The notes beneath the pieces are model-generated. The model was given only the letters and a program-made list of their open reading frames with translations, made no database searches and had not been told where the DNA came from. The position numbers were made by a program, and so were the translations under genes. From Sulfuricurvum sp. (lineage in GTDB: Bacteria; Campylobacterota; Campylobacteria; Campylobacterales; Sulfurimonadaceae), in contig JAGXFL010000012.1 of assembly GCA_024637295.1 (NCBI GenBank), forward strand, positions 1-64,000: a DNA stretch of 64,000 nucleotides, read 5' to 3'. The number at the start of each line of letters is the position of its first letter. Within the stretch, counting starts at the first letter, position 1. Positions 1-64,000 of the stretch are shown piece by piece.

Positions 1-129
1 GCAAGTAAAGACACCGTTATACCGATTACCATTCATGCGTATGCTATGGATGATAAAGAGAAAATAGTGACCGATAAAGAATCAGCATTTACTTTCCCTC
101 GTGCAGATCTGCTCAAAGAGGAGAAGTAA
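1..129 (+). CDS. C-terminal end of a truncated protein, possibly CcoG/FixG
   Basis: An open frame enters from the left edge and stops with TAA at 127-129, giving the last 42 residues. The visible part contains a beta-strand-like stretch (DTVIPITIHAYAMDDKEK) and ends in a charged tail (LLKEEK). This resembles the C-terminal Ig-like domain of CcoG/FixG, the iron-sulfur membrane protein used in cbb3 oxidase assembly, and the convergent neighbour is a haem-binding protein. The identification rests on impression of a short tail and could be wrong; that a coding region ends here is clear. Confidence 0.45.
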   Translation, partial: ASKDTVIPITIHAYAMDDKEKIVTDKESAFTFPRADLLKEEK

Positions 130-573
130 TTACTTCTCCTCCTCAGCATCTTCTTTTCCAAAAGTTTTTTCCAAACCATCTACAAGCTCTTTTTTCGCTG
201 CGTCGCTTAACTGAGCTTCTGGATGGGTGGGGAGATAAAACCACAAAGGCATTTCGCCTTCACGAACTTCTTTAGCTGCTTCGTCACCTTTATTCTTTTT
301 CTGAGCACCCCATGCAGAGACATTGAAATGTTCACGTCCCTCCTCTACGTCGCGTGCAAGTAGCCATGAAATCGGTGCGACATTGCTGTACCAAGGGTAT
401 TTTGTTTCATGAGAGTGGCAATCGGCACAGGCGTTGTTAAAAAGTTCTTTCGTTCGTGGTGAATCCCATGTGGGTTCGCTTATGATTGGAGGATTGGTAT
501 GGTCTTTGCCATAGGGGATAAATTGAATAGCGATGGCAGCGACAGCAAGTCCTGCAAGTATTTTTGTTTTCAT
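130..573 (-). CDS. Periplasmic haem-binding domain protein (Haem_bd family)
   Basis: This 147-residue protein starts with a signal-peptide or anchor segment ([17 protein letters not shown]) followed by a CxxCH haem c attachment motif (CADCH, about residue 49-53). Around it lie features of the Haem_bd family: a Pro-rich lead-in, [18 protein letters not shown] and a later GEMPLW. It should be an exported c-type haem protein; members often sit near respiratory genes, but a specific redox partner is not known. The tail is rich in Lys and Glu. An AAGGAAA ribosome site lies just upstream of the ATG at 573. Its stop codon directly abuts the stop of the convergent gene ending at 129. Confidence 0.8.
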
Positions 574-635
574 TTCATTTCCTTTAATGGTCTATGGAAT
601 CAATTATACATCGAAAAAGGAAAGAAAGGAGAGAT

Positions 636-651
636 GCCTTGAAAACAAGGC
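636..651 (-). terminator. Rho-independent-type hairpin after purM
   Basis: A perfect 6-bp stem, GCCTTG / CAAGGC, closes a four-base loop. Read on the minus strand it follows the purM stop by about 8 bases and is followed by a pyrimidine-rich stretch, so it probably ends purM transcription. Confidence 0.65.
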
Positions 652-658
652 GTGAAGA

Positions 659-1654
659 TTATACGAGAACGGCTTCGCGCTTCCCTGCTTCGAGGTGTCC
701 GATAACATAGCCATCAGTATTGTCTAAGACATGCTCGACATTTTCTGGACGTACTACAAGGATCATCCCTACACCCATATTAAAGGCACGGTACATCTCT
801 GTACGATCAACATGTTGCCCGATCAGTTCAAAAATAGGTAATACACGGATTGAGGATTCAGTGATGACTGCACGAAGTCCTTCAGGTAATACACGTGGAA
901 GGTTTTCAACAATTCCACCGCCAGTGATGTGACCTAGCGCTTGGATTTTATCTTTGAGCGCTTTAAATGTTTTGACATAGATACGTGTTGGCGTTAACAG
1001 CGTTTCGATCAACGGCTTACCGTTAAAATCGTCTTCGAATTTCATCCCCATTTTTTCGAGTAATACTTTACGTGCTAAGGAAAAACCGTTGGAGTGTAGT
1101 CCTGAGCTTGGAAGGGCGATGAGAATATCTCCTGCATTGACGTGATTTGTACGATCCAATTCACTTTTTTCTGCCACACCCACTGCAAACCCTGCAAGGT
1201 CATAATCATCGCTGTGATACATTCCCGGCATCTCAGCTGTTTCGCCACCGATAAGCGCACACTCGGCCTGACGGCAACCTTCTGCGATACCGCTAACGAC
1301 AGCCGTTGCCGCTTTAACATCGAGTTTTCCGGTTGCGTAATAGTCAAGGAAAAAAGAGGGCGTTCCAAAATTACAGATAAGATCATTGACACACATAGCA
1401 ACCAAATCGATACCGACGGTGTTGTGAATACCTGAATCAATAGCAAGTTTTAGCTTTGTCCCTACGCCATCCGTAGCCGCGAGCATTACAGGCTCTTTGT
1501 ACCCTGTAGGAAGTTCAAAGGCTCCGGCAAATGAGCCAATACCGCCGAGAACACCTGGGATTACTGTTGATTTGACAAGCGGTTTGATATTTTCGACAAA
1601 ACTGTTACCTGCATCGATATCGACACCGGCATCTTTATAGCTGATTTGGCTCAT
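659..1654 (-). CDS. purM: Phosphoribosylformylglycinamidine cyclo-ligase
   Basis: PurM closes the imidazole ring of AIR from FGAM with ATP in de novo purine synthesis. The 331-residue length is normal for the family. Visible family features are the N-terminal [14 protein letters not shown], the substrate loop [12 protein letters not shown], the [12 protein letters not shown] nucleotide-binding segment, [47 protein letters not shown] and the [16 protein letters not shown] loop. The start is the first Met, preceded by a GAGGAA ribosome site. It is separated from the next minus-strand gene upstream by about 57 bases. Confidence 0.97.
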
Positions 1655-1711
1655 GGAGTTCCTCGTCCGTTTTAGTAAAAGAATTATAACGAAGAGAGTG
1701 TTAGGGTAAGT

Positions 1712-1912
1712 TTATTTCTTAGCACAAGTGCCGAAGAGTTTTGTAAAAACCCATAAAGAGGGACAAAAATCTTTGATCGCCCAGACAATAACCATAAGAA
1801 CAACAAAACCTTGAAGGGCCATTCCATATTGTGTATAGCCATAAGCGGTCAGAGCCATAGAGATAGTAAGGACAATAGCCATAAGTAAACGTTGAATTTT
1901 TTCAGCACACAT
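1712..1912 (-). CDS. Small two-helix membrane protein, DUF2892-like
   Basis: A 66-residue protein with a short charged start (MCAEKIQRLL), two hydrophobic segments (about residues 9-26 and 30-46) and a CP-containing cytoplasmic or periplasmic tail (KDFCPSLWVFTKLFGTCAKK). Size, two helices and the Cys-Pro just after helix 2 fit DUF2892/YgaP-type inner-membrane proteins. The molecular role of that family is unclear. It is divergent from the speE-coaE unit and upstream of purM on the same strand. Assignment to DUF2892 is by pattern only. Confidence 0.65.
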   Translation of the reverse strand: MCAEKIQRLLMAIVLTISMALTAYGYTQYGMALQGFVVLMVIVWAIKDFCPSLWVFTKLFGTCAKK

Positions 1913-2030
1913 AATTCATTCCTTATTTATATAATATATATTCAGTGAAATTATAGTATTGCAAATTGAGTGTAGTCTTAAGTATTAGTTACCTCTTGGC
2001 ATATTTCAATGCGGTTTAATCTGCGCATGT

Positions 2031-2036
2031 TACAAT
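2031..2036 (+). promoter_or_regulatory. Putative -10 element upstream of speE
   Basis: TACAAT lies 35 bases before the ATG at 2072. It lies inside the longer open frame that begins at 2009, so if it is the true -10 box, translation must begin at 2072. No clear -35 box is seen, as is usual in Campylobacterota. Confidence 0.35.
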
Positions 2037-2071
2037 CGCTAATAAATTACACACTGAAGAGATTTTTGCCC

Positions 2072-2626
2072 ATGAAAACGTTTGTTTACCCTGAAATGAT
2101 GGTCCATGTGTCCATGTGTACGCATAAATTGCCAACATCGGTTTTACTTGCTAGTGATAGCTGTGACCTTTTAATAAATGAGCTTGCCCGCTACAAAGAG
2201 TCAACGGTAGCCAATGTCAGTGGCAGTGACCTTCTAGCGGAATTTCGTAATGTAGAAGAAAAGAGTACCGATGTTGTCATGATTGATGCACTTACGTCCG
2301 ACGCGGTGGTTATAGCACACATCAGTCGTATTCTAAAAGACGACGGTTTGGTAGTGATGAAGCATCCATCTTTGGATGATGTCAGTGCCAATACTCCGTT
2401 AATGAAATCTTTGGGTGATTATTTCAAAATTGTTATGCCCTACTATGCCGGAGACGGGACAACACTGCTTTTATGTTCCAAAGAATACCATCCGACCGCT
2501 GATGTAATCTTACAGCGCAGTGATTTGCTCGAGGGGCATCAGTTTTACAACTGTGATGTACATGTGGGAGTTTTTGCTATGCCGCAATACATCCGAAAAA
2601 ATTATCGCGGACTTGCTCGTAACTAA
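2072..2626 (+). CDS. speE: Short spermidine synthase-like protein (SpeE C-terminal part)
   Basis: The 184-residue protein matches, from memory, the C-terminal two thirds of Campylobacterota SpeE: the MMVHVSMCTHKLPTSVLL opening, STDVVMIDALTSD, the DDGLVVMKHPSLDDVS stretch, and the closing FYNCDVHVGVFAMPQYI. SpeE transfers aminopropyl groups to putrescine. The usual N-terminal beta domain of about 70-80 residues, which helps form the substrate site, is missing and no sequence for it is found upstream. ATG 2072 is chosen because GAAGAG lies about 10 bases before it and a -10-like TACAAT falls after the earlier ATG at 2009. It sits directly before coaE, as in Helicobacter pylori. Activity as a true spermidine synthase is uncertain. 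Confidence 0.7.
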   Translation: MKTFVYPEMMVHVSMCTHKLPTSVLLASDSCDLLINELARYKESTVANVSGSDLLAEFRNVEEKSTDVVMIDALTSDAVVIAHISRILKDDGLVVMKHPSLDDVSANTPLMKSLGDYFKIVMPYYAGDGTTLLLCSKEYHPTADVILQRSDLLEGHQFYNCDVHVGVFAMPQYIRKNYRGLARN

Positions 2627-3231
2627 TGGCGTATAAGTACGCTATTGCATTAACAGGGGGAATCGCAACGGGCAAAAGTACCGTTGCCTCTTTGATGGGG
2701 CTTAATGGATTGCGCATCATCGATGCGGATGCTATTGCCCATCGTATTTTGGATGAGAATGCCGCATGGGTTTCAGAGCATTTTGGTACTGAATATGTTC
2801 ATGCAGGTAAAGTAATTCGCTCAGAGCTTGGGAAGACGATCTTTGCCGATCCTGAGGCCAAAAAAGAGCTGGAAGCCTTTTTACATCCAAAAATTCGTAC
2901 TGCTATCGAGGAAGAGAGTGAAAAGCAAGATAGATTTGCTTATCCGTATCTCATTGATATTCCCTTGTTTTTTGAAACAGGTTCCTATCCAATCCATAAT
3001 TCTGTTGTTGTCTATACTCCAAAAGAGATTCAATTGGAACGTTTTATGAAGCGTAACGGATTTTCGAGAGAAGAATCACTGCGCCGTATTGAAAGTCAGA
3101 TGGATATTGATGAGAAACGTTCTCGTGCAACCTGGATCATTGATAATTCATCGAATCTTAAGCATCTTCAGAAAGAGTGCGAACAGTTTGTAGAGACGAT
3201 TAAAGCACTCTACCCAACCCCTAAGCTATAA
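2626..3231 (+). CDS. coaE: Dephospho-CoA kinase
   Basis: CoaE phosphorylates dephospho-CoA on the ribose 3'-hydroxyl, the last step of coenzyme A synthesis. At 201 residues it has normal length. A Walker A loop is seen at the start (GGIATGKSTVASLM), followed by the family signature IIDADAIAHRIL, the FLHPKIR segment, DIPLFFETG and VVYTPKEIQLERFMKR with the C-terminal IDNSSNLKHL. The ATG overlaps the speE stop by one base (TAATG), so translation is probably coupled. Confidence 0.96.
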   Translation: MAYKYAIALTGGIATGKSTVASLMGLNGLRIIDADAIAHRILDENAAWVSEHFGTEYVHAGKVIRSELGKTIFADPEAKKELEAFLHPKIRTAIEEESEKQDRFAYPYLIDIPLFFETGSYPIHNSVVVYTPKEIQLERFMKRNGFSREESLRRIESQMDIDEKRSRATWIIDNSSNLKHLQKECEQFVETIKALYPTPKL

Positions 3232-3232
3232 T
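3227..3232 (+). promoter_or_regulatory. -10 box for dapF
   Basis: A perfect TATAAT overlaps the coaE stop codon and lies 33 bases before the dapF ATG, so dapF can be transcribed independently of speE-coaE. Confidence 0.6.
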
Positions 3233-3265
3233 ATCACCATTAACTTTCCATATAAGGATTTTGGG

Positions 3266-4015
3266 ATGCTCCAAATCGCCAAATATTGCGCAAGCGGTAA
3301 TGATTTCGTACTTTTTCACACTTTAAACGGGGCAGACCGTTCAGGATTAGCCGTGAGTCTTTGTGACCGTCAAAACGGAATAGGGGCAGATGGGTTGATC
3401 GTATTGCTGCCTCATGAAGAACATGATTTTGAATGGGAATTTTACAATGCCGATGGGTCTACGGCATCTATGTGCGGAAATGGAAGTCGTGCATGTGCCC
3501 ATTATGCCCACCGCTTTGGTTTAGCTGGGACACATATGGAGTTTTTAACCGGAGCCGGTGTGATAAAAGCAAGCGTTGAGGGGGATATGGTCCAAAGTGA
3601 TTTAACCCCTCCCTATGTTATTAATGATGAAATTGTTGAGCATGAAATGCGATGGTGGCTTATTGATACCGGAGTTCCTCATTTGGTTACTTTTGATGCG
3701 GATATGGAACACTTCGACATCGAAATGGCACGCCAATTACGTCATAAGTACAATGCAAACGTGAATATTGCGCACGTTCAAAGTAATGGAGCAATCCGAG
3801 TGCGTACATATGAACGTGGGGTTGAAGATGAAACATTGGCATGCGGTACGGGAATGGCAGCGTGTTTTTATCGTGCATCCATAGAAAATGCTGTCGCGGA
3901 CAATGCTCGCGTTTACCCAAAAAGCGGTGAAACACTCTATCTTGGATTTGATGAGGGGACGATCACGTTTAAGGGAGAAGTGAAAGGGGTTTTTGAGACC
4001 TGTTGGCGAGAATGA
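3266..4015 (+). CDS. dapF: Diaminopimelate epimerase
   Basis: DapF interconverts LL- and meso-diaminopimelate for lysine and peptidoglycan synthesis. The protein has 249 residues. Both catalytic cysteine contexts are visible: SMCGNGSRACAHYA in the N-terminal half and ETLACGTGMAACFYRA in the C-terminal half. The opening KYCASGNDFVLF and CDRQNGIGADGLIVL are also typical. An AAGGATTTTGGG ribosome region precedes the ATG. It is convergent with prfA and shares a bidirectional terminator with it. Confidence 0.96.
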   Translation: MLQIAKYCASGNDFVLFHTLNGADRSGLAVSLCDRQNGIGADGLIVLLPHEEHDFEWEFYNADGSTASMCGNGSRACAHYAHRFGLAGTHMEFLTGAGVIKASVEGDMVQSDLTPPYVINDEIVEHEMRWWLIDTGVPHLVTFDADMEHFDIEMARQLRHKYNANVNIAHVQSNGAIRVRTYERGVEDETLACGTGMAACFYRASIENAVADNARVYPKSGETLYLGFDEGTITFKGEVKGVFETCWRE

Positions 4016-4017
4016 GG

Positions 4018-4043
4018 AAAACGGGAGGTTTATAACCCGTTTT
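4018..4043. terminator. Bidirectional terminator between dapF and prfA
   Basis: AAAACGGG at 4018-4025 pairs with CCCGTTTT at 4036-4043 around a 10-base loop, giving a stem with A-run and T-run on either side, usable from both strands. The loop and one arm contain the last codons and stop of prfA, so the terminator is built into the coding end. Confidence 0.75.
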
Positions 4044-5097
4044 GCTCCATCAGTTTTGATTGCATATCTGCGATGAGTGGTTCAATAATGTCATCCATCA
4101 ATCCCCCTTGCATGATCTCTTCGAGTCGATACAGTGTCAGTGTAATGCGGTGATCGGAGATACGGTTTTGAGGATAGTTGTAGGTACGGATACGTCCACT
4201 TCTATCACCTGTTCCCACTTGATCCTTACGCTCATTCATCTCTTTTTCTTTTGCCTCTTGCATTTGCATATCATAAATACGGGCTTTGAGAATTTGCATC
4301 GCTTTGTCTTTATTTTTATGCTGTGACTTTTGGTCTTGATTGTTGACGACGATACCGGTTGGAATGTGGGTAATACGTACAGCTGAGTCGGTAGTGTTGA
4401 CACTTTGCCCACCACAGCCAGATGAGCGCATAACATCAATTTTGAGATCATTTTCATTGATGACCACTTCGACATCATCGACTTCAGGCATGACGGCAAC
4501 CGTTATGGCGGAGGTATGAACGCGGCCCTGTGACTCTGTCGCAGGAACACGCTGTACCCGATGTACTCCCGCTTCGTGCTTAAGGCGTGAATAGACTTGA
4601 TCTCCCTTGATGAGAGCGATAACTTCTTTGAAGCCACCCGCATCTGAGGGGCTCGTACTCATAAGCTCGATTTTCCATCCTTTTAGATCTGCATAGCGGA
4701 CATAGGCATTGAACAAATCACCGACAAAAATAGCCGCTTCATCTCCGCCGGTACCGGCACGTAATTCAATATAGATATTACGTTTGTCATTGGGATCAGC
4801 AGGGATAAGGAGTTTTTTGATCTCTTCTTCGAGCTCACCTACTTGTGGCTCCAGAAATTTGAGCTCTTCTTTGGCCAATTCGCCCAGTTCTGCATCAAAA
4901 GCGAGTGATTTATTCTCTTCAATATCTTCTAACAGTTTTTTGTATTCGGTTGCTTTGGTAAAAATTGGCTGGAGTGCAGATTGTTCTTTGGAAAGATCGG
5001 TCATGCGTTTGATGTCGTTACCGATGTCCGGTGAACTTAACAACTCGGTGAGCTCATTGTATCGATTGATAAAAGGGGTGAGTTTGTCGGATAACAT
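4030..5097 (-). CDS. prfA: Peptide chain release factor 1
   Basis: RF1 reads UAA and UAG stop codons and triggers peptide release. At 355 residues it has full length. The GGQ peptidyl-hydrolysis motif is in [17 protein letters not shown], preceded by [14 protein letters not shown], and the codon-recognition region carries [15 protein letters not shown], with a PAT-type tripeptide specific for RF1 rather than RF2. The C-terminal domain with [17 protein letters not shown] is intact. It lies downstream of rpsT, separated by a hairpin, in an order conserved in Helicobacter. Confidence 0.97.
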
Positions 5098-5142
5098 TAT
5101 TGTAATTCCTAAAGAAAGGCGTTGTGAGAAAAGGGGTCATCC

Positions 5143-5162
5143 AAAAGGAACGGATTCCTTTT
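5143..5162 (-). terminator. Hairpin between rpsT and prfA
   Basis: AAAAGGAA at 5143-5150 pairs perfectly with TTCCTTTT at 5155-5162 around a four-base loop. Read on the minus strand it follows rpsT by 12 bases and is likely a terminator or attenuator that lets rpsT be expressed more than prfA. Confidence 0.6.
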
Positions 5163-5174
5163 TAGGTGATTTTA

Positions 5175-5441
5175 TTAAGCTTGTAGTGCGTTTACCGCAA
5201 GGTGAAGACGGCTAACTTTACGTCCAGCAGACTCTTTTTTCAAGACACCTTTGCTAACATACTTGTGAAGATTCGCGTTTGCAATAACAAGTGCTGCTTG
5301 TGCTTCTTCTTTGTTACCTGCATCAACTGCGGCACGGACTGCTTTTACGATATTTTTAATACGTGTGCGATAAAACCGGTTACGCTCTGTGCGTTTTTCA
5401 GTTTGACGGATACGTTTCAATGCTGACTTATGGTTTGCCAT
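5175..5441 (-). CDS. rpsT: 30S ribosomal protein S20
   Basis: S20 binds 16S rRNA early in small-subunit assembly. The start is placed at the Met of [17 protein letters not shown], giving 88 residues, the family's usual size; an AAGGAT ribosome site lies just before it, and the 32 codons of open frame upstream have no family resemblance. The protein is basic and helical ([34 protein letters not shown]). It is divergent from glmM across a 99-base gap that must hold both promoters. Confidence 0.96.
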
Positions 5442-5540
5442 GGCATTTATCCTTGTCGAATTTTTTTTAGGGTAGAATGTTACCTTAAAGATAATTAAAA
5501 TTAAGTTAAGCGGTATTAATATAGATATTAGGGGCAAATT

Positions 5541-6881
5541 ATGAAACTTTTTGGAACAGATGGCGTTCGTGGAGAAGCGGGTTCATTTTTAACAGCAGAG
5601 CTTGCAATGAAAGTTGCGATGGCCGCTGGGATCTATTTTAGAGAGCATGCCCGTACAAAAAAGATTTTAGTCGGAAAAGATACCCGAAAAAGTGGTTATA
5701 TGATCGAAAATGCTATCGTAAGTGGACTAACGGCAGTAGGATACGATGTCATACAAATCGGGCCGATGCCGACACCGGCGATCGCATTCTTGACTGAAAA
5801 CATGCGATGTGATGCCGGTATCATGATTTCTGCGAGTCATAATGCCTATGAAGATAACGGGATCAAATTTTTTGATTCTCATGGGGATAAACTCTCTGAA
5901 GAGATTGAAGCTGCGATTGAAGCGATAGTCCATAATAAAGAAAAATTAGAGCAAGGCTATGTTCTGGGTAACAATATCGGTGCCGCTAAAAGGATTGATG
6001 ATGTCATCGGACGATACATCGTACAGCTTAAGAACTCTTTTGGAAGTGAGCTGACACTTCAAGGTCTTCGTATCGTATTGGACACGGCTAATGGAGCCGG
6101 ATACAAAGTGGGACCAACAGTACTTGAAGAATTGGGAGCCGAAGTTATTGTTTTGCATGATAAGCCAAATGGTATTAATATAAATGAAGGGTGCGGTGCT
6201 TTGCACACCAAAGATCTTCGTGAAGCAGTAAAACAATACCGTGCGGATATTGGATTGGCACTGGATGGGGATGCTGACAGATTGATAGTTGTTGATGAAA
6301 ATGGTGATGAGGTAGACGGCGATCAAATCTTAGGTGCTCTTGCGTTGTTTTTACATCGAAACGGACAGCTTAAGGGCAAGGGTATGGTGGCTACCGTTAT
6401 GAGTAATCAAGCCCTTGAAGATTCGATGAGTGCTAATAAGCTGACATTGTATCGTTCAAATGTTGGCGATAAATACGTGCTTGAGATGATGCGTGAGCAT
6501 GGCATTAATTTTGGTGGAGAACAAAGTGGTCATATCATCATGCATGATTATGCTAAAACAGGGGATGGATTGGTAAGTGCGCTGCAAATTTTAGCGCTCC
6601 TTCTTACTTCAGGAGAAAAAGCGAGTAAAATCTTGCGTCCTTTTGAACTTTACCCGCAAAAATTGGTCAATATTAAAGTAAAAGTGAAAAAACCACTCAG
6701 TGAAATTGAGGGATTGAATGATGAGTTGGCGTATACAGAAAAACTCAATATGCGCCAGTTGATTCGGTATTCAGGTACAGAGAATAAATTGCGTATTCTA
6801 TTAGAAGGTAAAGATGCCAAAGTGCTGGAAAAGCAGATGGATCATTTGGTCTCATTTTTTGAAAAGGCATTGAATGCTTAA
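5541..6881 (+). CDS. glmM: Phosphoglucosamine mutase
   Basis: GlmM converts glucosamine-6-phosphate to glucosamine-1-phosphate for UDP-GlcNAc synthesis. At 446 residues it is full length. Domain marks are in order: [11 protein letters not shown], the phosphoserine loop [17 protein letters not shown], the metal-binding [14 protein letters not shown], the sugar-binding [10 protein letters not shown], and the C-terminal phosphate-binding [16 protein letters not shown]. It overlaps lspA by 8 bases, a pairing also found in Helicobacter pylori. Confidence 0.97.
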
Positions 6882-7311
6882 ATCGATTGCCATATTACTG
6901 GCGGTTGTATTGAGTGTTTTTGCCACTGATCAACTACTTAAAAAAATTTTTATAGATGGATTTCGTTATTATACTGATTACATTGATTTGATTTTAGTAT
7001 TTAACAAAGGGGTTGCTTTCTCTATGTTTGCCTTTTTGGCAGAATCGCTTAAATGGCTGCAGTTGGCATTGCTCGCTGGAGTGGTAGGATACACGCTTTG
7101 GCTCAAAGAAAATCGTTATCTTATCCCTGTAGGGATTATGGTTGGGGCTGGATTATCCAATGTCGCTGATCGCTTTATTCACGGTGGAGTGGTTGATTAT
7201 GTTTATTGGCACTACGGGTTTAATTTCGCTGTGTTTAATTTTGCGGATGTCATGATCGACATTGCTGTAGTATGGCTCTTTATTCTCAATTACAGTGTAA
7301 AAAAGGCTTAA
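6874..7311 (+). CDS. lspA: Lipoprotein signal peptidase (signal peptidase II)
   Basis: LspA cleaves the signal peptide of prolipoproteins in the inner membrane. The 145-residue protein has four hydrophobic helices. The two catalytic aspartates are seen in [15 protein letters not shown] and [10 protein letters not shown], and the family motif [14 protein letters not shown] replaces the common NxGAAF pattern. It overlaps the end of glmM by 8 bases, indicating one transcript. A small hairpin follows directly at the stop. Confidence 0.95.
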
Positions 7312-7326
7312 GAGGTTTTTAACCTC
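7312..7326 (+). terminator. Small hairpin after lspA
   Basis: GAGGTT pairs with AACCTC around a TTT loop immediately after the lspA stop. There is no T-tract behind it, so it may be a weak terminator or processing site before the tRNA promoter. Confidence 0.45.
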
Positions 7327-7334
7327 GCAGCTCG

Positions 7335-7340
7335 TATAAT
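7335..7340 (+). promoter_or_regulatory. -10 box for tRNA-Val
   Basis: TATAAT ends 20 bases before the mature tRNA 5' end, a spacing that leaves a short 5' leader for RNase P. Confidence 0.65.
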
Positions 7341-7360
7341 TCTGCTCTTCATTGTTAAAT

Positions 7361-7436
7361 GGTCTCATAGCTCAGTTGGTAGAGCACTACCTCGACAAGG
7401 TAGGGGTCACTGGTTCGAGTCCAGTTGGGACCACCA
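7361..7436 (+). tRNA. tRNA-Val (anticodon GAC)
   Basis: A 76-base cloverleaf with a 7-bp acceptor stem (GGTCTCA / TGGGACC), D-arm AGCTCAGTTGGTAGAGC, anticodon stem CTACC / GGTAG holding loop TCGACAA (anticodon GAC), and T-arm with GGTTCGAGTCC. The CCA end is encoded. Confidence 0.97.
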
Positions 7437-7612
7437 TTTTCTCATCTACATTCTTCATCCAGATATTATCTTTTATAAGAAATCTTTTTTTACCTTAATT
7501 GTTACGAATATTCTGATTGTAATTATTAGGTATAGAAAAAAATTATATTTTAAGAATTTTCGAATAGGTTAACCGATATTATTATTAATTAATTTATATC
7601 TGAGGGTTGTTT

Positions 7613-8134
7613 GTGAGCGATTTTATTTATTCAGTTATGCAGGATTACAGTCTGTTTATTATTTTCTTCCATGTATTGGGTGCGTCCGTTTGGGTTGGAG
7701 GAATGATTACATTATGGTTCTTAACAAGAGAGTCCGGATCTCAGGTTCCTATAGAACGTCGTGCTACAGGTCGAGCGGCAATTTATAAAAAGTTCTTTAC
7801 TTTTTTGTCTCCCTTTGTGCTTCTTTTGCTGATTACGTCAATTTTTATGGCTTTAGGATACAGAGATAACGCGATTGATGCTAATGGGTTTACCTTGGAT
7901 TTTAATAATCTGGAAACGTACAAGCTTATCCATACCAAGGGAAGTATATGGACAATTATGGTTATGAACATGGTGTTTATGATCTGGATTCTTAATAAAG
8001 CAAGTTGTAAGTTGTGTAAAACAAAAGTAAGTGCAGATTGTATGTGGCTTGTGGGCAAGTATCTTTTGCCGATTAATATTTTATTAGGTTTAGTTGGGAT
8101 ATTTCTAGGAGTATTTTTACGAAGTTCCTTTTAA
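7613..8134 (+). CDS. Four-helix membrane protein, CopD-like
   Basis: The protein has 173 residues when started at GTG 7613, which has a GAGGG ribosome site 6 bases upstream; a TTG two codons earlier is less likely. Four membrane helices are visible. The first contains FHVLGASVWVGGMITLW, the His-x2-Gly-x3-Trp-x-Gly-Gly pattern of CopD and related haem- or copper-associated membrane proteins. A later loop carries a pair of cysteines (KASCKLCKTK). It begins the oxidase locus and lies 3 bases before the next membrane gene. A role in copper or haem supply to the oxidase is inference from location. Confidence 0.65.
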   Translation: MSDFIYSVMQDYSLFIIFFHVLGASVWVGGMITLWFLTRESGSQVPIERRATGRAAIYKKFFTFLSPFVLLLLITSIFMALGYRDNAIDANGFTLDFNNLETYKLIHTKGSIWTIMVMNMVFMIWILNKASCKLCKTKVSADCMWLVGKYLLPINILLGLVGIFLGVFLRSSF

Positions 8135-8137
8135 ACA

Positions 8138-8581
8138 ATGCATGAATTAGTACCCTATCTCATTAAACGTCGAAAGATTATGATGGGTGCAGTCGTTTTT
8201 TTAGCGGCTGTTGCTATTGTGATAAGTTTTAATTTTACTATTACGGCATCAACACATTTTGGCGGAAAATACAACAGTTTATTTATTTATTTCTTGATAA
8301 TCTATAAGCTTATTGAACTTCCTATCCTCTATTACCTTTTATTACATCGCCATCTTATAGCATTGAAGAAAGATTCAGATCACCAAGAACGCCTTCCAAA
8401 GCTTAGAAAACATGCAAAATTACTCTTATTCTTGATTCCACAAGGGAATACAGTATTTGGGATTATTGCATTTAAGTTAAGTGGTAATGTATCGTATTTT
8501 TTACTTTTCTCTGGTATTGCCATTATAACACTGTATTTAATCAAACCAAATGCCTTAAAACCTACTAAAAGTAACGAATAG
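8138..8581 (+). CDS. Unrecognised four-helix membrane protein of the oxidase locus
   Basis: I do not recognise the family. The 147-residue protein has four likely membrane helices (about residues 15-33, 46-68, 91-110 and 117-135), a basic N-terminus (LIKRRKIM) and a basic loop with several His, Lys and Arg residues (LLHRHLIALKKDSDHQERL). It starts 3 bases after the CopD-like gene, so the two are very likely co-expressed, and both precede the sco gene. It may be an assembly factor for the oxidase, but nothing in the sequence proves this. Confidence 0.7.
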   Translation: MHELVPYLIKRRKIMMGAVVFLAAVAIVISFNFTITASTHFGGKYNSLFIYFLIIYKLIELPILYYLLLHRHLIALKKDSDHQERLPKLRKHAKLLLFLIPQGNTVFGIIAFKLSGNVSYFLLFSGIAIITLYLIKPNALKPTKSNE

Positions 8582-8645
8582 CACAGCAGTGTTAATTTTG
8601 TGTTAATATAGAATTACTTTCAAGGTTTATTTAATCTGAATTCCT

Positions 8646-8651
8646 TATAAT
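8646..8651 (+). promoter_or_regulatory. -10 box for the sco-cox operon
   Basis: TATAAT lies 29 bases before the TTG start of sco, with an AGGAGG ribosome site in between, suggesting that sco and the oxidase genes have their own promoter. Confidence 0.55.
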
Positions 8652-8680
8652 TGGTCACTTTTCTACAGGAGGATTCTATA

Positions 8681-9469
8681 TTGAAAAAAATTATATGGGT
8701 TCTGTCTGTGCTAATAACTTTTTTAAATGCCGGTCCACTGGGCATTGAAGAAAAGTTAGGGCAGACGGTTCCTCTTGATTTAACATTTATTAATGAGAAA
8801 TCAGAACGCGTAACATTAAAAGAGTTGATGGATGGAAAACCAACAATTCTTACGTTAAATTATTTCCGCTGTGCAGGCATTTGCAGCCCACAGTTGAATG
8901 ATTTAGCAAAAACTGTAGGAAAAATACAACTTGCTGAGAACACCGATTATAAAGTGATCACAGTAAGCTTTGCAGAAAATGAAACACCCGAGTTAGCAGC
9001 AGCAAAACGTAAAAATCAACTTGAGTCAATCGGGAGAGACTACGTAGCGGATGCATGGCATTTTGTCATTGGAGAGAACAACAGTTCTGGAAAATTGGCA
9101 GACAGTGTCGGCTTTAGATATGAGAAGACCGTTTCTGTTACAGGAAAAACGGACTATATCCATTCAGCATCATTGATCATATTGTCACCAGAAGGAAAAG
9201 TGACCCGTTATTTGTACGGAGTTACACAGCAACCGTTTGATGTCAAGATGGCTTTGCATGAAGCTTCTAACGGGACCGTGCGCCCAACCATAGCAAAACC
9301 GTTGCTTTTTTGTTTTTCATATGATCCGGAAGCCAAAAAGTATATTTTTGCATGGGAAAAAATCGCCGGTGTTGTTATGTTAACGTTAGTATTTGGATTT
9401 TTCCTTTACCTGCTTAAAATAGGTAGAAAAGAAGAAGACCATCACACAAAAGGAGAGAATAATGAGTAA
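8681..9469 (+). CDS. Sco1/SenC-family copper chaperone
   Basis: Sco proteins deliver copper to, or reduce cysteines of, the CuA site of cytochrome oxidase subunit II. The copper-binding CxxxC is in YFRCAGICSPQL and the third ligand His is in DYIHSASLIILSP. A signal or anchor segment opens the protein and a C-terminal membrane helix (GVVMLTLVFGFFLYLL) closes it, which is an extension relative to minimal Sco proteins. The start is TTG 8681 because a perfect AGGAGG lies at 8667-8672; this gives 262 residues. It overlaps the subunit I gene by 8 bases. Confidence 0.9.
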   Translation: MKKIIWVLSVLITFLNAGPLGIEEKLGQTVPLDLTFINEKSERVTLKELMDGKPTILTLNYFRCAGICSPQLNDLAKTVGKIQLAENTDYKVITVSFAENETPELAAAKRKNQLESIGRDYVADAWHFVIGENNSSGKLADSVGFRYEKTVSVTGKTDYIHSASLIILSPEGKVTRYLYGVTQQPFDVKMALHEASNGTVRPTIAKPLLFCFSYDPEAKKYIFAWEKIAGVVMLTLVFGFFLYLLKIGRKEEDHHTKGENNE

Positions 9470-11138
9470 AAGCTATTTCGACGAAACACACTGTGCTTTT
9501 GGTCACCCAAAAAGCACTTTTATGCAGTGGATGTTAACCATTGACCATAAGCGTATCGGTATTATGTACGCTGTGGTAATGTTTACATTCTTTTTTGTTG
9601 CAGTTGCTGCAGCACTAACAATGAGATTTGAGCTGTTTGCCCCAGGTCAGCAGTTTATCGAGGCACAGACGTTTAACCAAGCGTTTACACTGCATGGTGT
9701 AATCATGGTTTTCCTGTTTATCATTCCAGGGATTCCGGCAGTATTTGGAAACATTGTAATGCCATTGATGATTGGTGCGAAAGATGTCTCTTTCCCACGT
9801 CTTAACTGGTTTACATTTTGGCTTTACATCCTAGGCTGTATTATCGCTTTGTCTTCATTGTTTAATTTCAGCATTGCGGATGGCAGTGTGGTATTTAACT
9901 TTGCGGATACGGGTTGGACATTTTATGCTCCATACAGTTTGAATACAGACACCAATGTTGTTACAACACTTGTTGCTGCATTTATTCTTGGTATGGCATC
10001 TATTTTGACTGGTCTTAACTTTCTCGTAACGATTCACCGTTTACGTGCACCGGGTATGGATTTTTTCAAAATGCCATTGTTCGTATGGGGGATTTATGCG
10101 ACTGCATGGATTCAGCTTCTCGCAACACCGGTTGTTGGTATCACACTTGTTCTTGCATTGCTTGAAAAGTATTTTGGCATCGGTATTTTTGACCCGTCAA
10201 AAGGTGGAGATCCGGTTCTTTTCCAACATCTATTTTGGATCTACTCACACCCAGCGGTTTATCTTATGATTCTTCCTGCCTTTGGTATCATGTCTGAAAT
10301 TATTCCGGCATTTTCACGCAGAGAAATCTTTGGTTACCGTACGATTGCTCTTTCATCGGCTTCTATCGCAGGTGTTGGTTATTTGGTGTGGGGTCATCAC
10401 TTGTTTACATCGGGTATGTCAGATATGGCAAAAACGATTTTCTCGTTCCTTACCTTCTTTGTTGCTATCCCTACGGGTATCAAGTTTTATGACTGGATTG
10501 CGACGATGTACAAAGGCAAAATTGTTCTTGATACTCCTATGTTGTGGGCATTGGGTACGATTATTACGTTTGCAATCGGTGGACTTTCAGGGGTTACGAT
10601 CGCGATGATCGGGTCTGATATTCACCTTCAAGACACGTATTACACGATCGCACACTTTCACTACGCAATGTTAGGTGGAGTTGTATTCTTATTCTTCGCC
10701 GGTATCCACTATTGGTTCCCTCTTGTATTTGGAAAAATGTACTCTGAAGTTCAAGCTAAATTGGCATTTGTAATTTTGTTCATCGGGTTTAACTTTTTAT
10801 GGTTCCCAATGTTTATCGCAGGTTACCTTGGTATGCCAAGACGTTATTTTGACTATTTGCCAGAATTCCAAATTTATCACCAATTCTCATTTTGGGGTGC
10901 GATCATCTTCGTTGTGGGGCTTGTTTACATGTTCTATGTATTGATTCAAGGTATCCGTAACGGGAAGCCAACCACTCCAAATCCATGGAATGCAACAACA
11001 CTTGAGTGGCATTTGCCAACTACTCCACCACCGTTGGAAAACCATACAAAAGTTCCATACGTTGACTTTAGACCATACGAGTATCATCATGGTCAACCGG
11101 TTGTTAAGTTTGATGAAAATATGAAAAGGATTGACTAA
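9462..11138 (+). CDS. ctaD: Cytochrome c oxidase subunit I, A2-type
   Basis: Catalytic subunit of a haem-copper oxygen reductase in the inner membrane, 558 residues with about 12 helices. Haem and CuB ligands are visible: TLHGVIM (low-spin haem), SHPAVY and WGHHLFTSG (CuB), and AHFHYAM (both haems). The D-channel start is present in GAKDVSFPRLN and the K-channel Lys in IPTGIKFYDW. Helix VI reads IYSHPAVYLMILP: the proton-relay Glu of A1 enzymes is absent and the Tyr-Ser pair of A2 enzymes takes its place. It overlaps sco by 8 bases and subunit III by one. Confidence 0.97.
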   Translation: MSKSYFDETHCAFGHPKSTFMQWMLTIDHKRIGIMYAVVMFTFFFVAVAAALTMRFELFAPGQQFIEAQTFNQAFTLHGVIMVFLFIIPGIPAVFGNIVMPLMIGAKDVSFPRLNWFTFWLYILGCIIALSSLFNFSIADGSVVFNFADTGWTFYAPYSLNTDTNVVTTLVAAFILGMASILTGLNFLVTIHRLRAPGMDFFKMPLFVWGIYATAWIQLLATPVVGITLVLALLEKYFGIGIFDPSKGGDPVLFQHLFWIYSHPAVYLMILPAFGIMSEIIPAFSRREIFGYRTIALSSASIAGVGYLVWGHHLFTSGMSDMAKTIFSFLTFFVAIPTGIKFYDWIATMYKGKIVLDTPMLWALGTIITFAIGGLSGVTIAMIGSDIHLQDTYYTIAHFHYAMLGGVVFLFFAGIHYWFPLVFGKMYSEVQAKLAFVILFIGFNFLWFPMFIAGYLGMPRRYFDYLPEFQIYHQFSFWGAIIFVVGLVYMFYVLIQGIRNGKPTTPNPWNATTLEWHLPTTPPPLENHTKVPYVDFRPYEYHHGQPVVKFDENMKRID

Positions 11139-11863
11139 TGGCACATGATTCTCACGATTCTCACGAATATGTACCCGAAATCGCGGTTGACCGCGATGGT
11201 AATCAACACGAAGTTCAAGGCTGGCAAGGCGATACTTACGGCGGTAAGTTAGGCTTCTGGCTGTTTATGCTTACAGAGGTAATGATGTTTGGATCTATGT
11301 TTATGGTCCTTTCGTATTACTTTCACTTGCATCCACAGGATTTCCTTGATGCATCTGCAGGACTTAACAGAGTTTTGGGCGGTACTAATACCGTTGTTCT
11401 TTTGGTTTCTGCATTGACCATGGGGCTTGGTTTATTAAAAATGCGAAACGGCGATGTAAAGGGTGCGAAGCTGATGATATGGGCAACCATTCTTCTCGCC
11501 CTTGTATTTTTGGGTGTTAAAGCCGTTGAGTGGACAGCTGAGTACCACCATGGTATTTTCTTGGGTCTGGATGCTCTTCAGTCAGGCAATGAGCACTCTT
11601 TGCCATTTGGTCAGATCTTATTTTTTGGTATGTATTTTAGTATGACAGGTCTTCATGGTGTACATATCATTATCGGTATCGGATTGATGTTGTGGTTGCT
11701 TAAACGTATTAACAGCGGGAAAGTAACACCGGAGCACAATATTTTACATTTTAATATTGCACTTTATTGGGATTTAGTACACCTTATTTGGGTATTTGTT
11801 TTCCCTTATTTCTACATGATCGGCGCAGGTGATATTGCGGGAGGAGTTATTCATGGTCACTAA
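11138..11863 (+). CDS. ctaE: Cytochrome c oxidase subunit III
   Basis: Structural membrane subunit of the oxidase, 241 residues. It opens with a His- and Asp-rich soluble segment (HDSHDSHEYVPE), then has about five helices, including GKLGFWLFMLTEVMMFGSMF and the family-typical MTGLHGVHIIIGIGLM and YWDLVHLIWVFVFPYFYM. The five-helix form is usual for the short bacterial subunit III. The start overlaps the subunit I stop (TAATG), and its end overlaps subunit IV by 11 bases. Confidence 0.95.
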   Translation: MAHDSHDSHEYVPEIAVDRDGNQHEVQGWQGDTYGGKLGFWLFMLTEVMMFGSMFMVLSYYFHLHPQDFLDASAGLNRVLGGTNTVVLLVSALTMGLGLLKMRNGDVKGAKLMIWATILLALVFLGVKAVEWTAEYHHGIFLGLDALQSGNEHSLPFGQILFFGMYFSMTGLHGVHIIIGIGLMLWLLKRINSGKVTPEHNILHFNIALYWDLVHLIWVFVFPYFYMIGAGDIAGGVIHGH

Positions 11864-12167
11864 TTATAAAGCAGAAAAAGCTAGTTATTATAAAGTTCTT
11901 CTTGGCCTTTTGGTTTTAACAGCTATAACTTTTGTTCAGCCATCAATGTTTTTAACGCATTATACGTTTGGAATGCAAATGCTTATCGGAACGGTTAAAG
12001 CATGGATTATCCTTATGTATTACATGCATTTAAAAGGTGAAGTACTCATTGGATGGACTGTCATTTTTGCAGTATTCCTAGTTGCATTCTTCTTTGCTAT
12101 TGTCATGATCGATGTTAATTATTTTCAATTTGCTGATGTTAGTCATATAACATCGCCAGCACAGTAA
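11853..12167 (+). CDS. Cytochrome c oxidase subunit IV (bacterial COX4 type)
   Basis: A 104-residue protein with three hydrophobic helices, including VLLGLLVLTAITFVQP, a middle helix with GTVKAWIILMYYMHLKGE and a last helix rich in Phe. The KAxLIxxYYMHLK pattern is a mark of small bacterial oxidase subunit IV proteins. ATG 11853 is preferred because GGGAGGAG lies 6 bases upstream; an earlier in-frame ATG at 11829 lacks this. The gene overlaps the 3' end of subunit III and is followed after 9 bases by subunit II with its own AAGGAGG. Confidence 0.88.
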   Translation: MVTNYKAEKASYYKVLLGLLVLTAITFVQPSMFLTHYTFGMQMLIGTVKAWIILMYYMHLKGEVLIGWTVIFAVFLVAFFFAIVMIDVNYFQFADVSHITSPAQ

Positions 12168-12176
12168 GGAGGCGAT

Positions 12177-13103
12177 ATGTTAGAAGGATTTGGTTCAAGA
12201 GCTGCTACCTTTACAGCAGATGTAGATCAAGCGATATATATAAATTTTGTTCTTTCGATAGTACTATTTTTATCGGTTGTCGCTCCAATGCTTTATTTTG
12301 CATGGAAATACCGTGAAAGTAATGTTAAAGACGAAAATATCGAAAATATTGTCCACCATACAGGGTTGGAAATAACTTGGACGGTTATTCCTACGTTGAT
12401 GTTGGCCGTTTTCTTTTGGTACGGCTATACGTCAATGAGAACACTCCGTACAATGCCTGATGCTGCTTCAAGTATAACGGTACAGGTTGAAGGTAAAAAA
12501 TGGTCATGGAATTACACGTATCCGGCAAATGCAAACGGGTATGTGCATAAAACTGCAGAGCTATTCGTTCCAGTTGATCAAAATATAATTTTAGAGATGG
12601 GTGCACCTCTTAATGATGTTATTCACTCTTATTTTGTACCGGCGTTTCGTATGAAAGAGGACGTAGTTCCAGGTCGTTTGACAAAGCAATGGTTTAATTC
12701 AACGGTTATTGGCAACTATGATGTAGAGTGTGCTGAGTATTGTGGTACACGCCACTCATACATGCTTTCAAAAATCCATGTTATTGACAGAGCAACGTAT
12801 GATGCTTGGTTTAACAGCGATGCAAAAGCACCTGCAGGGTTCGAAGTAGCTATGTCTAAAGGTCAAGAAGTATTTGAAGCTAATGGCTGTAACGGTTGTC
12901 ACTCAGTTGCGGATGATTCTATTCTCGTTGGTCCATCGTTGATGGGTATTGGCGAAAAGAAAGATGCACAATACATTAAAGATGCACTTGCGACTCCGGA
13001 TAAAGTTATTGCAGAAGGCTTTTCAGCAGGCATAATGACTCCATATACACTATCTGAAGAGGACATGACGGCACTTATTCAGTACCTTAAAGACGGTAAA
13101 TGA
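12177..13103 (+). CDS. ctaC: Cytochrome c oxidase subunit II with fused cytochrome c (caa3 type)
   Basis: This subunit accepts electrons at the binuclear CuA centre. The 308-residue protein has two N-terminal helices, a cupredoxin domain with DVIHSYFVPAFRMKEDVVPG and the CuA ligand cluster ECAEYCGTRHSYM, then a C-terminal cytochrome c domain with CxxCH in NGCNGCHSVADD and a likely Met ligand in GIMTPYTLS. The fused haem makes this a caa3-type oxidase. It follows subunit IV, whereas in most operons subunit II comes first. ATGA overlaps the ctaB start. Confidence 0.96.
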   Translation: MLEGFGSRAATFTADVDQAIYINFVLSIVLFLSVVAPMLYFAWKYRESNVKDENIENIVHHTGLEITWTVIPTLMLAVFFWYGYTSMRTLRTMPDAASSITVQVEGKKWSWNYTYPANANGYVHKTAELFVPVDQNIILEMGAPLNDVIHSYFVPAFRMKEDVVPGRLTKQWFNSTVIGNYDVECAEYCGTRHSYMLSKIHVIDRATYDAWFNSDAKAPAGFEVAMSKGQEVFEANGCNGCHSVADDSILVGPSLMGIGEKKDAQYIKDALATPDKVIAEGFSAGIMTPYTLSEEDMTALIQYLKDGK

Positions 13104-13960
13104 TTAAAGACTTCATCGTTTTAACAAAGTTTGTTCTCTCTTTTGCCGTGAGCCTTTCGGCTCTCTTTGCCTACATAATGGCAAAGGGTGAAATTGGAAC
13201 CGATATGTTTATTGCAACTTTTGCTGTACTTTTGGTCGCGATGGGTGTTTCAACGCTTAATCAGTACCAAGAGTACAAAGAAGATGCGTTAATGGAACGT
13301 ACAAAACACCGTCCTGTTGCTTCTGGCAAATGGTCTCCTCGTTCAGCGGTTATAATTGCTGCTGTTTTGATAATATCATCCCTTGTACTTATTTATGATT
13401 TACTTGGGTATATCGGGGTTGATTTATTTCTATTTTCCTTTCTTTGGTATAACTTTTTTTACACACCACTGAAAAAGAAAAGCGCTTTGGCAGTTGTTCC
13501 TGGGGCAATATTAGGTGTTATTCCACCTGCTATTGGATGGCTTGCTGCTGGAGGTTCACTTGCCGAACCAGAATTTTTTGCCCTTGGATTGTTTTACTTC
13601 GTATGGCAGATACCGCACTTTTGGTTATTGGTCATGCTGCATTACGGCGATTATGCAGGAGCAGGATATCCTACTGCAATGCGTTTGTTTGGAAAAATGA
13701 GTCTTCAGCGTTTAACCTATTATTGGTTGATGTTGACAATTATGACAGGTTATTTTATGGTAACTGTTTTTCAGCCAGCAAGCACAGTGATTATAGGAAT
13801 ACTAATTCTAACAGCAATATTGGCCTTCATCAGCAGCTTACAGCTTTTGACTAAAGATTTTGATCTTAAGCGGGCTCGCAAAGTATTTTGGCAGATTAAC
13901 CTTGCTTTTTTAGGAACGGTTATTTTGATCAGTATTGATGAGTTTTTAAAAGTACAATAA
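13100..13960 (+). CDS. ctaB: Protohaem IX farnesyltransferase (haem O synthase)
   Basis: CtaB/CyoE attaches farnesyl to haem b to make haem O, the precursor of haem A. The UbiA-type membrane protein has 286 residues and about eight helices. The prenyl-phosphate motif is NQYQEYKEDALMERTKHRP, where the first Asp of the usual NxxxDxxxD is replaced by Glu. FYTPLKKKSALAVVPGAILG and GDYAGAGYPTAM are also family marks. It is coupled to subunit II by ATGA. No haem A synthase gene is present in this window, so the haem type (a or o) of the oxidase cannot be decided here. Confidence 0.93.
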   Translation: MIKDFIVLTKFVLSFAVSLSALFAYIMAKGEIGTDMFIATFAVLLVAMGVSTLNQYQEYKEDALMERTKHRPVASGKWSPRSAVIIAAVLIISSLVLIYDLLGYIGVDLFLFSFLWYNFFYTPLKKKSALAVVPGAILGVIPPAIGWLAAGGSLAEPEFFALGLFYFVWQIPHFWLLVMLHYGDYAGAGYPTAMRLFGKMSLQRLTYYWLMLTIMTGYFMVTVFQPASTVIIGILILTAILAFISSLQLLTKDFDLKRARKVFWQINLAFLGTVILISIDEFLKVQ

Positions 13961-13971
13961 TCTACGTTACC

Positions 13972-13995
13972 GTGCAGGAGCATTGTCTCCTGTAC
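13972..13995 (+). terminator. Hairpin after the oxidase operon
   Basis: A 9-bp stem with one G-U pair (core CAGGAG / CTCCTG, six-base loop) lies 11 bases after the ctaB stop. Only a weak T-rich region follows, so it may be a terminator or an mRNA-protecting end. Confidence 0.5.
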
Positions 13996-14027
13996 TCTTC
14001 ATCATTTAACTTTCCAAGGAATATCAC

Positions 14028-14537
14028 GTGACAACATACTCTTTAAAAGCCATTTTATCAACATTTGCTGATGCGAATGGAAAAAAACGGACGATTTTTA
14101 ATTTAGGCCCCATTGGCGGAATTAGCAGTAATGCCGTCAAGTTGTTTTTTATCTCATTGCCTTTTATAGAGTATGCCCTTATTTTTAATTCCTATGTTTT
14201 TAATGCACTGGGCATTGCGCAATGCATTGTTTTGTACATTGTATTTTTATCGATTGTGATGATTATGATTTTCTTGATTAGCTGGAAAATTAAAAACAGC
14301 GTGATTAAAAGAATAACCCCAAGTTGGGAAAAATACTTTGAAAAAATCAATCTTAGCATGCTTTTGTCATCTGGTAGAACACCCTACAGCCAATTTTTCG
14401 AGTTTTATTCCAAAGGGATAAAAGAAAACAAAACTGAGGAAGAATTGCATCGTTATTTGTTAAATTCATTTAAAACAATGGAAGAGGAAAACAAAGAGTT
14501 AATTGAAGCTATGATAAAAGATAACAAGTTCAATTAG
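14028..14537 (+). CDS. Unrecognised membrane protein with two helices
   Basis: I do not recognise the family. The GTG start is supported by AAGGA 7 bases upstream. The 169-residue protein has a soluble N-terminus with GKKRTIFNLGPIGGIS, two adjacent membrane helices (about residues 45-63 and 68-88), and a charged helical tail rich in Glu and Lys (KENKTEEELHRYL, KTMEEENKELIEAMIKDN). It stands alone between the oxidase operon and the thrS promoter. Its base composition is AT-rich compared with thrS. Confidence 0.7.
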   Translation: MTTYSLKAILSTFADANGKKRTIFNLGPIGGISSNAVKLFFISLPFIEYALIFNSYVFNALGIAQCIVLYIVFLSIVMIMIFLISWKIKNSVIKRITPSWEKYFEKINLSMLLSSGRTPYSQFFEFYSKGIKENKTEEELHRYLLNSFKTMEEENKELIEAMIKDNKFN

Positions 14538-14568
14538 TTTATTAACCTTAAACGAATTAAGAATCACG

Positions 14569-14574
14569 TATAAT
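14569..14574 (+). promoter_or_regulatory. -10 box for thrS-infC
   Basis: TATAAT lies 31 bases before the thrS ATG, following an AT-rich stretch. It probably drives thrS and infC. Confidence 0.6.
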
Positions 14575-14605
14575 TCGCGATATATTTTACACAAGGCATA
14601 CCCTT

Positions 14606-16414
14606 ATGGATATCATCGCTATTAAACATAACGATCAGATTTTTGATTTGCAAACCGCAAAAAGTGAAGGGATTACAGGCGAAGAGATCGCTTATGATAA
14701 CTCAGCTGATGCATTAGAAGTTATTCGTCACTCATGTGCCCATCTACTGGCCGAAGCGATAAAATCATTGTATACCGATGCGAAATTTTTTGTTGGACCG
14801 GTGATAAAAGAAGGATTCTATTACGATTTTAAAGTAAATGAGTCGCTAAGTGAAGACGATCTCAAGACAATAGAAAAGAAGATGCTTGATATCGCAAAGG
14901 GCAAAGAAAAAATAGAGCGTTATGAAATTACCAAAGAGGAAGCTCGCGGTAAATTCGCAGATGATCACCTTAAGCAAGCGGTTATGGACCGTATCCCAAG
15001 CAATACAATATCGATCTATAAGCAAGGTGATTTCGAAGATTTATGTCGAGGACCGCATTTACCAAATGTAGGACTGCTCCGTTATTTTAAGCTAACAAAG
15101 ATCTCAGGTGCCTATTTGGGTGGAGATAGTAAAAATGAGATGCTAACTCGTATCTATGGCATCGCATTTGCGGATAAAGAATCTCTGAAACTGCATCTTG
15201 AACAAGTAGCAGAAGCAGAGAAGCGTGACCATCGTAAAATTGGTGCGGAAATGAAACTTTTCACTTTCCGTGAAGAGGTAGGAGCAGGTTTTCCTATATG
15301 GCTTCCGGCAGGGGCACGTATGCGTTCACGCTTGGAGCAACTACTGTTCAAAGCACATCGTAAACGCGGCTATGAACCGGTACGTGGTCCTGAGATGCTG
15401 AGAAGCGATCTATGGAAAGTAAGCGGTCACTACCAAAACTATGGCGAGAACATGTATTTTACCAACATCGATGAAATCGAGTTTGGGGTAAAGCCGATGA
15501 ACTGTGTCGGGCATATTAAGGTATATGAGCATGATTTGCGCTCCTATCGTGATCTTCCGCTCAAATATTTTGAATACGGGATTGTCCACCGTCATGAGAT
15601 GACGGGAGCGCTTCACGGATTGTTCCGTGTTCGTGAGTTTACACAAGACGATGCTCATATTTTCTGTACAGCCGATCAGATCGAAGAACAGATTATTGAA
15701 GTGGTCGATTTTGTTGATAAGATCATGAGTACCTTTGAGTTTAATTACAAGATGATGATCTCTACAAAGCCGGAAAAAGCAGTCGGCGATGATGCAGTAT
15801 GGGAAATATCTACCAATGCTCTTAAGACTGCTATGGACAAAAATAAGTTGCCGTATGAAATTGATGAGGGTGGCGGGGCATTTTATGGTCCAAAGATTGA
15901 TATCAAGATTACTGATGCCATTGGCCGTGAGTGGCAGTGTGGAACAATTCAGCTCGATTTCAACCTTCCTGAACGATTTGAACTGGAATACAATGGAGAA
16001 GAGAACGCTAAAATTCAACCGGTCATGATTCATCGTGCCATTTTAGGTTCTTTTGAGCGTTTTATTGGTATATTGACGGAGCATTACGCTGGGGAATTCC
16101 CAATGTTTATCGCTCCGACACAAGTGGCGATTGTTCCGATTGCGGAATCTCACGTTGCTTACGCACGTGAGTTGGGGAATAAACTGATTGATATGGGTGC
16201 GGATTATGAGATTTTTGATAAAAATGACAGTCTCAACAAACGCATTCGTACAGCGGAAAAAGGTCGTGTTCCAATGATTATCGTTTTAGGCGATGAAGAA
16301 GTGAACTCCAAATGTGTTGCGGTGCGGGATCGTAGAACGCGCGAACAATACAATCTTAGTGAAAATGAATTTCTCACTTTGATTAAAGAAAAAATCAATG
16401 AGGTAAATTTTTGA
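14606..16414 (+). CDS. thrS: Threonine-tRNA ligase
   Basis: ThrRS charges tRNA-Thr. At 602 residues it is slightly shorter than E. coli ThrRS, with a reduced N-terminal region. The editing domain is marked by [21 protein letters not shown] and the [10 protein letters not shown] segment, the class II core by motif 2 ([20 protein letters not shown]) and motif 3 ([17 protein letters not shown]), and the zinc ligands by MNCVGHI plus later His residues. The anticodon-binding domain ends the protein. The infC start lies within its last two codons. Confidence 0.97.
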
Positions 16415-16941
16415 TTAAAAAACAAGACCGAGTCCAAATGAATGAAGACATCAGAGTACCAGAGGTACGCTGTGTCGTTGACGGTGGTGAAGCATTAGGC
16501 GTTGTATCGATTAAAGAAGCAATGGATAAAGCAAATGAGTTGGGACTTGATCTCGTACTAATATCTCCAGATGCAAAGCCGCCGGTGGCAAAAATCATGG
16601 ACTATGGTAAGTTTTATTACCAAGAAGAAAAAAAGAAAAAAGAAGCGCGCAAAAAGCAAACTAAGATTGAAGTTAAAGAGATCAAGCTTTCGGTTAAGAT
16701 TGCGGATAATGACATCGGTTATAAAGTTAAGCATGCGCGTGAGTTCTTAGAAGAGGGCAAGCACGTACACTTTCGTGTTTTCTTACGTGGACGCGAAATG
16801 GCACATCCAGAGGCTGCTGTGGCTGTCTTACAGCGGGTTTGGCCTATGGTTGAAGATGTTGGTACAATGTACAAAGCACCTGCCATGGAAGGGCGTTATT
16901 GTAATATGATGATTCTTCCGAAGAAAGAAGAAAAAAAATAA
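16411..16941 (+). CDS. infC: Translation initiation factor IF-3
   Basis: IF-3 keeps ribosomal subunits apart and checks the start codon. The 176-residue protein has both domains, seen in [34 protein letters not shown], a Lys-rich linker and [18 protein letters not shown]. The likely start is TTG 16411, with GAGG 7 bases upstream; the next codon is ATT, the classic infC start in E. coli, and ATG appears only at codon 10, which would cut off conserved residues. Both candidate starts are rare codons, as expected for IF-3 autocontrol. It overlaps the thrS stop. Confidence 0.95.
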
Positions 16942-16973
16942 AGTAGAAATAAATACTGCAAGCTTTTTTGTGG

Positions 16974-16979
16974 TATAAT
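16974..16979 (+). promoter_or_regulatory. -10 box for rpmI-rplT
   Basis: A TATAAT preceded by TGG lies in the gap between infC and rpmI, 41 bases before the rpmI ATG, so the two ribosomal protein genes can be transcribed apart from thrS-infC. Confidence 0.6.
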
Positions 16980-17019
16980 CCGCGTCTCGTTTAGAGAATT
17001 TTTGCAAAGGATCAAGTCG

Positions 17020-17214
17020 ATGCCAAAAATGAAATCGGTTAAAGGGGCTGTAAAACGCTTCAAAATTAAGAAAAATGGCACTGTCAAACGTGGTACTGCA
17101 TTCCGTAGTCACATTTTGACTAAACAAGATGCTGGAACTCGACGTGGACAAAACACTCCAAAAGTGGTTGCTGCTGTCGATGTTAAAAACATCAAAAAGA
17201 TGATCGTAGGCTAA
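17020..17214 (+). CDS. rpmI: 50S ribosomal protein L35
   Basis: L35 is a small basic protein of the large subunit. Starting at the Met of [18 protein letters not shown] gives 64 residues, the usual size; AAAGGA lies about 9 bases upstream. The middle reads [19 protein letters not shown], typical of L35. It stands between infC and rplT as in most bacteria, but is separated from rplT by a 97-base structured gap. Confidence 0.95.
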
Positions 17215-17233
17215 TCTAGCCCACAATTACCCT

Positions 17234-17297
17234 CCAGACTAGTCTGGGCAAGTCCGCATAGCGGCACCCCGTCATTAATATTGAAATGAACCGGGTA
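17234..17297 (+). promoter_or_regulatory. Structured rpmI-rplT spacer, candidate L20 control region
   Basis: The 97-base spacer holds a perfect 14-base palindrome, CCAGACT / AGTCTGG (17234-17247), and then CCGC-ATA-GCGG (17254-17264), with further GC-rich segments that could pair near the rplT ribosome site (17293-17304). Ribosomal protein L20 is known to repress its own operon through an RNA fold resembling 23S rRNA. A role here is inference from position and structure; no T-run follows the hairpins, so termination seems less likely. Confidence 0.4.
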
Positions 17298-17311
17298 AAG
17301 AAAGGAAAAAA

Positions 17312-17665
17312 ATGCCAAGAGTAAAAACAGGTGTCGTAAGACACAGACGTCATAAGAAAATCTTGAAACTAGCACGTGGTTTCTACAGTGGAAGACGTAA
17401 ACATTTCCGTAAAGCGAAAGAGCAATTAGAGCGTAGTATGCAGTACGCGTTCCGCGATCGTAAACAGAAAAAACGCGAATTCCGTAAATTGTGGATTATC
17501 CGTATTAATGCGGCATGCCGTTTAAATGGTATGAACTACTCAAACTTCATGAATGGACTTAAGCGTGCCAACATCGAACTTGATCGCAAAATCCTCGCTG
17601 ACATGGCTATGAATGACGCTAAAGCATTTACTGCTCTAACGGCTCAATCACAAGCAGCACTTTAA
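17312..17665 (+). CDS. rplT: 50S ribosomal protein L20
   Basis: L20 is an early large-subunit assembly protein and a translational repressor of its own operon in several bacteria. The 117-residue protein has the usual length and marks: [53 protein letters not shown] and the C-terminal RNA-binding domain [18 protein letters not shown]. An AAAGGA ribosome site precedes the ATG. A hairpin terminator follows. Confidence 0.97.
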
Positions 17666-17671
17666 GAAGAA

Positions 17672-17686
17672 AGACCCTTTGGGTCT
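17672..17686 (+). terminator. Terminator after rplT
   Basis: AGACCC pairs with GGGTCT around a TTT loop, followed by GATTCTTTCC. Flanking AAGAA and TTCTT can extend the stem. It ends the rpmI-rplT unit and may also serve the convergent lipoprotein gene. Confidence 0.75.
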
Positions 17687-17698
17687 GATTCTTTCCTC

Positions 17699-17941
17699 TT
17701 ATTTAACTATCTTATACCCTTTTTTCTCCAAACACTCTTTACATTCAACACTGATGGTTGCTGTTGATGCTTTGTTCGCATCGTTGAGATCATAGTAGCG
17801 GCATGCTGAAAAATCAGTTTTGGCACGAGTTTCATCAATTCCATCAGGGCATATCATCCCATTGATCATTAATTGCTTGTTTGCGCAACCGCTGAGTAGT
17901 ATGATGGTGGTGATAGCCCCTAAAAATAGAGATTTTTTCAT
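17699..17941 (-). CDS. Small cysteine-rich lipoprotein
   Basis: I do not recognise the family. Starting at the Met of MKKSLFLGAITTIILLSGC gives 80 residues; AAGGAA lies upstream, and the 30 extra codons of open frame before it look non-coding. The lipobox LSGC predicts cleavage by LspA and lipidation of Cys19. The mature part has four more cysteines: one in GMICPDG, one in FSACRYY and a CxxC in VECKECLEKKGYK. The cysteines could form disulfides or bind metal in the periplasm. Confidence 0.8.
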   Translation of the reverse strand: MKKSLFLGAITTIILLSGCANKQLMINGMICPDGIDETRAKTDFSACRYYDLNDANKASTATISVECKECLEKKGYKIVK

Positions 17942-18104
17942 AATTAGTGTTCCTTTTTGAGTAAACTTTCGAATAGATAGTGCTAATTGAGATTTGTGAA
18001 TAACCCTGATTCTTATGTGATTTCCAGACAAAAGATTCGGACTTTCTTATCTATTTTGCTATATTATAACACTATATAAGGATTAGAAGCTTAACGGAGG
18101 GTAG

Positions 18105-18155
18105 TTGATAACAAAAGCTAAACAACGCCAATTAAATATGGAGATTAAAATTTGA
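18105..18155 (+). CDS. Possible 16-residue leader peptide before the HEPN-like gene
   Basis: A TTG-started frame encodes MITKAKQRQLNMEIKI. A GGAGG ribosome site lies at 18096-18100, four bases before the TTG, and the TGA stop overlaps the TTG start of the next gene. This arrangement suggests translational coupling. It could also be chance or the remains of an N-terminal part of the next gene. Confidence 0.3.
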   Translation: MITKAKQRQLNMEIKI

Positions 18156-18622
18156 GAATGCATTTATGTTCGCGAGGGTTGGATATTTATCAAATAGATG
18201 ATTGCTATCAAATAGTTGATCAAATAGGGAATAAAGTAGTGCTAGATTCAATTAATGAAGGAATATTGCTCGAACAATTTAATCTTAGATTGATTGAGGA
18301 TAAAATCTTCAATGCACTTATCAAACTTAGAAATGACCTTGTCCATAATACTGGTATACTCGAATTTGAACGAAATTGCTATATTGGATTCGCAACGCCA
18401 TGTGTAAATGAAAATAAATTAGCCTATTTTTATATCCCATTTAGAGATATTGATGATAGAGGAGAAGCAATAAAACTGCATGGACGAAGATTTTTCAATT
18501 CGCAAGAAAATGATATAGATGTATTTTTAAGTGATGTTATAAAGACTATGAAGCTCTTTGTCGGTGATTTCCAAAGTTATGTATTGAGCGAACTCAATAC
18601 AAAATGTTTATTGGCTGATTAA
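18152..18622 (+). CDS. Unknown small protein with a HEPN-type RNDLVH motif
   Basis: The 156-residue protein starts at TTG 18152, with GGAG 8 bases upstream (ATG 18158 is the alternative). A helical stretch ends in LIKLRNDLVHNTG, where Arg60, Asn61 and His65 match the Rx4-6H motif of HEPN ribonucleases, with the usual polar residue after Arg. A second helical block with VFLSDVIKTMKLFVGDF follows, as in a four-helix HEPN fold. There is no MNT nucleotidyltransferase or other antitoxin nearby. Codons are visibly AT-rich compared with neighbours, suggesting acquired DNA. The gene overlaps the 3' end of thyX by 15 bases. Confidence 0.6.
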   Translation: MRMHLCSRGLDIYQIDDCYQIVDQIGNKVVLDSINEGILLEQFNLRLIEDKIFNALIKLRNDLVHNTGILEFERNCYIGFATPCVNENKLAYFYIPFRDIDDRGEAIKLHGRRFFNSQENDIDVFLSDVIKTMKLFVGDFQSYVLSELNTKCLLAD

Positions 18623-19450
18623 ATCCCTCATAGCTTCAGCAGTTTTTCTGATTTCCCATTGAGCGTGTTCATCTAATCGAAGCTTGAAGTAATTAGCAAG
18701 CTGCGTAGGCATGAATCCTCCCCATATTTGAGTATAGGCAGCCTGAGGTATGATTCTACGCGCTTCTTGAGGTTTAACACCGCTCTCAATGGCATTCATA
18801 TAATGTTCAACGCATAAGTCGATAATTTTTTGGGTATCGAAGTTGTTAGTAGTGATCGGAACCATTTTTTCACTAATGTAAAAATCAAATGGAACCCGTT
18901 TTCCTGAGACGTATCTTCGTGAAAGTTCTTGCCAATTGACTCGATGACGAACCATTTGTGAACGTGTTGGTAAGTCAACTTTGTATAAAAATACATGAAA
19001 GTGCTTTCGGATGATTTCCGCTTCTTCAAGGGTATTGTAAATTTGTCTGATATCAAAGCTATATCCATCTTTTTCGTTTTCAAAATCATAAACGATTGCT
19101 CGATAGTTTGTTAGTAAGTAGTTTCCATCTTCAACGACTTCTCCAAATTTTTTGACATTACTGTATTCTTTTTGAAGAAGTTCTTTGTGTTTAGGATCAT
19201 GGTAGTCAAGCAATACAGGGACAAATTCAAAGGAGCTGGAAGGAAGCCCCATGGATTCCGCCATGAGACGATTATAGAGGGCTTCACTACCTAATGCTTT
19301 TGGAGACTGATAACAGATCGAAGCAACTTGAGTGATAGCTAATATACGGTTTTCTTCAGAAGTGTTAGCTAGAGAGAAATCCCATTTTTCTACAAAAGCG
19401 ATATTATCTCCAAAGACATTCTCTTGAGTACCTATTTTTGTAATTGACAT
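18608..19450 (-). CDS. thyX: Flavin-dependent thymidylate synthase
   Basis: ThyX makes dTMP from dUMP using FAD and methylenetetrahydrofolate. The 280-residue protein shows FEFVPVLLDYH, a NYRAIVYDFENEKDG segment, and the signature region QMVRHRVNWQELSRRYVSG. The usual signature is RHR followed by seven residues and Ser; here only six residues separate RHR and Ser (RHRVNWQELS). The end (IPQAAYTQIWGGFMPTQLANYFKLR) matches the typical LP-x-x-x-x-T-x-x-x-x-x-x-N-x-R-x-L region in outline. Thymidylate synthesis is the most likely role despite the variant motif. Confidence 0.85.
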   Translation of the reverse strand: MSITKIGTQENVFGDNIAFVEKWDFSLANTSEENRILAITQVASICYQSPKALGSEALYNRLMAESMGLPSSSFEFVPVLLDYHDPKHKELLQKEYSNVKKFGEVVEDGNYLLTNYRAIVYDFENEKDGYSFDIRQIYNTLEEAEIIRKHFHVFLYKVDLPTRSQMVRHRVNWQELSRRYVSGKRVPFDFYISEKMVPITTNNFDTQKIIDLCVEHYMNAIESGVKPQEARRIIPQAAYTQIWGGFMPTQLANYFKLRLDEHAQWEIRKTAEAMRDLISQ

Positions 19451-19513
19451 GGGCGCTTCCTACTGAAGATTTGTTAAAAAGTATAGCGAAGATGGGATTA
19501 AAAAAGAATGGGT

Positions 19514-19540
19514 GTAAAAGACGCTTTTAGCGTCTTTTAC
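19514..19540 (-). terminator. Strong terminator of rnj
   Basis: GTAAAAGACGC and GCGTCTTTTAC form a perfect 11-bp stem around loop TTTTA. On the minus strand the left arm includes the RNase J stop codon, so the terminator is fused to the coding end. Confidence 0.8.
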
Positions 19541-21693
19541 ATAACGAAAACGTGAGGAACGATAAGTGGGTATTTCTTCATTTTTCGGTAAATATGTTTT
19601 CGAACCACTTGGCGTAGATCATTTTCTAGTGCTTTTGGATTTTCAATCAGGCCCGGCTTGAGGTTGATAAGGAAATGTTCAAGAACATCTTCCATCTCAG
19701 CAGCAAACGCTTTATCGTTACGATCAGCCACAAGTCCGAAGCTGGTTACAAGAGGTTTTGAGAGTAAACGAGAATCAGCAGTGCTGACTTGTGCTACTAG
19801 GACAACCATCCCCTCGCTCGCCATTTTTTGACGGTCGATGACGATGTCATCTTCGATCTGGTGATTGTTTTGGTTGTCAATATAAGTCTTACCGGTTTTA
19901 ACGGTTTTCGATTTACGCATCATTTTACTGCTGACTTCGATACAGTCACCATCACTCATTAGTAGAATATTGCGTTCTGGAACGCCACAGCTGATTGCCG
20001 TATCGCGATGTTTCATGATGTGGTTGTATTCACCATGAACCGGCAAGAAGAATTTTGGATTTGTGAGACGTAACATGAGCTTTTGCTCTTCCATGCTTGC
20101 GTGCCCTGATACGTGAATATCACGATCATTAGCAACTTTTGCACCAGCACGTTGTAGATAGTTCAGCATCCCTGAAATGGATCCTTCATTACCCGGAATT
20201 GCACGAGCGGAGAGAACGATCAAATCGGTTGGTTTGATCTTGATATGGCGATGTTCGCCGATAGCCATACGGAAGAGGGCTGAACTTGGTTCTCCCTGGC
20301 TCCCTGTTGTGACGATCAAAACATCTTTGTCGTTCATGCGGTTTGCTTCTTCGGCATCTACAAAAATGTTCTTTGGAAGCTTGATGTATTCATACTGCAT
20401 TGCGATTTCAAGGTTACGTTCCATAGATCGTCCGATAACACAGATCTTACGGTTACATTTTATGCCGTATTGTATCGCTTGGTAAACACGGTGTATATTT
20501 GAACTGAAGGTAGACATAATGATACGTCCCTCAGCCTTGGAGAAAATACGGTCAAATCCAGGAGCAACTGCAAGCTCACTTGGAGTCCACTCTTTGTTAT
20601 AGGAGTTGGTAGAATCACTTAAGAGACATAATACCCCTTTTTCACCGTAGTGTGCAAGACGGTGAATATCTGCTGTATAACCATCAACAGGGGTGAAATC
20701 AATTTTAAAGTCACCGGTATGGATTACCGTTCCCGCTTTGGTTGTGATTGCCAATGAAGATGAATCAATGATTGAGTGAGTCATGTGCATCCACTCGATA
20801 TCAAAATCGTTACCGATTCGGTATACTTGACGCTTTACGATTGGATTGAAATAACGACGGAAATCACGCATGTGGTGTTCGTCGAATTTGTTTCCGATCA
20901 TAGCAAGTGGAAGTGGTGTTCCGTAGATTGGGAACTGCATCTCTTTGAAGAAATACGGTACGGCACCAATGTGGTCTTCATGTGCGTGAGTGATGATGAT
21001 CGCCACAATTTTCTTACGGATTTCACGCAAGTAGGTGAAGTCAGGGACCAAGATATCAACACCGTGCATCTCTTCGTTAGGGAAACTCATTCCAATATCA
21101 ATAATAATCGCTTCATTTTCGGTTTCAATAACCGTAATGTTTCCACCGATTTCACCTAATCCACCAAGTGGGGTGATCTTGATTTTTTCATTGTTATCTA
21201 AATTGAGTTTAAGATGCGGATTAAGACGATTTTTGTGCACTTCTTGATTTTTTAATACAAAGTCACGCAAGTTTGTGTCGATTGGGCTACTTCCTGAGCC
21301 ACGACGACCGCCACGACCACCACCACTACGTTGTGGACGTGCATTGTTTTCGCTTTCAGTTGATAGATCGGTCGCGCTATCGCTAGGAGCTGGATTGCGT
21401 ATCAAATGATTGGTGCGAGGTGGCTGGTTATCGTTGCGTCCATTACGGTTGTCTTGACGCGGAGGACGGTTATCCTGTCTTGGAGGGCGATTGTCTTGAC
21501 GCGGAGGACGGTTATCCTGTCTTGGAGGACGATTGTCTTGCCCTTCTCTTGGGGCACCTTCTTCAGTACTTCCCTCAGGACGGTTGGCGTTTCTTGGTCT
21601 AAATGGTCTTCGATTGTCGTTACGTGGAGGGCGGTTTTCGCCTTGTGGACGGGTGTCAGCTGGTGCTTGAGATTCTGTGTGTTCGTCTGCCAT
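19537..21693 (-). CDS. rnj: Ribonuclease J with a long repeat-rich N-terminal extension
   Basis: RNase J is the main 5'-3' exo- and endoribonuclease in many bacteria lacking RNase E, and in Helicobacter it works with a DEAD-box helicase. The 718-residue protein has a metallo-beta-lactamase core with the zinc motif THAHEDHIGAV, GTPLPLAMI, IHTGDFKIDF and the beta-CASP part (MSTFSSNIHRVYQ, TTGSQGEP, SGHASMEEQKLML, PVHGEYNHIMKH). The first 170 or so residues are an unstructured Arg, Asn, Gln and Pro-rich extension containing four DNRPPRQ repeats and an RGG-like stretch. Such a basic tail probably binds RNA or partners. Confidence 0.95.
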   Translation of the reverse strand: MADEHTESQAPADTRPQGENRPPRNDNRRPFRPRNANRPEGSTEEGAPREGQDNRPPRQDNRPPRQDNRPPRQDNRPPRQDNRNGRNDNQPPRTNHLIRNPAPSDSATDLSTESENNARPQRSGGGRGGRRGSGSSPIDTNLRDFVLKNQEVHKNRLNPHLKLNLDNNEKIKITPLGGLGEIGGNITVIETENEAIIIDIGMSFPNEEMHGVDILVPDFTYLREIRKKIVAIIITHAHEDHIGAVPYFFKEMQFPIYGTPLPLAMIGNKFDEHHMRDFRRYFNPIVKRQVYRIGNDFDIEWMHMTHSIIDSSSLAITTKAGTVIHTGDFKIDFTPVDGYTADIHRLAHYGEKGVLCLLSDSTNSYNKEWTPSELAVAPGFDRIFSKAEGRIIMSTFSSNIHRVYQAIQYGIKCNRKICVIGRSMERNLEIAMQYEYIKLPKNIFVDAEEANRMNDKDVLIVTTGSQGEPSSALFRMAIGEHRHIKIKPTDLIVLSARAIPGNEGSISGMLNYLQRAGAKVANDRDIHVSGHASMEEQKLMLRLTNPKFFLPVHGEYNHIMKHRDTAISCGVPERNILLMSDGDCIEVSSKMMRKSKTVKTGKTYIDNQNNHQIEDDIVIDRQKMASEGMVVLVAQVSTADSRLLSKPLVTSFGLVADRNDKAFAAEMEDVLEHFLINLKPGLIENPKALENDLRQVVRKHIYRKMKKYPLIVPHVFVM
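21446..21540 (-). repeat. Tandem 42-bp repeat inside rnj
   Basis: Two 21-base variants, one containing GTCTTGACGCGGAGGA and one containing ATCCTGTCTTGGAGG, alternate to make a 42-base higher-order unit present slightly more than twice. Each 21-base half encodes DNRPPRQ. The near-identity at DNA level indicates recent duplication and likely copy-number variation between strains. Confidence 0.85.
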
Positions 21694-21768
21694 GATAATC
21701 CTTTAATGATCTGTTAATTATTGAATGTTGTATTTATGTATAAATTTTACGATCGATACTAGCCGTTT

Positions 21769-21789
21769 ATAAGTCAAAAAATGACTTAT
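21769..21789 (-). terminator. Terminator overlapping the ksgA stop
   Basis: ATAAGTCA pairs with TGACTTAT around an A5 loop. The right arm contains the ksgA stop codon, and on the minus strand the hairpin is followed by an AT-rich stretch before the rnj start. Confidence 0.6.
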
Positions 21790-22580
21790 GTTAATAGGGC
21801 ATAGAGTCGGTGAAAGTCAGAGGTGCTAAGCTGATGAGGTCGGATGGATCGTTCAAGTTCTAACGTAGAAAACGCTTGAATTATGACACTTCCATCATAG
21901 CGTGCAGTGAGATTTTTGTGAAGTGTTTTACGAGGCTGTGTAAATGCTATACGCAGCATCTCCTCGAATCCTTCATCATGTCGATTTGCCGTTTTTCGAA
22001 TGAGCAGTACGGCAGAATCGACTTTTGGAGCAGGTTCAAACGCGGTAGGCGGAACATGGATGACGATTTCAACGTCTGCCACGCTCTGTGCTATTACGCT
22101 AAGAGCCCCAAAAGCTCTCTCATTGGGTGCAGCGGAGAATTTTTCCGCTACTTCACGCTGAATCATGACAAGCATATTTTTACACGCCGGATCAGCGAGG
22201 GCTTTTAGTATGATGTTGGTTGCGATGTAGTAAGGCAAGTTCGCCACTAGATCGTACGGTTCATCCAAAAGCTCACTCTTCCAAGTTTCCAGCACATCTC
22301 CGCATCGGAGTGTGAGTTTACTGGTAGCGATGGCATCGGCAAAATGGTGCTGTAAATGCTTGCACAAGTCGGTATCGACCTCAAAAGCGGTGACACTTTT
22401 GACATCAACTAAATATTTAGTTAAATCACCTAATCCAGGCCCGATCTCAGCTATGCGGTGAGGAGTAAGGGGCATCGATTGGATGATTTGGGCTACAACG
22501 CTCTCGTCACGTAAAAAATTTTGACCAAATTTCTTCTTGGCTATCGCGGCACGGTTCTGCATTCTTTGGAGTATATCCAA
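21786..22580 (-). CDS. rsmA: 16S rRNA dimethyladenosine transferase
   Basis: RsmA (KsgA) dimethylates two adjacent adenosines near the 3' end of 16S rRNA. The 264-residue protein has the SAM-binding motif IAEIGPGLGDLTKYL, preceded by AKKKFGQNFLRDESVV, an acidic strand (TAFEVDTDLCKHL) and the catalytic NLPYYIATNIIL. The C-terminal helices carry VDSAVLLI and AFTQPRKTLHKNL. It lies upstream of rnj on the same strand, matching the Helicobacter order. Confidence 0.96.
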   Translation of the reverse strand: MDILQRMQNRAAIAKKKFGQNFLRDESVVAQIIQSMPLTPHRIAEIGPGLGDLTKYLVDVKSVTAFEVDTDLCKHLQHHFADAIATSKLTLRCGDVLETWKSELLDEPYDLVANLPYYIATNIILKALADPACKNMLVMIQREVAEKFSAAPNERAFGALSVIAQSVADVEIVIHVPPTAFEPAPKVDSAVLLIRKTANRHDEGFEEMLRIAFTQPRKTLHKNLTARYDGSVIIQAFSTLELERSIRPHQLSTSDFHRLYALLT

Positions 22581-22662
22581 TAAAGTCTAAATATAAAAGT
22601 AAATAAATAAATTAGTGAAGAGGCGATATACTATTAGGATTACAGTAGAAGATAGGAAGAGT

Positions 22663-23421
22663 ATGGAATATTTCGCTAAACGGATTATCCCCTGCCTAGA
22701 CGTCAAAGACGGCCGTGTGGTAAAGGGTGTTAATTTTGTCGGGCTCAAAGACGCAGGGGATCCTGTTGAAGTCGCTAAACGCTATAACGATGAGGGTGCG
22801 GATGAGTTAACCTTCTTGGATATCACGGCTTCACACGAAGAACGTGACACTATCGTGCATATAGTGGAACAAGTTGCGCGCGAGGTTTTTATCCCTCTTA
22901 CAGTCGGTGGCGGTATTCGTGAACTGAATGATATTTATCGCCTTTTAAATGTTGGATGTGACAAAGTGAGTATTAATTCTGCGGCGATTAAACGTCCCAA
23001 GTTTATTGATGAGGGTGCGAAACGATTTGGAGCACAGTGCATTGTGGTTGCGATTGACGTCAAACGCACAGGTGATCAATGGAATGTTTATCTCAACGGT
23101 GGTCGTGTCGATACGGGAATAAACGCACTGGAATGGGCAAAAGAGGTGGTTGACAGGGGCGCGGGCGAGATATTGCTTACGTCAATGGATGCGGACGGTA
23201 CAAAAGCCGGTTTTGATCTCTCTATCACGCAGCAAATCAGCCAAGCCGTGAATGTTCCCGTAATCGCCAGCGGCGGTGCAGGAACGATGGAACATATCAA
23301 AGAAGCGTTCGAACATGGCGCTGATGCAGCGTTGGCTGCAAGTATTTTTCATTACAAAGAAATTGATATTATGGATCTCAAACGCTATTTACGCGAAAAT
23401 GGTATTGCGGTACGTTTATGA
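22663..23421 (+). CDS. hisF: Imidazole glycerol phosphate synthase cyclase subunit
   Basis: HisF works with HisH to make imidazole glycerol phosphate and AICAR in histidine synthesis. The TIM-barrel protein has 252 residues when started at the Met of [22 protein letters not shown], which has an AGGAAG site just upstream. The catalytic Asp residues are in CLDVKDG and [15 protein letters not shown]; phosphate-binding loops are LTVGGGI and [11 protein letters not shown]. No hisH is nearby. It is coupled by ATGA to the next gene. Confidence 0.96.
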
Positions 23422-23954
23422 TTCTTTGTGCAGGAAATAACGAGACGTTTGATTTTGCAACACCCATTGGGGTTGGTTTGGTGGACAGTGCGATGAGTTT
23501 AACACGCATTTGTTTGAGCCAAAAGCCTGAATTTTTGCTGTTTGTCGGCAGTGCCGGAAGTTATGGCGGGCATAACATACATGATATCATTGAGTCTAAA
23601 ACAGCGGCTAACATCGAGTTGGGATTTTTGGATAAAAGTGCCTATACGCCGATAGATAATGTGATTTCGGCACAAACAGAGAATATCCAAGATGTTATTG
23701 TAAATTCGTCAAATTATATAACAACGAGCCAGCGTGCGATGGAACAAATGAGAACACTTGGAATGGGTATTGAAAACATGGAGTTTTTTACTGTTATGCG
23801 TGTGGCACAAGTATTTGGGATTCCAGCTGGGGGTGTTTTTTGCATCACCAACTATTGTGATGCCCATGCGCATCGGGATTTTATTGCCAATCATGGATTT
23901 GCGAAAGTACTGCTCAAAGCGTATTTGGAAGAAAAAGGGGTTCTTCGTGGGTAA
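23418..23954 (+). CDS. Phosphorylase-superfamily nucleosidase-like protein
   Basis: The 178-residue protein looks like a short member of the PNP/UDP phosphorylase superfamily, which includes MTA/SAH nucleosidases. Seen are the opening [13 protein letters not shown], a [12 protein letters not shown] strand-loop, the [14 protein letters not shown] segment with the Glu pair that in this family binds ribose, and [15 protein letters not shown]. It is about 50 residues shorter than typical MTA/SAH nucleosidases. Coupled between hisF and rlmN by overlaps of 4 and 8 bases. Substrate cannot be decided from sequence. Confidence 0.75.
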
Positions 23955-25023
23955 GTTGTGCTTATTGGACTATACCAAAGCAGAACTGGCCCAAATGGTG
24001 AAACCATCGTTTCGTGCAAAGCAGATTTGGAATTGGATTTATCATCAGTATGCAACCTCGTTTGATACGATGCAAAATCTTCCCAAAGCAATGCGCGAAG
24101 AGCTCGCGAATACGTACAATATCATGCCGCTTAAGATTGCGCGCAAAGAGTGCTCGAGTGATGGGACTATCAAGTACCTGTTTGAATTGCAAGATGGAAA
24201 AACCATTGAGACGGTATGGCTCAAGATGAAAGATGAGTCCATAGACGATGAGGGAAATATTGAGCATGAGGCCCGTTATACGGTGTGTGTTTCCACGCAG
24301 GTCGGATGTAAAGTAGGATGTTCGTTTTGTCTGACAGCCAAGGGTGGATTTACCCGTGATCTCAGCGCCGGTGAGATCGTGGCGCAAGTTTTGGCGGTAA
24401 AAATAGACAATAACCTTGCGGCGCATCGAAGGCTGAATATTGTCTACATGGGGATGGGTGAGCCTCTGGACAATCTAGATAATTTGGCCAAAGCGATCAC
24501 CATCTTCAAAGACGAGGATGGTTTGAGCATCTCGGGCAAACGTCAAACGGTATCCACCAGTGGATTGAGTACAAAAATCGATAAATTAGGTGAAATGGAT
24601 TTGGGCGTTCACATCGCGATCAGTCTTCATGCGGTGGACGATGAACTGCGCAGTGAACTCATCCCGATGAACAAGGCGTATAACATCGCGTCGATTATCG
24701 ATGCAGTGAAACGGTTTCCGATCGATACGCGAAAACGGGTGATGTTTGAATATTTGGTGATCAAAAACAAAAATGATGATTTGGTTTCAGCCAAAAAGCT
24801 CGTTAAACTGCTGCATGGGATAAAAGCGAAAGTGAATCTCATCTTTTTTAACCCGTATGAGGGGAGCCATTATGATCGTCCCAGCAGAGCCGATATGATC
24901 AAGTTTAAAGAGTATTTGGAAACGCATGGAGTGCTTTGCACGATTCGTGATTCCAAAGGGTTAGACATCAGTGCCGCATGCGGCCAGCTCAAAGAAAAAG
25001 AACTTAGCGAGGTGGGACAATGA
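23947..25023 (+). CDS. rlmN: Dual-specificity 23S rRNA/tRNA adenine-C2 methyltransferase
   Basis: RlmN is a radical-SAM enzyme methylating A2503 of 23S rRNA and A37 of some tRNAs. The iron-sulfur motif CxxxCxxC is in [17 protein letters not shown] 23947 is preferred as start (358 residues, beginning [17 protein letters not shown]), because the open frame before it has no family resemblance. Other marks are [42 protein letters not shown] and the catalytic-Cys tail [10 protein letters not shown]. It overlaps the previous gene by 8 bases and a 26-codon gene follows by ATGA. Confidence 0.96.
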
Positions 25024-25100
25024 CGTTAGTAGACTGGTTTCAGGTCGGATTTTTAGTGGTTGTTGTCAGTGGCTTTGGTTGGATGGCGCTGAAGAAATAG
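25020..25100 (+). CDS. 26-residue single-helix membrane peptide
   Basis: Starting in the ATGA overlap with the rlmN stop, this frame encodes [20 protein letters not shown] followed by WMALKK. It has an aromatic and acidic N-terminus, one membrane helix and a Lys-Lys cytoplasmic end, the normal design of bacterial small membrane proteins. A GAGGTG ribosome site ends five bases before the ATG. Its last 35 bases are antisense to the 3' end of the M23 peptidase gene. The function is unknown. Confidence 0.6.
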
Positions 25101-25914
25101 CGACATGAAATAGAGATTCAATTTGCGCCATAAATTCGATCGGATCGCTTTGTATGCCCTGTATCATAAAGCCAAAATGTAAATGTGGGCCTGTTATACG
25201 CCCAGTTGCACCGCTGAGGGCGATATTTTGTCCTTGGACAACAGGATCTCCGACTTTAACGTTAAATTCACTAAGGTGAAAATAACAGCTGTAAATCCCT
25301 TCCCCATGATCAATAATAACCGTTCCCCCTGAGTAGTAACGCTCTTTGGCAAGTACTACTACGCCATCATTGCTCGCCAAAATTGGTAGAGGAGTCAGGG
25401 CTCTGAAATCAACACCTCCATGATAACTTTTTAAAACACCGTTATAGGTACGTGCTGACCCGTATTGGCTAGTAGTGATCGAATCAATAGGGCGCATAAA
25501 GGGTTTGTTCCAATAACGTTCAGGGGTGATAGTGTTATAGATATGTTCGGCCTCTGCTTTTTCTGTAGCGATACGCTCTAGTACTTCTTGAGGAGGGCAG
25601 ACTTTAGCACTGTCGACGGTGATCACTTCTGTGGGATAAGCAGCACAGGTAATATTGATGTCAATGTTTTGATGTATCTCTTGCTCATCCCATATAGCAT
25701 TGAGATGATGCGGTTTCTCATAATAGTCGATGGGGATGATGGCAAACCCTTTGTCTGGATAAACTGGGTGAGGTAAGATGGTGATGGTGCGATTGTTTAT
25801 TGTCAAAACTCCATTGGAATTATCAAGGGGGATAATAACACTTTTCCCATTGTCGACTTGAAATGAAAATCCTGAAAAGAGGAATAAATTGAGGAGGATG
25901 AGAAACTTCATCAT
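25066..25914 (-). CDS. M23-family metallopeptidase (peptidoglycan endopeptidase)
   Basis: A 282-residue exported protein with signal peptide MMKFLILLNLFLFSGFSFQ, a beta-rich middle domain with several IDYYEKP-type strands, and a C-terminal LytM/M23 domain. Zinc ligands are seen in SYHGGVDFRA (His and Asp) and GPHLHFGFMI (HxH). M23 enzymes cut peptide cross-links in the cell wall; in Helicobacter related Csd proteins set cell shape. The N-terminal domain resembles the inhibitory or scaffold domain found before M23 domains in this phylum. Its 3' end overlaps the small membrane peptide gene on the other strand. Confidence 0.88.
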   Translation of the reverse strand: MMKFLILLNLFLFSGFSFQVDNGKSVIIPLDNSNGVLTINNRTITILPHPVYPDKGFAIIPIDYYEKPHHLNAIWDEQEIHQNIDINITCAAYPTEVITVDSAKVCPPQEVLERIATEKAEAEHIYNTITPERYWNKPFMRPIDSITTSQYGSARTYNGVLKSYHGGVDFRALTPLPILASNDGVVVLAKERYYSGGTVIIDHGEGIYSCYFHLSEFNVKVGDPVVQGQNIALSGATGRITGPHLHFGFMIQGIQSDPIEFMAQIESLFHVAISSAPSNQSH

Positions 25915-25935
25915 ACGAACTTCTTTTTGCCTTGT

Positions 25936-25941
25936 ATTATA
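25936..25941 (-). promoter_or_regulatory. -10 box for the M23 peptidase gene
   Basis: TATAAT on the minus strand ends 21 bases before the ATG at 25914. Confidence 0.5.
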
Positions 25942-26089
25942 ATATTTTTTGGTTAAAACAATTCCTATACAGAGCAGTTTAATGAGGGATAAAGAGCGTT
26001 CTGTATCATTATTGTAATCTTTTAGTTTTTATTCAGAGATTTACAGCTATGCTATCTCACTATTTAGGTTTTTAGCGAAGGGGTAAATA

Positions 26090-26518
26090 ATGGCAAGAAC
26101 AGATGATGCAGCCAATACGGAAGGGCTTACATTTTTAGATGACGGCGAGGTACTGTATGATGATCTGTATTTGCTGTCGGAGACGGATGAAAAAGGGAAT
26201 GTCACTTACGCGAATGATGCTTTTTTGAAAATTGCAGGATGGAAACGTGAAGAGTTAATAGGTCAACCGCATAATGTAGTTCGTCATCCTGATATGCCTC
26301 GTGCGGCATTCCGATCACTTTGGGACGATGTTCAAGCAAAAGGGTTTTGGACAGGGTACGTTAAAAATGCTCGCAAAGGGGGTGGATATTATTGGGTCTA
26401 TGCCACTGTTTTGCGTTCAACCGATAAAAATGGAAACGTGAAGTACGTATCCATCCGTATCAAACCCTCACGTGAAGATATCAAAAAAGCAGAAGCGCTC
26501 TACGCGACACTGGACTAA
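26090..26518 (+). CDS. Solitary Aer-type PAS sensor protein
   Basis: This 142-residue protein is one PAS domain with short flanks. It has the Aer-like sequence SETDEKGNVTYANDAFLKIA followed by GWKREELIGQPHNVVRHPDM, features of FAD- or redox-sensing PAS domains. No membrane segment or receptor domain is attached. It begins the chemosensory operon and ends 9 bases before the receptor gene, so the two proteins probably act as a split sensor and signalling module. Flavin binding is inference from the Aer-like pattern. An AAGGGG ribosome site precedes the ATG. Confidence 0.9.
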   Translation: MARTDDAANTEGLTFLDDGEVLYDDLYLLSETDEKGNVTYANDAFLKIAGWKREELIGQPHNVVRHPDMPRAAFRSLWDDVQAKGFWTGYVKNARKGGGYYWVYATVLRSTDKNGNVKYVSIRIKPSREDIKKAEALYATLD

Positions 26519-26527
26519 GGAGAAATT

Positions 26528-28411
26528 ATGGCACTAGTAAGACGAACAGAACATGCACCTGCGATGGTTGGAAGTGTTAGCCCAGATAAACGACGTCAGC
26601 GCACATTGGCAAAACAACAGCAAATCTCAGAGAGTATCGCCGGAGTCGCAACGACTATTTTGAACAATGCGCAAGAGAGTGTCAGTGCGATAGAGCAACT
26701 CAAAAGCTCAATGGAACAAATCGCTACCGCAGCAGAAGAAAATAGTGGAGCAAGCGAGCAAGCGCTTAAAAACGTACGTTCGATCCACACCAATATCGGA
26801 CGTATGACCACGAGTATCGATACGGTTATCTCATCGACATTGGTAACAGGGGATAATATTATGGGGGCGGTTGGGACAATCAATACTTCCGTCGCTCGCA
26901 TGTCTCAGGCGGTGAATGTCGCAAAGACCTCGTCTAAAAAATCCGAAGAGCTTAAAATCTCGTCTGAAAACATCGGTGAAGCGGTTGGGTTTATTGCCAA
27001 GATTGCTGATCAGACCAATTTATTGGCACTGAATGCCGCCATAGAAGCCAGCCGTGCCAAAGAGCATGGTAAAGGGTTTGCCGTAGTCGCAGATGAAACG
27101 CGTGCACTTGCCGGTGAATCGGAGAAAAATGCCGATTTTATTTCCAATTTGGTCAATAAGATCCAAGAAAGCATTGATAACATCATCAAGAGCATCCTTA
27201 GTACCACTGCTATCATCGAGCAAACCGGCGGACGCGGATCGGCACTGAGTTTTAAAATGGAAGAACTCACCAAGATCGCGGTCTATTCGGTAGAGGCAGC
27301 GCGCAGTATGAGCGGTTATACCCAAAGTCTGGGTAGTTCTGTGATGCAGATCAATGACGGATCAAAAGAGATCGCAGATGCTTCTAGTGAGATTGCGAAG
27401 TCCGTTGAACGTACCCTCAACAGTATAGAAATGCAAAGCAATTCTTTGGTGCAGACTGAAGAAGACATCAAAGAACTCAATAATCTCTCTGAAGAATTGA
27501 AGTTTTCAACCGATACGATGAAATCAGCCGAAGAGATCGCGGCATCTGCAGACGCGATCAGTTCCTCTATGGATGACATCCAAAACTCGCTTAAAGAAGT
27601 GACAAGTGGATTGAACCAGATCGAAGCCTCCTCACAAGCGACCAACCAAAGTGCCATTTTAAACAAAGAACTTTTTGAGAGTGGACTTTCTGCATCCAAA
27701 GACATCAGCAAACTCATTGAAATCGCACGCCGCAATTTTGATTTGCTTAAGACATCGTTTGCGGACGTAAAAGGTCAGATGAACGGGATCAGTCAAGATT
27801 TTGCGAACTCTATGACAGAGGGAAGCAGTGCAAGCAGTGAGCTTGATGTGATTGTCAAAGAGACACGTAATGTCGATAAAACGGTTGGAAGTATCTCTAA
27901 CAGTATTATTCAGCTTAACATGTTGGCGATCAGCGGTTCAATCGAAGCGGCGCGTGCGGGCGATTTTGGAAAAGGGTTTGCGGTGGTCAGTGCGGACATC
28001 CGTAATCTAGCAAAAGACTCTGAATCCAATACCGAGAAAATCAACGATACGATTGAATCCATGAATGCAGAGATTGATACGGTTCGTACCGATTGGCTCA
28101 AGTTACTGATAAATCAAGAGGGTGAAAAAGAGCAGATCGGGACACTGATCCATGAGATCGATAAAATTACGACCATGCTGATTGACTTGCTTGACCGCTT
28201 TACAGGTCTAAAGACGATCAATGATCAAAATATCGAAGGGTTGAATCAAGGGCTTATCGGTATCAGTGAGATCCAAAAAGCGGTCGAACTATCAGCACGT
28301 AATGCTCAAGAATCTCGAAAAGCCAGTGAGCTGATTATTGAAACGGTCAGTCATATAGGCGAGGGCGTTGAAGAGCTTGCCGTAATGGCTGATGAACTTC
28401 AGCAAGGGTAA
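26528..28411 (+). CDS. Soluble chemoreceptor with two signalling tips
   Basis: The 627-residue protein has no membrane helix and no recognisable ligand domain; it is almost all coiled coil. A first hairpin tip is near residues 155-200 with IADQTNLLALNAAIEASRAK and GKGFAVVADETRALA. A second, divergent tip is near residues 450-500 with IIQLNMLAISGSIEAARAG and GKGFAVVSADIRNLAK. Receptors normally have one tip, where CheA and CheW bind. There is no C-terminal CheR-tethering pentapeptide (the end is ADELQQG). The adjacent PAS protein probably provides input. AAGGAG precedes the ATG. Confidence 0.93.
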   Translation: MALVRRTEHAPAMVGSVSPDKRRQRTLAKQQQISESIAGVATTILNNAQESVSAIEQLKSSMEQIATAAEENSGASEQALKNVRSIHTNIGRMTTSIDTVISSTLVTGDNIMGAVGTINTSVARMSQAVNVAKTSSKKSEELKISSENIGEAVGFIAKIADQTNLLALNAAIEASRAKEHGKGFAVVADETRALAGESEKNADFISNLVNKIQESIDNIIKSILSTTAIIEQTGGRGSALSFKMEELTKIAVYSVEAARSMSGYTQSLGSSVMQINDGSKEIADASSEIAKSVERTLNSIEMQSNSLVQTEEDIKELNNLSEELKFSTDTMKSAEEIAASADAISSSMDDIQNSLKEVTSGLNQIEASSQATNQSAILNKELFESGLSASKDISKLIEIARRNFDLLKTSFADVKGQMNGISQDFANSMTEGSSASSELDVIVKETRNVDKTVGSISNSIIQLNMLAISGSIEAARAGDFGKGFAVVSADIRNLAKDSESNTEKINDTIESMNAEIDTVRTDWLKLLINQEGEKEQIGTLIHEIDKITTMLIDLLDRFTGLKTINDQNIEGLNQGLIGISEIQKAVELSARNAQESRKASELIIETVSHIGEGVEELAVMADELQQG

Positions 28412-28415
28412 TAAT

Positions 28416-29792
28416 ATGCGTATCGAAGAAATTTTGATTGTTCGCCATAATGAGGTTTCATTTGGCATTTCTGCGGCATTAATTGGTCAAATTCTTCGTG
28501 TTCCGGATATTACCAGCTTGGCGTTGAGCCCCCATGAAGTACGCGGTCTGTGCGCGGTTGGTGGTGGAATTGTGACGGTATTGGATTTTAATCTGTTGTT
28601 GGGGCTACAACCGTGCAGTGGGTTGGGACAAGCAAATCGCGTCATTACGTTGAATGATGAGATGAGCGTACTGGCATTGCTTGTGGATGAGGTGACAGTT
28701 TCGTTGACGATTGATCAAAATAAAATCGAGTATTTGGATGTTCAAGACGAGGCGATTATTGCGATCGTTCATCATGAGGGTACTTTGATTCAAGTCGTTA
28801 ATTTAGAATATATGATCGGATTGATCCGCTCTGTGAAAATTGAATCGCAAGCAATCGTTGATAAGAGCAATAACCAGATGGTTACTGCTACGTCGCAAAG
28901 TGATAAAAGTCGCTACCTTGTTTTCAAGATGGGGGGAGAAGAGTACGCTCTGGCGATTGATGAGCTTCGAGAGATATTGAGTACAGATATCACGATTACC
29001 ACAATCGCAGGGGCTAATGACGAGATAATCGGAATGATGTCGTTGCGTGAAGAGCTTGTTGTGGTTGCCGATCTACGTCGTTTTTATGGATTTGAGCCTC
29101 ATATAAGCGATAAGAATCGTATTATGATTGTTCAAATGAATCATAAAACCTTAGGCTTGATGATTGATGAAATCATGGATATTCATGAGTTTTCAAAAAG
29201 TGATTTGGATTCATTGAGCGGGGGTAGTGATGATAAGCGAATCGCCGGTGTCATCCGAAATAGGGATAAACTCATTTCGCTCGTCTCTAGCAGTGCGATC
29301 GAATCATTGCTAGAGCGCAATAGCGATATTATTATTGCCAATGATATTTCTATCGTGAATGAAAATGCGGTAGAGATGGTCGAGGTGGTCATCTTTAAAC
29401 TTGGAAATGAAGAATATGCTTTCAGTATTGAGGAAGTGGCTGAGATTATCGATACGACGCCGATTACACCTATAGCAAATACGTCAGAGATGGTGGACGG
29501 TATTATCAATATACGTGGGCAGATTGTGACAATTGGTTCATTGCACAAACGTTTGGGTATTACAATGTCAGCACAGGACGATCACAAGATTATCATATGC
29601 CATGCACCGAAGGGGCGTATAGGATTTTTTGTCAATACCGTCAGTGATGTTCTTTCTGTGGATCCGGCACAGATGAGGGAGGAAGAGAGTGCAGACGGAC
29701 TTTTTTCTAATGTGATACATTTAGACGAGGGGAAACGATTGGTGCTGCTGTTTAATCGAGACATCTCACAACTTTTAAAAGGTGCTGCATGA
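28416..29792 (+). CDS. Triple-CheW-domain coupling protein
   Basis: The 458-residue protein starts at ATG 28416, with AAGGG upstream and only 4 bases after the receptor stop. Three CheW-like domains are visible: residues 1-140 (SFGISAALIGQILRVPDI, VTVLDFN), 160-300 (LVFKMGGEEYALAIDELREI, VVVADLRRFYG) and 315-458 (VIFKLGNEEYAFSIEEVAEI, NIRGQIVTIGSLHKRLG). CheW couples receptors to CheA; a three-domain form could bridge several receptors, or match a receptor with two tips. It is coupled by ATGA to cheB. Confidence 0.92.
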   Translation: MRIEEILIVRHNEVSFGISAALIGQILRVPDITSLALSPHEVRGLCAVGGGIVTVLDFNLLLGLQPCSGLGQANRVITLNDEMSVLALLVDEVTVSLTIDQNKIEYLDVQDEAIIAIVHHEGTLIQVVNLEYMIGLIRSVKIESQAIVDKSNNQMVTATSQSDKSRYLVFKMGGEEYALAIDELREILSTDITITTIAGANDEIIGMMSLREELVVVADLRRFYGFEPHISDKNRIMIVQMNHKTLGLMIDEIMDIHEFSKSDLDSLSGGSDDKRIAGVIRNRDKLISLVSSSAIESLLERNSDIIIANDISIVNENAVEMVEVVIFKLGNEEYAFSIEEVAEIIDTTPITPIANTSEMVDGIINIRGQIVTIGSLHKRLGITMSAQDDHKIIICHAPKGRIGFFVNTVSDVLSVDPAQMREEESADGLFSNVIHLDEGKRLVLLFNRDISQLLKGAA

Positions 29793-30847
29793 AAAGAATG
29801 CTCATAGCAGATGACTCGGCACTGGTTCGAAAACAAATCACCGAGATTGTGGCTGAACTTGGATTTGAGATTGATACGGCGCGCAATGGTGCCGAAGCGG
29901 TTGAAAAAGCAATCGCGAGTCAATACGATGTTATTACTATGGATATTAATATGCCAGTCATGGATGGCCTTACTGCTGTCCGTAAGATCATGAAAGAACG
30001 TCCAACACCTATTTTAATGATCAGTTCGTTGACAACAGAAAGTGCTGCGATTACGATGGAAGCCATGGATGCAGGTGCAGTCGATTATATTTCAAAACCC
30101 GGAACGATGAACGTAGGGCGTAATGAAAATACCGAAGATATTATCCAAAAAGTAAAATCTTTGAGCCGAATCCCGCCACGACGATTGAAAACGATTACGC
30201 GCCGCAGTGTGGTACGTGAACGTCCACAAAGTCTACGGGAAGCATCACGCGAGGAGCATAAGTCGACTGCCGATGTAACGAAAATATTATTAATTGGGGC
30301 ATCAACGGGTGGCCCTGGACTTATTGAACAGATTTGTACGGCATTGCCTTCATCGTTTGGATATGCGGTGTGTATCGTTCAGCACATGCCCGAGCAGTTT
30401 ACCGCAGCATTCGCTGCACGTTTGGATAAAAACAGTGCATTGCCGGTTATAGAAACGCGAGATCACATGGAGATGTATCCCGGCAATATTTATCTTGCAC
30501 GCGGGGGGGTTCATATGCATTTTGGGAAAAAAGTGAGTGGAAGAGTTGTCATCCGCGAAGAAAAGAACAAAGGAAGCCGTTTTTTCCAGCCAAGTGTTGA
30601 TGAGATGTTTATGAGTGCCCTCAAAGTTTTTCAGGGAGAGCAGATTGTGGGAGTGTTACTCACAGGAATCGGAGATGATGGTGCGGACGGTATGGTTTTG
30701 GTTAAACAAGCAGGTGGATTTACCATCGGTGAGAGTGAAGAGACGGCAACGGTTTACGGCATGCCCAAAGAGGCGTATGATCGAGGGGGAGTGTCTCAAC
30801 AACTCCCATTTCCCAAGATCGTAAGAGCACTTCAAACATTACGCTAA
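29789..30847 (+). CDS. cheB: Chemoreceptor glutamate methylesterase CheB with receiver domain
   Basis: CheB removes receptor methyl groups when phosphorylated. The 352-residue protein has an N-terminal receiver domain with acidic pair LIADDSALVRK, phospho-acceptor Asp52 in TMDINMPVMDG and the LMISSLT switch Thr, then a linker and the esterase domain with catalytic Ser in IGASTGGPGLIE, His in VQHMPEQFTAAFA and Asp in GIGDDGADGMVL. The full receiver-plus-esterase form matters because Helicobacter lacks cheB and Campylobacter jejuni CheB lacks the receiver. Confidence 0.96.
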   Translation: MKRMLIADDSALVRKQITEIVAELGFEIDTARNGAEAVEKAIASQYDVITMDINMPVMDGLTAVRKIMKERPTPILMISSLTTESAAITMEAMDAGAVDYISKPGTMNVGRNENTEDIIQKVKSLSRIPPRRLKTITRRSVVRERPQSLREASREEHKSTADVTKILLIGASTGGPGLIEQICTALPSSFGYAVCIVQHMPEQFTAAFAARLDKNSALPVIETRDHMEMYPGNIYLARGGVHMHFGKKVSGRVVIREEKNKGSRFFQPSVDEMFMSALKVFQGEQIVGVLLTGIGDDGADGMVLVKQAGGFTIGESEETATVYGMPKEAYDRGGVSQQLPFPKIVRALQTLR

Positions 30848-30856
30848 GGATTAAAA

Positions 30857-31483
30857 ATGGCACTGATTAAAACACATATAGCGCCCGTTGTTGAGGAGTT
30901 TCCACAGTTTTCAACATTAGAAGAAGCAATAGCGTACTATTATAAAAATGATGGAAAGTTTGATGAGCAGGGATATGCGATTGAGCAGATTGAAATGTTT
31001 GAAGGCGGAGGAGAAGAGTTAGTCAAGTTGTTAATGGATAATCCGTATGTGGACAAAGATATGGCGTCTAAGATTGCATCGACTCTTGCTAAAATGGATG
31101 GAAGCCGTGCTCCGATCGAGTCTATCATGGGATTACTCAAAGTACGTAATGCCTATATCCGCAATCTTGGGATTACTACCCTTCAAAGCTACGGCGATTC
31201 GATCAAATACTATATTGTAAAGTTTCTTATAGGAGACGATCGTGATCTGCGTATTTTTGCGATCAATGTTTTGGGTGACGTTAATTTTGCCCAATCACGC
31301 GATATGTTAATTGAATTGCTTGAAAACGAAACGGATATCAATGTGGCAATGACAGCTGTAGACTATATGGCTGAGATTGGTGAAGTAGCGGATATTCCTT
31401 TGCTCGAAACGGTAAAAAGCAGATTTAACGATTCGTACGTCGATTTTGCTATTGACAATGCTATACGCAGTATTCGGGGGTAG
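30857..31483 (+). CDS. Helical-repeat (HEAT-like) protein between cheB and cheR
   Basis: The 208-residue protein has paired helices in repeats: GEELVKLLMDNPYVDKDMAS, PIESIMGLLKVRNAYIRNLG, YYIVKFLIGDDRDLRIFAIN and ARDMLIEL-like SRDMLIELLENETDINVAM, spaced about 30 residues apart, the pattern of HEAT repeats. The N-terminus is different (FPQFSTLEEAIAYYYKNDG). HEAT proteins are scaffolds, and placement between the two receptor-modifying enzymes suggests an adaptor for the array. I cannot name a specific family. Confidence 0.85.
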   Translation: MALIKTHIAPVVEEFPQFSTLEEAIAYYYKNDGKFDEQGYAIEQIEMFEGGGEELVKLLMDNPYVDKDMASKIASTLAKMDGSRAPIESIMGLLKVRNAYIRNLGITTLQSYGDSIKYYIVKFLIGDDRDLRIFAINVLGDVNFAQSRDMLIELLENETDINVAMTAVDYMAEIGEVADIPLLETVKSRFNDSYVDFAIDNAIRSIRG

Positions 31484-31487
31484 TTGA

Positions 31488-32318
31488 GTGGAAGCTCTAT
31501 TGTCGGAAGAAAACTTCTATAAAATGACCGATTACATCTACCGTAAAACGGGGATTTATTTGGAACTTGACAAGCATTTTGAGAAGCTTGCGAAATATAT
31601 CGATAATCGATGCAAAGCGATTGGTGCCGATTCTTTTCGCAAATATTTTTACACGTTGCGCTTTGATGATAAAGATGGAGCAGAATTTCAAGCACTTATG
31701 AATGGGATGACGGTCAATGAGACCTATTTTTATCGTGAAAAAGAGCAATTTGAGGTGTTGGTTGAGCGTATTTTGCCTGAACTGCATCAGTTGAAGCCAA
31801 AGGGACAAGCCTTGCGGATTTTATCTGCTCCTAGTTCCACAGGGGAAGAACCGTATTCGATGATCTTGCACATCCTCGAAGAGGGGCGTATTGTGGAGGA
31901 GCGCGATATTGAGATTATCGGTATTGACATCGACAGTACGGTCATAGAAAAAGCAAAATTGTGTAAATACTCAGATCGTTCCGTTCATGCGATCCCTCCT
32001 GGTGTATTGGCGAAGTATTTTAAAAAACGGCCACTGGGTTATGATCTGATCGATGATTTAGTGGGAACGGTCGATTTTAAGCTTTCTAATGTCTTTGATC
32101 GTGCAGAAATGCGTAAATTGGGAAAGTTCGATGTTATTTTTTCTCGAAACATGCTGATCTATTTTGATGATGCCAGCAGAAAGGAAGTTGCAATGACCTT
32201 TTACGATATGCTTAACCCCGGTGGTTATGTCCTACTGGGGCATGCTGAGTATATGAGTCGCATCACTTCCGTGTTTAAGGCGAAAAAAATCGATTCCACG
32301 TTAATTTACCAAAAATAA
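31488..32318 (+). CDS. cheR: Chemoreceptor methyltransferase
   Basis: CheR transfers methyl groups from SAM to receptor glutamates. The 276-residue protein starts at GTG 31488. The N-terminal helical domain contains MTVNETYFYREKEQFEVL, and the SAM domain has ILSAPSSTGEEPYSMILHIL, IIGIDIDSTVIEKAK, the FDVIFSRNMLIYFDD motif and LLGHAEYM. The usual GCSTGEEPYS reads PSSTGEEPYS, with Gly-Cys or Gly-Ala replaced. No tetratricopeptide tail. It is 4 bases after the HEAT-like gene. Confidence 0.95.
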   Translation: MEALLSEENFYKMTDYIYRKTGIYLELDKHFEKLAKYIDNRCKAIGADSFRKYFYTLRFDDKDGAEFQALMNGMTVNETYFYREKEQFEVLVERILPELHQLKPKGQALRILSAPSSTGEEPYSMILHILEEGRIVEERDIEIIGIDIDSTVIEKAKLCKYSDRSVHAIPPGVLAKYFKKRPLGYDLIDDLVGTVDFKLSNVFDRAEMRKLGKFDVIFSRNMLIYFDDASRKEVAMTFYDMLNPGGYVLLGHAEYMSRITSVFKAKKIDSTLIYQK

Positions 32319-32338
32319 TCACACATAGGAGAAACATA

Positions 32339-32710
32339 ATGCCATTAGTAATATTTGTAGACGACAGTGAAACAGCGTTAGCATCCACTCGGATGGTAAC
32401 GGATTCGATGCCCATTGAGGTTAAGCAGTATTTATCTGCGGTTGATGCGCTTAACGAGATACAAGGTGGAATGGTGCCGGATCTGATCATAACCGACATG
32501 AACATGCCGGTTATGAACGGATTTGAGTTTTTACAGGGGCTTCGTAAAGTACCAGGAACGGCACGTACCCCTGTGCTGATGCTCACAACGGAAACACGTG
32601 ATGAGCTCAAAGCTCAAGGCAAAGCTCTTGGACTGACTGGATGGGTCGTAAAGCCGTTTAATCCGGCACAGCTCAAGCAAGCGATCTCTAGAGTATTGCG
32701 TTTAGCATAA
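32339..32710 (+). CDS. CheY-like response regulator (first of two)
   Basis: A 123-residue single receiver domain. The acidic pair is in FVDDSETALAS, the phospho-acceptor is Asp53 in IITDMNMPVMNG, the conserved Thr in LMLTTETRDEL and the Lys in GWVVKPFNPAQLKQ. There is no output domain, so it signals by binding a partner. It lies between cheR and a CheZ-like gene. AGGAG precedes the ATG. Confidence 0.94.
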   Translation: MPLVIFVDDSETALASTRMVTDSMPIEVKQYLSAVDALNEIQGGMVPDLIITDMNMPVMNGFEFLQGLRKVPGTARTPVLMLTTETRDELKAQGKALGLTGWVVKPFNPAQLKQAISRVLRLA

Positions 32711-32720
32711 GCCAAATAAG

Positions 32721-33113
32721 ATGCAATTTTTACAGACGCTCAATGGATTACTGGAACATGTTAAAACCGTTGAGCGTGAAACGATTAGTTTGACGAAAGA
32801 AGCACAGCTTCGTATGGTACGGTTTCTGGATAAAAACGGTCTGAGTGTGGACGATGAAACACTCGAAGCGATGCAGTATCAAGATATTATCGCTCAGCAA
32901 TTGAGTGCAACGATCGAAGCCATTGAGAGTGCACAAGAGCACATGCAGTATTTTATACATGCGTTTAGTCAGGATGATGCAATCGCGTCTCAAAGCATTG
33001 AAAAGATGCAGGGAAAACTGACAGTGGCGCTTGAGCGAGCAAAAGAGAGACACCGTGCATTTAGCGGAAAAGTACATCGTGAAGACGATGAAGACGGAAT
33101 AGAGTTTTTTTAG
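32721..33113 (+). CDS. CheZ-like helical protein
   Basis: This 130-residue helical protein contains EAMQYQDIIAQQLSATIEAI, which resembles the phosphatase motif of CheZ (a DFQDxTGQ-type core with Gln and Asp on one helix face), followed by a second long helix for a hairpin. It ends in an acidic, aromatic tail (REDDEDGIEFF) like the CheY-binding peptide at the CheZ C-terminus. It lies between two CheY genes, which fits dephosphorylation of one or both. CheZ identity is inference from motif and position; overall it is shorter than E. coli CheZ (214 residues). Confidence 0.75.
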   Translation: MQFLQTLNGLLEHVKTVERETISLTKEAQLRMVRFLDKNGLSVDDETLEAMQYQDIIAQQLSATIEAIESAQEHMQYFIHAFSQDDAIASQSIEKMQGKLTVALERAKERHRAFSGKVHREDDEDGIEFF

Positions 33114-33123
33114 GAGCATGGTG

Positions 33124-33489
33124 ATGGCAATAGTAATGGTAGTAGATGATTCAAAAACAGTGAGAAGTTATCACGGTTCAATACTCAAAGATTTGGGTGT
33201 CGAAGTGCTCGAAGCTGAAAACGGGATGGAAGCGCTAGAAAAATCATTGGATAACAATGTAGATTTGTATCTGGTGGATGTGAATATGCCGGTAATGGAT
33301 GGTTACTCATTCGTCAGTGAATTACGCAAGCAGCCACTACGCCGTTTTACTCCTGTGATTATGATCACGACGCAAATGGAAGCAACTGATAAGCTTGAAG
33401 CATTTAAAGTGGGTGCGAATCTTTTTGAAACCAAACCTATTAAGCCGGATGTCCTCAAAGGGTATCTACAGCTCTTGTTAAAAGTTTAA
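33124..33489 (+). CDS. CheY-like response regulator (second)
   Basis: A single receiver domain of 121 residues when started at ATG 33124, which is better spaced from AGGAG at 33112-33116 than the ATG at 33118. The acidic pair is in VVDDSKTVRSYH, the phospho-acceptor Asp52 is in LVDVNMPVMDGYS, the conserved Thr in VIMITTQMEAT and the Lys in FETKPIKPDVLKGY. It is distinct in sequence from the first CheY, so the system has two separate outputs or one output and one phosphate sink. Confidence 0.94.
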   Translation: MAIVMVVDDSKTVRSYHGSILKDLGVEVLEAENGMEALEKSLDNNVDLYLVDVNMPVMDGYSFVSELRKQPLRRFTPVIMITTQMEATDKLEAFKVGANLFETKPIKPDVLKGYLQLLLKV

Positions 33490-33503
33490 ATCAAGGACAA
33501 ATG

Positions 33504-36257
33504 ATGAATCCGCTACTCGAACAATTTTTATTGGAAGCCAGAGAAAACTTGGCGTTTATTGATCAAAACATTGAAAATATCGGCGGTGATGATCCTGAAT
33601 TGCTAAACTCTGTTTTTCGTGCCGCACATACCCTCAAAGGGGGATCTGGAATTGTAGGGTTTGAAGCGGTCAAACGCATCACCCACCATGCCGAAGATTT
33701 ACTGGATATGCTGCGTTCCGGGAAACTTGAATTTCATCCAACCATGATCGAGTCACTGTATAATGCATTTGATGAGGTGGTCAATCTCATCGAAGCCGCT
33801 GAAGAGTGCGGTGATATTGTAGAAGCGGATGAAGTTCGTATTGATGAGATCGCACAGGAACTCAGCGCATTGATGGGTAAAACAATTGAAATCGCAGCAT
33901 GGAGCTGTCCATATCGTCTGGCTAGCGATCTTGAGCGTGTGGTCAATCTTCCAATGTCGTTTTTACGACAGTTTTGGCAAACCATTCCTTTTAAAATAAG
34001 CGAAATAGACGAAGTGTTTTGTGCAAATGAACAGTTGTACGCAATTGTTTTTGATTTGGATGAATCGTGTATGGTATACGGTAATGATCCGCTATATGCT
34101 CTTTCGCTTCTGGATGAGAAAGTTTTAGGAGTCCATTCGTGTATGGGGGAAAATGCCTCAAAGGCATTGCTGTCAGGATTTGATGATCCGGATGGGTTGC
34201 TCTTGCGTTTGAGTATGACGGCGTTTGTCTATGCAACGTATGATGAGATTAGCGATGCACTGTTTAATTTTATGGATGAACTCTCTTTTGTCCCACTTGA
34301 TATTGCGACACTGTTGGAAATTAACGAGGGTGAAGCTGGTCATACTTTGGACGTACTGAAAGAACTTTCAACTGAGTGCAACAGTGCTATTGATTCGTTG
34401 GATCGTTTCTCAATCAGTCAAAAGATCAATAATACACTACCGCTCATAGGACGAGACACCCTCCAAAGTGCACAGTTACGACGCTTGGATGACGTACTGA
34501 GTAGAATATCAGATGCAGATATGGGCTTTTTGAAATCGTTTTTTGCACAGCTTCCTCAGGGTAATGTTTATATGTATGATGCTTCGGTTAATGCAAGTGT
34601 AGCTGTGGAAATGGTGAACTCTCCTGCGGAAGCTTCTAGTGTAAGCTGTGCGCCAGTGAAGATAAGTGATGCAGAACGTATACAGCTAAAGGCTATTTTG
34701 ACACAACAGCTTCAAGCATTGGAAATGATAGAGGATGAAGCGTCTACACAGCGGGTATTGTCAATTTTAGAACATAATCTTAAATCGTATTTTGGTGATA
34801 TGCCTGATGCGTTTGACTCCAAAGAAAAAATGATGGAGTGGCTGCGATGTGAAATAAGTGGTGAAGCTACGTCAGAGCCAATCGCAGTTGCGGAAGTGAT
34901 CGCAGTCCAAGCACCAGCCGTTGTTCCAACGCCAGTTGAAGTCAAGTCTTACAGCCAACCTGCTGAAGTTATTCCCGAAATTGTCCCTCCTGTTTCGGTT
35001 GCAGTTGAAAGAGGTGAGTCTGATAATCAGGTTACAGGAAGCAAAAAAGGGGTTATCGGTAAAACTGTCAAAGTGGATCAAGAGTCAATCGATCATTTGA
35101 TGAACGTGGTTGGGGAGCTTTTGGTAGCCAAAAACTCTCTTCCATATTTGGCAGATGGAGTCCATAAGATGACAGGTGAAGTGATCAAACGCGCTATCAT
35201 GGAAAAATACACCTTTATCAACCGTCTTGCAGAACAATTGCAAGATTTGATCATGTCGATGCGGATGCTTCCGATTTCATACGTGTTTGACCGTTATCCG
35301 AAATTGGTGCGCGATATCTCCAAAAATATGAATAAAAAAGTGACGCTAAGTATGGATGGAGGCGAAACAAAACTTGATAAAAACATGATCGAGATGCTTG
35401 CTGATCCGATGATCCATATTATGCGTAACTCTTTGGATCACGGGATCGAGATGCCCGATATCCGTATTCAAAAAGGTAAAAATCCGGAAGGGCATATCAC
35501 GCTCAACGCTTATGCGCAATCGGATAAGATCATTATAGAGATACGTGATGATGGTGCTGGGATTAATATTGACCGTGTTGTCCAAAAAGTGCTGGAAAAA
35601 GGTCTTGTGACATTGGACCAAGTTGAAGCGATGAATGATGATGAAAAAGCGGCATTAGTGATGCTGCCTGGACTCTCTACGGCAGAGACGATTAGTGAAT
35701 ACAGTGGTCGTGGTGTAGGGATGGATGTTGTACGCAAATCGATAGAGGGATTCGGCGGAAATATCCGTATCAAAACGGTACCAAACCAAGGGACGACGAT
35801 CTATCTTTCTATTCCAGTATCATTGGCAGTCACCTCATTGCTACACGTTAGTATGAGCGGAGTTCATTACGGATTCCCAATGGACTCCGTCTCTGAAACG
35901 GTCAAGATAGAACATACACAAATCGAGTACCTTCAAAACGAGCCGTTTATTTATTTACGCGGCGAAGTCATTCCACTTCTTTTTGCGAAAAATATGTTGG
36001 ATGAAGATGCACTTGAGCATAAAGCACTTCCGGTAGTAGTATTAAGCATAAAAGGCAATCTACTGGCGGTTGTTGTGAATGAACTATTGGGACAACTGGA
36101 TGTAGTGCAAAAACCACTTGAGGGAATTATGGAAGGACATCCTATATTCAGTGGTACAGCATTGCTAGGCAATGGACAGATCATTATGGCCATTGATCCA
36201 ATAGGAATATTAGGCATTTCAACGGTTCTCAGAAGCGATCATCGAATCGCGAGCTAA
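33504..36257 (+). CDS. cheA: Chemotaxis histidine kinase CheA without receiver domain
   Basis: CheA (about 917 residues; ATG 33501 is equally possible) autophosphorylates and passes phosphate to CheY and CheB. Domains: Hpt with phospho-His near residue 43 in RAAHTLKGGSGIVG; a long unusual middle of about 400 residues; dimerisation domain from about 518 (VDQESIDHLMNVVGELLVAK); ATPase with N-box MIHIMRNSLDHGIEMP, GAGIN and GRGVGMDVVRKS; and a CheW-like C-terminus (GVHYGFPMDSVSET). Unlike the main CheAY of Helicobacter and Campylobacter, it has no receiver domain. Confidence 0.96.
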   Translation: MNPLLEQFLLEARENLAFIDQNIENIGGDDPELLNSVFRAAHTLKGGSGIVGFEAVKRITHHAEDLLDMLRSGKLEFHPTMIESLYNAFDEVVNLIEAAEECGDIVEADEVRIDEIAQELSALMGKTIEIAAWSCPYRLASDLERVVNLPMSFLRQFWQTIPFKISEIDEVFCANEQLYAIVFDLDESCMVYGNDPLYALSLLDEKVLGVHSCMGENASKALLSGFDDPDGLLLRLSMTAFVYATYDEISDALFNFMDELSFVPLDIATLLEINEGEAGHTLDVLKELSTECNSAIDSLDRFSISQKINNTLPLIGRDTLQSAQLRRLDDVLSRISDADMGFLKSFFAQLPQGNVYMYDASVNASVAVEMVNSPAEASSVSCAPVKISDAERIQLKAILTQQLQALEMIEDEASTQRVLSILEHNLKSYFGDMPDAFDSKEKMMEWLRCEISGEATSEPIAVAEVIAVQAPAVVPTPVEVKSYSQPAEVIPEIVPPVSVAVERGESDNQVTGSKKGVIGKTVKVDQESIDHLMNVVGELLVAKNSLPYLADGVHKMTGEVIKRAIMEKYTFINRLAEQLQDLIMSMRMLPISYVFDRYPKLVRDISKNMNKKVTLSMDGGETKLDKNMIEMLADPMIHIMRNSLDHGIEMPDIRIQKGKNPEGHITLNAYAQSDKIIIEIRDDGAGINIDRVVQKVLEKGLVTLDQVEAMNDDEKAALVMLPGLSTAETISEYSGRGVGMDVVRKSIEGFGGNIRIKTVPNQGTTIYLSIPVSLAVTSLLHVSMSGVHYGFPMDSVSETVKIEHTQIEYLQNEPFIYLRGEVIPLLFAKNMLDEDALEHKALPVVVLSIKGNLLAVVVNELLGQLDVVQKPLEGIMEGHPIFSGTALLGNGQIIMAIDPIGILGISTVLRSDHRIAS

Positions 36258-36271
36258 ACAAAGGAATTTTG

Positions 36272-36706
36272 ATGGAAGATTACATCGTCTTCACTGTAGG
36301 TGATAATTATTATGCTTTGGGTGTCGCATCCATACAGCGGATTATTCAAGTACCTTCTGTGACCGCTATTCCCAATGCACATCCTATGGTTGAGGGGATG
36401 ATGTCTTATGAAAATCGTGTTATCAAAGTAGCCGATTTTCGTGCAATGATGGGTATGGAGCGTTTTGACGAGCAAGCGACCAGTAAATCGCAAAAATTGC
36501 TTATTTATCAGACCGAAGAAGCATTTTTTGGTATCAAAGTGGATCAAATCGAGGATATTAAAAGTCTTGATTGCTCAGAACTTAAGCATGTTGATCGACT
36601 TGAAGCCAATACCTGCTTTGTGGAAATGGACGGGGTTATGGAAGTGGGCGATCGGCTCGTAAACGTTATTAAATCGGTAACTTTACCGATGAAGGAGAAA
36701 GCATAA
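36272..36706 (+). CDS. CheW-like coupling protein (copy 1)
   Basis: A 144-residue single CheW-type domain beginning MEDYIVFTVGDNYYALGVAS, with IPNAHPMVEGMMSYENRVIK and VADFRAMMG. It is clearly paralogous to the CheW-like protein at 36992-37420 (shared DYI-FT, YAL-V, IPN-H, GMM-Y and K-V--FR-M). A TTG three bases earlier could extend it by one residue. It follows cheA by 14 bases and its stop overlaps the STAS gene start. Confidence 0.93.
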   Translation: MEDYIVFTVGDNYYALGVASIQRIIQVPSVTAIPNAHPMVEGMMSYENRVIKVADFRAMMGMERFDEQATSKSQKLLIYQTEEAFFGIKVDQIEDIKSLDCSELKHVDRLEANTCFVEMDGVMEVGDRLVNVIKSVTLPMKEKA

Positions 36707-36975
36707 TGGCAACACTAATGGATAATAATACGATAATGTTCAGCGGAGTCATCTATGAAGATGAAATAGTGGCATTACGTGATTATTTACAGATGGCATC
36801 TCCATCGGAAATCACTGTCGATTTTAACGCTTGCGATGATATTCATTTAGGGGCATTACAGCTTATTTTAGGATACAAAAAACTTTATGGTGCGAACTTC
36901 TTGTATGGGTATCAAATTAAGTTGTATCAAAAAGTGTGTGAAGGGTTTGAAACGACCGAAACGCATTGTGCTTAA
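36706..36975 (+). CDS. STAS-domain protein lacking the usual phosphorylation Ser
   Basis: An 89-residue protein with the STAS pattern of strand-helix alternation: ALRDYLQMASPSEITVDFNA then DDIHLGALQLILGYKKLYGA. In anti-sigma antagonists this loop normally reads D-S-S/T-G with a phosphorylated Ser or Thr; here it is DIHLGAL, with no hydroxyl residue. So, if it is a STAS protein, it is probably a binding scaffold or output module rather than a phosphorylation switch. It starts in the stop codon of CheW copy 1 and lies between the two CheW paralogues. Confidence 0.75.
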   Translation: MATLMDNNTIMFSGVIYEDEIVALRDYLQMASPSEITVDFNACDDIHLGALQLILGYKKLYGANFLYGYQIKLYQKVCEGFETTETHCA

Positions 36976-36991
36976 CGACTAAGGAAAAAAA

Positions 36992-37420
36992 GTGAGTGAT
37001 TATATTATTTTTACCATTGCTCGAGCGCATTATGCATTGAATGTGAGTCATATAGAGCGTATCGATCATATTCCTCTATTGACCCCTATTCCCAATGAGC
37101 ACGCTTATATTGATGGTATGATGATGTATCAAGAACAGACACTCAAAGTGATCAATTTTCGTAAAATGACACATACCTGTGGTGCGGAACCCTCATTGGC
37201 TTCTCAAAAGCTGTTGATTTATCGGGATCATAAGGGATCATTTGCGATCAAAGTGGATGCGATTAAAGACATAACAGCATTTGATGAATCGAGTATTAAG
37301 CCGTATGCTCATACTGTTGCCGTAGGAGAGTGTGTAATGACGCGAGGTGTTGTTGAATATAACAAGGTGTTAGTCGTTGTTATCGATACCGTTGAGCTTC
37401 CAAGTGATGAGGCAGCATGA
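36992..37420 (+). CDS. CheW-like coupling protein (copy 2)
   Basis: A 142-residue CheW-type domain starting at GTG (MSDYIIFTIARAHYALNVSH), paralogous to copy 1, with IPNEHAYIDGMMMYQEQTLK and VINFRKM. Divergence is high enough that the two probably bind different partners. AAGGA precedes the GTG. Its stop overlaps the ParA-like gene by ATGA. Confidence 0.92.
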   Translation: MSDYIIFTIARAHYALNVSHIERIDHIPLLTPIPNEHAYIDGMMMYQEQTLKVINFRKMTHTCGAEPSLASQKLLIYRDHKGSFAIKVDAIKDITAFDESSIKPYAHTVAVGECVMTRGVVEYNKVLVVVIDTVELPSDEAA

Positions 37421-38160
37421 AAACGATTGTTGTGTCGAATCGAAAAGGGGGATCAGCCAAGACGACGACCGCTGTTAACCTCGCATGTGAATTAGCGAAA
37501 ATCGGCTCAGTGTTGTTGATCGATTTTGATACTCAAGGGCATGCTTCATTGGGAGTTGGATCTGAAGCCTCGGAGCTTAATGGTGCTCATTCTATTTTTG
37601 TGGGCAGGACATTGAGTGAAACATTTGTCCATACGGTACACGATCAGCTGACCCTCAGCCCTGCTCAGGAATTTTTTGATGTGTATGAATTTGGTGATTT
37701 ACGCGGGGTGCTCAAAAATCGGTTTCGGCGCGAGATGATCCATGACTTTTTCGATTATGTGATTATTGATACTCCACCAACATTTGACGGATTACTCAAA
37801 AATGCGCTTGAAGTGGCTGATGCGGTCGTCATCCCTTTTGTGCCACATCATTTGGGCGTGGTCGCGGTGGGGCAGATGGTACGTGCTATTTATCAAAACG
37901 CCTCTCTTCATAGTCAAAAAACCCCAGAAGTTGGGATTTTACCCGTGATGGTTAATGCTCACATCCCTGAACATCGCGATGCTATAGCCAAGATCAAAAC
38001 GCAATTTGGAGAAGAGAAACTCTTTTCAGGGATTGGTGTTGACATCAATCTAGCGAAACAGTTTGAGAAGGGGACCCCTGTCGTTTTGGATGAGGAACGC
38101 TCACGAGGAGTGAAGGATTATCGTTATTTTGTAGAAGAGCTTTTAGCTCGATTATCCTAA
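37417..38160 (+). CDS. ParA/Soj-family ATPase
   Basis: The 247-residue protein begins with the deviant Walker A loop of ParA proteins (NRKGGSAKTTTAVNLA), then LLIDFDTQGHASLGVG and a Walker B region YVIIDTPPTFDGLLKNAL. No ParB gene or parS-like site is adjacent. Relatives inside chemotaxis operons (ParC in Vibrio, PpfA in Rhodobacter) position chemosensory arrays, and PpfA does so for soluble receptors. Since the receptor here has no membrane helix, a PpfA-like task in array segregation is the best inference. Confidence 0.92.
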   Translation: MKTIVVSNRKGGSAKTTTAVNLACELAKIGSVLLIDFDTQGHASLGVGSEASELNGAHSIFVGRTLSETFVHTVHDQLTLSPAQEFFDVYEFGDLRGVLKNRFRREMIHDFFDYVIIDTPPTFDGLLKNALEVADAVVIPFVPHHLGVVAVGQMVRAIYQNASLHSQKTPEVGILPVMVNAHIPEHRDAIAKIKTQFGEEKLFSGIGVDINLAKQFEKGTPVVLDEERSRGVKDYRYFVEELLARLS

Positions 38161-38171
38161 GAAAGGCTTTT

Positions 38172-39512
38172 ATGAAAAAAATCTTAATTGTAGATGACAA
38201 TAATAGTAATAGAATCCTATTGAGAACACTTTTAGAAGAGTATGGTGAAGATAATGGTCTGAAACTGGATATTCGTGAGGCAGTCAATGGACTCGAAGCG
38301 GTAGCAGCGGCACAGAAAGAACATTTTAGTCTGATTTTGATGGATATTATGATGCCATATATGGATGGGATCGAGGCTACAAAACGTATACATGCACTGG
38401 ACAGTAAGGCTATGATCATAGCAGTTTCTGCTGTAGATGATGGAGAGCGTCAACAACAGATATTGATCAATGGAGCTGAAGATTATATTGCTAAACCAAT
38501 CAATGCTGATATTTTTACGGCACGACTGGGGAACTATTTTTCACTCATAGCATCACGACATTCCGAGGGGAGAAAGTTTAATCCGGAAGCTGCTAATTTG
38601 TTTACGCAAGAGACTTTTAGTCGTAAAATTCTTTTTTATGTTCAGAATGAGGATGATCTTGCCCAGTTTTGGGAGTATTATTTGGTCGATTCCAATATAC
38701 GCTGTGAAAGTCTCAGTGATGCGATACGCACTGTCTATGCGCTCGCATCTATTGGATTAAAAATGGGCGTACATCTGCAAATTATTGTTGAAAAATGTCC
38801 AGAAAACATGTATATCACGCTCGTAGGGGTAAACGAGATAGATGCAAAAATCATTAAGCTGGTGATGAGTAAGAATCCAAGCGTGACGGATTATAAGATG
38901 GGGGTTGAAAAGTTTTGTATCCGATTACCGTATCATTGCGAAGACCCAGTTTTAAGTACACTTCCAGCTGTACAGGAGACTATAGTCGTAGATGTGGCAC
39001 ATCCTAGTGTTACGGATACTAACGTTTCTATGGCAACTTATACGTCAGTGCAGGGAGAAAAACAGGTTTACAATTACATGGAATCTGAAGATATGGAAGA
39101 CCTCAAAGAATATGTTGGAAAACTCAACTCCCTTATGCTGATCGTAGGCGGGGAGATCGAACGTCATGAAGTCGATGAGATCAGTGACAATCTGCAACGT
39201 ATCAGTCGGATTTCCAGCGGATACATAGAAAGTTATACCATCGGAAGGGCGTTGGCTTCTATGGGGCATGTTATTAGAGATCATAGTAACCTTTTTATAA
39301 CGAAATCCAATGATCTTGCTCCAATGTGCGCTGCATTTGGGCGAGACCTTGGTAAATGGATACAGCTCATTTTTGTTGAGGGTACGACCAGTGTTAATTA
39401 TATGGACGACACGATTGTGGCCAATGCGCAGATGATCGAGAGTATGTTGACGATGGATGATGCCAATAGCAGCGATGCGGCTGAAAACCTTGACGATATT
39501 TTTGATTTTTAG
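38172..39512 (+). CDS. Response regulator with a large unrecognised output region
   Basis: 446 residues. The N-terminal receiver domain has ILIVDDNNSNRILLRTLLEE, phospho-acceptor Asp in LILMDIMMPYMDG and the Lys in DYIAKPINADIF. Residues 140-270 form an alpha/beta region and 300-430 a helical region (ISDNLQRISRISSGYIESYT, IGRALASMGHVIRD) that I cannot assign. The protein ends in NLDDIFDF, an acidic aromatic tail like that of the CheZ-like protein. It follows the ParA gene by 11 bases and may receive phosphate from the hybrid kinases. Confidence 0.88.
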   Translation: MKKILIVDDNNSNRILLRTLLEEYGEDNGLKLDIREAVNGLEAVAAAQKEHFSLILMDIMMPYMDGIEATKRIHALDSKAMIIAVSAVDDGERQQQILINGAEDYIAKPINADIFTARLGNYFSLIASRHSEGRKFNPEAANLFTQETFSRKILFYVQNEDDLAQFWEYYLVDSNIRCESLSDAIRTVYALASIGLKMGVHLQIIVEKCPENMYITLVGVNEIDAKIIKLVMSKNPSVTDYKMGVEKFCIRLPYHCEDPVLSTLPAVQETIVVDVAHPSVTDTNVSMATYTSVQGEKQVYNYMESEDMEDLKEYVGKLNSLMLIVGGEIERHEVDEISDNLQRISRISSGYIESYTIGRALASMGHVIRDHSNLFITKSNDLAPMCAAFGRDLGKWIQLIFVEGTTSVNYMDDTIVANAQMIESMLTMDDANSSDAAENLDDIFDF

Positions 39513-39542
39513 GGGGTTACGCAGTCCAGGGGGGATAGGCTA

Positions 39543-39596
39543 ATGAAATCATGGATATGTGCAACGGTATGTCTTGTATCTGAATTGATTGAATAA
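39543..39596 (+). CDS. Possible 17-residue leader peptide before hybrid kinase 1
   Basis: A frame with a purine-rich AGGGGGGATAGG upstream encodes MKSWICATVCLVSELIE and stops 13 bases before the ATG of the kinase gene. It fills the only gap near 100 bases inside the operon. It may be a translated leader or chance. Confidence 0.25.
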   Translation: MKSWICATVCLVSELIE

Positions 39597-39609
39597 GGGG
39601 ACAACGGTT

Positions 39610-42600
39610 ATGATAAACGCAATTTTGGTACCGTTTAAAAAACTGTATCAAAGATACGACCACTCTTTGAAAATCACTCTGATGTTTTGGTTTTTAATAC
39701 TAAGTCTTGTCCCTTTTATCGTTGTTGCCTGGTATGGATACATACATACGGTTCAAAGTGTGGATGAACTCCAGCGTAATAAACTCTCCGATACGGCTGC
39801 AATCAATGTGGCAACACTTGATGAGCGTTTTTACGAAGCTTCCAGGAGTCTGCTTAGCTGGTCTGAATTATATACACCCAGGAGTATACTGCAAAGTCTA
39901 AGTCAACGGTATGAGCGAAGCAATCAGCGTTTATGTGAATTTATTAGTAGTAATGACTACCTTCAGGTAATAGATGCCCAGCCAAAGACGTTAGAGAAGA
40001 TTGCCCATACGTATGACTATGTATACGATTTATTTTTGATTGATCTAAAGGGAAATATTCTTTATACGATCAAGCATGAATCTGATCTAGGGACGAATTT
40101 ACTCAATGGGTCTTATTCTAAGACTCGGTTTGCAAAAGCTTACCGCACCAGTCTTGCTGATGGGAAAGCCCATTTTTCGGATCTTGAACACTATAGACCT
40201 TCTAATGGTATTTTAACGGGATTCATTACACAGCCAATGAGAGATGAATCGGGCAATATGGTCGGAATTATGGCTATACAGTTGCATATGGATCTTTTGT
40301 TTGGTTCTATCAAGATGGATGATAAAAAAATGCGTCAATATCTGGTGGGCTCTGATGGACTATTGCGTACGTCTATCGGTAATGAAAGCGATATTTTGAA
40401 TCGACGAATAAGTACGGAGGCTTTTTGGGATTGGTATAAAGAACATGGACTGCATGGAAATTATTCGGATACGATGGATGAAGTCGCGAATGTGTATATG
40501 GGGCCTGATGGGAAAATGGTCCTAGGCGAACATCGCTCGATCAATCTCATGGGAGTGCGATGGGCACATATAAGTGAGATGGATGAAGCGGATATGCTTG
40601 CTGTCCCTAATCATCTTTTGACCACGATATTAATCTTTTCCTTGATTGTCGGTGTAATCGTAATTATTGCAGGTATTGTGATCGCCAGACGTATTGTGAA
40701 GCCCCTTGCACTGCTTTCGCATGCCAGTCAACAATATATGAATGGAGTCAAAGGGATTCAGGTAACACTGGACACCGATAACGAAGTCGGGGCGTTTGGA
40801 GATGTCTTTAATGCATTGATTCAAAAACAGGAGTATGATGCTCAAAAACTGGAATATCTAGCGCAAAAAGCGCAAAAGACGCTCGAAGAGCTCAAAGAAC
40901 AAAAATACGCACTTGATGCCCACTCCATTGTTGCGATTACTGATGTCAAGGGTGATATTATCTTCGTGAATAAAAAGTTCGAAGAGATTAGCGGGTACGA
41001 CAGGGCTGAACTTATCGGAAAAAATCATCGTATCCTTAATTCAGGGTGCCATGGAGCAGCATTTTGGAAAGAGATGTATGAAACGGTGAGTCATGGAAAT
41101 ATATGGCACGATGAAGTGTGTAATATTGCCAAGGATGGCCATCACTACTGGGTTGACACCACCATTGTTCCCTTTTTTGGAGAAGATGGAGCACCCAAAA
41201 ACTATATTGCCATACGGACAGATATTACCGCACAAAAAAACGTACAGATCCTTCTTGCGGAAAAAGAGGGATCCTTACAAACACTTCTGGACTCTGTTGC
41301 CGAAGGGATTTACGGTGTCGATATGCAAGGGTATTGTACGTTTGTGAATAAATCCTTTTTACGTATTCTTGGATTTGATGATGAATCCAAAATTTTAGGC
41401 AAACATATCCATGAAACAATTCACCACTCTCATGAAGATGGAAGTTTTTATCCAAGCAGCGAGTGTAAAATGTACAAAGCCAACCAAACGCATCTTCCCT
41501 CCCATGTTGATGACGAAGTATTTTGGCGGAATGACGGGAGTAGTATCGCCGTAGAGTATTGGTCCTATCCTATAATCCAAGAGGGTATTTACGTAGGGGC
41601 AGTTGCCACGTTCTTGGATATTAGCGAGCGAAAAATTGTCGAAAAACAGATGATTGAAGCCAAAGAAGCTGCCGAATCTTCCGCACGGGCAAAATCGGAG
41701 TTTTTGGCAACAATGAGTCACGAGATACGAACTCCTATGAATGGGGTATTGGGGATGCTTGGACTTTTGAGTCATTCGCAGCTGGATGAGACACAGCGTC
41801 ATCAGATTCGAATCGCTTCGAACAGTGCAAAGTCATTACTGGGTATTATCAACGATATTCTTGATTTTTCCAAAGTTGAAGCAGGCAAGATGGAGCTCGA
41901 GATGATTACGTTCAATTTACGCGAGGAGTTGGTAGAATTTGTCGAGGCAATGGCCTTCAAAGCGAAGGAAAAAGGGCTGGAACTAATACTGGATGTGACA
42001 CAGCTCACGAGAACAGTAGTGAGAACCGATCCGGGACGTTTACGCCAGATCTTGATTAATCTCATTGGAAATGCAGTCAAATTTACACACAAAGGAACAA
42101 TCCTTGTCAAGGTGAGAGTGGATGAGGTGGATGAATATAATGGGCGACTGCGTATTGATGTGAGTGACAGCGGCATTGGGATTGCGGCGGATAAGATAGA
42201 TGCTCTCTTTCAACCGTTTATTCAAGCGGACAATTCCACAACGCGTAAATACGGTGGAACCGGATTGGGGCTGGCAATTGTCAAAAAACTGTGCGAGTTG
42301 ATGGACGGATCGATTAGCATTACGAGCATAGAAAATGAGGGAAGTACCTTTCATGTGAATATCGGCGTGGGACTGGAAGACGTGATATCGTTGAGCCAAT
42401 GTGTATTGGTGGAGTGTCCGAATAATAACGATAAGCAGACAGGTCCAGAAGAGAGTACTGATATGCAGTGGCCATCAGATACCCGTTTGTTACTAGTAGA
42501 AGATAACCCAACAAATCAGATCGTAGCGCAGGGGATGTTGGAGCTTATCGGCTTGGAAACTGATATCGCCAACAATGGTCTTGAAGCGATTGAATCAATG

Positions 42601-43512
42601 CAGTTAGCATTGGAAACGATGCCGTATACGCTGATCCTGATGGATTGTCAAATGCCGGAGATGGACGGCTATGAGGCATCCATGGCAATCCGCGATGGAA
42701 AAGCAGGCGATGCGTATAAAAATATTCCTATCGTTGCTATGACAGCCAATGCAATGGCGGGTGATCGTGAGAAATGCCTTATCTCTGGTATGAGTGATTA
42801 TCTGAGTAAGCCGATTAATCTCGATACTCTGAAGGCGACATTGATAAAATGGCTCAATGGAATCGTGACAGAAGTACCATATATTTCCGCACATAAGCAA
42901 CATGTCACGTTTTCTAAGGAAGAAGGACAAGAGCTCAAAGTGTGGGACGAGGCAGATGCTCTTAGGAGATTGGGGGGTAAAAAAGAGCTTTTATTGAAGA
43001 TTATGCACTCCTTTATCGATGAGAGTGAAGTTATGACGAGCGCTATGGGTAAGGCGATCAAGCATGACGATTTAGCAACGATACAGCTGCATGCTCATTC
43101 GATCAAAGGGTCAGCAGGAAACGTATCGGCGCAACAGCTTCAGGCACTGGCTAAGATGATGGAGTTCGCGGCAAAAAATGGAGATAAAAGTGTACTCAAA
43201 GAGGGTTACATCAATCTTCAAAAAGCGATGCAAGAGGTTTGCGACAAGTTTAGAGAAGTGCTTTCAAAAGAGGAAAAGCCTGTGATACGAAAAAAACGGC
43301 TGGACCCTTTGCAAATGGCGGTTAAGTTGCAAAATCTCAAAAAAGAGGTAGAATCGGGTTCATTTATTGATACCGATGTGATGGATGTATTTAGTGAGTA
43401 TGCTGATGAAGAGTTTACGGCTCGTATACATCTTCTAAAGGGGCATATTGATCGATTTGAGGCATCGGAAGCATTGATATTACTGGACATTATTATGGCA
43501 GGATTGGAGTAA
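39610..43512 (+). CDS. Hybrid histidine kinase with periplasmic sensor, two PAS domains, receiver and Hpt
   Basis: About 1300 residues, starting at ATG 39610 with AAGGGG 9 bases upstream. Order: membrane helix 1 (about 21-46), a periplasmic Cache-like region (about 47-335), helix 2 (338-363), HAMP, PAS (about 425-545; NKKFEEISGYDRAELIGKNH), second PAS (555-680), kinase with phospho-His in TMSHEIRTPMNGVLGML, ATPase (GTGLGLAIVKKL), receiver with Asp in LMDCQMPEMDG, Hpt with His in HAHSIKGSAGNVSA, and a C-terminal helical region. It is the longest gene here and has the full phosphorelay in one chain. Confidence 0.94.
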   Translation: MINAILVPFKKLYQRYDHSLKITLMFWFLILSLVPFIVVAWYGYIHTVQSVDELQRNKLSDTAAINVATLDERFYEASRSLLSWSELYTPRSILQSLSQRYERSNQRLCEFISSNDYLQVIDAQPKTLEKIAHTYDYVYDLFLIDLKGNILYTIKHESDLGTNLLNGSYSKTRFAKAYRTSLADGKAHFSDLEHYRPSNGILTGFITQPMRDESGNMVGIMAIQLHMDLLFGSIKMDDKKMRQYLVGSDGLLRTSIGNESDILNRRISTEAFWDWYKEHGLHGNYSDTMDEVANVYMGPDGKMVLGEHRSINLMGVRWAHISEMDEADMLAVPNHLLTTILIFSLIVGVIVIIAGIVIARRIVKPLALLSHASQQYMNGVKGIQVTLDTDNEVGAFGDVFNALIQKQEYDAQKLEYLAQKAQKTLEELKEQKYALDAHSIVAITDVKGDIIFVNKKFEEISGYDRAELIGKNHRILNSGCHGAAFWKEMYETVSHGNIWHDEVCNIAKDGHHYWVDTTIVPFFGEDGAPKNYIAIRTDITAQKNVQILLAEKEGSLQTLLDSVAEGIYGVDMQGYCTFVNKSFLRILGFDDESKILGKHIHETIHHSHEDGSFYPSSECKMYKANQTHLPSHVDDEVFWRNDGSSIAVEYWSYPIIQEGIYVGAVATFLDISERKIVEKQMIEAKEAAESSARAKSEFLATMSHEIRTPMNGVLGMLGLLSHSQLDETQRHQIRIASNSAKSLLGIINDILDFSKVEAGKMELEMITFNLREELVEFVEAMAFKAKEKGLELILDVTQLTRTVVRTDPGRLRQILINLIGNAVKFTHKGTILVKVRVDEVDEYNGRLRIDVSDSGIGIAADKIDALFQPFIQADNSTTRKYGGTGLGLAIVKKLCELMDGSISITSIENEGSTFHVNIGVGLEDVISLSQCVLVECPNNNDKQTGPEESTDMQWPSDTRLLLVEDNPTNQIVAQGMLELIGLETDIANNGLEAIESMQLALETMPYTLILMDCQMPEMDGYEASMAIRDGKAGDAYKNIPIVAMTANAMAGDREKCLISGMSDYLSKPINLDTLKATLIKWLNGIVTEVPYISAHKQHVTFSKEEGQELKVWDEADALRRLGGKKELLLKIMHSFIDESEVMTSAMGKAIKHDDLATIQLHAHSIKGSAGNVSAQQLQALAKMMEFAAKNGDKSVLKEGYINLQKAMQEVCDKFREVLSKEEKPVIRKKRLDPLQMAVKLQNLKKEVESGSFIDTDVMDVFSEYADEEFTARIHLLKGHIDRFEASEALILLDIIMAGLE

Positions 43513-43515
43513 AAA

Positions 43516-43569
43516 ATGAGTGAAAAACCGGACCGCGTCATCGTCTATGAGCAAACAGTGGCAGTATGA
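43516..43569 (+). CDS. Possible 17-residue coupling peptide before hybrid kinase 2
   Basis: A frame with GGAG 6 bases upstream encodes MSEKPDRVIVYEQTVAV, starts 3 bases after the first kinase's stop, and its TGA overlaps the ATG of the second kinase (ATGA). Position and ribosome site argue for translation. It may also be the remnant of a deleted protein. Confidence 0.4.
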   Translation: MSEKPDRVIVYEQTVAV

Positions 43570-46112
43570 TGCATCTCTTTAAGCGTAAATCATTTCTTTA
43601 TATTGCTTTGTATATTGCTTTAATGGGAGCGATTACGTCATTGTTATATTCACGTTATGAAGTATTGACGGACGAATATATACAAAGTCATGTCAAAGAG
43701 TTTGATGATCGAATAGAGAGCTATCAGTCGATGCAGCAGCGGATGATGGACAATTATTACGGGATGTTTTTGGATTCGCCTAGAGTATCTCAAATGATGT
43801 ATCAAGCTATGCACAGTGACGCAACCGGACAAATAGCCCTTCGGCGTGAGATGTATGATCGGATGAGGGGGGTATTGGAATCTCTGCAAGAATTTGATGT
43901 CCGGCTTTTATTTTTTCATCTCCCAGGGCAGGTTGCGTTTATGCGTGTCCATGAACCGGAAAAATACGGTGATACACTAACCGATGTTCGCCCCAGTATC
44001 GTTCAAGCGCAACGAGAGCAAAAGAAGACGGTTGTATTTGAAACAGGCATATACTTTAGCGGTTTTCGCAGTGTTTATCCTCTCTTTTATCGGGGCAATT
44101 TCTCAGGGACGGTTGAGATCGCTTATCCATTTTTAGCACTAAAAAGACAAGCGATCCTCCAAGATCAAGGGGCTTATACTATCTTAATCAAGCGAAGTCT
44201 TGTTACGAAAAAATCAAAAAAGTCGGTTATGCTCAAGCTGTATCAAAATTCTCCTTTTGGCACAGACTATATCGAAGATCAAGAAAGCGCTTTGGCCAAA
44301 GATGCCGAAGGGTTTGCAAAAGGCGAATTAGACGTTTTACTCACTAAAAACAAAGAAAAAATTCAAAATGCTTTAAAACAAGAAAAAGCGCAAGGGATGC
44401 GGCTAAGCTATAAGGGCAGAGAAGCGCTTATGGTACTAAGACCGGTATCTCAAATCGGAGGGGAACACGCCGCGTATATGGTTGAAATCACCCCAAATCA
44501 TACGATATTTACACAACAGTGGAATCAGTTTATGATATTGGTGAGTACTATTGCTTTGTTGCTGGCAGCATTGATGTGGTATGTTTACCGATACAACCGT
44601 TCGGTTCTTTTGACGCTGCAGTATAAAAAGGCGATTGAAGAGAGTATGATCGTCTCTCGAACAGATACCAAAGGGATCATTACCTATGTCAATCCTCTCT
44701 TTACCGCCATCAGCGGATACAGCGAAGAAGAGCTTATAGGACAGCCTCACAGTATGGTTCGCCATCCAAATACAGATGAATCGGTATTTAGAGGGATGTG
44801 GAATACCTTGAAGCGAGGGCATAACTGGCATGGGATGCTGCAAAATCGAGCGAAAAACGGTGAATCTTATTTTGTAAAAAATATAATATGTCCGATCGTC
44901 GATGAAGACGGCAAGATTTTAGAATATCTTGGATTGCGAGAGGATGTTACTGAGATACAAGAAAGTCGTTTAAGAGCACTGGAGGCGCAACGGATAAAAT
45001 CTGCTTTTGTCGCCAATATGAGTCATGAGATACGAACCCCGATCAACGGTATTGTCGGCTTTGTCCATTTACTCTCCAAGACGGTTTTGGATACGACACA
45101 GCGTCGATACGTATCGATCGTGGAAAGTTCCTTGGAGATGTTACTGCATATTGTCAATGATGTTTTGGACTTTTCCAAAATCGAAGAGGGGAAAATAGAG
45201 ATAGAGTGGATCGAAAGTCATCCGAAAGTAGAGCTTGAAAGCCTTTTTGAATTGTTTACGCCTCAAGCAGCTATCAAAAAAGTTGAGTATCGGTTGCTGA
45301 TTGACGATAAAATTGAGGATTGTCTGGTTCTTGATATTCTTCGGATCAAACAGATCCTGAGTAATCTTATCAGTAATGCGATCAAATTTACGCCCGAAGG
45401 GGGATCGGTAGATGTTAGAATCACAGTGGTTGAGGATAAGCAAAACTCTCAAACATTGGAATTTAGTGTTATTGATACAGGTATTGGTATTGCTAAGGAC
45501 AAACAGAGCAAAATATTCGAAAAATTCACACAAGCAGATGCTTCTACTACACGTGAATATGGTGGTACTGGGTTAGGTCTTTCAATTGCTTATGCAATAG
45601 TGGGTCTTATGGGGGACACATTAAAAATTCAAAGCGAAGAGGGGCAAGGGGCTAAGTTTTATTTTTGCATCAATGCACAAAAGTGTGATACGCAAGAGAG
45701 TAAGGCTATTCATGTGTCGGAGCTTACTATCAAGCCTTTGTCTCTGCGTATTTTAGTTGTAGAAGATTATGAGATTAATCGGATGTTACTTGAAGAGCTA
45801 TTACGGCATCATTATGGATTAACGGCTGATTTTGCCAGCAATGGTGAAGAAGGGGTGAGGATGGTACAAAATAATACCTATGACTTAGTATTGATGGATG
45901 TGAATATGCCGGTAATGGACGGGATTGAGGCAACCAGATTGATTCGTCAAAACAATCCAACCCTCCCTATTGTCGCATTAACGGCAAATGTTATGGAGGG
46001 AGATGCTCAAAAGCTTGCACAGCAGGGTATGAGTGATTATCTTGCCAAACCTTTGGAGTATAATGAGTTGTATCGCGTTCTAATGCGCTTTTCGAATTTA
46101 AAGGAGTCATGA
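43566..46112 (+). CDS. Hybrid histidine kinase with dCache-like sensor, PAS and receiver
   Basis: About 848 residues: membrane helix 1 (9-27), periplasmic region (28-318) with FMRVHEPEKYGDTLTDVRPS, a mark of Campylobacterota dCache sensors, helix 2 (320-342), a PAS domain with SEEELIGQPHSMVRHPNTDE closely like the solitary PAS protein of this operon, kinase with phospho-His in NMSHEIRTPINGIVGF, ATPase (GTGLGLSIAYAI) and a receiver with Asp in LMDVNMPVMDG. No Hpt is attached; the following gene supplies one. An ATG at 43569 is a second possible start. Confidence 0.94.
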   Translation: MMHLFKRKSFLYIALYIALMGAITSLLYSRYEVLTDEYIQSHVKEFDDRIESYQSMQQRMMDNYYGMFLDSPRVSQMMYQAMHSDATGQIALRREMYDRMRGVLESLQEFDVRLLFFHLPGQVAFMRVHEPEKYGDTLTDVRPSIVQAQREQKKTVVFETGIYFSGFRSVYPLFYRGNFSGTVEIAYPFLALKRQAILQDQGAYTILIKRSLVTKKSKKSVMLKLYQNSPFGTDYIEDQESALAKDAEGFAKGELDVLLTKNKEKIQNALKQEKAQGMRLSYKGREALMVLRPVSQIGGEHAAYMVEITPNHTIFTQQWNQFMILVSTIALLLAALMWYVYRYNRSVLLTLQYKKAIEESMIVSRTDTKGIITYVNPLFTAISGYSEEELIGQPHSMVRHPNTDESVFRGMWNTLKRGHNWHGMLQNRAKNGESYFVKNIICPIVDEDGKILEYLGLREDVTEIQESRLRALEAQRIKSAFVANMSHEIRTPINGIVGFVHLLSKTVLDTTQRRYVSIVESSLEMLLHIVNDVLDFSKIEEGKIEIEWIESHPKVELESLFELFTPQAAIKKVEYRLLIDDKIEDCLVLDILRIKQILSNLISNAIKFTPEGGSVDVRITVVEDKQNSQTLEFSVIDTGIGIAKDKQSKIFEKFTQADASTTREYGGTGLGLSIAYAIVGLMGDTLKIQSEEGQGAKFYFCINAQKCDTQESKAIHVSELTIKPLSLRILVVEDYEINRMLLEELLRHHYGLTADFASNGEEGVRMVQNNTYDLVLMDVNMPVMDGIEATRLIRQNNPTLPIVALTANVMEGDAQKLAQQGMSDYLAKPLEYNELYRVLMRFSNLKES

Positions 46113-46489
46113 TGACAGATCAAGAACAAAAACTTCAAGAATTTGAAGCAATATTGGCTCACCTCAAAACAACTCTTCATCTGACCGATGAGGTAATGAT
46201 CAGACTTAACAATAAATTTTTTGACTCAGTAGCGTTGACGCTTGGGCAATTAAAAGAAGCGATAGAAACGGCTGATTACGATCTTATTGAAAGACTTTCC
46301 CATTCGATCAAAGGGGGAGCAAGTTCATTGCAATACATTGTTATTAGTGAAATTGCCACTAGATTAGAGGAAAAAGCACAAAAAAAAGAGGATTACAGCT
46401 ATCAAGCGACATTGAATGAACTCATAGAAGAGTTCAATACAGCGCAAGAGTGTTATCGTTTATGGAAAGCAAAAAAAGGGCATATATGA
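46109..46489 (+). CDS. Free-standing Hpt phosphotransfer protein
   Basis: A 126-residue four-helix Hpt domain with the phospho-His in ERLSHSIKGGASSLQYI. It starts in the ATGA overlap of kinase 2, which lacks its own Hpt, so phosphate likely moves from the kinase receiver to this protein and then to a response regulator such as that at 38172-39512. The C-terminus is helical and charged. The reading frame continues past the stop into a GGDEF remnant. Confidence 0.92.
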   Translation: MMTDQEQKLQEFEAILAHLKTTLHLTDEVMIRLNNKFFDSVALTLGQLKEAIETADYDLIERLSHSIKGGASSLQYIVISEIATRLEEKAQKKEDYSYQATLNELIEEFNTAQECYRLWKAKKGHI

Positions 46490-46624
46490 GGAAAGCTCCT
46501 TATCGACCTTTTTAAAGAGGTTGATGATACCTGTGGGCATGATGTTGGAGATGAGGTGCTCAAAACCTTGGCAAATACTATAGATGAAAATATACGGAAA
46601 ATATTAAAAAAGAAAGTTAAATGA
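46490..46624 (+). pseudogene. Remnant of a GGDEF (diguanylate cyclase) domain
   Basis: Directly after the Hpt stop, in the same frame, the DNA reads GKLLIDLFKEVDDTCGHDVG then DEVLKTLANTID up to TGA at 46622-46624. This matches the start of GGDEF domains (D-x-D-x-F-K-x-x-N-D-x-x-G-H-x-x-G-D-x-x-L) with a small deletion after LID, no start codon of its own, and no GGDEF signature behind it. It is a decayed fragment of a cyclic-di-GMP synthase gene that once ended the operon. Confidence 0.75.
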
Positions 46625-46678
46625 TTGTTATTGAAGAAAGTTTACCGATGCCCATAAAAATAGGGGTTTATCGATTGT

Positions 46679-46762
46679 TGGTGCGGATGAGAAGACTTGA
46701 ACTTCCACACCGTGAGGCACCAGATCCTAAGTCTGGCGTGTCTACCATTCCACCACATCCGC
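46679..46762 (-). tRNA. tRNA-Leu (anticodon TAG)
   Basis: Acceptor stem GCGGATG / CATCCGC is perfect, the anticodon stem CCAGA / TCTGG holds loop CTTAGGA (anticodon TAG), and a long variable arm is present as in leucine tRNAs. CCA is encoded. Confidence 0.95.
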
Positions 46763-46776
46763 ACATAAATCTAAGG

Positions 46777-46853
46777 TGGTACGCCCTAGAGGATTCGAAC
46801 CTCTGACCGATGCCTTAGAAGGGCATTGCTCTATCCAACTGAGCTAAGGACGC
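46777..46853 (-). tRNA. tRNA-Arg (anticodon TCT)
   Basis: Acceptor stem GCGTCCT / AGGGCGT with G-U pairs, anticodon loop CTTCTAA (anticodon TCT), T-arm with GGTTCGAATCC and encoded CCA. It lies 14 bases from the Leu gene. Confidence 0.95.
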
Positions 46854-46868
46854 GAGTACTTAAGTTAA

Positions 46869-46945
46869 TGGTGCGCCCGATAGGGTTCGAACCTATAACC
46901 TACGGATCCGAAGTCCGTTACTCTATCCAATTGAGCTACGAGCGC
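46869..46945 (-). tRNA. tRNA-Arg (anticodon TCG)
   Basis: Acceptor stem GCGCTCG / CGGGCGC, anticodon stem ACGGA / TCCGT with loop CTTCGGA (anticodon TCG), T-loop TTCGAAC and encoded CCA. Reads CGA and possibly other CGN codons. Confidence 0.95.
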
Positions 46946-46992
46946 AATAATCTTCTAAAACATCAAAACAAAGGGTTTTAAATAAACCTATA

Positions 46993-47070
46993 TGGGGTGG
47001 GATGCGGGGCTCGAACCCGTGACCCCCGGCACCACAAACCAGTGCTCTAACCAACTGAGCTAATCCCACC
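46993..47070 (-). tRNA. tRNA-His (anticodon GTG)
   Basis: The anticodon stem CTGGT / GCCGG holds loop TTGTGGT (anticodon GTG). The acceptor stem GTGGGAT / ATCCCAC is extended by the extra 5' G opposite C73 that marks tRNA-His. CCA is encoded. Confidence 0.95.
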
Positions 47071-47113
47071 ATAGACAAAAGAGTTTATTTAAAAATTTCG
47101 AATATAAAAAACA

Positions 47114-47191
47114 TGGTCGGGGCGAGAGGACTCGAACCTCCGGCCCCTTGGTCCCAAACCAAGTACTCTAACCATACTGAGCTACGCCCCG
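47114..47191 (-). tRNA. tRNA-Pro (anticodon TGG)
   Basis: Acceptor stem CGGGGCG / CGCCCCG is perfect, the anticodon stem CTTGG / CCAAG holds loop TTTGGGA (anticodon TGG), and CCA is encoded. It is the first gene of the five-tRNA cluster in transcription order. Confidence 0.95.
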
Positions 47192-47283
47192 ACCTAATCA
47201 ACTAACTAAAGCACAAAGCCAAATTAGTGAGGCGAAATTATAGTGCATAATAAACATAATGTCAATACGAATTTTATTTTTGC

Positions 47284-47289
47284 TATAAT
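47284..47289 (+). promoter_or_regulatory. -10 box for the SNF transporter
   Basis: TATAAT lies 39 bases before the GTG start, in the AT-rich gap after the divergent tRNA cluster. Confidence 0.6.
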
Positions 47290-47328
47290 CGTTGTTATGT
47301 GTATAAAAATAACAAATAGGATGGACAC

Positions 47329-48672
47329 GTGAAAATAGCACATTTTAGTCGATGGGGATTTTTAATGGCAGCCGCCGGTGCCGCTGTAGGATTGGGAAAT
47401 ATATGGAAATTTCCCTATATCACGGGTCAGTACGGCGGTGGAGCTTTTGTCCTTGTCTATTTGTTGACCGTTGTGTTTGTCGGATTTTCGGTGATGATCG
47501 CAGAGATGCTAATCGGGTATCTCGGACGACGTGATGGAGTCGGAGCATTTGAACATTTGGCACCGCGGAATAAAAGCACGTGGAAATATGCTGGGTTCAT
47601 GGCACTTTTTGGAACATTGGTGATGTTTTACTATTCGGTTGTAATTGGTTGGATATTTCATTATATATTGATGAGCTTCGGCACTCTTCCCGCTTCGGTT
47701 CCTGAAGCAGAAGCGATTTTTGATCAATTTATAAAGCATGACGTGTGGCAGCAAATAGTGTTTCATACGATGGCGTTTTTAATCACGACTACGGTTTTGG
47801 TGCGTGGGGTAAAGGGGGGGATCGAAAAGTTCAATCTGGTATTGATGCCTGCTCTTGTTCTGATAATCCTCGGAATGCTGATCTATGCGATGAATATGGA
47901 TAGTTTTAGCAAAGCGGTAGCATACATGTTTGTACCTGATTGGAGTAAACTCACTTCCGAAGCATTTGCGGTTGCAGTAGGGCATGCTTTCTTCACCCTT
48001 TCATTGGGTATGGGATCAATCATGATCTACTCTGCATCGCTTCCAAAAGAGAGTAATTTGGTCCGTGCCTCTTTGTTTGTTATTACTGCGGATACATTGA
48101 TCGCACTTGCAGCCGGGTTGTTCTTGTTTACCTTTTTGTTTCAATACGGTGCGCAACCTGCTAAAGGCCCTGGCTTAGTCTTTATCTCGCTTCCTACGGT
48201 TTTCCATGCAATGGGTGGTGTTGGGAATATCCTTGCGGTCTTATTTTTTATGGCATTGGGATTTGCAGGACTTACCTCTGCGGTTTCTCTTGTCGAGCCG
48301 ATGGTTCAATACTTGATCGACCGATGGGATATGAGCCGGTTCAAAGCAGCCGTCTCTATGGGGCTACTCTTTTACTTTTTTGGAATCATTGCTATTTTGT
48401 CACAGCTTGAATCGACATCCGCGTTGTTTAGTTGCGGTGGGAAATCATTCTTTGATTGGGCCGATTATTTGACATCAGCGGTATTGTTGCCGTTTGCGGG
48501 ATTGGTGATGGCTGTCTTTGTCGGATTCGTGATGGAAAAAGAGCGTGTGGCTTCAGTACTCAAATCTCAGATGGGATGGTTTTATCCTATCTGGAGATTT
48601 AATATCCGTTTTGTAGCGCCTATCGCACTTGTGTTTGTGATGTTAAATTTGATGGGTGTTATTGAGTTTTAA
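47329..48672 (+). CDS. SNF-family sodium-dependent transporter
   Basis: A 447-residue inner-membrane symporter of the neurotransmitter:sodium symporter family, probably moving an amino acid or similar small solute with Na+. Helix 1 carries the family signature GAAVGLGNIWKFPYITGQYG, and the sodium and substrate site residues of helices 6 and 8 lie in HAFFTLSLGMGSIMIYSASL and FFMALGFAGLTSAVSLVEP. About 11 helices are expected. The start is GTG 47329, with AGGATGG upstream. Substrate cannot be read from the sequence. Confidence 0.93.
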   Translation: MKIAHFSRWGFLMAAAGAAVGLGNIWKFPYITGQYGGGAFVLVYLLTVVFVGFSVMIAEMLIGYLGRRDGVGAFEHLAPRNKSTWKYAGFMALFGTLVMFYYSVVIGWIFHYILMSFGTLPASVPEAEAIFDQFIKHDVWQQIVFHTMAFLITTTVLVRGVKGGIEKFNLVLMPALVLIILGMLIYAMNMDSFSKAVAYMFVPDWSKLTSEAFAVAVGHAFFTLSLGMGSIMIYSASLPKESNLVRASLFVITADTLIALAAGLFLFTFLFQYGAQPAKGPGLVFISLPTVFHAMGGVGNILAVLFFMALGFAGLTSAVSLVEPMVQYLIDRWDMSRFKAAVSMGLLFYFFGIIAILSQLESTSALFSCGGKSFFDWADYLTSAVLLPFAGLVMAVFVGFVMEKERVASVLKSQMGWFYPIWRFNIRFVAPIALVFVMLNLMGVIEF

Positions 48673-48682
48673 AGAGGGTTTA

Positions 48683-48794
48683 TCTTTTCTTTTTAGTAAA
48701 GAAAAGAAACAAAAGAAAATCGCTTTCTCAACAAGACGCTATCGGTACGCTTTTGCCCTACGGCAAGCGACCTCGCTTCTTGTAAGTTGAGAAG
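48683..48794. repeat. Nested inverted-repeat element between the SNF transporter and thiG
   Basis: Three structures follow one another. TCTTTTCTTT pairs perfectly with AAAGAAAAGA around TTAGT (48683-48707), a likely bidirectional terminator. Then a long arm TTCTCAAC (about 48725-48732) pairs with GTTGAGAA (about 48786-48793), enclosing a hairpin of CGCTT and GCC against GGC and AAGCG near 48748-48769. The gap has no gene. It has the look of a dispersed intergenic repeat, but copies elsewhere cannot be checked here. Confidence 0.65.
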
Positions 48795-48814
48795 AGCAAT
48801 AAATTATATAAATA

Positions 48815-49591
48815 CTAAAACTGTATCATCCCGTCAATCGGAGATGACGCAGTCGCGTATGGGCGTTTTGGGATACGTCCTGCGAGATAACTTAATCGTC
48901 CTGCGATAACAGCATTCTTCATAGCTTCGGCCATGAGCATCGGGTTTTGTGCTTGTGCAATAGCCGTGTTTGTTAGTACACCATCCGCTCCAAGTTCCAT
49001 TGCCAATGCCGCATCACTGGCACATCCAATCCCTGCATCCACAATGATCGGTACTTTGACCGCTTCACGCACAAACACGATGTTATAACGATTCTGTACT
49101 CCTAAGCCGCTTCCTATAGGTGCGGCAAGGGGCATAATGGCATGTGCACCTGCATCCTCTAGGCGACGTGCCATGATCGGATCATCACTGGTATAGGCCA
49201 TGATCGTAAAACCGTCACGAGCCAACACCTCACACGCTTTGATCGTTTCTAAGACATCAGGATAGAGGGTTTTTTGGGTATCACCGATCACTTCGAGTTT
49301 GATGAGATCGATTCCGGTCGCTTCACGGGTGAGACGAAAAAGGGTGATCGCTTCTTCTGCGGTGGTACATCCTGCTGAATTGGGTAAAAACTTCACATTC
49401 GTCCCTGCAAATGTATCGCGTAAGTTTGCTTCGTTTGGATTGGTGATGTTCAAACGGCGAACGGCAACGGTAATAAGCTCAGAACCTGATGCCAGCGTCG
49501 CTGCTTTGGTCGTTTCAAACGAATCGTATTTACCGCTACCTACGATGAGGCGGCTTCCGAGGGTATATTTTCCGATTTGTAATGTGTGCAT
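48815..49591 (-). CDS. thiG: Thiazole synthase
   Basis: ThiG forms the thiazole phosphate ring of thiamine from deoxyxylulose phosphate, dehydroglycine and ThiS-thiocarboxylate. The 258-residue TIM barrel shows [26 protein letters not shown], the active-site Lys in [32 protein letters not shown] and [22 protein letters not shown]. Other thi genes are not in the window. It is 8 bases downstream of purN on the same strand. Confidence 0.96.
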
Positions 49592-49599
49592 AGGCTTCC

Positions 49600-50160
49600 T
49601 TAGTCGTGATCTTTGAGAACTTTTAGTACGCTAAGCGGTAAGATCTCATGTTCTATAGTGCGGATTTTAGCCGAAAAATCTTCTAAAGTATCCTTAACAT
49701 TTTTAGTAAAACTTTTTTGCAAGATTATTTCCCCGCCATCGAGCTCTTCGCTGACCCAATGAACGGTGACTCCACAGGTCATGATATCACTGGCAAAACT
49801 CTCTTTAATGGCATTAGAGCCTTTAAACGCAGGCAAAAGTGAGGGATGCAGATTGATAGCACGCACCTGTGAGGTAAAAACGGGTGTCAAAATGCGCATG
49901 AATCCGCACAATACCACAAGATCGGGAGCGTATTCTTGGATCATGCGCACCAATGCAGTATCGTAGGCTTCACGGCTGTTGTACTGCGTGTGATCACATA
50001 CTTCGACGGGGATATTGGCATTGCGTGCTTTGGTTATCCCTGCGGCATTAGGATTGTTCGTGATAGCGCAGACGATAATGGCATGTTTGAGATGGATTTT
50101 TTCGATTAAGTTAGCGAGGTTCGTCCCCTCGCCGCTAAAAAGGGCAACGATTTTTTTCAT
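49600..50160 (-). CDS. purN: Phosphoribosylglycinamide formyltransferase
   Basis: PurN formylates GAR using formyl-tetrahydrofolate in purine synthesis. The 186-residue protein has the opening [19 protein letters not shown], the folate and catalytic segment [12 protein letters not shown], the catalytic [16 protein letters not shown] (Asn and His) and the Asp in the [14 protein letters not shown] segment. Its ATG overlaps the stop of nnr on the same strand (ATGA). Confidence 0.95.
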
Positions 50161-51476
50161 AAGGTAGTGATGCTTTCGATGAGTTCAAACGGCGTTAGCG
50201 CGTAATTGTTTTTAGGTGATTTTCCAGCAGCGAGTGCGTGAGCCAAAGAGCCTTGTATAGCGGCTTCAAGCGGATTATAGCCTTGGGCTAACAAAGCTCC
50301 GATGAGTCCGGAGAGGACATCGCCGCTTCCCCCTTTTGCCAAAGCTACTGTGCCGTGAGGATTGATAAAAAAGCGGTCGTGGTGTCCGATGATGACATTG
50401 GCGCCTTTGAGAACTAACACGATGTTAGGAAAAGCAGCACAAAACGCTTCAGCATACTCAAATCGGTTGTTTTGCAAGGTGGTGACATCAATATCCGCAA
50501 TAGTGCAAATGCGCAAAATCTGAGTGAACTCTTTGGGATGAGGGGTCAAGACGATTTGGTCGCGATGCAAAAGTTTAGGAAACATCGTATGGGTGAAAAT
50601 ATCGGCATCTAAAACAACAGGATAATTGTTATCCAGCAGTTTTGTCAGTTCTTCATCGCAAAACTCTGTACCTAAACCCATTCCCAGTGCTATAGCGGTC
50701 GTAGTGGAAGGGAGTGAATGGCTTTGCATCAATTCATGAGGGATTATGATGTTTTCACAGGTGATGAGACTGACCAACCCTGCACCAAAACGCAAGGCAG
50801 CAGAACCCGCAATAACCGATGCCCCGATCTTTTCTCCGCATATCAGACTCAGATGACCGTAGCTTCCTTTGTGGGCAGAGCGGCTTGTGCGATGAGGTAA
50901 TCGCAGATCTGAAGCATCCAGTAGCTGCCATATAGAAGGGGTTTCGTAGCGCACACGTGAAATTCCCAAATCGGCAACTATGAGTTCTCCTAGTACTTCT
51001 TTAGCCGCGTCGCTGAACATTCCAAGTTTCAGACCCCCCATGGTGACAGTTACATCCGCTTTAAATGCATAAGGATCAAGGATACCGTTAGCGTACAGAC
51101 CTGTGGGAACATCACATGAAATCCTAAAAGCATCTGCTGAATTTAGACAACTTAATAGTTCTTGCGTGAGGGAATCAAGCGGGCGATTGAGACCGCTTCC
51201 AAACAGAGCATCAACAATAACGTCATAATGCTGATGGATGTTATGTTTTGTAGAAACACTGTAATCTCCCTCCAGCAATCGCGCAAGGACACGTCCGTCA
51301 CCTCCATTGTTACCTAAACCGCAAACGATAAGGACAGAGCTACCGTGCGCAAAACGTTTACGGATAGTTTGCTCTAGCGCCATTGCGGCATGTTCCATCA
51401 TTAGGGGCTCAGTGAGTCCAAACTGGGTAACGGCACGTTGGTCAAGAGAAGCCGTTTCGATATAAAGGTTTTGCAT
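50157..51476 (-). CDS. nnr: Bifunctional NAD(P)H-hydrate epimerase/dehydratase
   Basis: Nnr repairs hydrated NADH and NADPH. The 439-residue protein has an N-terminal YjeF_N epimerase domain (SSVLIVCGLGNNGGDGRVLARL, VIVDALFGSGLNRPL, ISCDVPTGLYANG) and a C-terminal ADP-dependent dehydratase with KGSYGHLSLICGEKIGASVI, LTPHPKEF, VLKGANVIIG and GGSGDVLSGLIGALLAQGYN. It is shorter than E. coli Nnr but both active domains are seen. The gene is divergent from kdsD with overlapping promoter elements. Confidence 0.95.
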   Translation of the reverse strand: MQNLYIETASLDQRAVTQFGLTEPLMMEHAAMALEQTIRKRFAHGSSVLIVCGLGNNGGDGRVLARLLEGDYSVSTKHNIHQHYDVIVDALFGSGLNRPLDSLTQELLSCLNSADAFRISCDVPTGLYANGILDPYAFKADVTVTMGGLKLGMFSDAAKEVLGELIVADLGISRVRYETPSIWQLLDASDLRLPHRTSRSAHKGSYGHLSLICGEKIGASVIAGSAALRFGAGLVSLITCENIIIPHELMQSHSLPSTTTAIALGMGLGTEFCDEELTKLLDNNYPVVLDADIFTHTMFPKLLHRDQIVLTPHPKEFTQILRICTIADIDVTTLQNNRFEYAEAFCAAFPNIVLVLKGANVIIGHHDRFFINPHGTVALAKGGSGDVLSGLIGALLAQGYNPLEAAIQGSLAHALAAGKSPKNNYALTPFELIESITTL

Positions 51477-51504
51477 AAATGCACCTGTTTTGAAGGGTTA
51501 TTGG

Positions 51505-51512
51505 AGTATAAT
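51505..51512. promoter_or_regulatory. Overlapping divergent -10 elements for nnr and kdsD
   Basis: On the plus strand TATAAT (51507-51512) ends six bases before the kdsD ATG. On the minus strand TATACT (51510-51505) lies 28 bases before the nnr ATG. The two boxes share four bases, so the two genes may compete for polymerase. Confidence 0.45.
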
Positions 51513-51518
51513 CATTCC

Positions 51519-52487
51519 ATGAATAACGATTATATCGCAATAGCCAAAAAGACACTTGAAATCGAGGCGCATTCCTTGCGCGATGCGATGGAAACCATCG
51601 GAGAAGAGATTACCCGTACGGTAGAGACCATTCTCGCTTGTCGCGGAAAATTGGTGATCACGGGTGTGGGCAAATCAGGACTTATTGGTGCCAAGATGGC
51701 AGCGACATTTGCTTCTACTGGGACACCGAGTTTCTTTCTTCATCCAACGGAAGCGCTGCATGGTGACTTGGGGATGATTGGCAAAGAGGACGTAGTATTA
51801 GCCATTAGCTACAGCGGTGAGAGTCCAGAGCTTAGTTCCATCTTACCTCATATCAAACGTTTTAATATCCCACTCATCGGGATGACCCGAAACGCAGAAT
51901 CGACATTGGGACGCTACAGTGATGAAGTGATCAATATTAATGTCACTCAAGAAGCGTGTCCTTTGGATATCGCTCCGACGAGTTCGACGACGTTGACGCT
52001 TGCTATGGGGGATGCTCTTGCGGTGTGTCTGATGAAGGCGCGTAATTTTCAAAAAGAAGATTTTGCTTCGTTTCATCCGGGCGGTGCGTTGGGCAAAAAA
52101 CTGTTTGTCAAAGTAAGTGATTTGATGCGCACCCAAAACCTCCCGATTGTGGATGAAAATACGCCACTTAAAGAGGCTATTCTGACACTGAGTGAGGGGA
52201 GATTAGGAACGGTAATGCTGACCAATAGCGAGGGAAAACTCTCAGGGTTGTTGAGTGACGGAGATATTCGCCGTGCCTTGATGAATGCCGATTTTTCACT
52301 TGAAGCACCCGCTAGCCAATATGCAACGCACAATCCGTTTACCATAAGTGATGCAACACTGCTGGCCTCCGATGCACTCGTACTCATAGAGACTAAAAAA
52401 ATACAGTTGCTGGTGGTGACCGATTCCGCTGGCGAAATACAAGGTGTTTTGCACCTTCACACTCTTGTGGAAGCAGGTATCTCATGA
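51519..52487 (+). CDS. kdsD: Arabinose-5-phosphate isomerase (KdsD/KpsF family)
   Basis: KdsD turns ribulose-5-phosphate into arabinose-5-phosphate for Kdo, the inner sugar of lipopolysaccharide. The 322-residue protein has an SIS domain (VITGVGKSGLIGAKMAATFA, FFLHPTEALHGDLGMI, AISYSGESPEL) and two CBS domains at the C-terminus (KVSDLMRTQNLPIVDENT, LLSDGDIRRALM). ATG 51519 fits the usual N-terminus; there is no well-placed ribosome site and the -10 box is very close, so the mRNA may be leaderless. ATGA overlaps the next gene. Confidence 0.95.
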   Translation: MNNDYIAIAKKTLEIEAHSLRDAMETIGEEITRTVETILACRGKLVITGVGKSGLIGAKMAATFASTGTPSFFLHPTEALHGDLGMIGKEDVVLAISYSGESPELSSILPHIKRFNIPLIGMTRNAESTLGRYSDEVININVTQEACPLDIAPTSSTTLTLAMGDALAVCLMKARNFQKEDFASFHPGGALGKKLFVKVSDLMRTQNLPIVDENTPLKEAILTLSEGRLGTVMLTNSEGKLSGLLSDGDIRRALMNADFSLEAPASQYATHNPFTISDATLLASDALVLIETKKIQLLVVTDSAGEIQGVLHLHTLVEAGIS

Positions 52488-53506
52488 TGAGACTTAACAA
52501 ATTTATCGCCCATTACTCGACTTATTCGCGTCGAGAGGCGGACCAGGCCATTTTGGACGGATATGTCCGTATTGATGGCGAGATTGAAAAAAATCCAGCG
52601 CTTCAAGTCGATGAGCGCAAGGTCGATGTCACTATCAGTGGCAATAAAGTGACTCCCAATGATCAATTTACGGTGATTGTCTATAATAAACCGCGCGGTG
52701 AATTGGTGACCAAAAAAGATCCGCAAGGACGAAAAACGATTTACGATTCCTTGTCAAAAAGTTATCGCCACTTTATCCCTGTGGGACGATTGGACTTTGC
52801 GTCTGAGGGGTTATTGCTTCTCACTGATGCTTCACGTGTTGCAACGGCGCTTATGACTTCCAAGATGGAGCGTGTCTATCGTATCAAGATCAAAGGTGCG
52901 GTCAGCGAAGCGATGAAAGTAGCCATGGGTGAAGGATTGGAGCTTGAGGATGCGAGTGCCGGTGCGCATGAGCACGCTGAGGCCGGACCTATGAGTTTTG
53001 CCCCTTTTTATGCCTATCAAGTGCAAAAAGATCAAGGGGATTACTCGATTCTCAAAGTGGCCATCGGAGAGGGGCAAAATCGTGAACTACGACGTTTCTT
53101 TGCCCATTTTGGAGCAGAGATCGTGGATTTAAAACGTCTGAGTTTTGGCGGCATTGATTTGAACAATCTTCCGACGGGAAAAGTGCGCTTTTTGGAACGT
53201 GCTGAGTACACGTCACTTCGAGCGTTTGTCGATGGGATCGAGCGAACGACTACGCAAAAAGAGAAGCAGCAAAAAGCGGCGCAAAGCCCTTTTGGAAAAG
53301 AACGTAAAAAATCGGACAAAGAGAGTGTGGCAAGTGATGCACCAATCGCTCCTAAACCGCTTTTCACCAAAGAAAAAGCAAAGCCTGTGAAAAGAACGTT
53401 TATCAAAGACAAAGAAAAGTCCAAAGCAAATGCCATGACAGACAGCTTCGGAACCAATAAATACAATCCAGCTAAAAAATACGCCATGGGGAGCAAAAAG
53501 AAATGA
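52484..53506 (+). CDS. RluB/RsuA-type pseudouridine synthase with a basic tail
   Basis: The 340-residue protein starts with an S4 RNA-binding domain (RLNKFIAHYSTYSRREADQA) and has the RsuA/RluB catalytic motif PVGRLDFASEGLLLLTDA with the catalytic Asp, then KVAIGEGQNRELRRFFAHFG. It probably modifies a uridine in 23S or 16S rRNA; RluB-like is the best guess. The last 100 residues or so are a Lys-rich, low-complexity tail not found in the short family members. The start overlaps the kdsD stop (ATGA); the next Met is one codon later. Confidence 0.9.
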   Translation: MMRLNKFIAHYSTYSRREADQAILDGYVRIDGEIEKNPALQVDERKVDVTISGNKVTPNDQFTVIVYNKPRGELVTKKDPQGRKTIYDSLSKSYRHFIPVGRLDFASEGLLLLTDASRVATALMTSKMERVYRIKIKGAVSEAMKVAMGEGLELEDASAGAHEHAEAGPMSFAPFYAYQVQKDQGDYSILKVAIGEGQNRELRRFFAHFGAEIVDLKRLSFGGIDLNNLPTGKVRFLERAEYTSLRAFVDGIERTTTQKEKQQKAAQSPFGKERKKSDKESVASDAPIAPKPLFTKEKAKPVKRTFIKDKEKSKANAMTDSFGTNKYNPAKKYAMGSKKK

Positions 53507-53901
53507 AAACACTCAAGTTTCCAACCAGTCACAAAACGCAGTTGATGGATATTACCGCAGAAGTCAAAGAAGCGGTGATCAAATCAGGTATTAAAGAAGG
53601 AATATGTGTGGTCTTTACTCCGCATACTACGGGGAGTATCTTTTTGTTTGAAAATGCCGATCACAACCTTCGCCGGGATCTTTTGCTCGCACTTAGTCGT
53701 GTGATCCCTGCGGAAGAGACCTATTCACATGTCGGCGACAATGCAGCCGCGCATCTCAAGGCATCGCGCATGGGTGCATCGGTGAGTATTCCTGTAGTTG
53801 ATGGACGTCCGATCTTTGGAAAATGGCAGGGAGTCTTTTTTGGTGAATTTGACGGACCGCGCCAGGCACGCGAAGTAATGATCAAGGTCATTGCAGGTTA
53901 A
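53503..53901 (+). CDS. YjbQ/UPF0047 family protein
   Basis: A 132-residue protein of the UPF0047 family, seen in the segment GICVVFTPHTTGSIFLFENA and the His-containing ETYSHVGDNAAAHLKASRMG plus the end PIFGKWQGVFFGEFDGPR. The family forms trimers around conserved His residues; weak thiamin phosphate synthase activity has been described for some members, but the cellular role is unclear. It is coupled to the pseudouridine synthase by ATGA and followed after 2 bases by rarA. Confidence 0.92.
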   Translation: MKTLKFPTSHKTQLMDITAEVKEAVIKSGIKEGICVVFTPHTTGSIFLFENADHNLRRDLLLALSRVIPAEETYSHVGDNAAAHLKASRMGASVSIPVVDGRPIFGKWQGVFFGEFDGPRQAREVMIKVIAG

Positions 53902-53903
53902 TT

Positions 53904-55085
53904 GTGGCCGATTTCACTTATCTGCTACGCCCCAAGACATTTGATGAGGTAGTGGGGCAAGAGCACCTATGTGCAATGGGCAGCCCCTTACGTTCATTGT
54001 GTGAGAGTGGCAATTTAACGCACTCCTTTTTTTATGGACCACCGGGTTGCGGCAAGACGACGTTGGCCCGTATTATCGCCTCTGTGATGGAACTCCCTTT
54101 TTATGAATTCAATGCTACTTCTCTCAAAATAGAAGAGTTGCGTAAAATCTTCAACCAATACGAAAATGCGCTCACCAAACCGCTTATTTTTATCGATGAG
54201 GTACATCGCTTGGCTAAGAACCAGCAAGAGGTGTTATTACCGGTTATGGAACAAAACAGCGTGTTAGTGATCGGTGCATCGACAGAAAATCCCTATTTTA
54301 GCCTGACTGCGGCGATGCGATCACGCTCACTGCTGTTTGAACTCCAAACGATCGGTGTTAAGTCGTTAGAGGATTTGTTAGGGCGTACCAAAATGGTAAT
54401 GGACGATGAGGCGCAAGAATATCTGATTGCCAGTTCAGGTGGCGACGCGCGCGCGATGCTCAAACTCCTTGAAGTAGCAAGTGCGTTGGATAAGCCTATA
54501 ACGCTAGGATTGCTCAAATCGCTTCGCCCTACTGCACAGGCCCTTGGTAGTTCAGAAGCGGGGGTCCATTACGATTTGGCGTCTGCTCTCATCAAAAGTA
54601 TCCGAGGAAGCGATGCAGATGCGGCGATCTATTATCTCGCAAGGCTTATCGAGGGGGGTGAACCGCCAGAGTTTATCGCGCGACGACTTGTGATTTTAGC
54701 CAGTGAAGATGTAGGAAATGCCAATCCGCAAGCATTGACACTGTGCACCTCGGCCATGATGAGTGTCAAACAAATCGGTTACCCTGAATCGCGTATTATT
54801 TTGGCGCAAGCGGTGATCTATCTGTGTGCTTCTCCTAAATCCAACACGGCCTATAATGCGATCAATGATGCCCTAGAAGCGGTGCGAAGTGGAATTATCT
54901 TAGAGATTCCCGATGCTATTCGTCCCCGAGGACAAAACTATCTTTATCCTCATGAATATGGGGGATGGGTACAGCAACAGTACCTTTCCAAACCCCTAAA
55001 ATTTGTGGAATATAAAAATAGCGGTTATGAAGCAAAAATGGGTGAGTGGATGGAAAAAGTGTGGAATAAAGGCTCAAAGAGCTAG
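53904..55085 (+). CDS. rarA: Replication-associated recombination protein A (AAA+ ATPase)
   Basis: RarA (MgsA) is an AAA+ protein related to clamp loaders and acts at stalled replication forks. The 393-residue protein shows RPKTFDEVVGQEHL, Walker A in FYGPPGCGKTTLARII, Walker B in LIFIDEVHRLAKNQQ, sensor 1 in VIGASTENPYFSL and the arginine-finger region AMRSRSLLFEL. The C-terminal domain has SIRGSDADAAIYYLARLIEG and LVILASEDVGNANPQAL. It starts at GTG, 2 bases after the YjbQ gene, and its end overlaps the convergent PAP2 gene by 12 bases. Confidence 0.95.
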   Translation: MADFTYLLRPKTFDEVVGQEHLCAMGSPLRSLCESGNLTHSFFYGPPGCGKTTLARIIASVMELPFYEFNATSLKIEELRKIFNQYENALTKPLIFIDEVHRLAKNQQEVLLPVMEQNSVLVIGASTENPYFSLTAAMRSRSLLFELQTIGVKSLEDLLGRTKMVMDDEAQEYLIASSGGDARAMLKLLEVASALDKPITLGLLKSLRPTAQALGSSEAGVHYDLASALIKSIRGSDADAAIYYLARLIEGGEPPEFIARRLVILASEDVGNANPQALTLCTSAMMSVKQIGYPESRIILAQAVIYLCASPKSNTAYNAINDALEAVRSGIILEIPDAIRPRGQNYLYPHEYGGWVQQQYLSKPLKFVEYKNSGYEAKMGEWMEKVWNKGSKS

Positions 55086-55685
55086 ATTAGGCTTTTGTTT
55101 CCAGTAATAGAGAATAAGAGATACAGACAGTACTCCGGTCAAAGCACCCCCTAAAACATCACTTGGAAAGTGAGCTCCAATCGCTATACGACTTATACCG
55201 ATGGCAACAGCAGCGATCCATAGCATAGGACTAAGTCTCGGCCATAAATAGCTTATGGCCATTGCCAAGGCAAACGCAGTTGCCGTGTGTCCTGATGGAA
55301 ATGAGGTCAGTGCTCGATCAAGGTGAAAAAAATCAAATCCGTACAATTTATTGTCGAAAAGTTCTGAGGGTCTATACCGTCCTGCGATGACTTTGATGAT
55401 ATCCGCTATTATCCCTGAAACGGCAACGGCTGCAAATAAAAACAGCAATCTATTCGCCCATAGAGGCTGTTTCCAATAAAAATGGAAAAGCAAAGCCCCA
55501 AGAGCAAATCCGATCAAATAAACAGTAGATTCTCCAAATTGGGTAATCATGATAAAAATCTCTTTATCCGTTTGCCTTAGATGCGTATGACACCATAGAG
55601 CAATGGATTGATCAAAAAGAAGATAGCTCAAAACGATTAAAATAAGTGTGGCAACCGATAGAAGAAGTGTGTTTTTTGAGATCAT
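55074..55685 (-). CDS. PAP2-family membrane phosphatase
   Basis: A 203-residue inner-membrane protein with about five helices and all three PAP2 motifs: KVIAGRYRPSE (KxxxxxxRP), TSFPSGHTATAFA (PSGH) and ISRIAIGAHFPSDVLGG (SRxxxxxHxxxD). Such enzymes remove phosphates from lipids such as undecaprenyl pyrophosphate or lipid A. Its place after an ArnT-like transferase and a GT9 enzyme fits lipid A or carrier-lipid remodelling, but the substrate is not shown by the sequence. ATGA overlaps the gene upstream. Confidence 0.92.
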   Translation of the reverse strand: MISKNTLLLSVATLILIVLSYLLFDQSIALWCHTHLRQTDKEIFIMITQFGESTVYLIGFALGALLFHFYWKQPLWANRLLFLFAAVAVSGIIADIIKVIAGRYRPSELFDNKLYGFDFFHLDRALTSFPSGHTATAFALAMAISYLWPRLSPMLWIAAVAIGISRIAIGAHFPSDVLGGALTGVLSVSLILYYWKQKPNLAL

Positions 55686-57124
55686 TTTTTACCTTGGTAA
55701 TTGGTGCATTGGACAAACTCCACCGTGTCGACTTTGCCTTCGTTTAGAAAAATAGTACGCTTTCCTAGCGGTATTTGTGCATCGCATTGGAGTGTTAAAA
55801 GTTCGTTCTCATCATTGAAATGGGAATGAAGGATGATCAGATCATATCCAATGGGCGATTCGTTTTCCCATAAAGTAAACTGACGATTGTACTCATCCAA
55901 TACAAATGTTTTGATTCCGTAGGGCTTGCTGTAATAATTTAATCGGCTTCCATAGCTCCAATTTATGACGGCGAGGGCTTTTTTGGGTGAAGAGATTTTT
56001 TCCAAATGTTTCGCTGCTGTACGGGTTTGGATCTCAAATCCGTAAATATCTCTAAAAGGGGATTTATAATCAGGAAACGTACCCCATTTTCCATAGAGCT
56101 CGGCGTGAATGACGGCGCTTAAAAGGAGTGAGAATATCACAACACCACGTGTAATGGAAGCACATTTTGAGCTTGATTGCATGAATGCAACGGTCCCAAT
56201 AGGGATAAAGAGGCAATAAAACAGTGCGGGCCAATGGGGCAATACAGGTTTTAGAAATGAGGTCCCGATAAAAAAAAGCTCAATGGATAAACCGATCCAA
56301 GCCGCCAAAAGAAGGGGAGATTTTTGAGAGCGAAGGGATGTTACCAGTCCATAAAATGCGAGAATAAACAAAAAAGGGTTATACGCGGCAAATTGTGCAA
56401 TGGTGGAGCGGATAAACGGTTTGAATTCCAGCGAGCTATTGCCCGTGACATGAGCAGATTGGTAGGTAAAGCTGATCCAATCATGGGAAGCATTCCAGAG
56501 TATTACAGGTAAGATCATAACAAAGCCTACGATTGCCGTTGCCAATATACGTGGGTTGATGAGCAGATCGTAACGTTTTTTGATCATGATGTACACAAGC
56601 AAAGGTAGGACCAATAACACGGCGGTATATTTTGCCAATCCGGCCAGTCCTAACAATGCACCAAGCCATAGATAGTTTTTGAGTTTACCCTCATTTTCAA
56701 TACGTAACACGCTCATGATAAGGGGATAGATGAGGGCGAGTAAAAAATTCTCAGGCAGCAGCATAAGCCCGATCGCCCCAAACATAAAGGAACTGTTAAG
56801 TGCTGCGGTTGCCCATAGTGCCTGTTTGGGTGTGGCATTGATGAAGAGCATGAAACGATAACACTGCCATGAAATAATAGCCATGAGAACGATGGCCGGG
56901 ATACGAGCGGTTAGTACGCTGTCTGAGAAAAGGTAAAGCATCGCAGCTTGAACCCATCCGACAAGGGGAGGATGATCGACGTAGCTTAGGTCAAGGTAAT
57001 GTCCATAGAGGACATAGTGGGCTTCGTCAACACCTAACCCAAAAGAGGGGGCGACAATAAGACGTATTGCCGTAAAGAGAGCAATCAACCAAAAGATATT
57101 TTTGTGGCTCATTATCAAATTCAA
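55682..57124 (-). CDS. ArnT-like (GT39/GT83) membrane glycosyltransferase
   Basis: The 480-residue protein has about 11 membrane helices and a soluble C-terminal domain. The PMT-type acidic motif is GLGVDEAHYVLYG followed by LDLSYVDHPPLVGWVQA, as in enzymes using polyprenyl-phosphate sugars, including ArnT. The start has two close Met codons (MNLIMSHK). The sugar and acceptor, lipid A or a protein, cannot be decided. It sits between GT9 and PAP2 genes with 4-base overlaps on both sides. Confidence 0.88.
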   Translation of the reverse strand: MNLIMSHKNIFWLIALFTAIRLIVAPSFGLGVDEAHYVLYGHYLDLSYVDHPPLVGWVQAAMLYLFSDSVLTARIPAIVLMAIISWQCYRFMLFINATPKQALWATAALNSSFMFGAIGLMLLPENFLLALIYPLIMSVLRIENEGKLKNYLWLGALLGLAGLAKYTAVLLVLPLLVYIMIKKRYDLLINPRILATAIVGFVMILPVILWNASHDWISFTYQSAHVTGNSSLEFKPFIRSTIAQFAAYNPFLFILAFYGLVTSLRSQKSPLLLAAWIGLSIELFFIGTSFLKPVLPHWPALFYCLFIPIGTVAFMQSSSKCASITRGVVIFSLLLSAVIHAELYGKWGTFPDYKSPFRDIYGFEIQTRTAAKHLEKISSPKKALAVINWSYGSRLNYYSKPYGIKTFVLDEYNRQFTLWENESPIGYDLIILHSHFNDENELLTLQCDAQIPLGKRTIFLNEGKVDTVEFVQCTNYQGKK

Positions 57125-58347
57125 GCGAAGCGGCTAGAGCCAAGCGAAGGTGAGAGAATTGAATACACATAGTCAACACTCAATACTTGCATACATACAT
57201 TGTCGTCACACGATGTTTTACGGTGGTTTGCCGCACTCACACACGGTGAACACGCAAGTCCTGCATAAATAGGTGTAGTGAGTCCCAATGAGCCATAGAG
57301 CTTTGGTGTTTCGGGGCCAAAAAATACAAATGAGGGCATTGCTGTGACGGCTGAAAAGTGCCCTGGACCTGAATCGTTAGAGAGCATGAATTCACTCACT
57401 TCGTACAATGCGACGAGTTCGGCAAAGGTGGTCTTACCCGAAAAATTGACACAGCGATCACTTTGCAATGTGTCAGGGATCTTTTGCAATCCATCAAACT
57501 CAGCAGGCGCTCCGGTAAGTAGAATCAGGACATCGTCGTAAGTTTCCAAGATCTTGCGTGCGAGCTGGATGTAACTTTCTTGTGCCCATCGTCGTAGAGG
57601 CATAAGGTCACTGGCATTGGCATTAAGTAACACAATACGGTGTTTTAGCGGATCATAAATAGGAGCGTAGGAGTGTATTTTAGAGCGCATAGCGGTTTTT
57701 GCATCATCGCTTACCGTTACTTTGTTCAAAACAATCTCATCATCACCGACCACGGTTTTGGAGTAAGGGGTCTCTTTTTTATCAACGAGTAACGCATTGA
57801 CAAGTGCGATGAAGTTTTTGGCGATGTGCATGTGGGGATTGTAGGCTACTTCATGAGTGAGCATGGAGCCGCGATAGAGTCCTTCGTTGTAAAATGCATG
57901 AAAACCAACACGTCGTGATGCTCCGCTAAATCCTGTCAGCAAAGCGGTAAAACGGGAAAAAAGTTCCAAGTCGATGACGGTATCAATTTTCTTAGAGCGT
58001 GTCCACCAAAAAAATCGAAGAGTATCGGTGAAAAGAGAGACAAGACTCTCCTCACGAATTGTGAAAATATTGGCTTCTGGGACGGTATTAAGGAGATCGA
58101 GACTGGGTTTGTTTTTTTTGAAAATAACAAAGTGCAAATTGGCATTGAAAGTAGTCTTGAGTTTTTGCATGGCAGGGTCGACGAGAATGGTACTACCCAT
58201 CTCGGAAAGCTCTACTAAAAGGATATTGGTAGGACGATCCGTTTGCTGACTGGGGATAAACCGTGTGAGTTTCTTGAGTAGACTTCCCACAAAACATAAC
58301 GGTACACCGACCCAGTAATCGACGGCTCTCATGGTATCAACGTGCAT
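57121..58347 (-). CDS. Glycosyltransferase family 9 (heptosyltransferase-like)
   Basis: The 408-residue protein has the GT9 pattern: NILLVELSEMGSTILVDPAM at the N-terminus, IDTVIDLELFSRFTALLTGF, RIVLLNANASDLMPLRRW, ILLTGAPAEFDGLQKIP and the nucleotide-sugar site FMLSNDSGPGHFSAVTAMPS. Pairs of cysteines near the end (AGLACSPCVSAAN, DDNVCMQVL) are typical for some members. GT9 enzymes add heptose or similar sugars to the lipopolysaccharide core. The gene is coupled to the ArnT-like gene by a 4-base overlap. Confidence 0.9.
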   Translation of the reverse strand: MHVDTMRAVDYWVGVPLCFVGSLLKKLTRFIPSQQTDRPTNILLVELSEMGSTILVDPAMQKLKTTFNANLHFVIFKKNKPSLDLLNTVPEANIFTIREESLVSLFTDTLRFFWWTRSKKIDTVIDLELFSRFTALLTGFSGASRRVGFHAFYNEGLYRGSMLTHEVAYNPHMHIAKNFIALVNALLVDKKETPYSKTVVGDDEIVLNKVTVSDDAKTAMRSKIHSYAPIYDPLKHRIVLLNANASDLMPLRRWAQESYIQLARKILETYDDVLILLTGAPAEFDGLQKIPDTLQSDRCVNFSGKTTFAELVALYEVSEFMLSNDSGPGHFSAVTAMPSFVFFGPETPKLYGSLGLTTPIYAGLACSPCVSAANHRKTSCDDNVCMQVLSVDYVYSILSPSLGSSRFA

Positions 58348-58374
58348 GCATCATCCTACGAATAATATGGGGTA

Positions 58375-59298
58375 TTATAGTAGCTTTTTCCCTCGAAGCC
58401 AAATGACCAATCCAGGAAGGCTCGAAATAATAAGCATAACTCCATAGAGGATGGAGACAGATAGAATCATCTCTTTGGAAGCACCGATGAGGAGAAATAT
58501 ACCCACCATAGCACTCTCGCGCACTCCCCATCCCGCTAAGGAGATAGGTATGATGGTGAGTAAAAAGACAGGGGGCACAGCGACTAAAAAGACACCCAGC
58601 GGCAATGTCATCCCAATGGCAAGTGAGAGTTCATACAGTGCTAAAATAGAGAGAAAATGGATGATGACGGAGAGGGAAATTTGAGAAACAATGGCTTGTT
58701 TATTGGCATATACCTGTCGAAATCGGCTTGAGAGATTGGCGAATATACGTGTGATCCGATAGTTTTGAAGCCAAGTGATTTTACGCAATAAAATCAACAA
58801 AGTAAAACCTGCAATGCCCCCTATACTGATGGCATTGATGAGATTAAATAGCCACATTGGTAGCAGATGATCGCTGCTGAGATTTGCGATGAGGTTAAGG
58901 ATGAGCAATCCTGCAAGTCCAACGATACGGTCGATAAAGATACCGGAAAAGGCTTCTCTCTTACTGTACCCCATTTTGCCCAATTCCAAACCGCGAACGG
59001 CATCACCTCCGATACTTCCTGGCAGTGCCTGATTGAAAAAGGCTCCTTTGAAATAGCGTGTGAGATAAAAAGAGAAGGTCTCGTGAAATTTCAGTGCACC
59101 CATAATCAGTGACCAACGATAAGCAGCGAGTGTGGTGCTGGCGAGTTGAAGAAGAATTGCCAAAAGAATAAAACTAGGATTAGAATTGAGAATAATTTTG
59201 CTTAAAAGATTGAAGTCAACCAGGCGTGCCGCAATCCACAGCAGTAGGATAGAGACAATCATTTTTAGGAGGTTGATCAAAATGTCTTTGTTAAACAC
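58375..59298 (-). CDS. UPF0104/LPG-synthase-type transmembrane protein
   Basis: The 307-residue membrane protein has about eight helices and the family mark FNQALPGSIGGDAVRGLEL and GFTLLILLRK-type helices, as in AglD/YbhN proteins (lysylphosphatidylglycerol synthase TM domain). Some relatives move or modify lipid carriers. The start is uncertain: GTG 59298 (VFNKDILINLLKMIV) is chosen because it overlaps the metH stop; an ATG 12 codons later is possible. The longer open frame upstream overlaps metH too far. Confidence 0.8.
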   Translation of the reverse strand: MFNKDILINLLKMIVSILLLWIAARLVDFNLLSKIILNSNPSFILLAILLQLASTTLAAYRWSLIMGALKFHETFSFYLTRYFKGAFFNQALPGSIGGDAVRGLELGKMGYSKREAFSGIFIDRIVGLAGLLILNLIANLSSDHLLPMWLFNLINAISIGGIAGFTLLILLRKITWLQNYRITRIFANLSSRFRQVYANKQAIVSQISLSVIIHFLSILALYELSLAIGMTLPLGVFLVAVPPVFLLTIIPISLAGWGVRESAMVGIFLLIGASKEMILSVSILYGVMLIISSLPGLVIWLRGKKLL

Positions 59299-62200
59299 TG
59301 TAATAGGTCGCTTCTTTGTGATGAACCACGAGTGCTGTGGTGCTTTGCTCCGGATGGATTTGAAAGGTTTCTGAGAGAACGATACCAAACTCCTCAGGAC
59401 GTAACAGATCGAAGATGATGCGGCTTTGTTCTAAATCAGGACACGCCGGATACCCAAAACTGTAACGTGCTCCTGCGTATCGGTTCATCCGCACATCGCG
59501 CAAACTGTTCCCCTCGTCATCACTGACGATCCCAAGATCCAAACGGATTTGCTTGTGTGCCACTTCGGCCAGCGCTTCGGCAAGCTCTACGCCAAACCCA
59601 TGCACCATATTGTATTCTAGGTATTCATTGTTGGCGTACAATTCTGACTCGTAAGCAGTGAATTTATCCCCGACACTAACACACGTTAGCGGCAATACAT
59701 CATTGCGCGTGTGGGTAAAAAAGTCGCTGAGTGCGCGGTGAGGATTTTTGCGTTGACGTGGAAATTCAAAGATATATTTGGCATTGCCAATAACCTCATC
59801 CAGTGGCATACGATTGGCATTTTCATCTACATTCCAGCCATAGCTCTCATCAAAGATGAGAAGCTCTTGGTCACTGCTTCGTACAGGATAATACCCATAG
59901 ATCACCGTAGGATCAAACAACCCACGTTTGACGATCTCTCGTTTGATCCGCTCGTAGGCTGGGTAGACTTTGGTCTCCATGAGTTTTTTATAAGCTTCTA
60001 CTTCCATCCCTGCGCGTTTATATCCCCAGTGCATTTTGAACAAACTTCGCTTGTTGACCCACTCGCATACCATGTCAAAATCAAGCTGCTCTTTGCGCAG
60101 TACTCTGCGACCCCAAAACGGAGGAGTAGGAATTTTAACCTCACGAGAGGGCATTTTTAGCTCAGAAAATGGAGGGATAATGACCTCTTTAACCTCTTTG
60201 GTTTGGCGCTCAACCATATCACCGCCCAGACGGGTATCGAGGCCAAGCTCGGGATTTTCGTTGTATTTCTCAATACGCGTCATGGCAATAACCCCATCAA
60301 AGGCATCACGACAATAAAAGATCGGACCCCCATAGATAGGTCGGCAAAAATCATCTACAAAACTGCGAGTGAGTGCGGCACCACCCAGTAATACAGGGGT
60401 GGTTATCCCCATGCTAGACATGGTTTCGAGATTGTCTTTCATCACTTGGGTTGATTTGACCAACAGTCCTGACATACCAATAGCATGAATACTAGAGGTT
60501 TTCATGACCTCCAAATATTCATCGAGTTCGGTTTTGATCCCTACGTTGATCACCTTGAAGCCATTGTTGGAGAGGATGATGTCTACGAGGTTTTTGCCTA
60601 CGTCATGGACATCTCCCTTGACCGTTCCGATGACCAGTGTTGTATCGGTGTCTTTTTCTTGTTTGGTGAGATAGGGATTGAGATAATCAACAGTGGTCTT
60701 CATCGTCTCGGCACTTTGCAGTACAAACGGCAATTGCATTTTTCCGCTTCCAAACAGCTCTCCGACCACTTTCATCGCATCAATGAGGATTTCGTTGACG
60801 ATGCTATCGGCTTGGATGGTGTGGCGAGCATTTTCCACCAAGGGGATCATCCGCTCTTTGTCTCCATCGATGAGAAGTTTGGCAATCTTTTCGTGCGTCT
60901 GGAGTGCTTCATACTCTTCGTCATTTTTACTGGTGTCAATGGTGACATCACTAAAGTGGTTGATAAAGTTGAACAGCGATTGGTCGTTAGGGGTAAATAA
61001 AAGCTCTTCGCACAATTCTCTCTCTTTATCGGACATTTTTGAGAGAGGAAGGATATGTTTGACGTTGATGATGACCGAGGTCATTCCCGCAGCGATACAG
61101 TGGTGTAAAAAGACGCTGTTGAGATAGACACGGGAACTGGCGCTCAGACCAAAGGAGATGTTCGATAGACCCAACGTTGAGCCGACATCGGGATATTTGG
61201 CATGAAGCTGACGGATCGCTTCTAGGGTTTGAATCGCTGCATCACGATATTCCACATCACCGCTTCCTACGGTAAACGTGAGCATGTCAAACATCAAATT
61301 ACGTGGATCGATATGGTGGCGATTAACGCACAGATCGTAAATCCGATTGGCGATGCGCATTTTATCTTCCGTGGTTTTAGCCATCCCTTTCTCATCAATC
61401 ACCAAACACACCAATGCAGTTCCAAATTTCTTGGCCAACGAACATATGGCATCGAGTCGCTCTTCTCCGTCTTCGAGGTTGACGGAGTTGATGATGGGTT
61501 TACCGCCGATGCATTTGAGTGCCTCTTCCATCGTGTTAACGCGTGTGGCATCGGGCATAAGGGGAAGCGGTATTTTTTGATTGTACAACTTCATGACTGC
61601 ACGCATATCGACCGCACCATCACGACCTGCAAACTCGACATTCACGTCTAGACAGTGGGCTCCATCACGTACTTGGGCTTGTCCGACACTCAGCGTCCCC
61701 TCATAATCGCCCTCGATGATGAGTTCACGAAACGCTTTGGACCCCGTAGAATTGGAGCGCTCACCTATGAGTAAGGGGGCTGGCTGTTGGATGAGTTCGA
61801 CCGTATTAAAGAGCGAAGCGATAGAGGGAACTTGGCTTCCGCTTGGTTTTTTAGGGATTATGGTTGAAACCTTATCCACCAGCGCACGGATGTGCTGAGG
61901 GGTTGTTCCGCAGCATCCGCCCAAAAAACTCACCCCATCGTAGGCTAAAAAGTCATGTTGACGTTGCGCAAACTCATCGGGCCCCATCGGATAGTAGGAG
62001 TATCCGCCACGATTTTGAGGTAATCCTGCATTGGCATGAACGGAGATGGGTTTTCCCCAATTTTGCGAGAGGGTTTTGACGTGTTTGCCGTATTGTTCTG
62101 GGCCTGTTCCGCAATTGAATCCCAGAGAGAGAATATCAAAAGGCTCCATGATGGTGGCAATGGTTTGCGCGTCGGTACCGATGAGCATCGAGCCTGCCAG

Positions 62201-62791
62201 TTCGATCGTGACGGAGACCATAATGGGTAAATCAGTTTCACGCTGAAGGTTGGCAGCTTGACAGGCATGAAGTGCAGCTTTGATTTGCAAGGGGTCTTGG
62301 CACGTTTCGAGTAAAAAGATATCGGCGCCACCGTCGATAAGCCCTAAACAACACTCAGTATACCCCTCTAACATCTCATCGTAATGGATATGTCCAAGAG
62401 AGGGAAGCTTAGTCCCGGGTCCTATCGAGGCTAGGACAAAACGGGGATGTTGGGGTGTGGAAAATTTGTCGCATTCGTCACGACACACTTGCGCACCCGC
62501 ACGAGCAAGTTCATAGGCTCTGTGACCGATTTGGTACTCATCCAAAACCCAGTTAAAGGCGCCGAACGTATTGGTAGTGAGCAGATCGGCACCCGCGGTG
62601 AGATAGGCGTGAAAAATATCGCTCATCACTTCAGGGGCAGTTACATTAAGCAGCTCATTGCACCCTTCATTGCCTTCCCAAGCTTCGCTAGGTATCATCG
62701 CATCGCGTTCTTGAAGCTGTGTTCCCATAGCCCCGTCGATGATCAGGGGCCGAGTGGTTAGGATTTCAAGAAGTTGTTGTTTGACCGACAT
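59291..62791 (-). CDS. metH: Cobalamin-dependent methionine synthase
   Basis: MetH methylates homocysteine using methyl-tetrahydrofolate and B12. All four modules are seen in 1166 residues: homocysteine/zinc domain (IDGAMGTQLQERDAM, LGFNCGTGPEQ, FLGGCCGTTPQH), pterin-binding domain (LIGERSNSTGSKAFRE, DVNVEFAGRDGAVDM), B12 cap and cobalamin domain (KGDVHDVGKNLVDIIL with the axial His, then GMSGLLVKS) and the C-terminal activation domain (GARYSFGYPACPDL). No cobalamin riboswitch is seen upstream. It is the first gene of a minus-strand operon continuing into envelope genes. Confidence 0.97.
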   Translation of the reverse strand: MSVKQQLLEILTTRPLIIDGAMGTQLQERDAMIPSEAWEGNEGCNELLNVTAPEVMSDIFHAYLTAGADLLTTNTFGAFNWVLDEYQIGHRAYELARAGAQVCRDECDKFSTPQHPRFVLASIGPGTKLPSLGHIHYDEMLEGYTECCLGLIDGGADIFLLETCQDPLQIKAALHACQAANLQRETDLPIMVSVTIELAGSMLIGTDAQTIATIMEPFDILSLGFNCGTGPEQYGKHVKTLSQNWGKPISVHANAGLPQNRGGYSYYPMGPDEFAQRQHDFLAYDGVSFLGGCCGTTPQHIRALVDKVSTIIPKKPSGSQVPSIASLFNTVELIQQPAPLLIGERSNSTGSKAFRELIIEGDYEGTLSVGQAQVRDGAHCLDVNVEFAGRDGAVDMRAVMKLYNQKIPLPLMPDATRVNTMEEALKCIGGKPIINSVNLEDGEERLDAICSLAKKFGTALVCLVIDEKGMAKTTEDKMRIANRIYDLCVNRHHIDPRNLMFDMLTFTVGSGDVEYRDAAIQTLEAIRQLHAKYPDVGSTLGLSNISFGLSASSRVYLNSVFLHHCIAAGMTSVIINVKHILPLSKMSDKERELCEELLFTPNDQSLFNFINHFSDVTIDTSKNDEEYEALQTHEKIAKLLIDGDKERMIPLVENARHTIQADSIVNEILIDAMKVVGELFGSGKMQLPFVLQSAETMKTTVDYLNPYLTKQEKDTDTTLVIGTVKGDVHDVGKNLVDIILSNNGFKVINVGIKTELDEYLEVMKTSSIHAIGMSGLLVKSTQVMKDNLETMSSMGITTPVLLGGAALTRSFVDDFCRPIYGGPIFYCRDAFDGVIAMTRIEKYNENPELGLDTRLGGDMVERQTKEVKEVIIPPFSELKMPSREVKIPTPPFWGRRVLRKEQLDFDMVCEWVNKRSLFKMHWGYKRAGMEVEAYKKLMETKVYPAYERIKREIVKRGLFDPTVIYGYYPVRSSDQELLIFDESYGWNVDENANRMPLDEVIGNAKYIFEFPRQRKNPHRALSDFFTHTRNDVLPLTCVSVGDKFTAYESELYANNEYLEYNMVHGFGVELAEALAEVAHKQIRLDLGIVSDDEGNSLRDVRMNRYAGARYSFGYPACPDLEQSRIIFDLLRPEEFGIVLSETFQIHPEQSTTALVVHHKEATYYSV

Positions 62792-62881
62792 AAAGTGCCT
62801 TGTGATATGAAATAAATAAAAAATAGTAAATTAATAGGCGATTTTATCCTAGTGTAACCTAAAGACGTATAAGGGGGCAAA

Positions 62882-62887
62882 TATAAT
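62882..62887 (+). promoter_or_regulatory. -10 box for the sensor kinase
   Basis: TATAAT lies 21 bases before the ATG at 62909. The mRNA leader would be about 15 bases and has no clear ribosome site. Confidence 0.45.
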
Positions 62888-62908
62888 TCTTGCGATACAC
62901 TTTTGGTA

Positions 62909-63907
62909 ATGAAAAAAATAATTTTACTTTTAGTCATTTTTATAGGGTTGGTTCACTCACAAGAGGCCGTGGTATTGAGCGATCAAAGCGAGATCGATTT
63001 TTGGTTATTAGCGGCAGTGGTAGCCATTGTTGTTACGGCAGGGTTAATGTATAAATACAGACGTTTGGATGAATTGGTACATCAGCGAACGGCAGAGCTT
63101 GAAACGTTTAATCAGCGACTGCAAGAAGAGATTACTAAAGCTGTTGAAAAGAATCGTACCCAAGAGAAGATCTTGATGCAGCAAGCAAAAATGGCAGAGA
63201 TCGGTTCAATGGTGGAATCGATCGCACACCAGTGGCGACAACCGCTTAATATCTTGGGATTATCGATGACTCGTTTAAATATCAATGTCAGTTTGGGTAA
63301 TCATAATGATATGAGTAGGGTCATTGAGATAGTCGAACAGCAAATTGATTATATGTCACAAACTATTGATGATTTTCGCAACTTTTTTAAACAAGATCGC
63401 CTGCAAAGCAAAGTCAATGTCTATCATCTCATCAGTGAAGTGGAAACGTTGCTAGGTCCTTTATTGGCGAGTAAAAAGATTGCCTTGATAAAAGAGATCG
63501 ATCCTATGATCGAGATATTGGTCTATCATAATGAACTCAAACAGGTTTTGATCAATATTGTCAATAACGCACGAGAGGCCATAGAAGCGACCAAAAGTAA
63601 GAAACGTGAGATCACGGTTCGTTGTATTGACGACACGTACCATTGTACGATTTCGATTGAAGATTCGGGCGGAGGAGTTCCTCACCATATTGTGGATAAG
63701 ATTTTTGATCCCTATTTTACGACCAAATTTGAATCCCAAGGAACCGGTATTGGTTTGTATATGGCCAAAATGATCATTGAAAAGCATTGTCTGGGTAAAT
63801 TGAGCATCTATAATACGACTAATGGGGCGTGTTTTGAGATCCGGTTAAATCATTCCGGAGGAGTGAACGAAAGAGAATATTCGGGCGGTTTAGTCAACCA
63901 TCCATGA
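62909..63907 (+). CDS. Membrane sensor histidine kinase, HQWRQPLN type
   Basis: A 332-residue kinase. It begins with a signal-like helix (KKIILLLVIFIGLVHS), a very short external loop with QEAVVLSDQSEIDFW, a second helix (LLAAVVAIVVTAGLMYKY) and a coiled coil, then the phospho-His box VESIAHQWRQPLNILGLSMT, N-box QVLINIVNNAREAIEATKSK and ATPase motifs DSGGGVP and GTGIGLYMAKMI. There is almost no periplasmic domain, so the stimulus is probably sensed in the membrane or by a partner. No response regulator is in the window. Its end overlaps a small gene on the other strand by 18 bases. Confidence 0.93.
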   Translation: MKKIILLLVIFIGLVHSQEAVVLSDQSEIDFWLLAAVVAIVVTAGLMYKYRRLDELVHQRTAELETFNQRLQEEITKAVEKNRTQEKILMQQAKMAEIGSMVESIAHQWRQPLNILGLSMTRLNINVSLGNHNDMSRVIEIVEQQIDYMSQTIDDFRNFFKQDRLQSKVNVYHLISEVETLLGPLLASKKIALIKEIDPMIEILVYHNELKQVLINIVNNAREAIEATKSKKREITVRCIDDTYHCTISIEDSGGGVPHHIVDKIFDPYFTTKFESQGTGIGLYMAKMIIEKHCLGKLSIYNTTNGACFEIRLNHSGGVNEREYSGGLVNHP

Positions 63908-63970
63908 AGCACGTGTTGAACAGCGCAGTTTTTTAAGCATTATTTTTTCCAGTGAACTTATTTTTTCCAT
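63890..63970 (-). CDS. 26-residue peptide with Cys and Trp near the C-terminus
   Basis: A minus-strand frame encodes 26 residues: MEKISSLEKIMLKKLRCSTR then ASWMVD. The ribosome site AAGGAGG (about 63979-63985 on the minus strand) is the strongest in the window and is 8 bases from the ATG. The N-terminal two thirds is a charged amphipathic helix and the last ten residues contain Cys, Thr, Ser, Trp and Asp. This leader-plus-short-core look recalls ribosomally made, modified peptide precursors, but I recognise no family. The promoter and any partner genes lie beyond the right edge. Confidence 0.55.
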   Translation of the reverse strand: MEKISSLEKIMLKKLRCSTRASWMVD

Positions 63971-64000
63971 GATTATTTCCTCCTTACTAAATTTTTAAAA

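Follow-up and report, generated by a model that had tools for sequence, protein, structure and literature searches.

An orphan open reading frame (ORF) of 156 codons lies in Sulfuricurvum sp. inside a tract in which the common thyX gene of the genus has been exchanged for a distant version, and this genomic context is the new result of the present analysis. We regard the ORF as a genuine accessory gene, rich in AT and acquired horizontally, and the reading that we prefer, at a probability of around 40%, is that it travelled as a passenger of the thyX replacement and codes for a small, divergent or reduced, solitary RNase of the HEPN type, of the toxin or abortive-infection kind.

The orphan gene and its neighbours

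The window, meaning the whole stretch of DNA that was analysed, comprises 64,000 nucleotides (contig JAGXFL010000012.1), and the features of the locus are the following.

17699–17941, reverse strand: small putative lipoprotein gene, 80 aa, matched in 34 of 34 genus loci
17939–17980, reverse strand: 42-bp tail of a common-type Sulfuricurvum thyX, running through the lipoprotein ATG
17984–19480, no strand: imported tract of around 1.5 kb holding the ORF and thyX, ends approximate, homology to the three nearest relatives unmeasurable
18105–18155, forward strand: candidate 16-residue peptide frame with a TTG start, its stop overlapping the ORF start, proposed from position
18152–18622, forward strand: HEPN-like orphan ORF, 156 aa, TTG start, R60-N61...H65 motif
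18329–18346, forward strand: RNDLVH codons (residues 60–65), inside a weak PF18735 match
18580–18601, no strand: hairpin in the 3' end of the ORF, foldable also in the probable relic of genome G016, possible thyX terminator
18608–19450, reverse strand: thyX of a rare, Arcobacteraceae-like type, its 3' end overlapping that of the ORF by 15 bp, tail to tail

The initial annotation had described a solitary gene of foreign look in a low-GC patch, coding for a 156-residue protein with the motif RNDLVH, and these points were borne out. The protein is encoded at 18152–18622 (forward strand) and carries the motif as R60-N61-D-L-V-H65; the range beginning at 18105 that was first given corresponds to the start of the peptide frame, and an in-frame upstream extension of the ORF from 18152 is blocked by a TAA one codon ahead of the TTG start. 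The ORF has a GC content of 0.308, against a mean of 0.43 for the 40 non-overlapping window ORFs of at least 200 aa (z = -4.5), and the low-GC patch in which it lies is a 0.6-kb part of the imported tract of around 1.5 kb. Its GC at the three codon positions (0.446, 0.248 and 0.229; GC3 z = -3.7 against the same 40 ORFs) looks coding-like, of an AT-rich gene type, and ORFs of at least 156 aa appeared in 3 of 5000 Markov-1 simulations of the region 17942–18625. When the six frames were scored by window codon usage, that of the ORF came out on top, with a value of around -0.03 that is below those of all 40 window ORFs (minimum 0.11); this low score fits a foreign origin and is no independent proof of coding. 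Near-repeats of ATCAAATAG are found in the 5' part of the ORF, at 18186–18227.

The product of the neighbouring thyX was recognized by the Thy1 model PF02511 with 85.2 bits (cut-off 24.8), and the 80-aa lipoprotein showed no Pfam match at E <= 0.01. Further neighbours were named from sequence recognition, and we take them to be rplT, rnj, infC, ksgA and thrS; rplT is present in 40 of the 41 genus genomes. Elsewhere in the window, a 169-aa ORF before thrS (14028–14537), in a bin with a GC of 0.345, likewise lacks a Pfam match at E <= 0.01.

The imported tract

Across the genus, 34 loci were compared; they come from 31 genomes, with two loci each from the own genome, G012 and G035, and the ORF was found in the own genome only. 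The common thyX is carried by 27 of these loci, where the frame that bears the C-terminus of this thyX stops at -2 to +11 bp from the computed lipoprotein start, and shares around 24–31% with the thyX of the window over short stretches. The rare type is present in 4 of 41 genus genomes and, in a phylum sample, in 21 of 397 genomes: the own one, G012 and 19 of family f9, with identities of 70–79% to the f9 genes. The thyX of the window is 90% identical to that of a Sulfuricurvum MAG contig and 70% to that of an Arcobacter cryaerophilus contig, and from these similarities the groups carrying the rare type would be Sulfuricurvum and the Arcobacteraceae (f9). In G012 and G035 the rare thyX ends at +4 relative to the computed lipoprotein start, and in the other genus loci inspected, save G016, thyX directly adjoins or overlaps the lipoprotein gene.

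Comparison with the nearest relatives (G030, G031 and G021) gave identities of 94–97% in the rplT bins, 81–83% in the lipoprotein bin and 82–90% in most of rnj (0.71–0.77 near 21400), and identity was not measurable from around 17897 to 19480. With G016, the three thyX bins are 85–88% identical, the rplT bins 0.82–0.92 and the bins of rnj and downstream 72–85%, with one at 0.89, so that thyX resembles its G016 counterpart somewhat more closely than most backbone bins do theirs. The sequences show clearly that thyX has been replaced in comparison with the nearest relatives, and they favour, by a modest contrast, a transfer between the lineages of G000 and G016. In a xenologous replacement a gene is swapped in place for a distant version; here the common thyX was likewise exchanged at the same site for a distant version, with the difference that an orphan gene lies within the replaced tract.

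A remnant of a common-type thyX is seen at the lipoprotein side. This 42-bp tail corresponds to the terminal part of the common thyX in locus L039 at the same offset, with a score of 59 that none of 200 shuffles reached. This comparison covered 29 of the 34 loci, the two own loci being excluded and L008, L018 and L019 being left out because their computed start is not ATG. All 200 shuffles were beaten by 20 of the 29 loci, among them L034, whose thyX is of the rare type and whose match spans just 24 bp; the nearest relatives stayed below that mark, their scores being reached by 13 (L011), 5 (L015) and 2 (L012) of the 200 shuffles. The tail is thus of the common type, though not in the version of the nearest relatives, and it may have arrived together with the tract.

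In G016, which has the rare thyX, 58 bp past the thyX end align with the 3' end of the ORF, with 49 of the 58 identical and a frameshift. A DNA search of the 41 genus genomes with 17984–18607 recovered this stretch at E 1.7e-9. Its 9 substitutions are distributed 3/1/5 over codon positions 1/2/3, a number too small for proof that the stretch once coded. The stretch is, from its alignment, a probable frameshifted relic of the ORF 3' end; the hairpin could be conserved as a thyX terminator without the ORF, and therefore the relic is good, not conclusive, evidence. Matches of the same DNA search in G026 and G029 (E 1.1e-4 and 6.8e-4) lie in frames of other genes, presumably phosphoesterase-like and molybdopterin-enzyme-like, and were taken as chance.

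Search for relatives

Whole-genome searches with the ORF gave matches in 1 of 60, 5 of 397, 10 of 104 (the family of G342, E <= 0.1) and 5 of 228 genomes (own family); these sets overlap, and the own genome is the single true match in the sets of 60, 397 and 228. The 19 other, weak matches (4, 11 and 4 in the 397, G342-family and own-family sets) were rejected for lack of the motif: read on the strand of the match, they show no Rx4-6H within the matched part and no R[NDH]x3H anywhere in the frame, and 6 contain internal stops. The strongest of them, L116 (E 4.3e-4), sits in what we take to be a HypF-like frame. Peptide scans of public genome contigs and viral contigs detected no relative of the ORF, and with tblastn none was accepted among plasmids and phages, where two phage records appeared at E 5 and 9. 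Around the 19 Arcobacteraceae-type thyX loci, the stop-to-stop frames of at least 60 residues, together 31,543 residues, contained no R[NDH]x3H, and tblastn with the ORF in the same neighbourhoods gave weak matches, the best at E 0.06. Literature searches found nothing on Sulfuricurvum together with thyX, and those on Sulfuricurvum and HEPN returned papers of which the three listed are unrelated, as judged by title.

Motif, profiles and predicted fold

The HEPN superfamily is described, in the available text of PMC3710099, as a four-helix bundle with Rx4-6H at the end of helix 3, with N, D or H after the R, and, in many families but not all, an acidic residue in helix 2, typically within Ex3[KR]. 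The stretch R60-N61-D-L-V-H65 agrees with this motif, with N after R, and no Ex3[KR] was found in the ORF sequence upstream of residue 60. At the level of profiles, PF18735 (HEPN_RiboL-PSP) matched residues 40–67 at E = 0.027, with 14.8 bits against a Pfam cut-off of 28.4 and starting at profile position 136 of 191, and PF24406 matched residues 40–85, spanning the motif, at E 0.018, also below its Pfam cut-off. NCBIfam gave LegK7 at E 0.054, with 11.7 bits where the cut-off is 1000, and the best PDB matches were also LegK7 (E = 0.28–0.31), with N in place of R60. The PHROG family of unknown function phrog_31026 matched at E 0.0097 from its position 209 of 317 and gave 1 match when sought in 298 genomes. 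No model with a curated cut-off in Pfam or NCBIfam reaches the protein; neither NCBIfam nor PADLOC contributed a HEPN match, and PADLOC gave no match at all.

Two single-sequence AlphaFold runs, with 156 and 144 residues, produced models of low confidence (mean pLDDT 38.5 and 40.9), both with helices at around 18–35 and 45–67, a beta hairpin at around 77–83 and 90–96, and helical structure towards the C-terminus, which the first run shows in pieces and the second as a single long helix (around 120–149). The motif falls close to the end of the second helix in both, and the 38 or so residues ahead of this helix leave space for one helix, not two. In these models the placement of the motif is suggestive of the end of HEPN helix 3, with one upstream helix seemingly missing. 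Foldseek returned, for the first model, 67 matches at E <= 10 and none at E <= 0.001. The fold prediction proposed as a check in the initial annotation yielded, at this low confidence, the motif-bearing helix but not the HEPN four-helix fold.

The short N-terminal part admits that the ORF is a truncated, decaying remnant of a longer HEPN gene, non-functional after loss of the N-terminal helices and hitchhiking with thyX. The late starts of the PF18735 and phrog_31026 matches within their profiles point in this direction, as does the frameshifted G016 sequence, where a 3' piece alone is left. The same is suggested by the genus members of PF18735, found at E <= 0.001 in 8 loci (L108–L115) from 7 of 41 genomes, 4 of them over the cut-off and none being the own genome: in all 8 the motif lies 145–189 residues into the stop-to-stop frame, against residue 60 in the ORF. 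On the other hand, the 156 codons are fully open behind a plausible start and keep an intact codon-position GC pattern, and we consider such decay rather unlikely, although it is a serious rival to a HEPN-type RNase.

Equally serious, and unlikely, is that the protein is an orphan of another, non-HEPN fold bearing RNxxxH by chance, in line with the unreached curated cut-offs and the low pLDDT. Chance readily produces the loose motif: among 100,000 shuffles of the ORF protein, Rx4-6H occurred in 41%. R[NDH]x3H was present in 3.2% of them and also in 4 of the 40 proteins from the window, longer sequences that total 17,176 letters. What is rare is the tight pattern hRNxhhH, chosen post hoc, which 0.09% of the shuffles and none of the 40 window proteins contain. 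Against a fortuitous motif, the hydrophobic context LRNDLVH agrees with the motifs of the 8 genus PF18735 loci, all of them R[NH]xxxH and of similar form (e.g., RNLIVH, RNQIVH, RNTLAH), and R[NDH]x3H is missing from all 19 frames with weak chance matches. In a MAFFT alignment of the ORF with three genus HEPN proteins, the motifs failed to align.

Taken with the sub-threshold PF18735 and PF24406 matches over the motif, the motif form and the helix placement count weakly for HEPN, so that the HEPN-like label of the initial annotation keeps some support, tempered by the unreached cut-offs and the single helix before the motif helix. Compared with the HEPN RNases in the available text of PMC3710099, for which PF18735 is the nearest model, the ORF product is alike in RN-x3-H, in its hydrophobic context and, in the low-confidence models, in a motif near a predicted helix end; it differs in scoring below cut-off, in a far shorter N-terminal part and in lacking the upstream Ex3[KR]. 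Those RNases are four-helix bundles, whereas the ORF product is represented by its sequence and by low-confidence models.

Antitoxin partner

No known antitoxin partner was found next to the ORF, as anticipated from the first inspection. In particular, no adjacent MNT nucleotidyltransferase gene was recognized, the flanking genes being those of the putative lipoprotein and thyX, and this sets the ORF apart from the HEPN/MNT pairs described in the available parts of PMC7641770 and PMC4621449, which it resembles in being a small protein with an R...H motif. The coupled 16-residue peptide noted earlier exists as a 16-codon frame whose stop overlaps the ORF start (TGA/TTG), with a Shine-Dalgarno-like GGAGG merely around 4 nt from its TTG, but its antitoxin role has nothing beyond position in its favour.

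An AbiF-like protein neutralized by an associated RNA is reported in the accessible text of PMC12373285, and therefore RNA partners of toxic Abi proteins exist. The likeness to the ORF would be a toxic protein that has no protein antitoxin encoded next to it; by contrast, on both strands the 210 bp upstream of the ORF show no more stable folding than shuffled sequence (z = 0.85 and 1.24), the upstream region has no Rfam match at gathering score, and PADLOC does not match. An RNA antitoxin is unsupported by these results, and a toxin-antitoxin pair of the ORF with either the peptide, in spite of the overlap, or an upstream RNA, in spite of the AbiF-like precedent, is very improbable.

Origin and role of the orphan gene

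The allele difference at thyX and the tract are direct observations, and the rest of our preferred reading is conditional. An Arcobacteraceae-type thyX occupies the position of the common one, between rnj and the lipoprotein gene, and the ORF would have arrived with it in one event. The ORF product would be a small divergent or reduced HEPN-type protein, with R60, N61 and H65 as a putative metal-independent RNase centre, predicted from the motif. It would act alone, as an RNase toxin or an abortive-infection RNase, kept silent by weak or conditional expression and not by a dedicated antitoxin; for the putative RNase, this combination of solitary toxin role and silencing through expression appears the most likely. 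The probable G016 relic and the absence of the ORF elsewhere in the compared genus genomes agree with a dispensable conflict gene. The thyX identity to G016 (0.85–0.88), slightly above that of most backbone bins, counts against the passenger reading.

It is highly improbable that the putative RNase toxin is tied to the imported thyX by transcripts running past the hairpin that act as its antisense silencer, in which case loss of the foreign thyX or phage shut-off of host transcription would release the toxin, and an essential-type gene would have been replaced by a tract that stabilises itself.

If the passenger gene does code for a HEPN RNase, it would show how far HEPN can be reduced, and that this fast-evolving toxin class reaches past current models. 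The locus is in any event a fairly well delimited case of an orphan inside the replacement of a nucleotide-metabolism gene, and the probable relic in another species (G016) suggests turnover.
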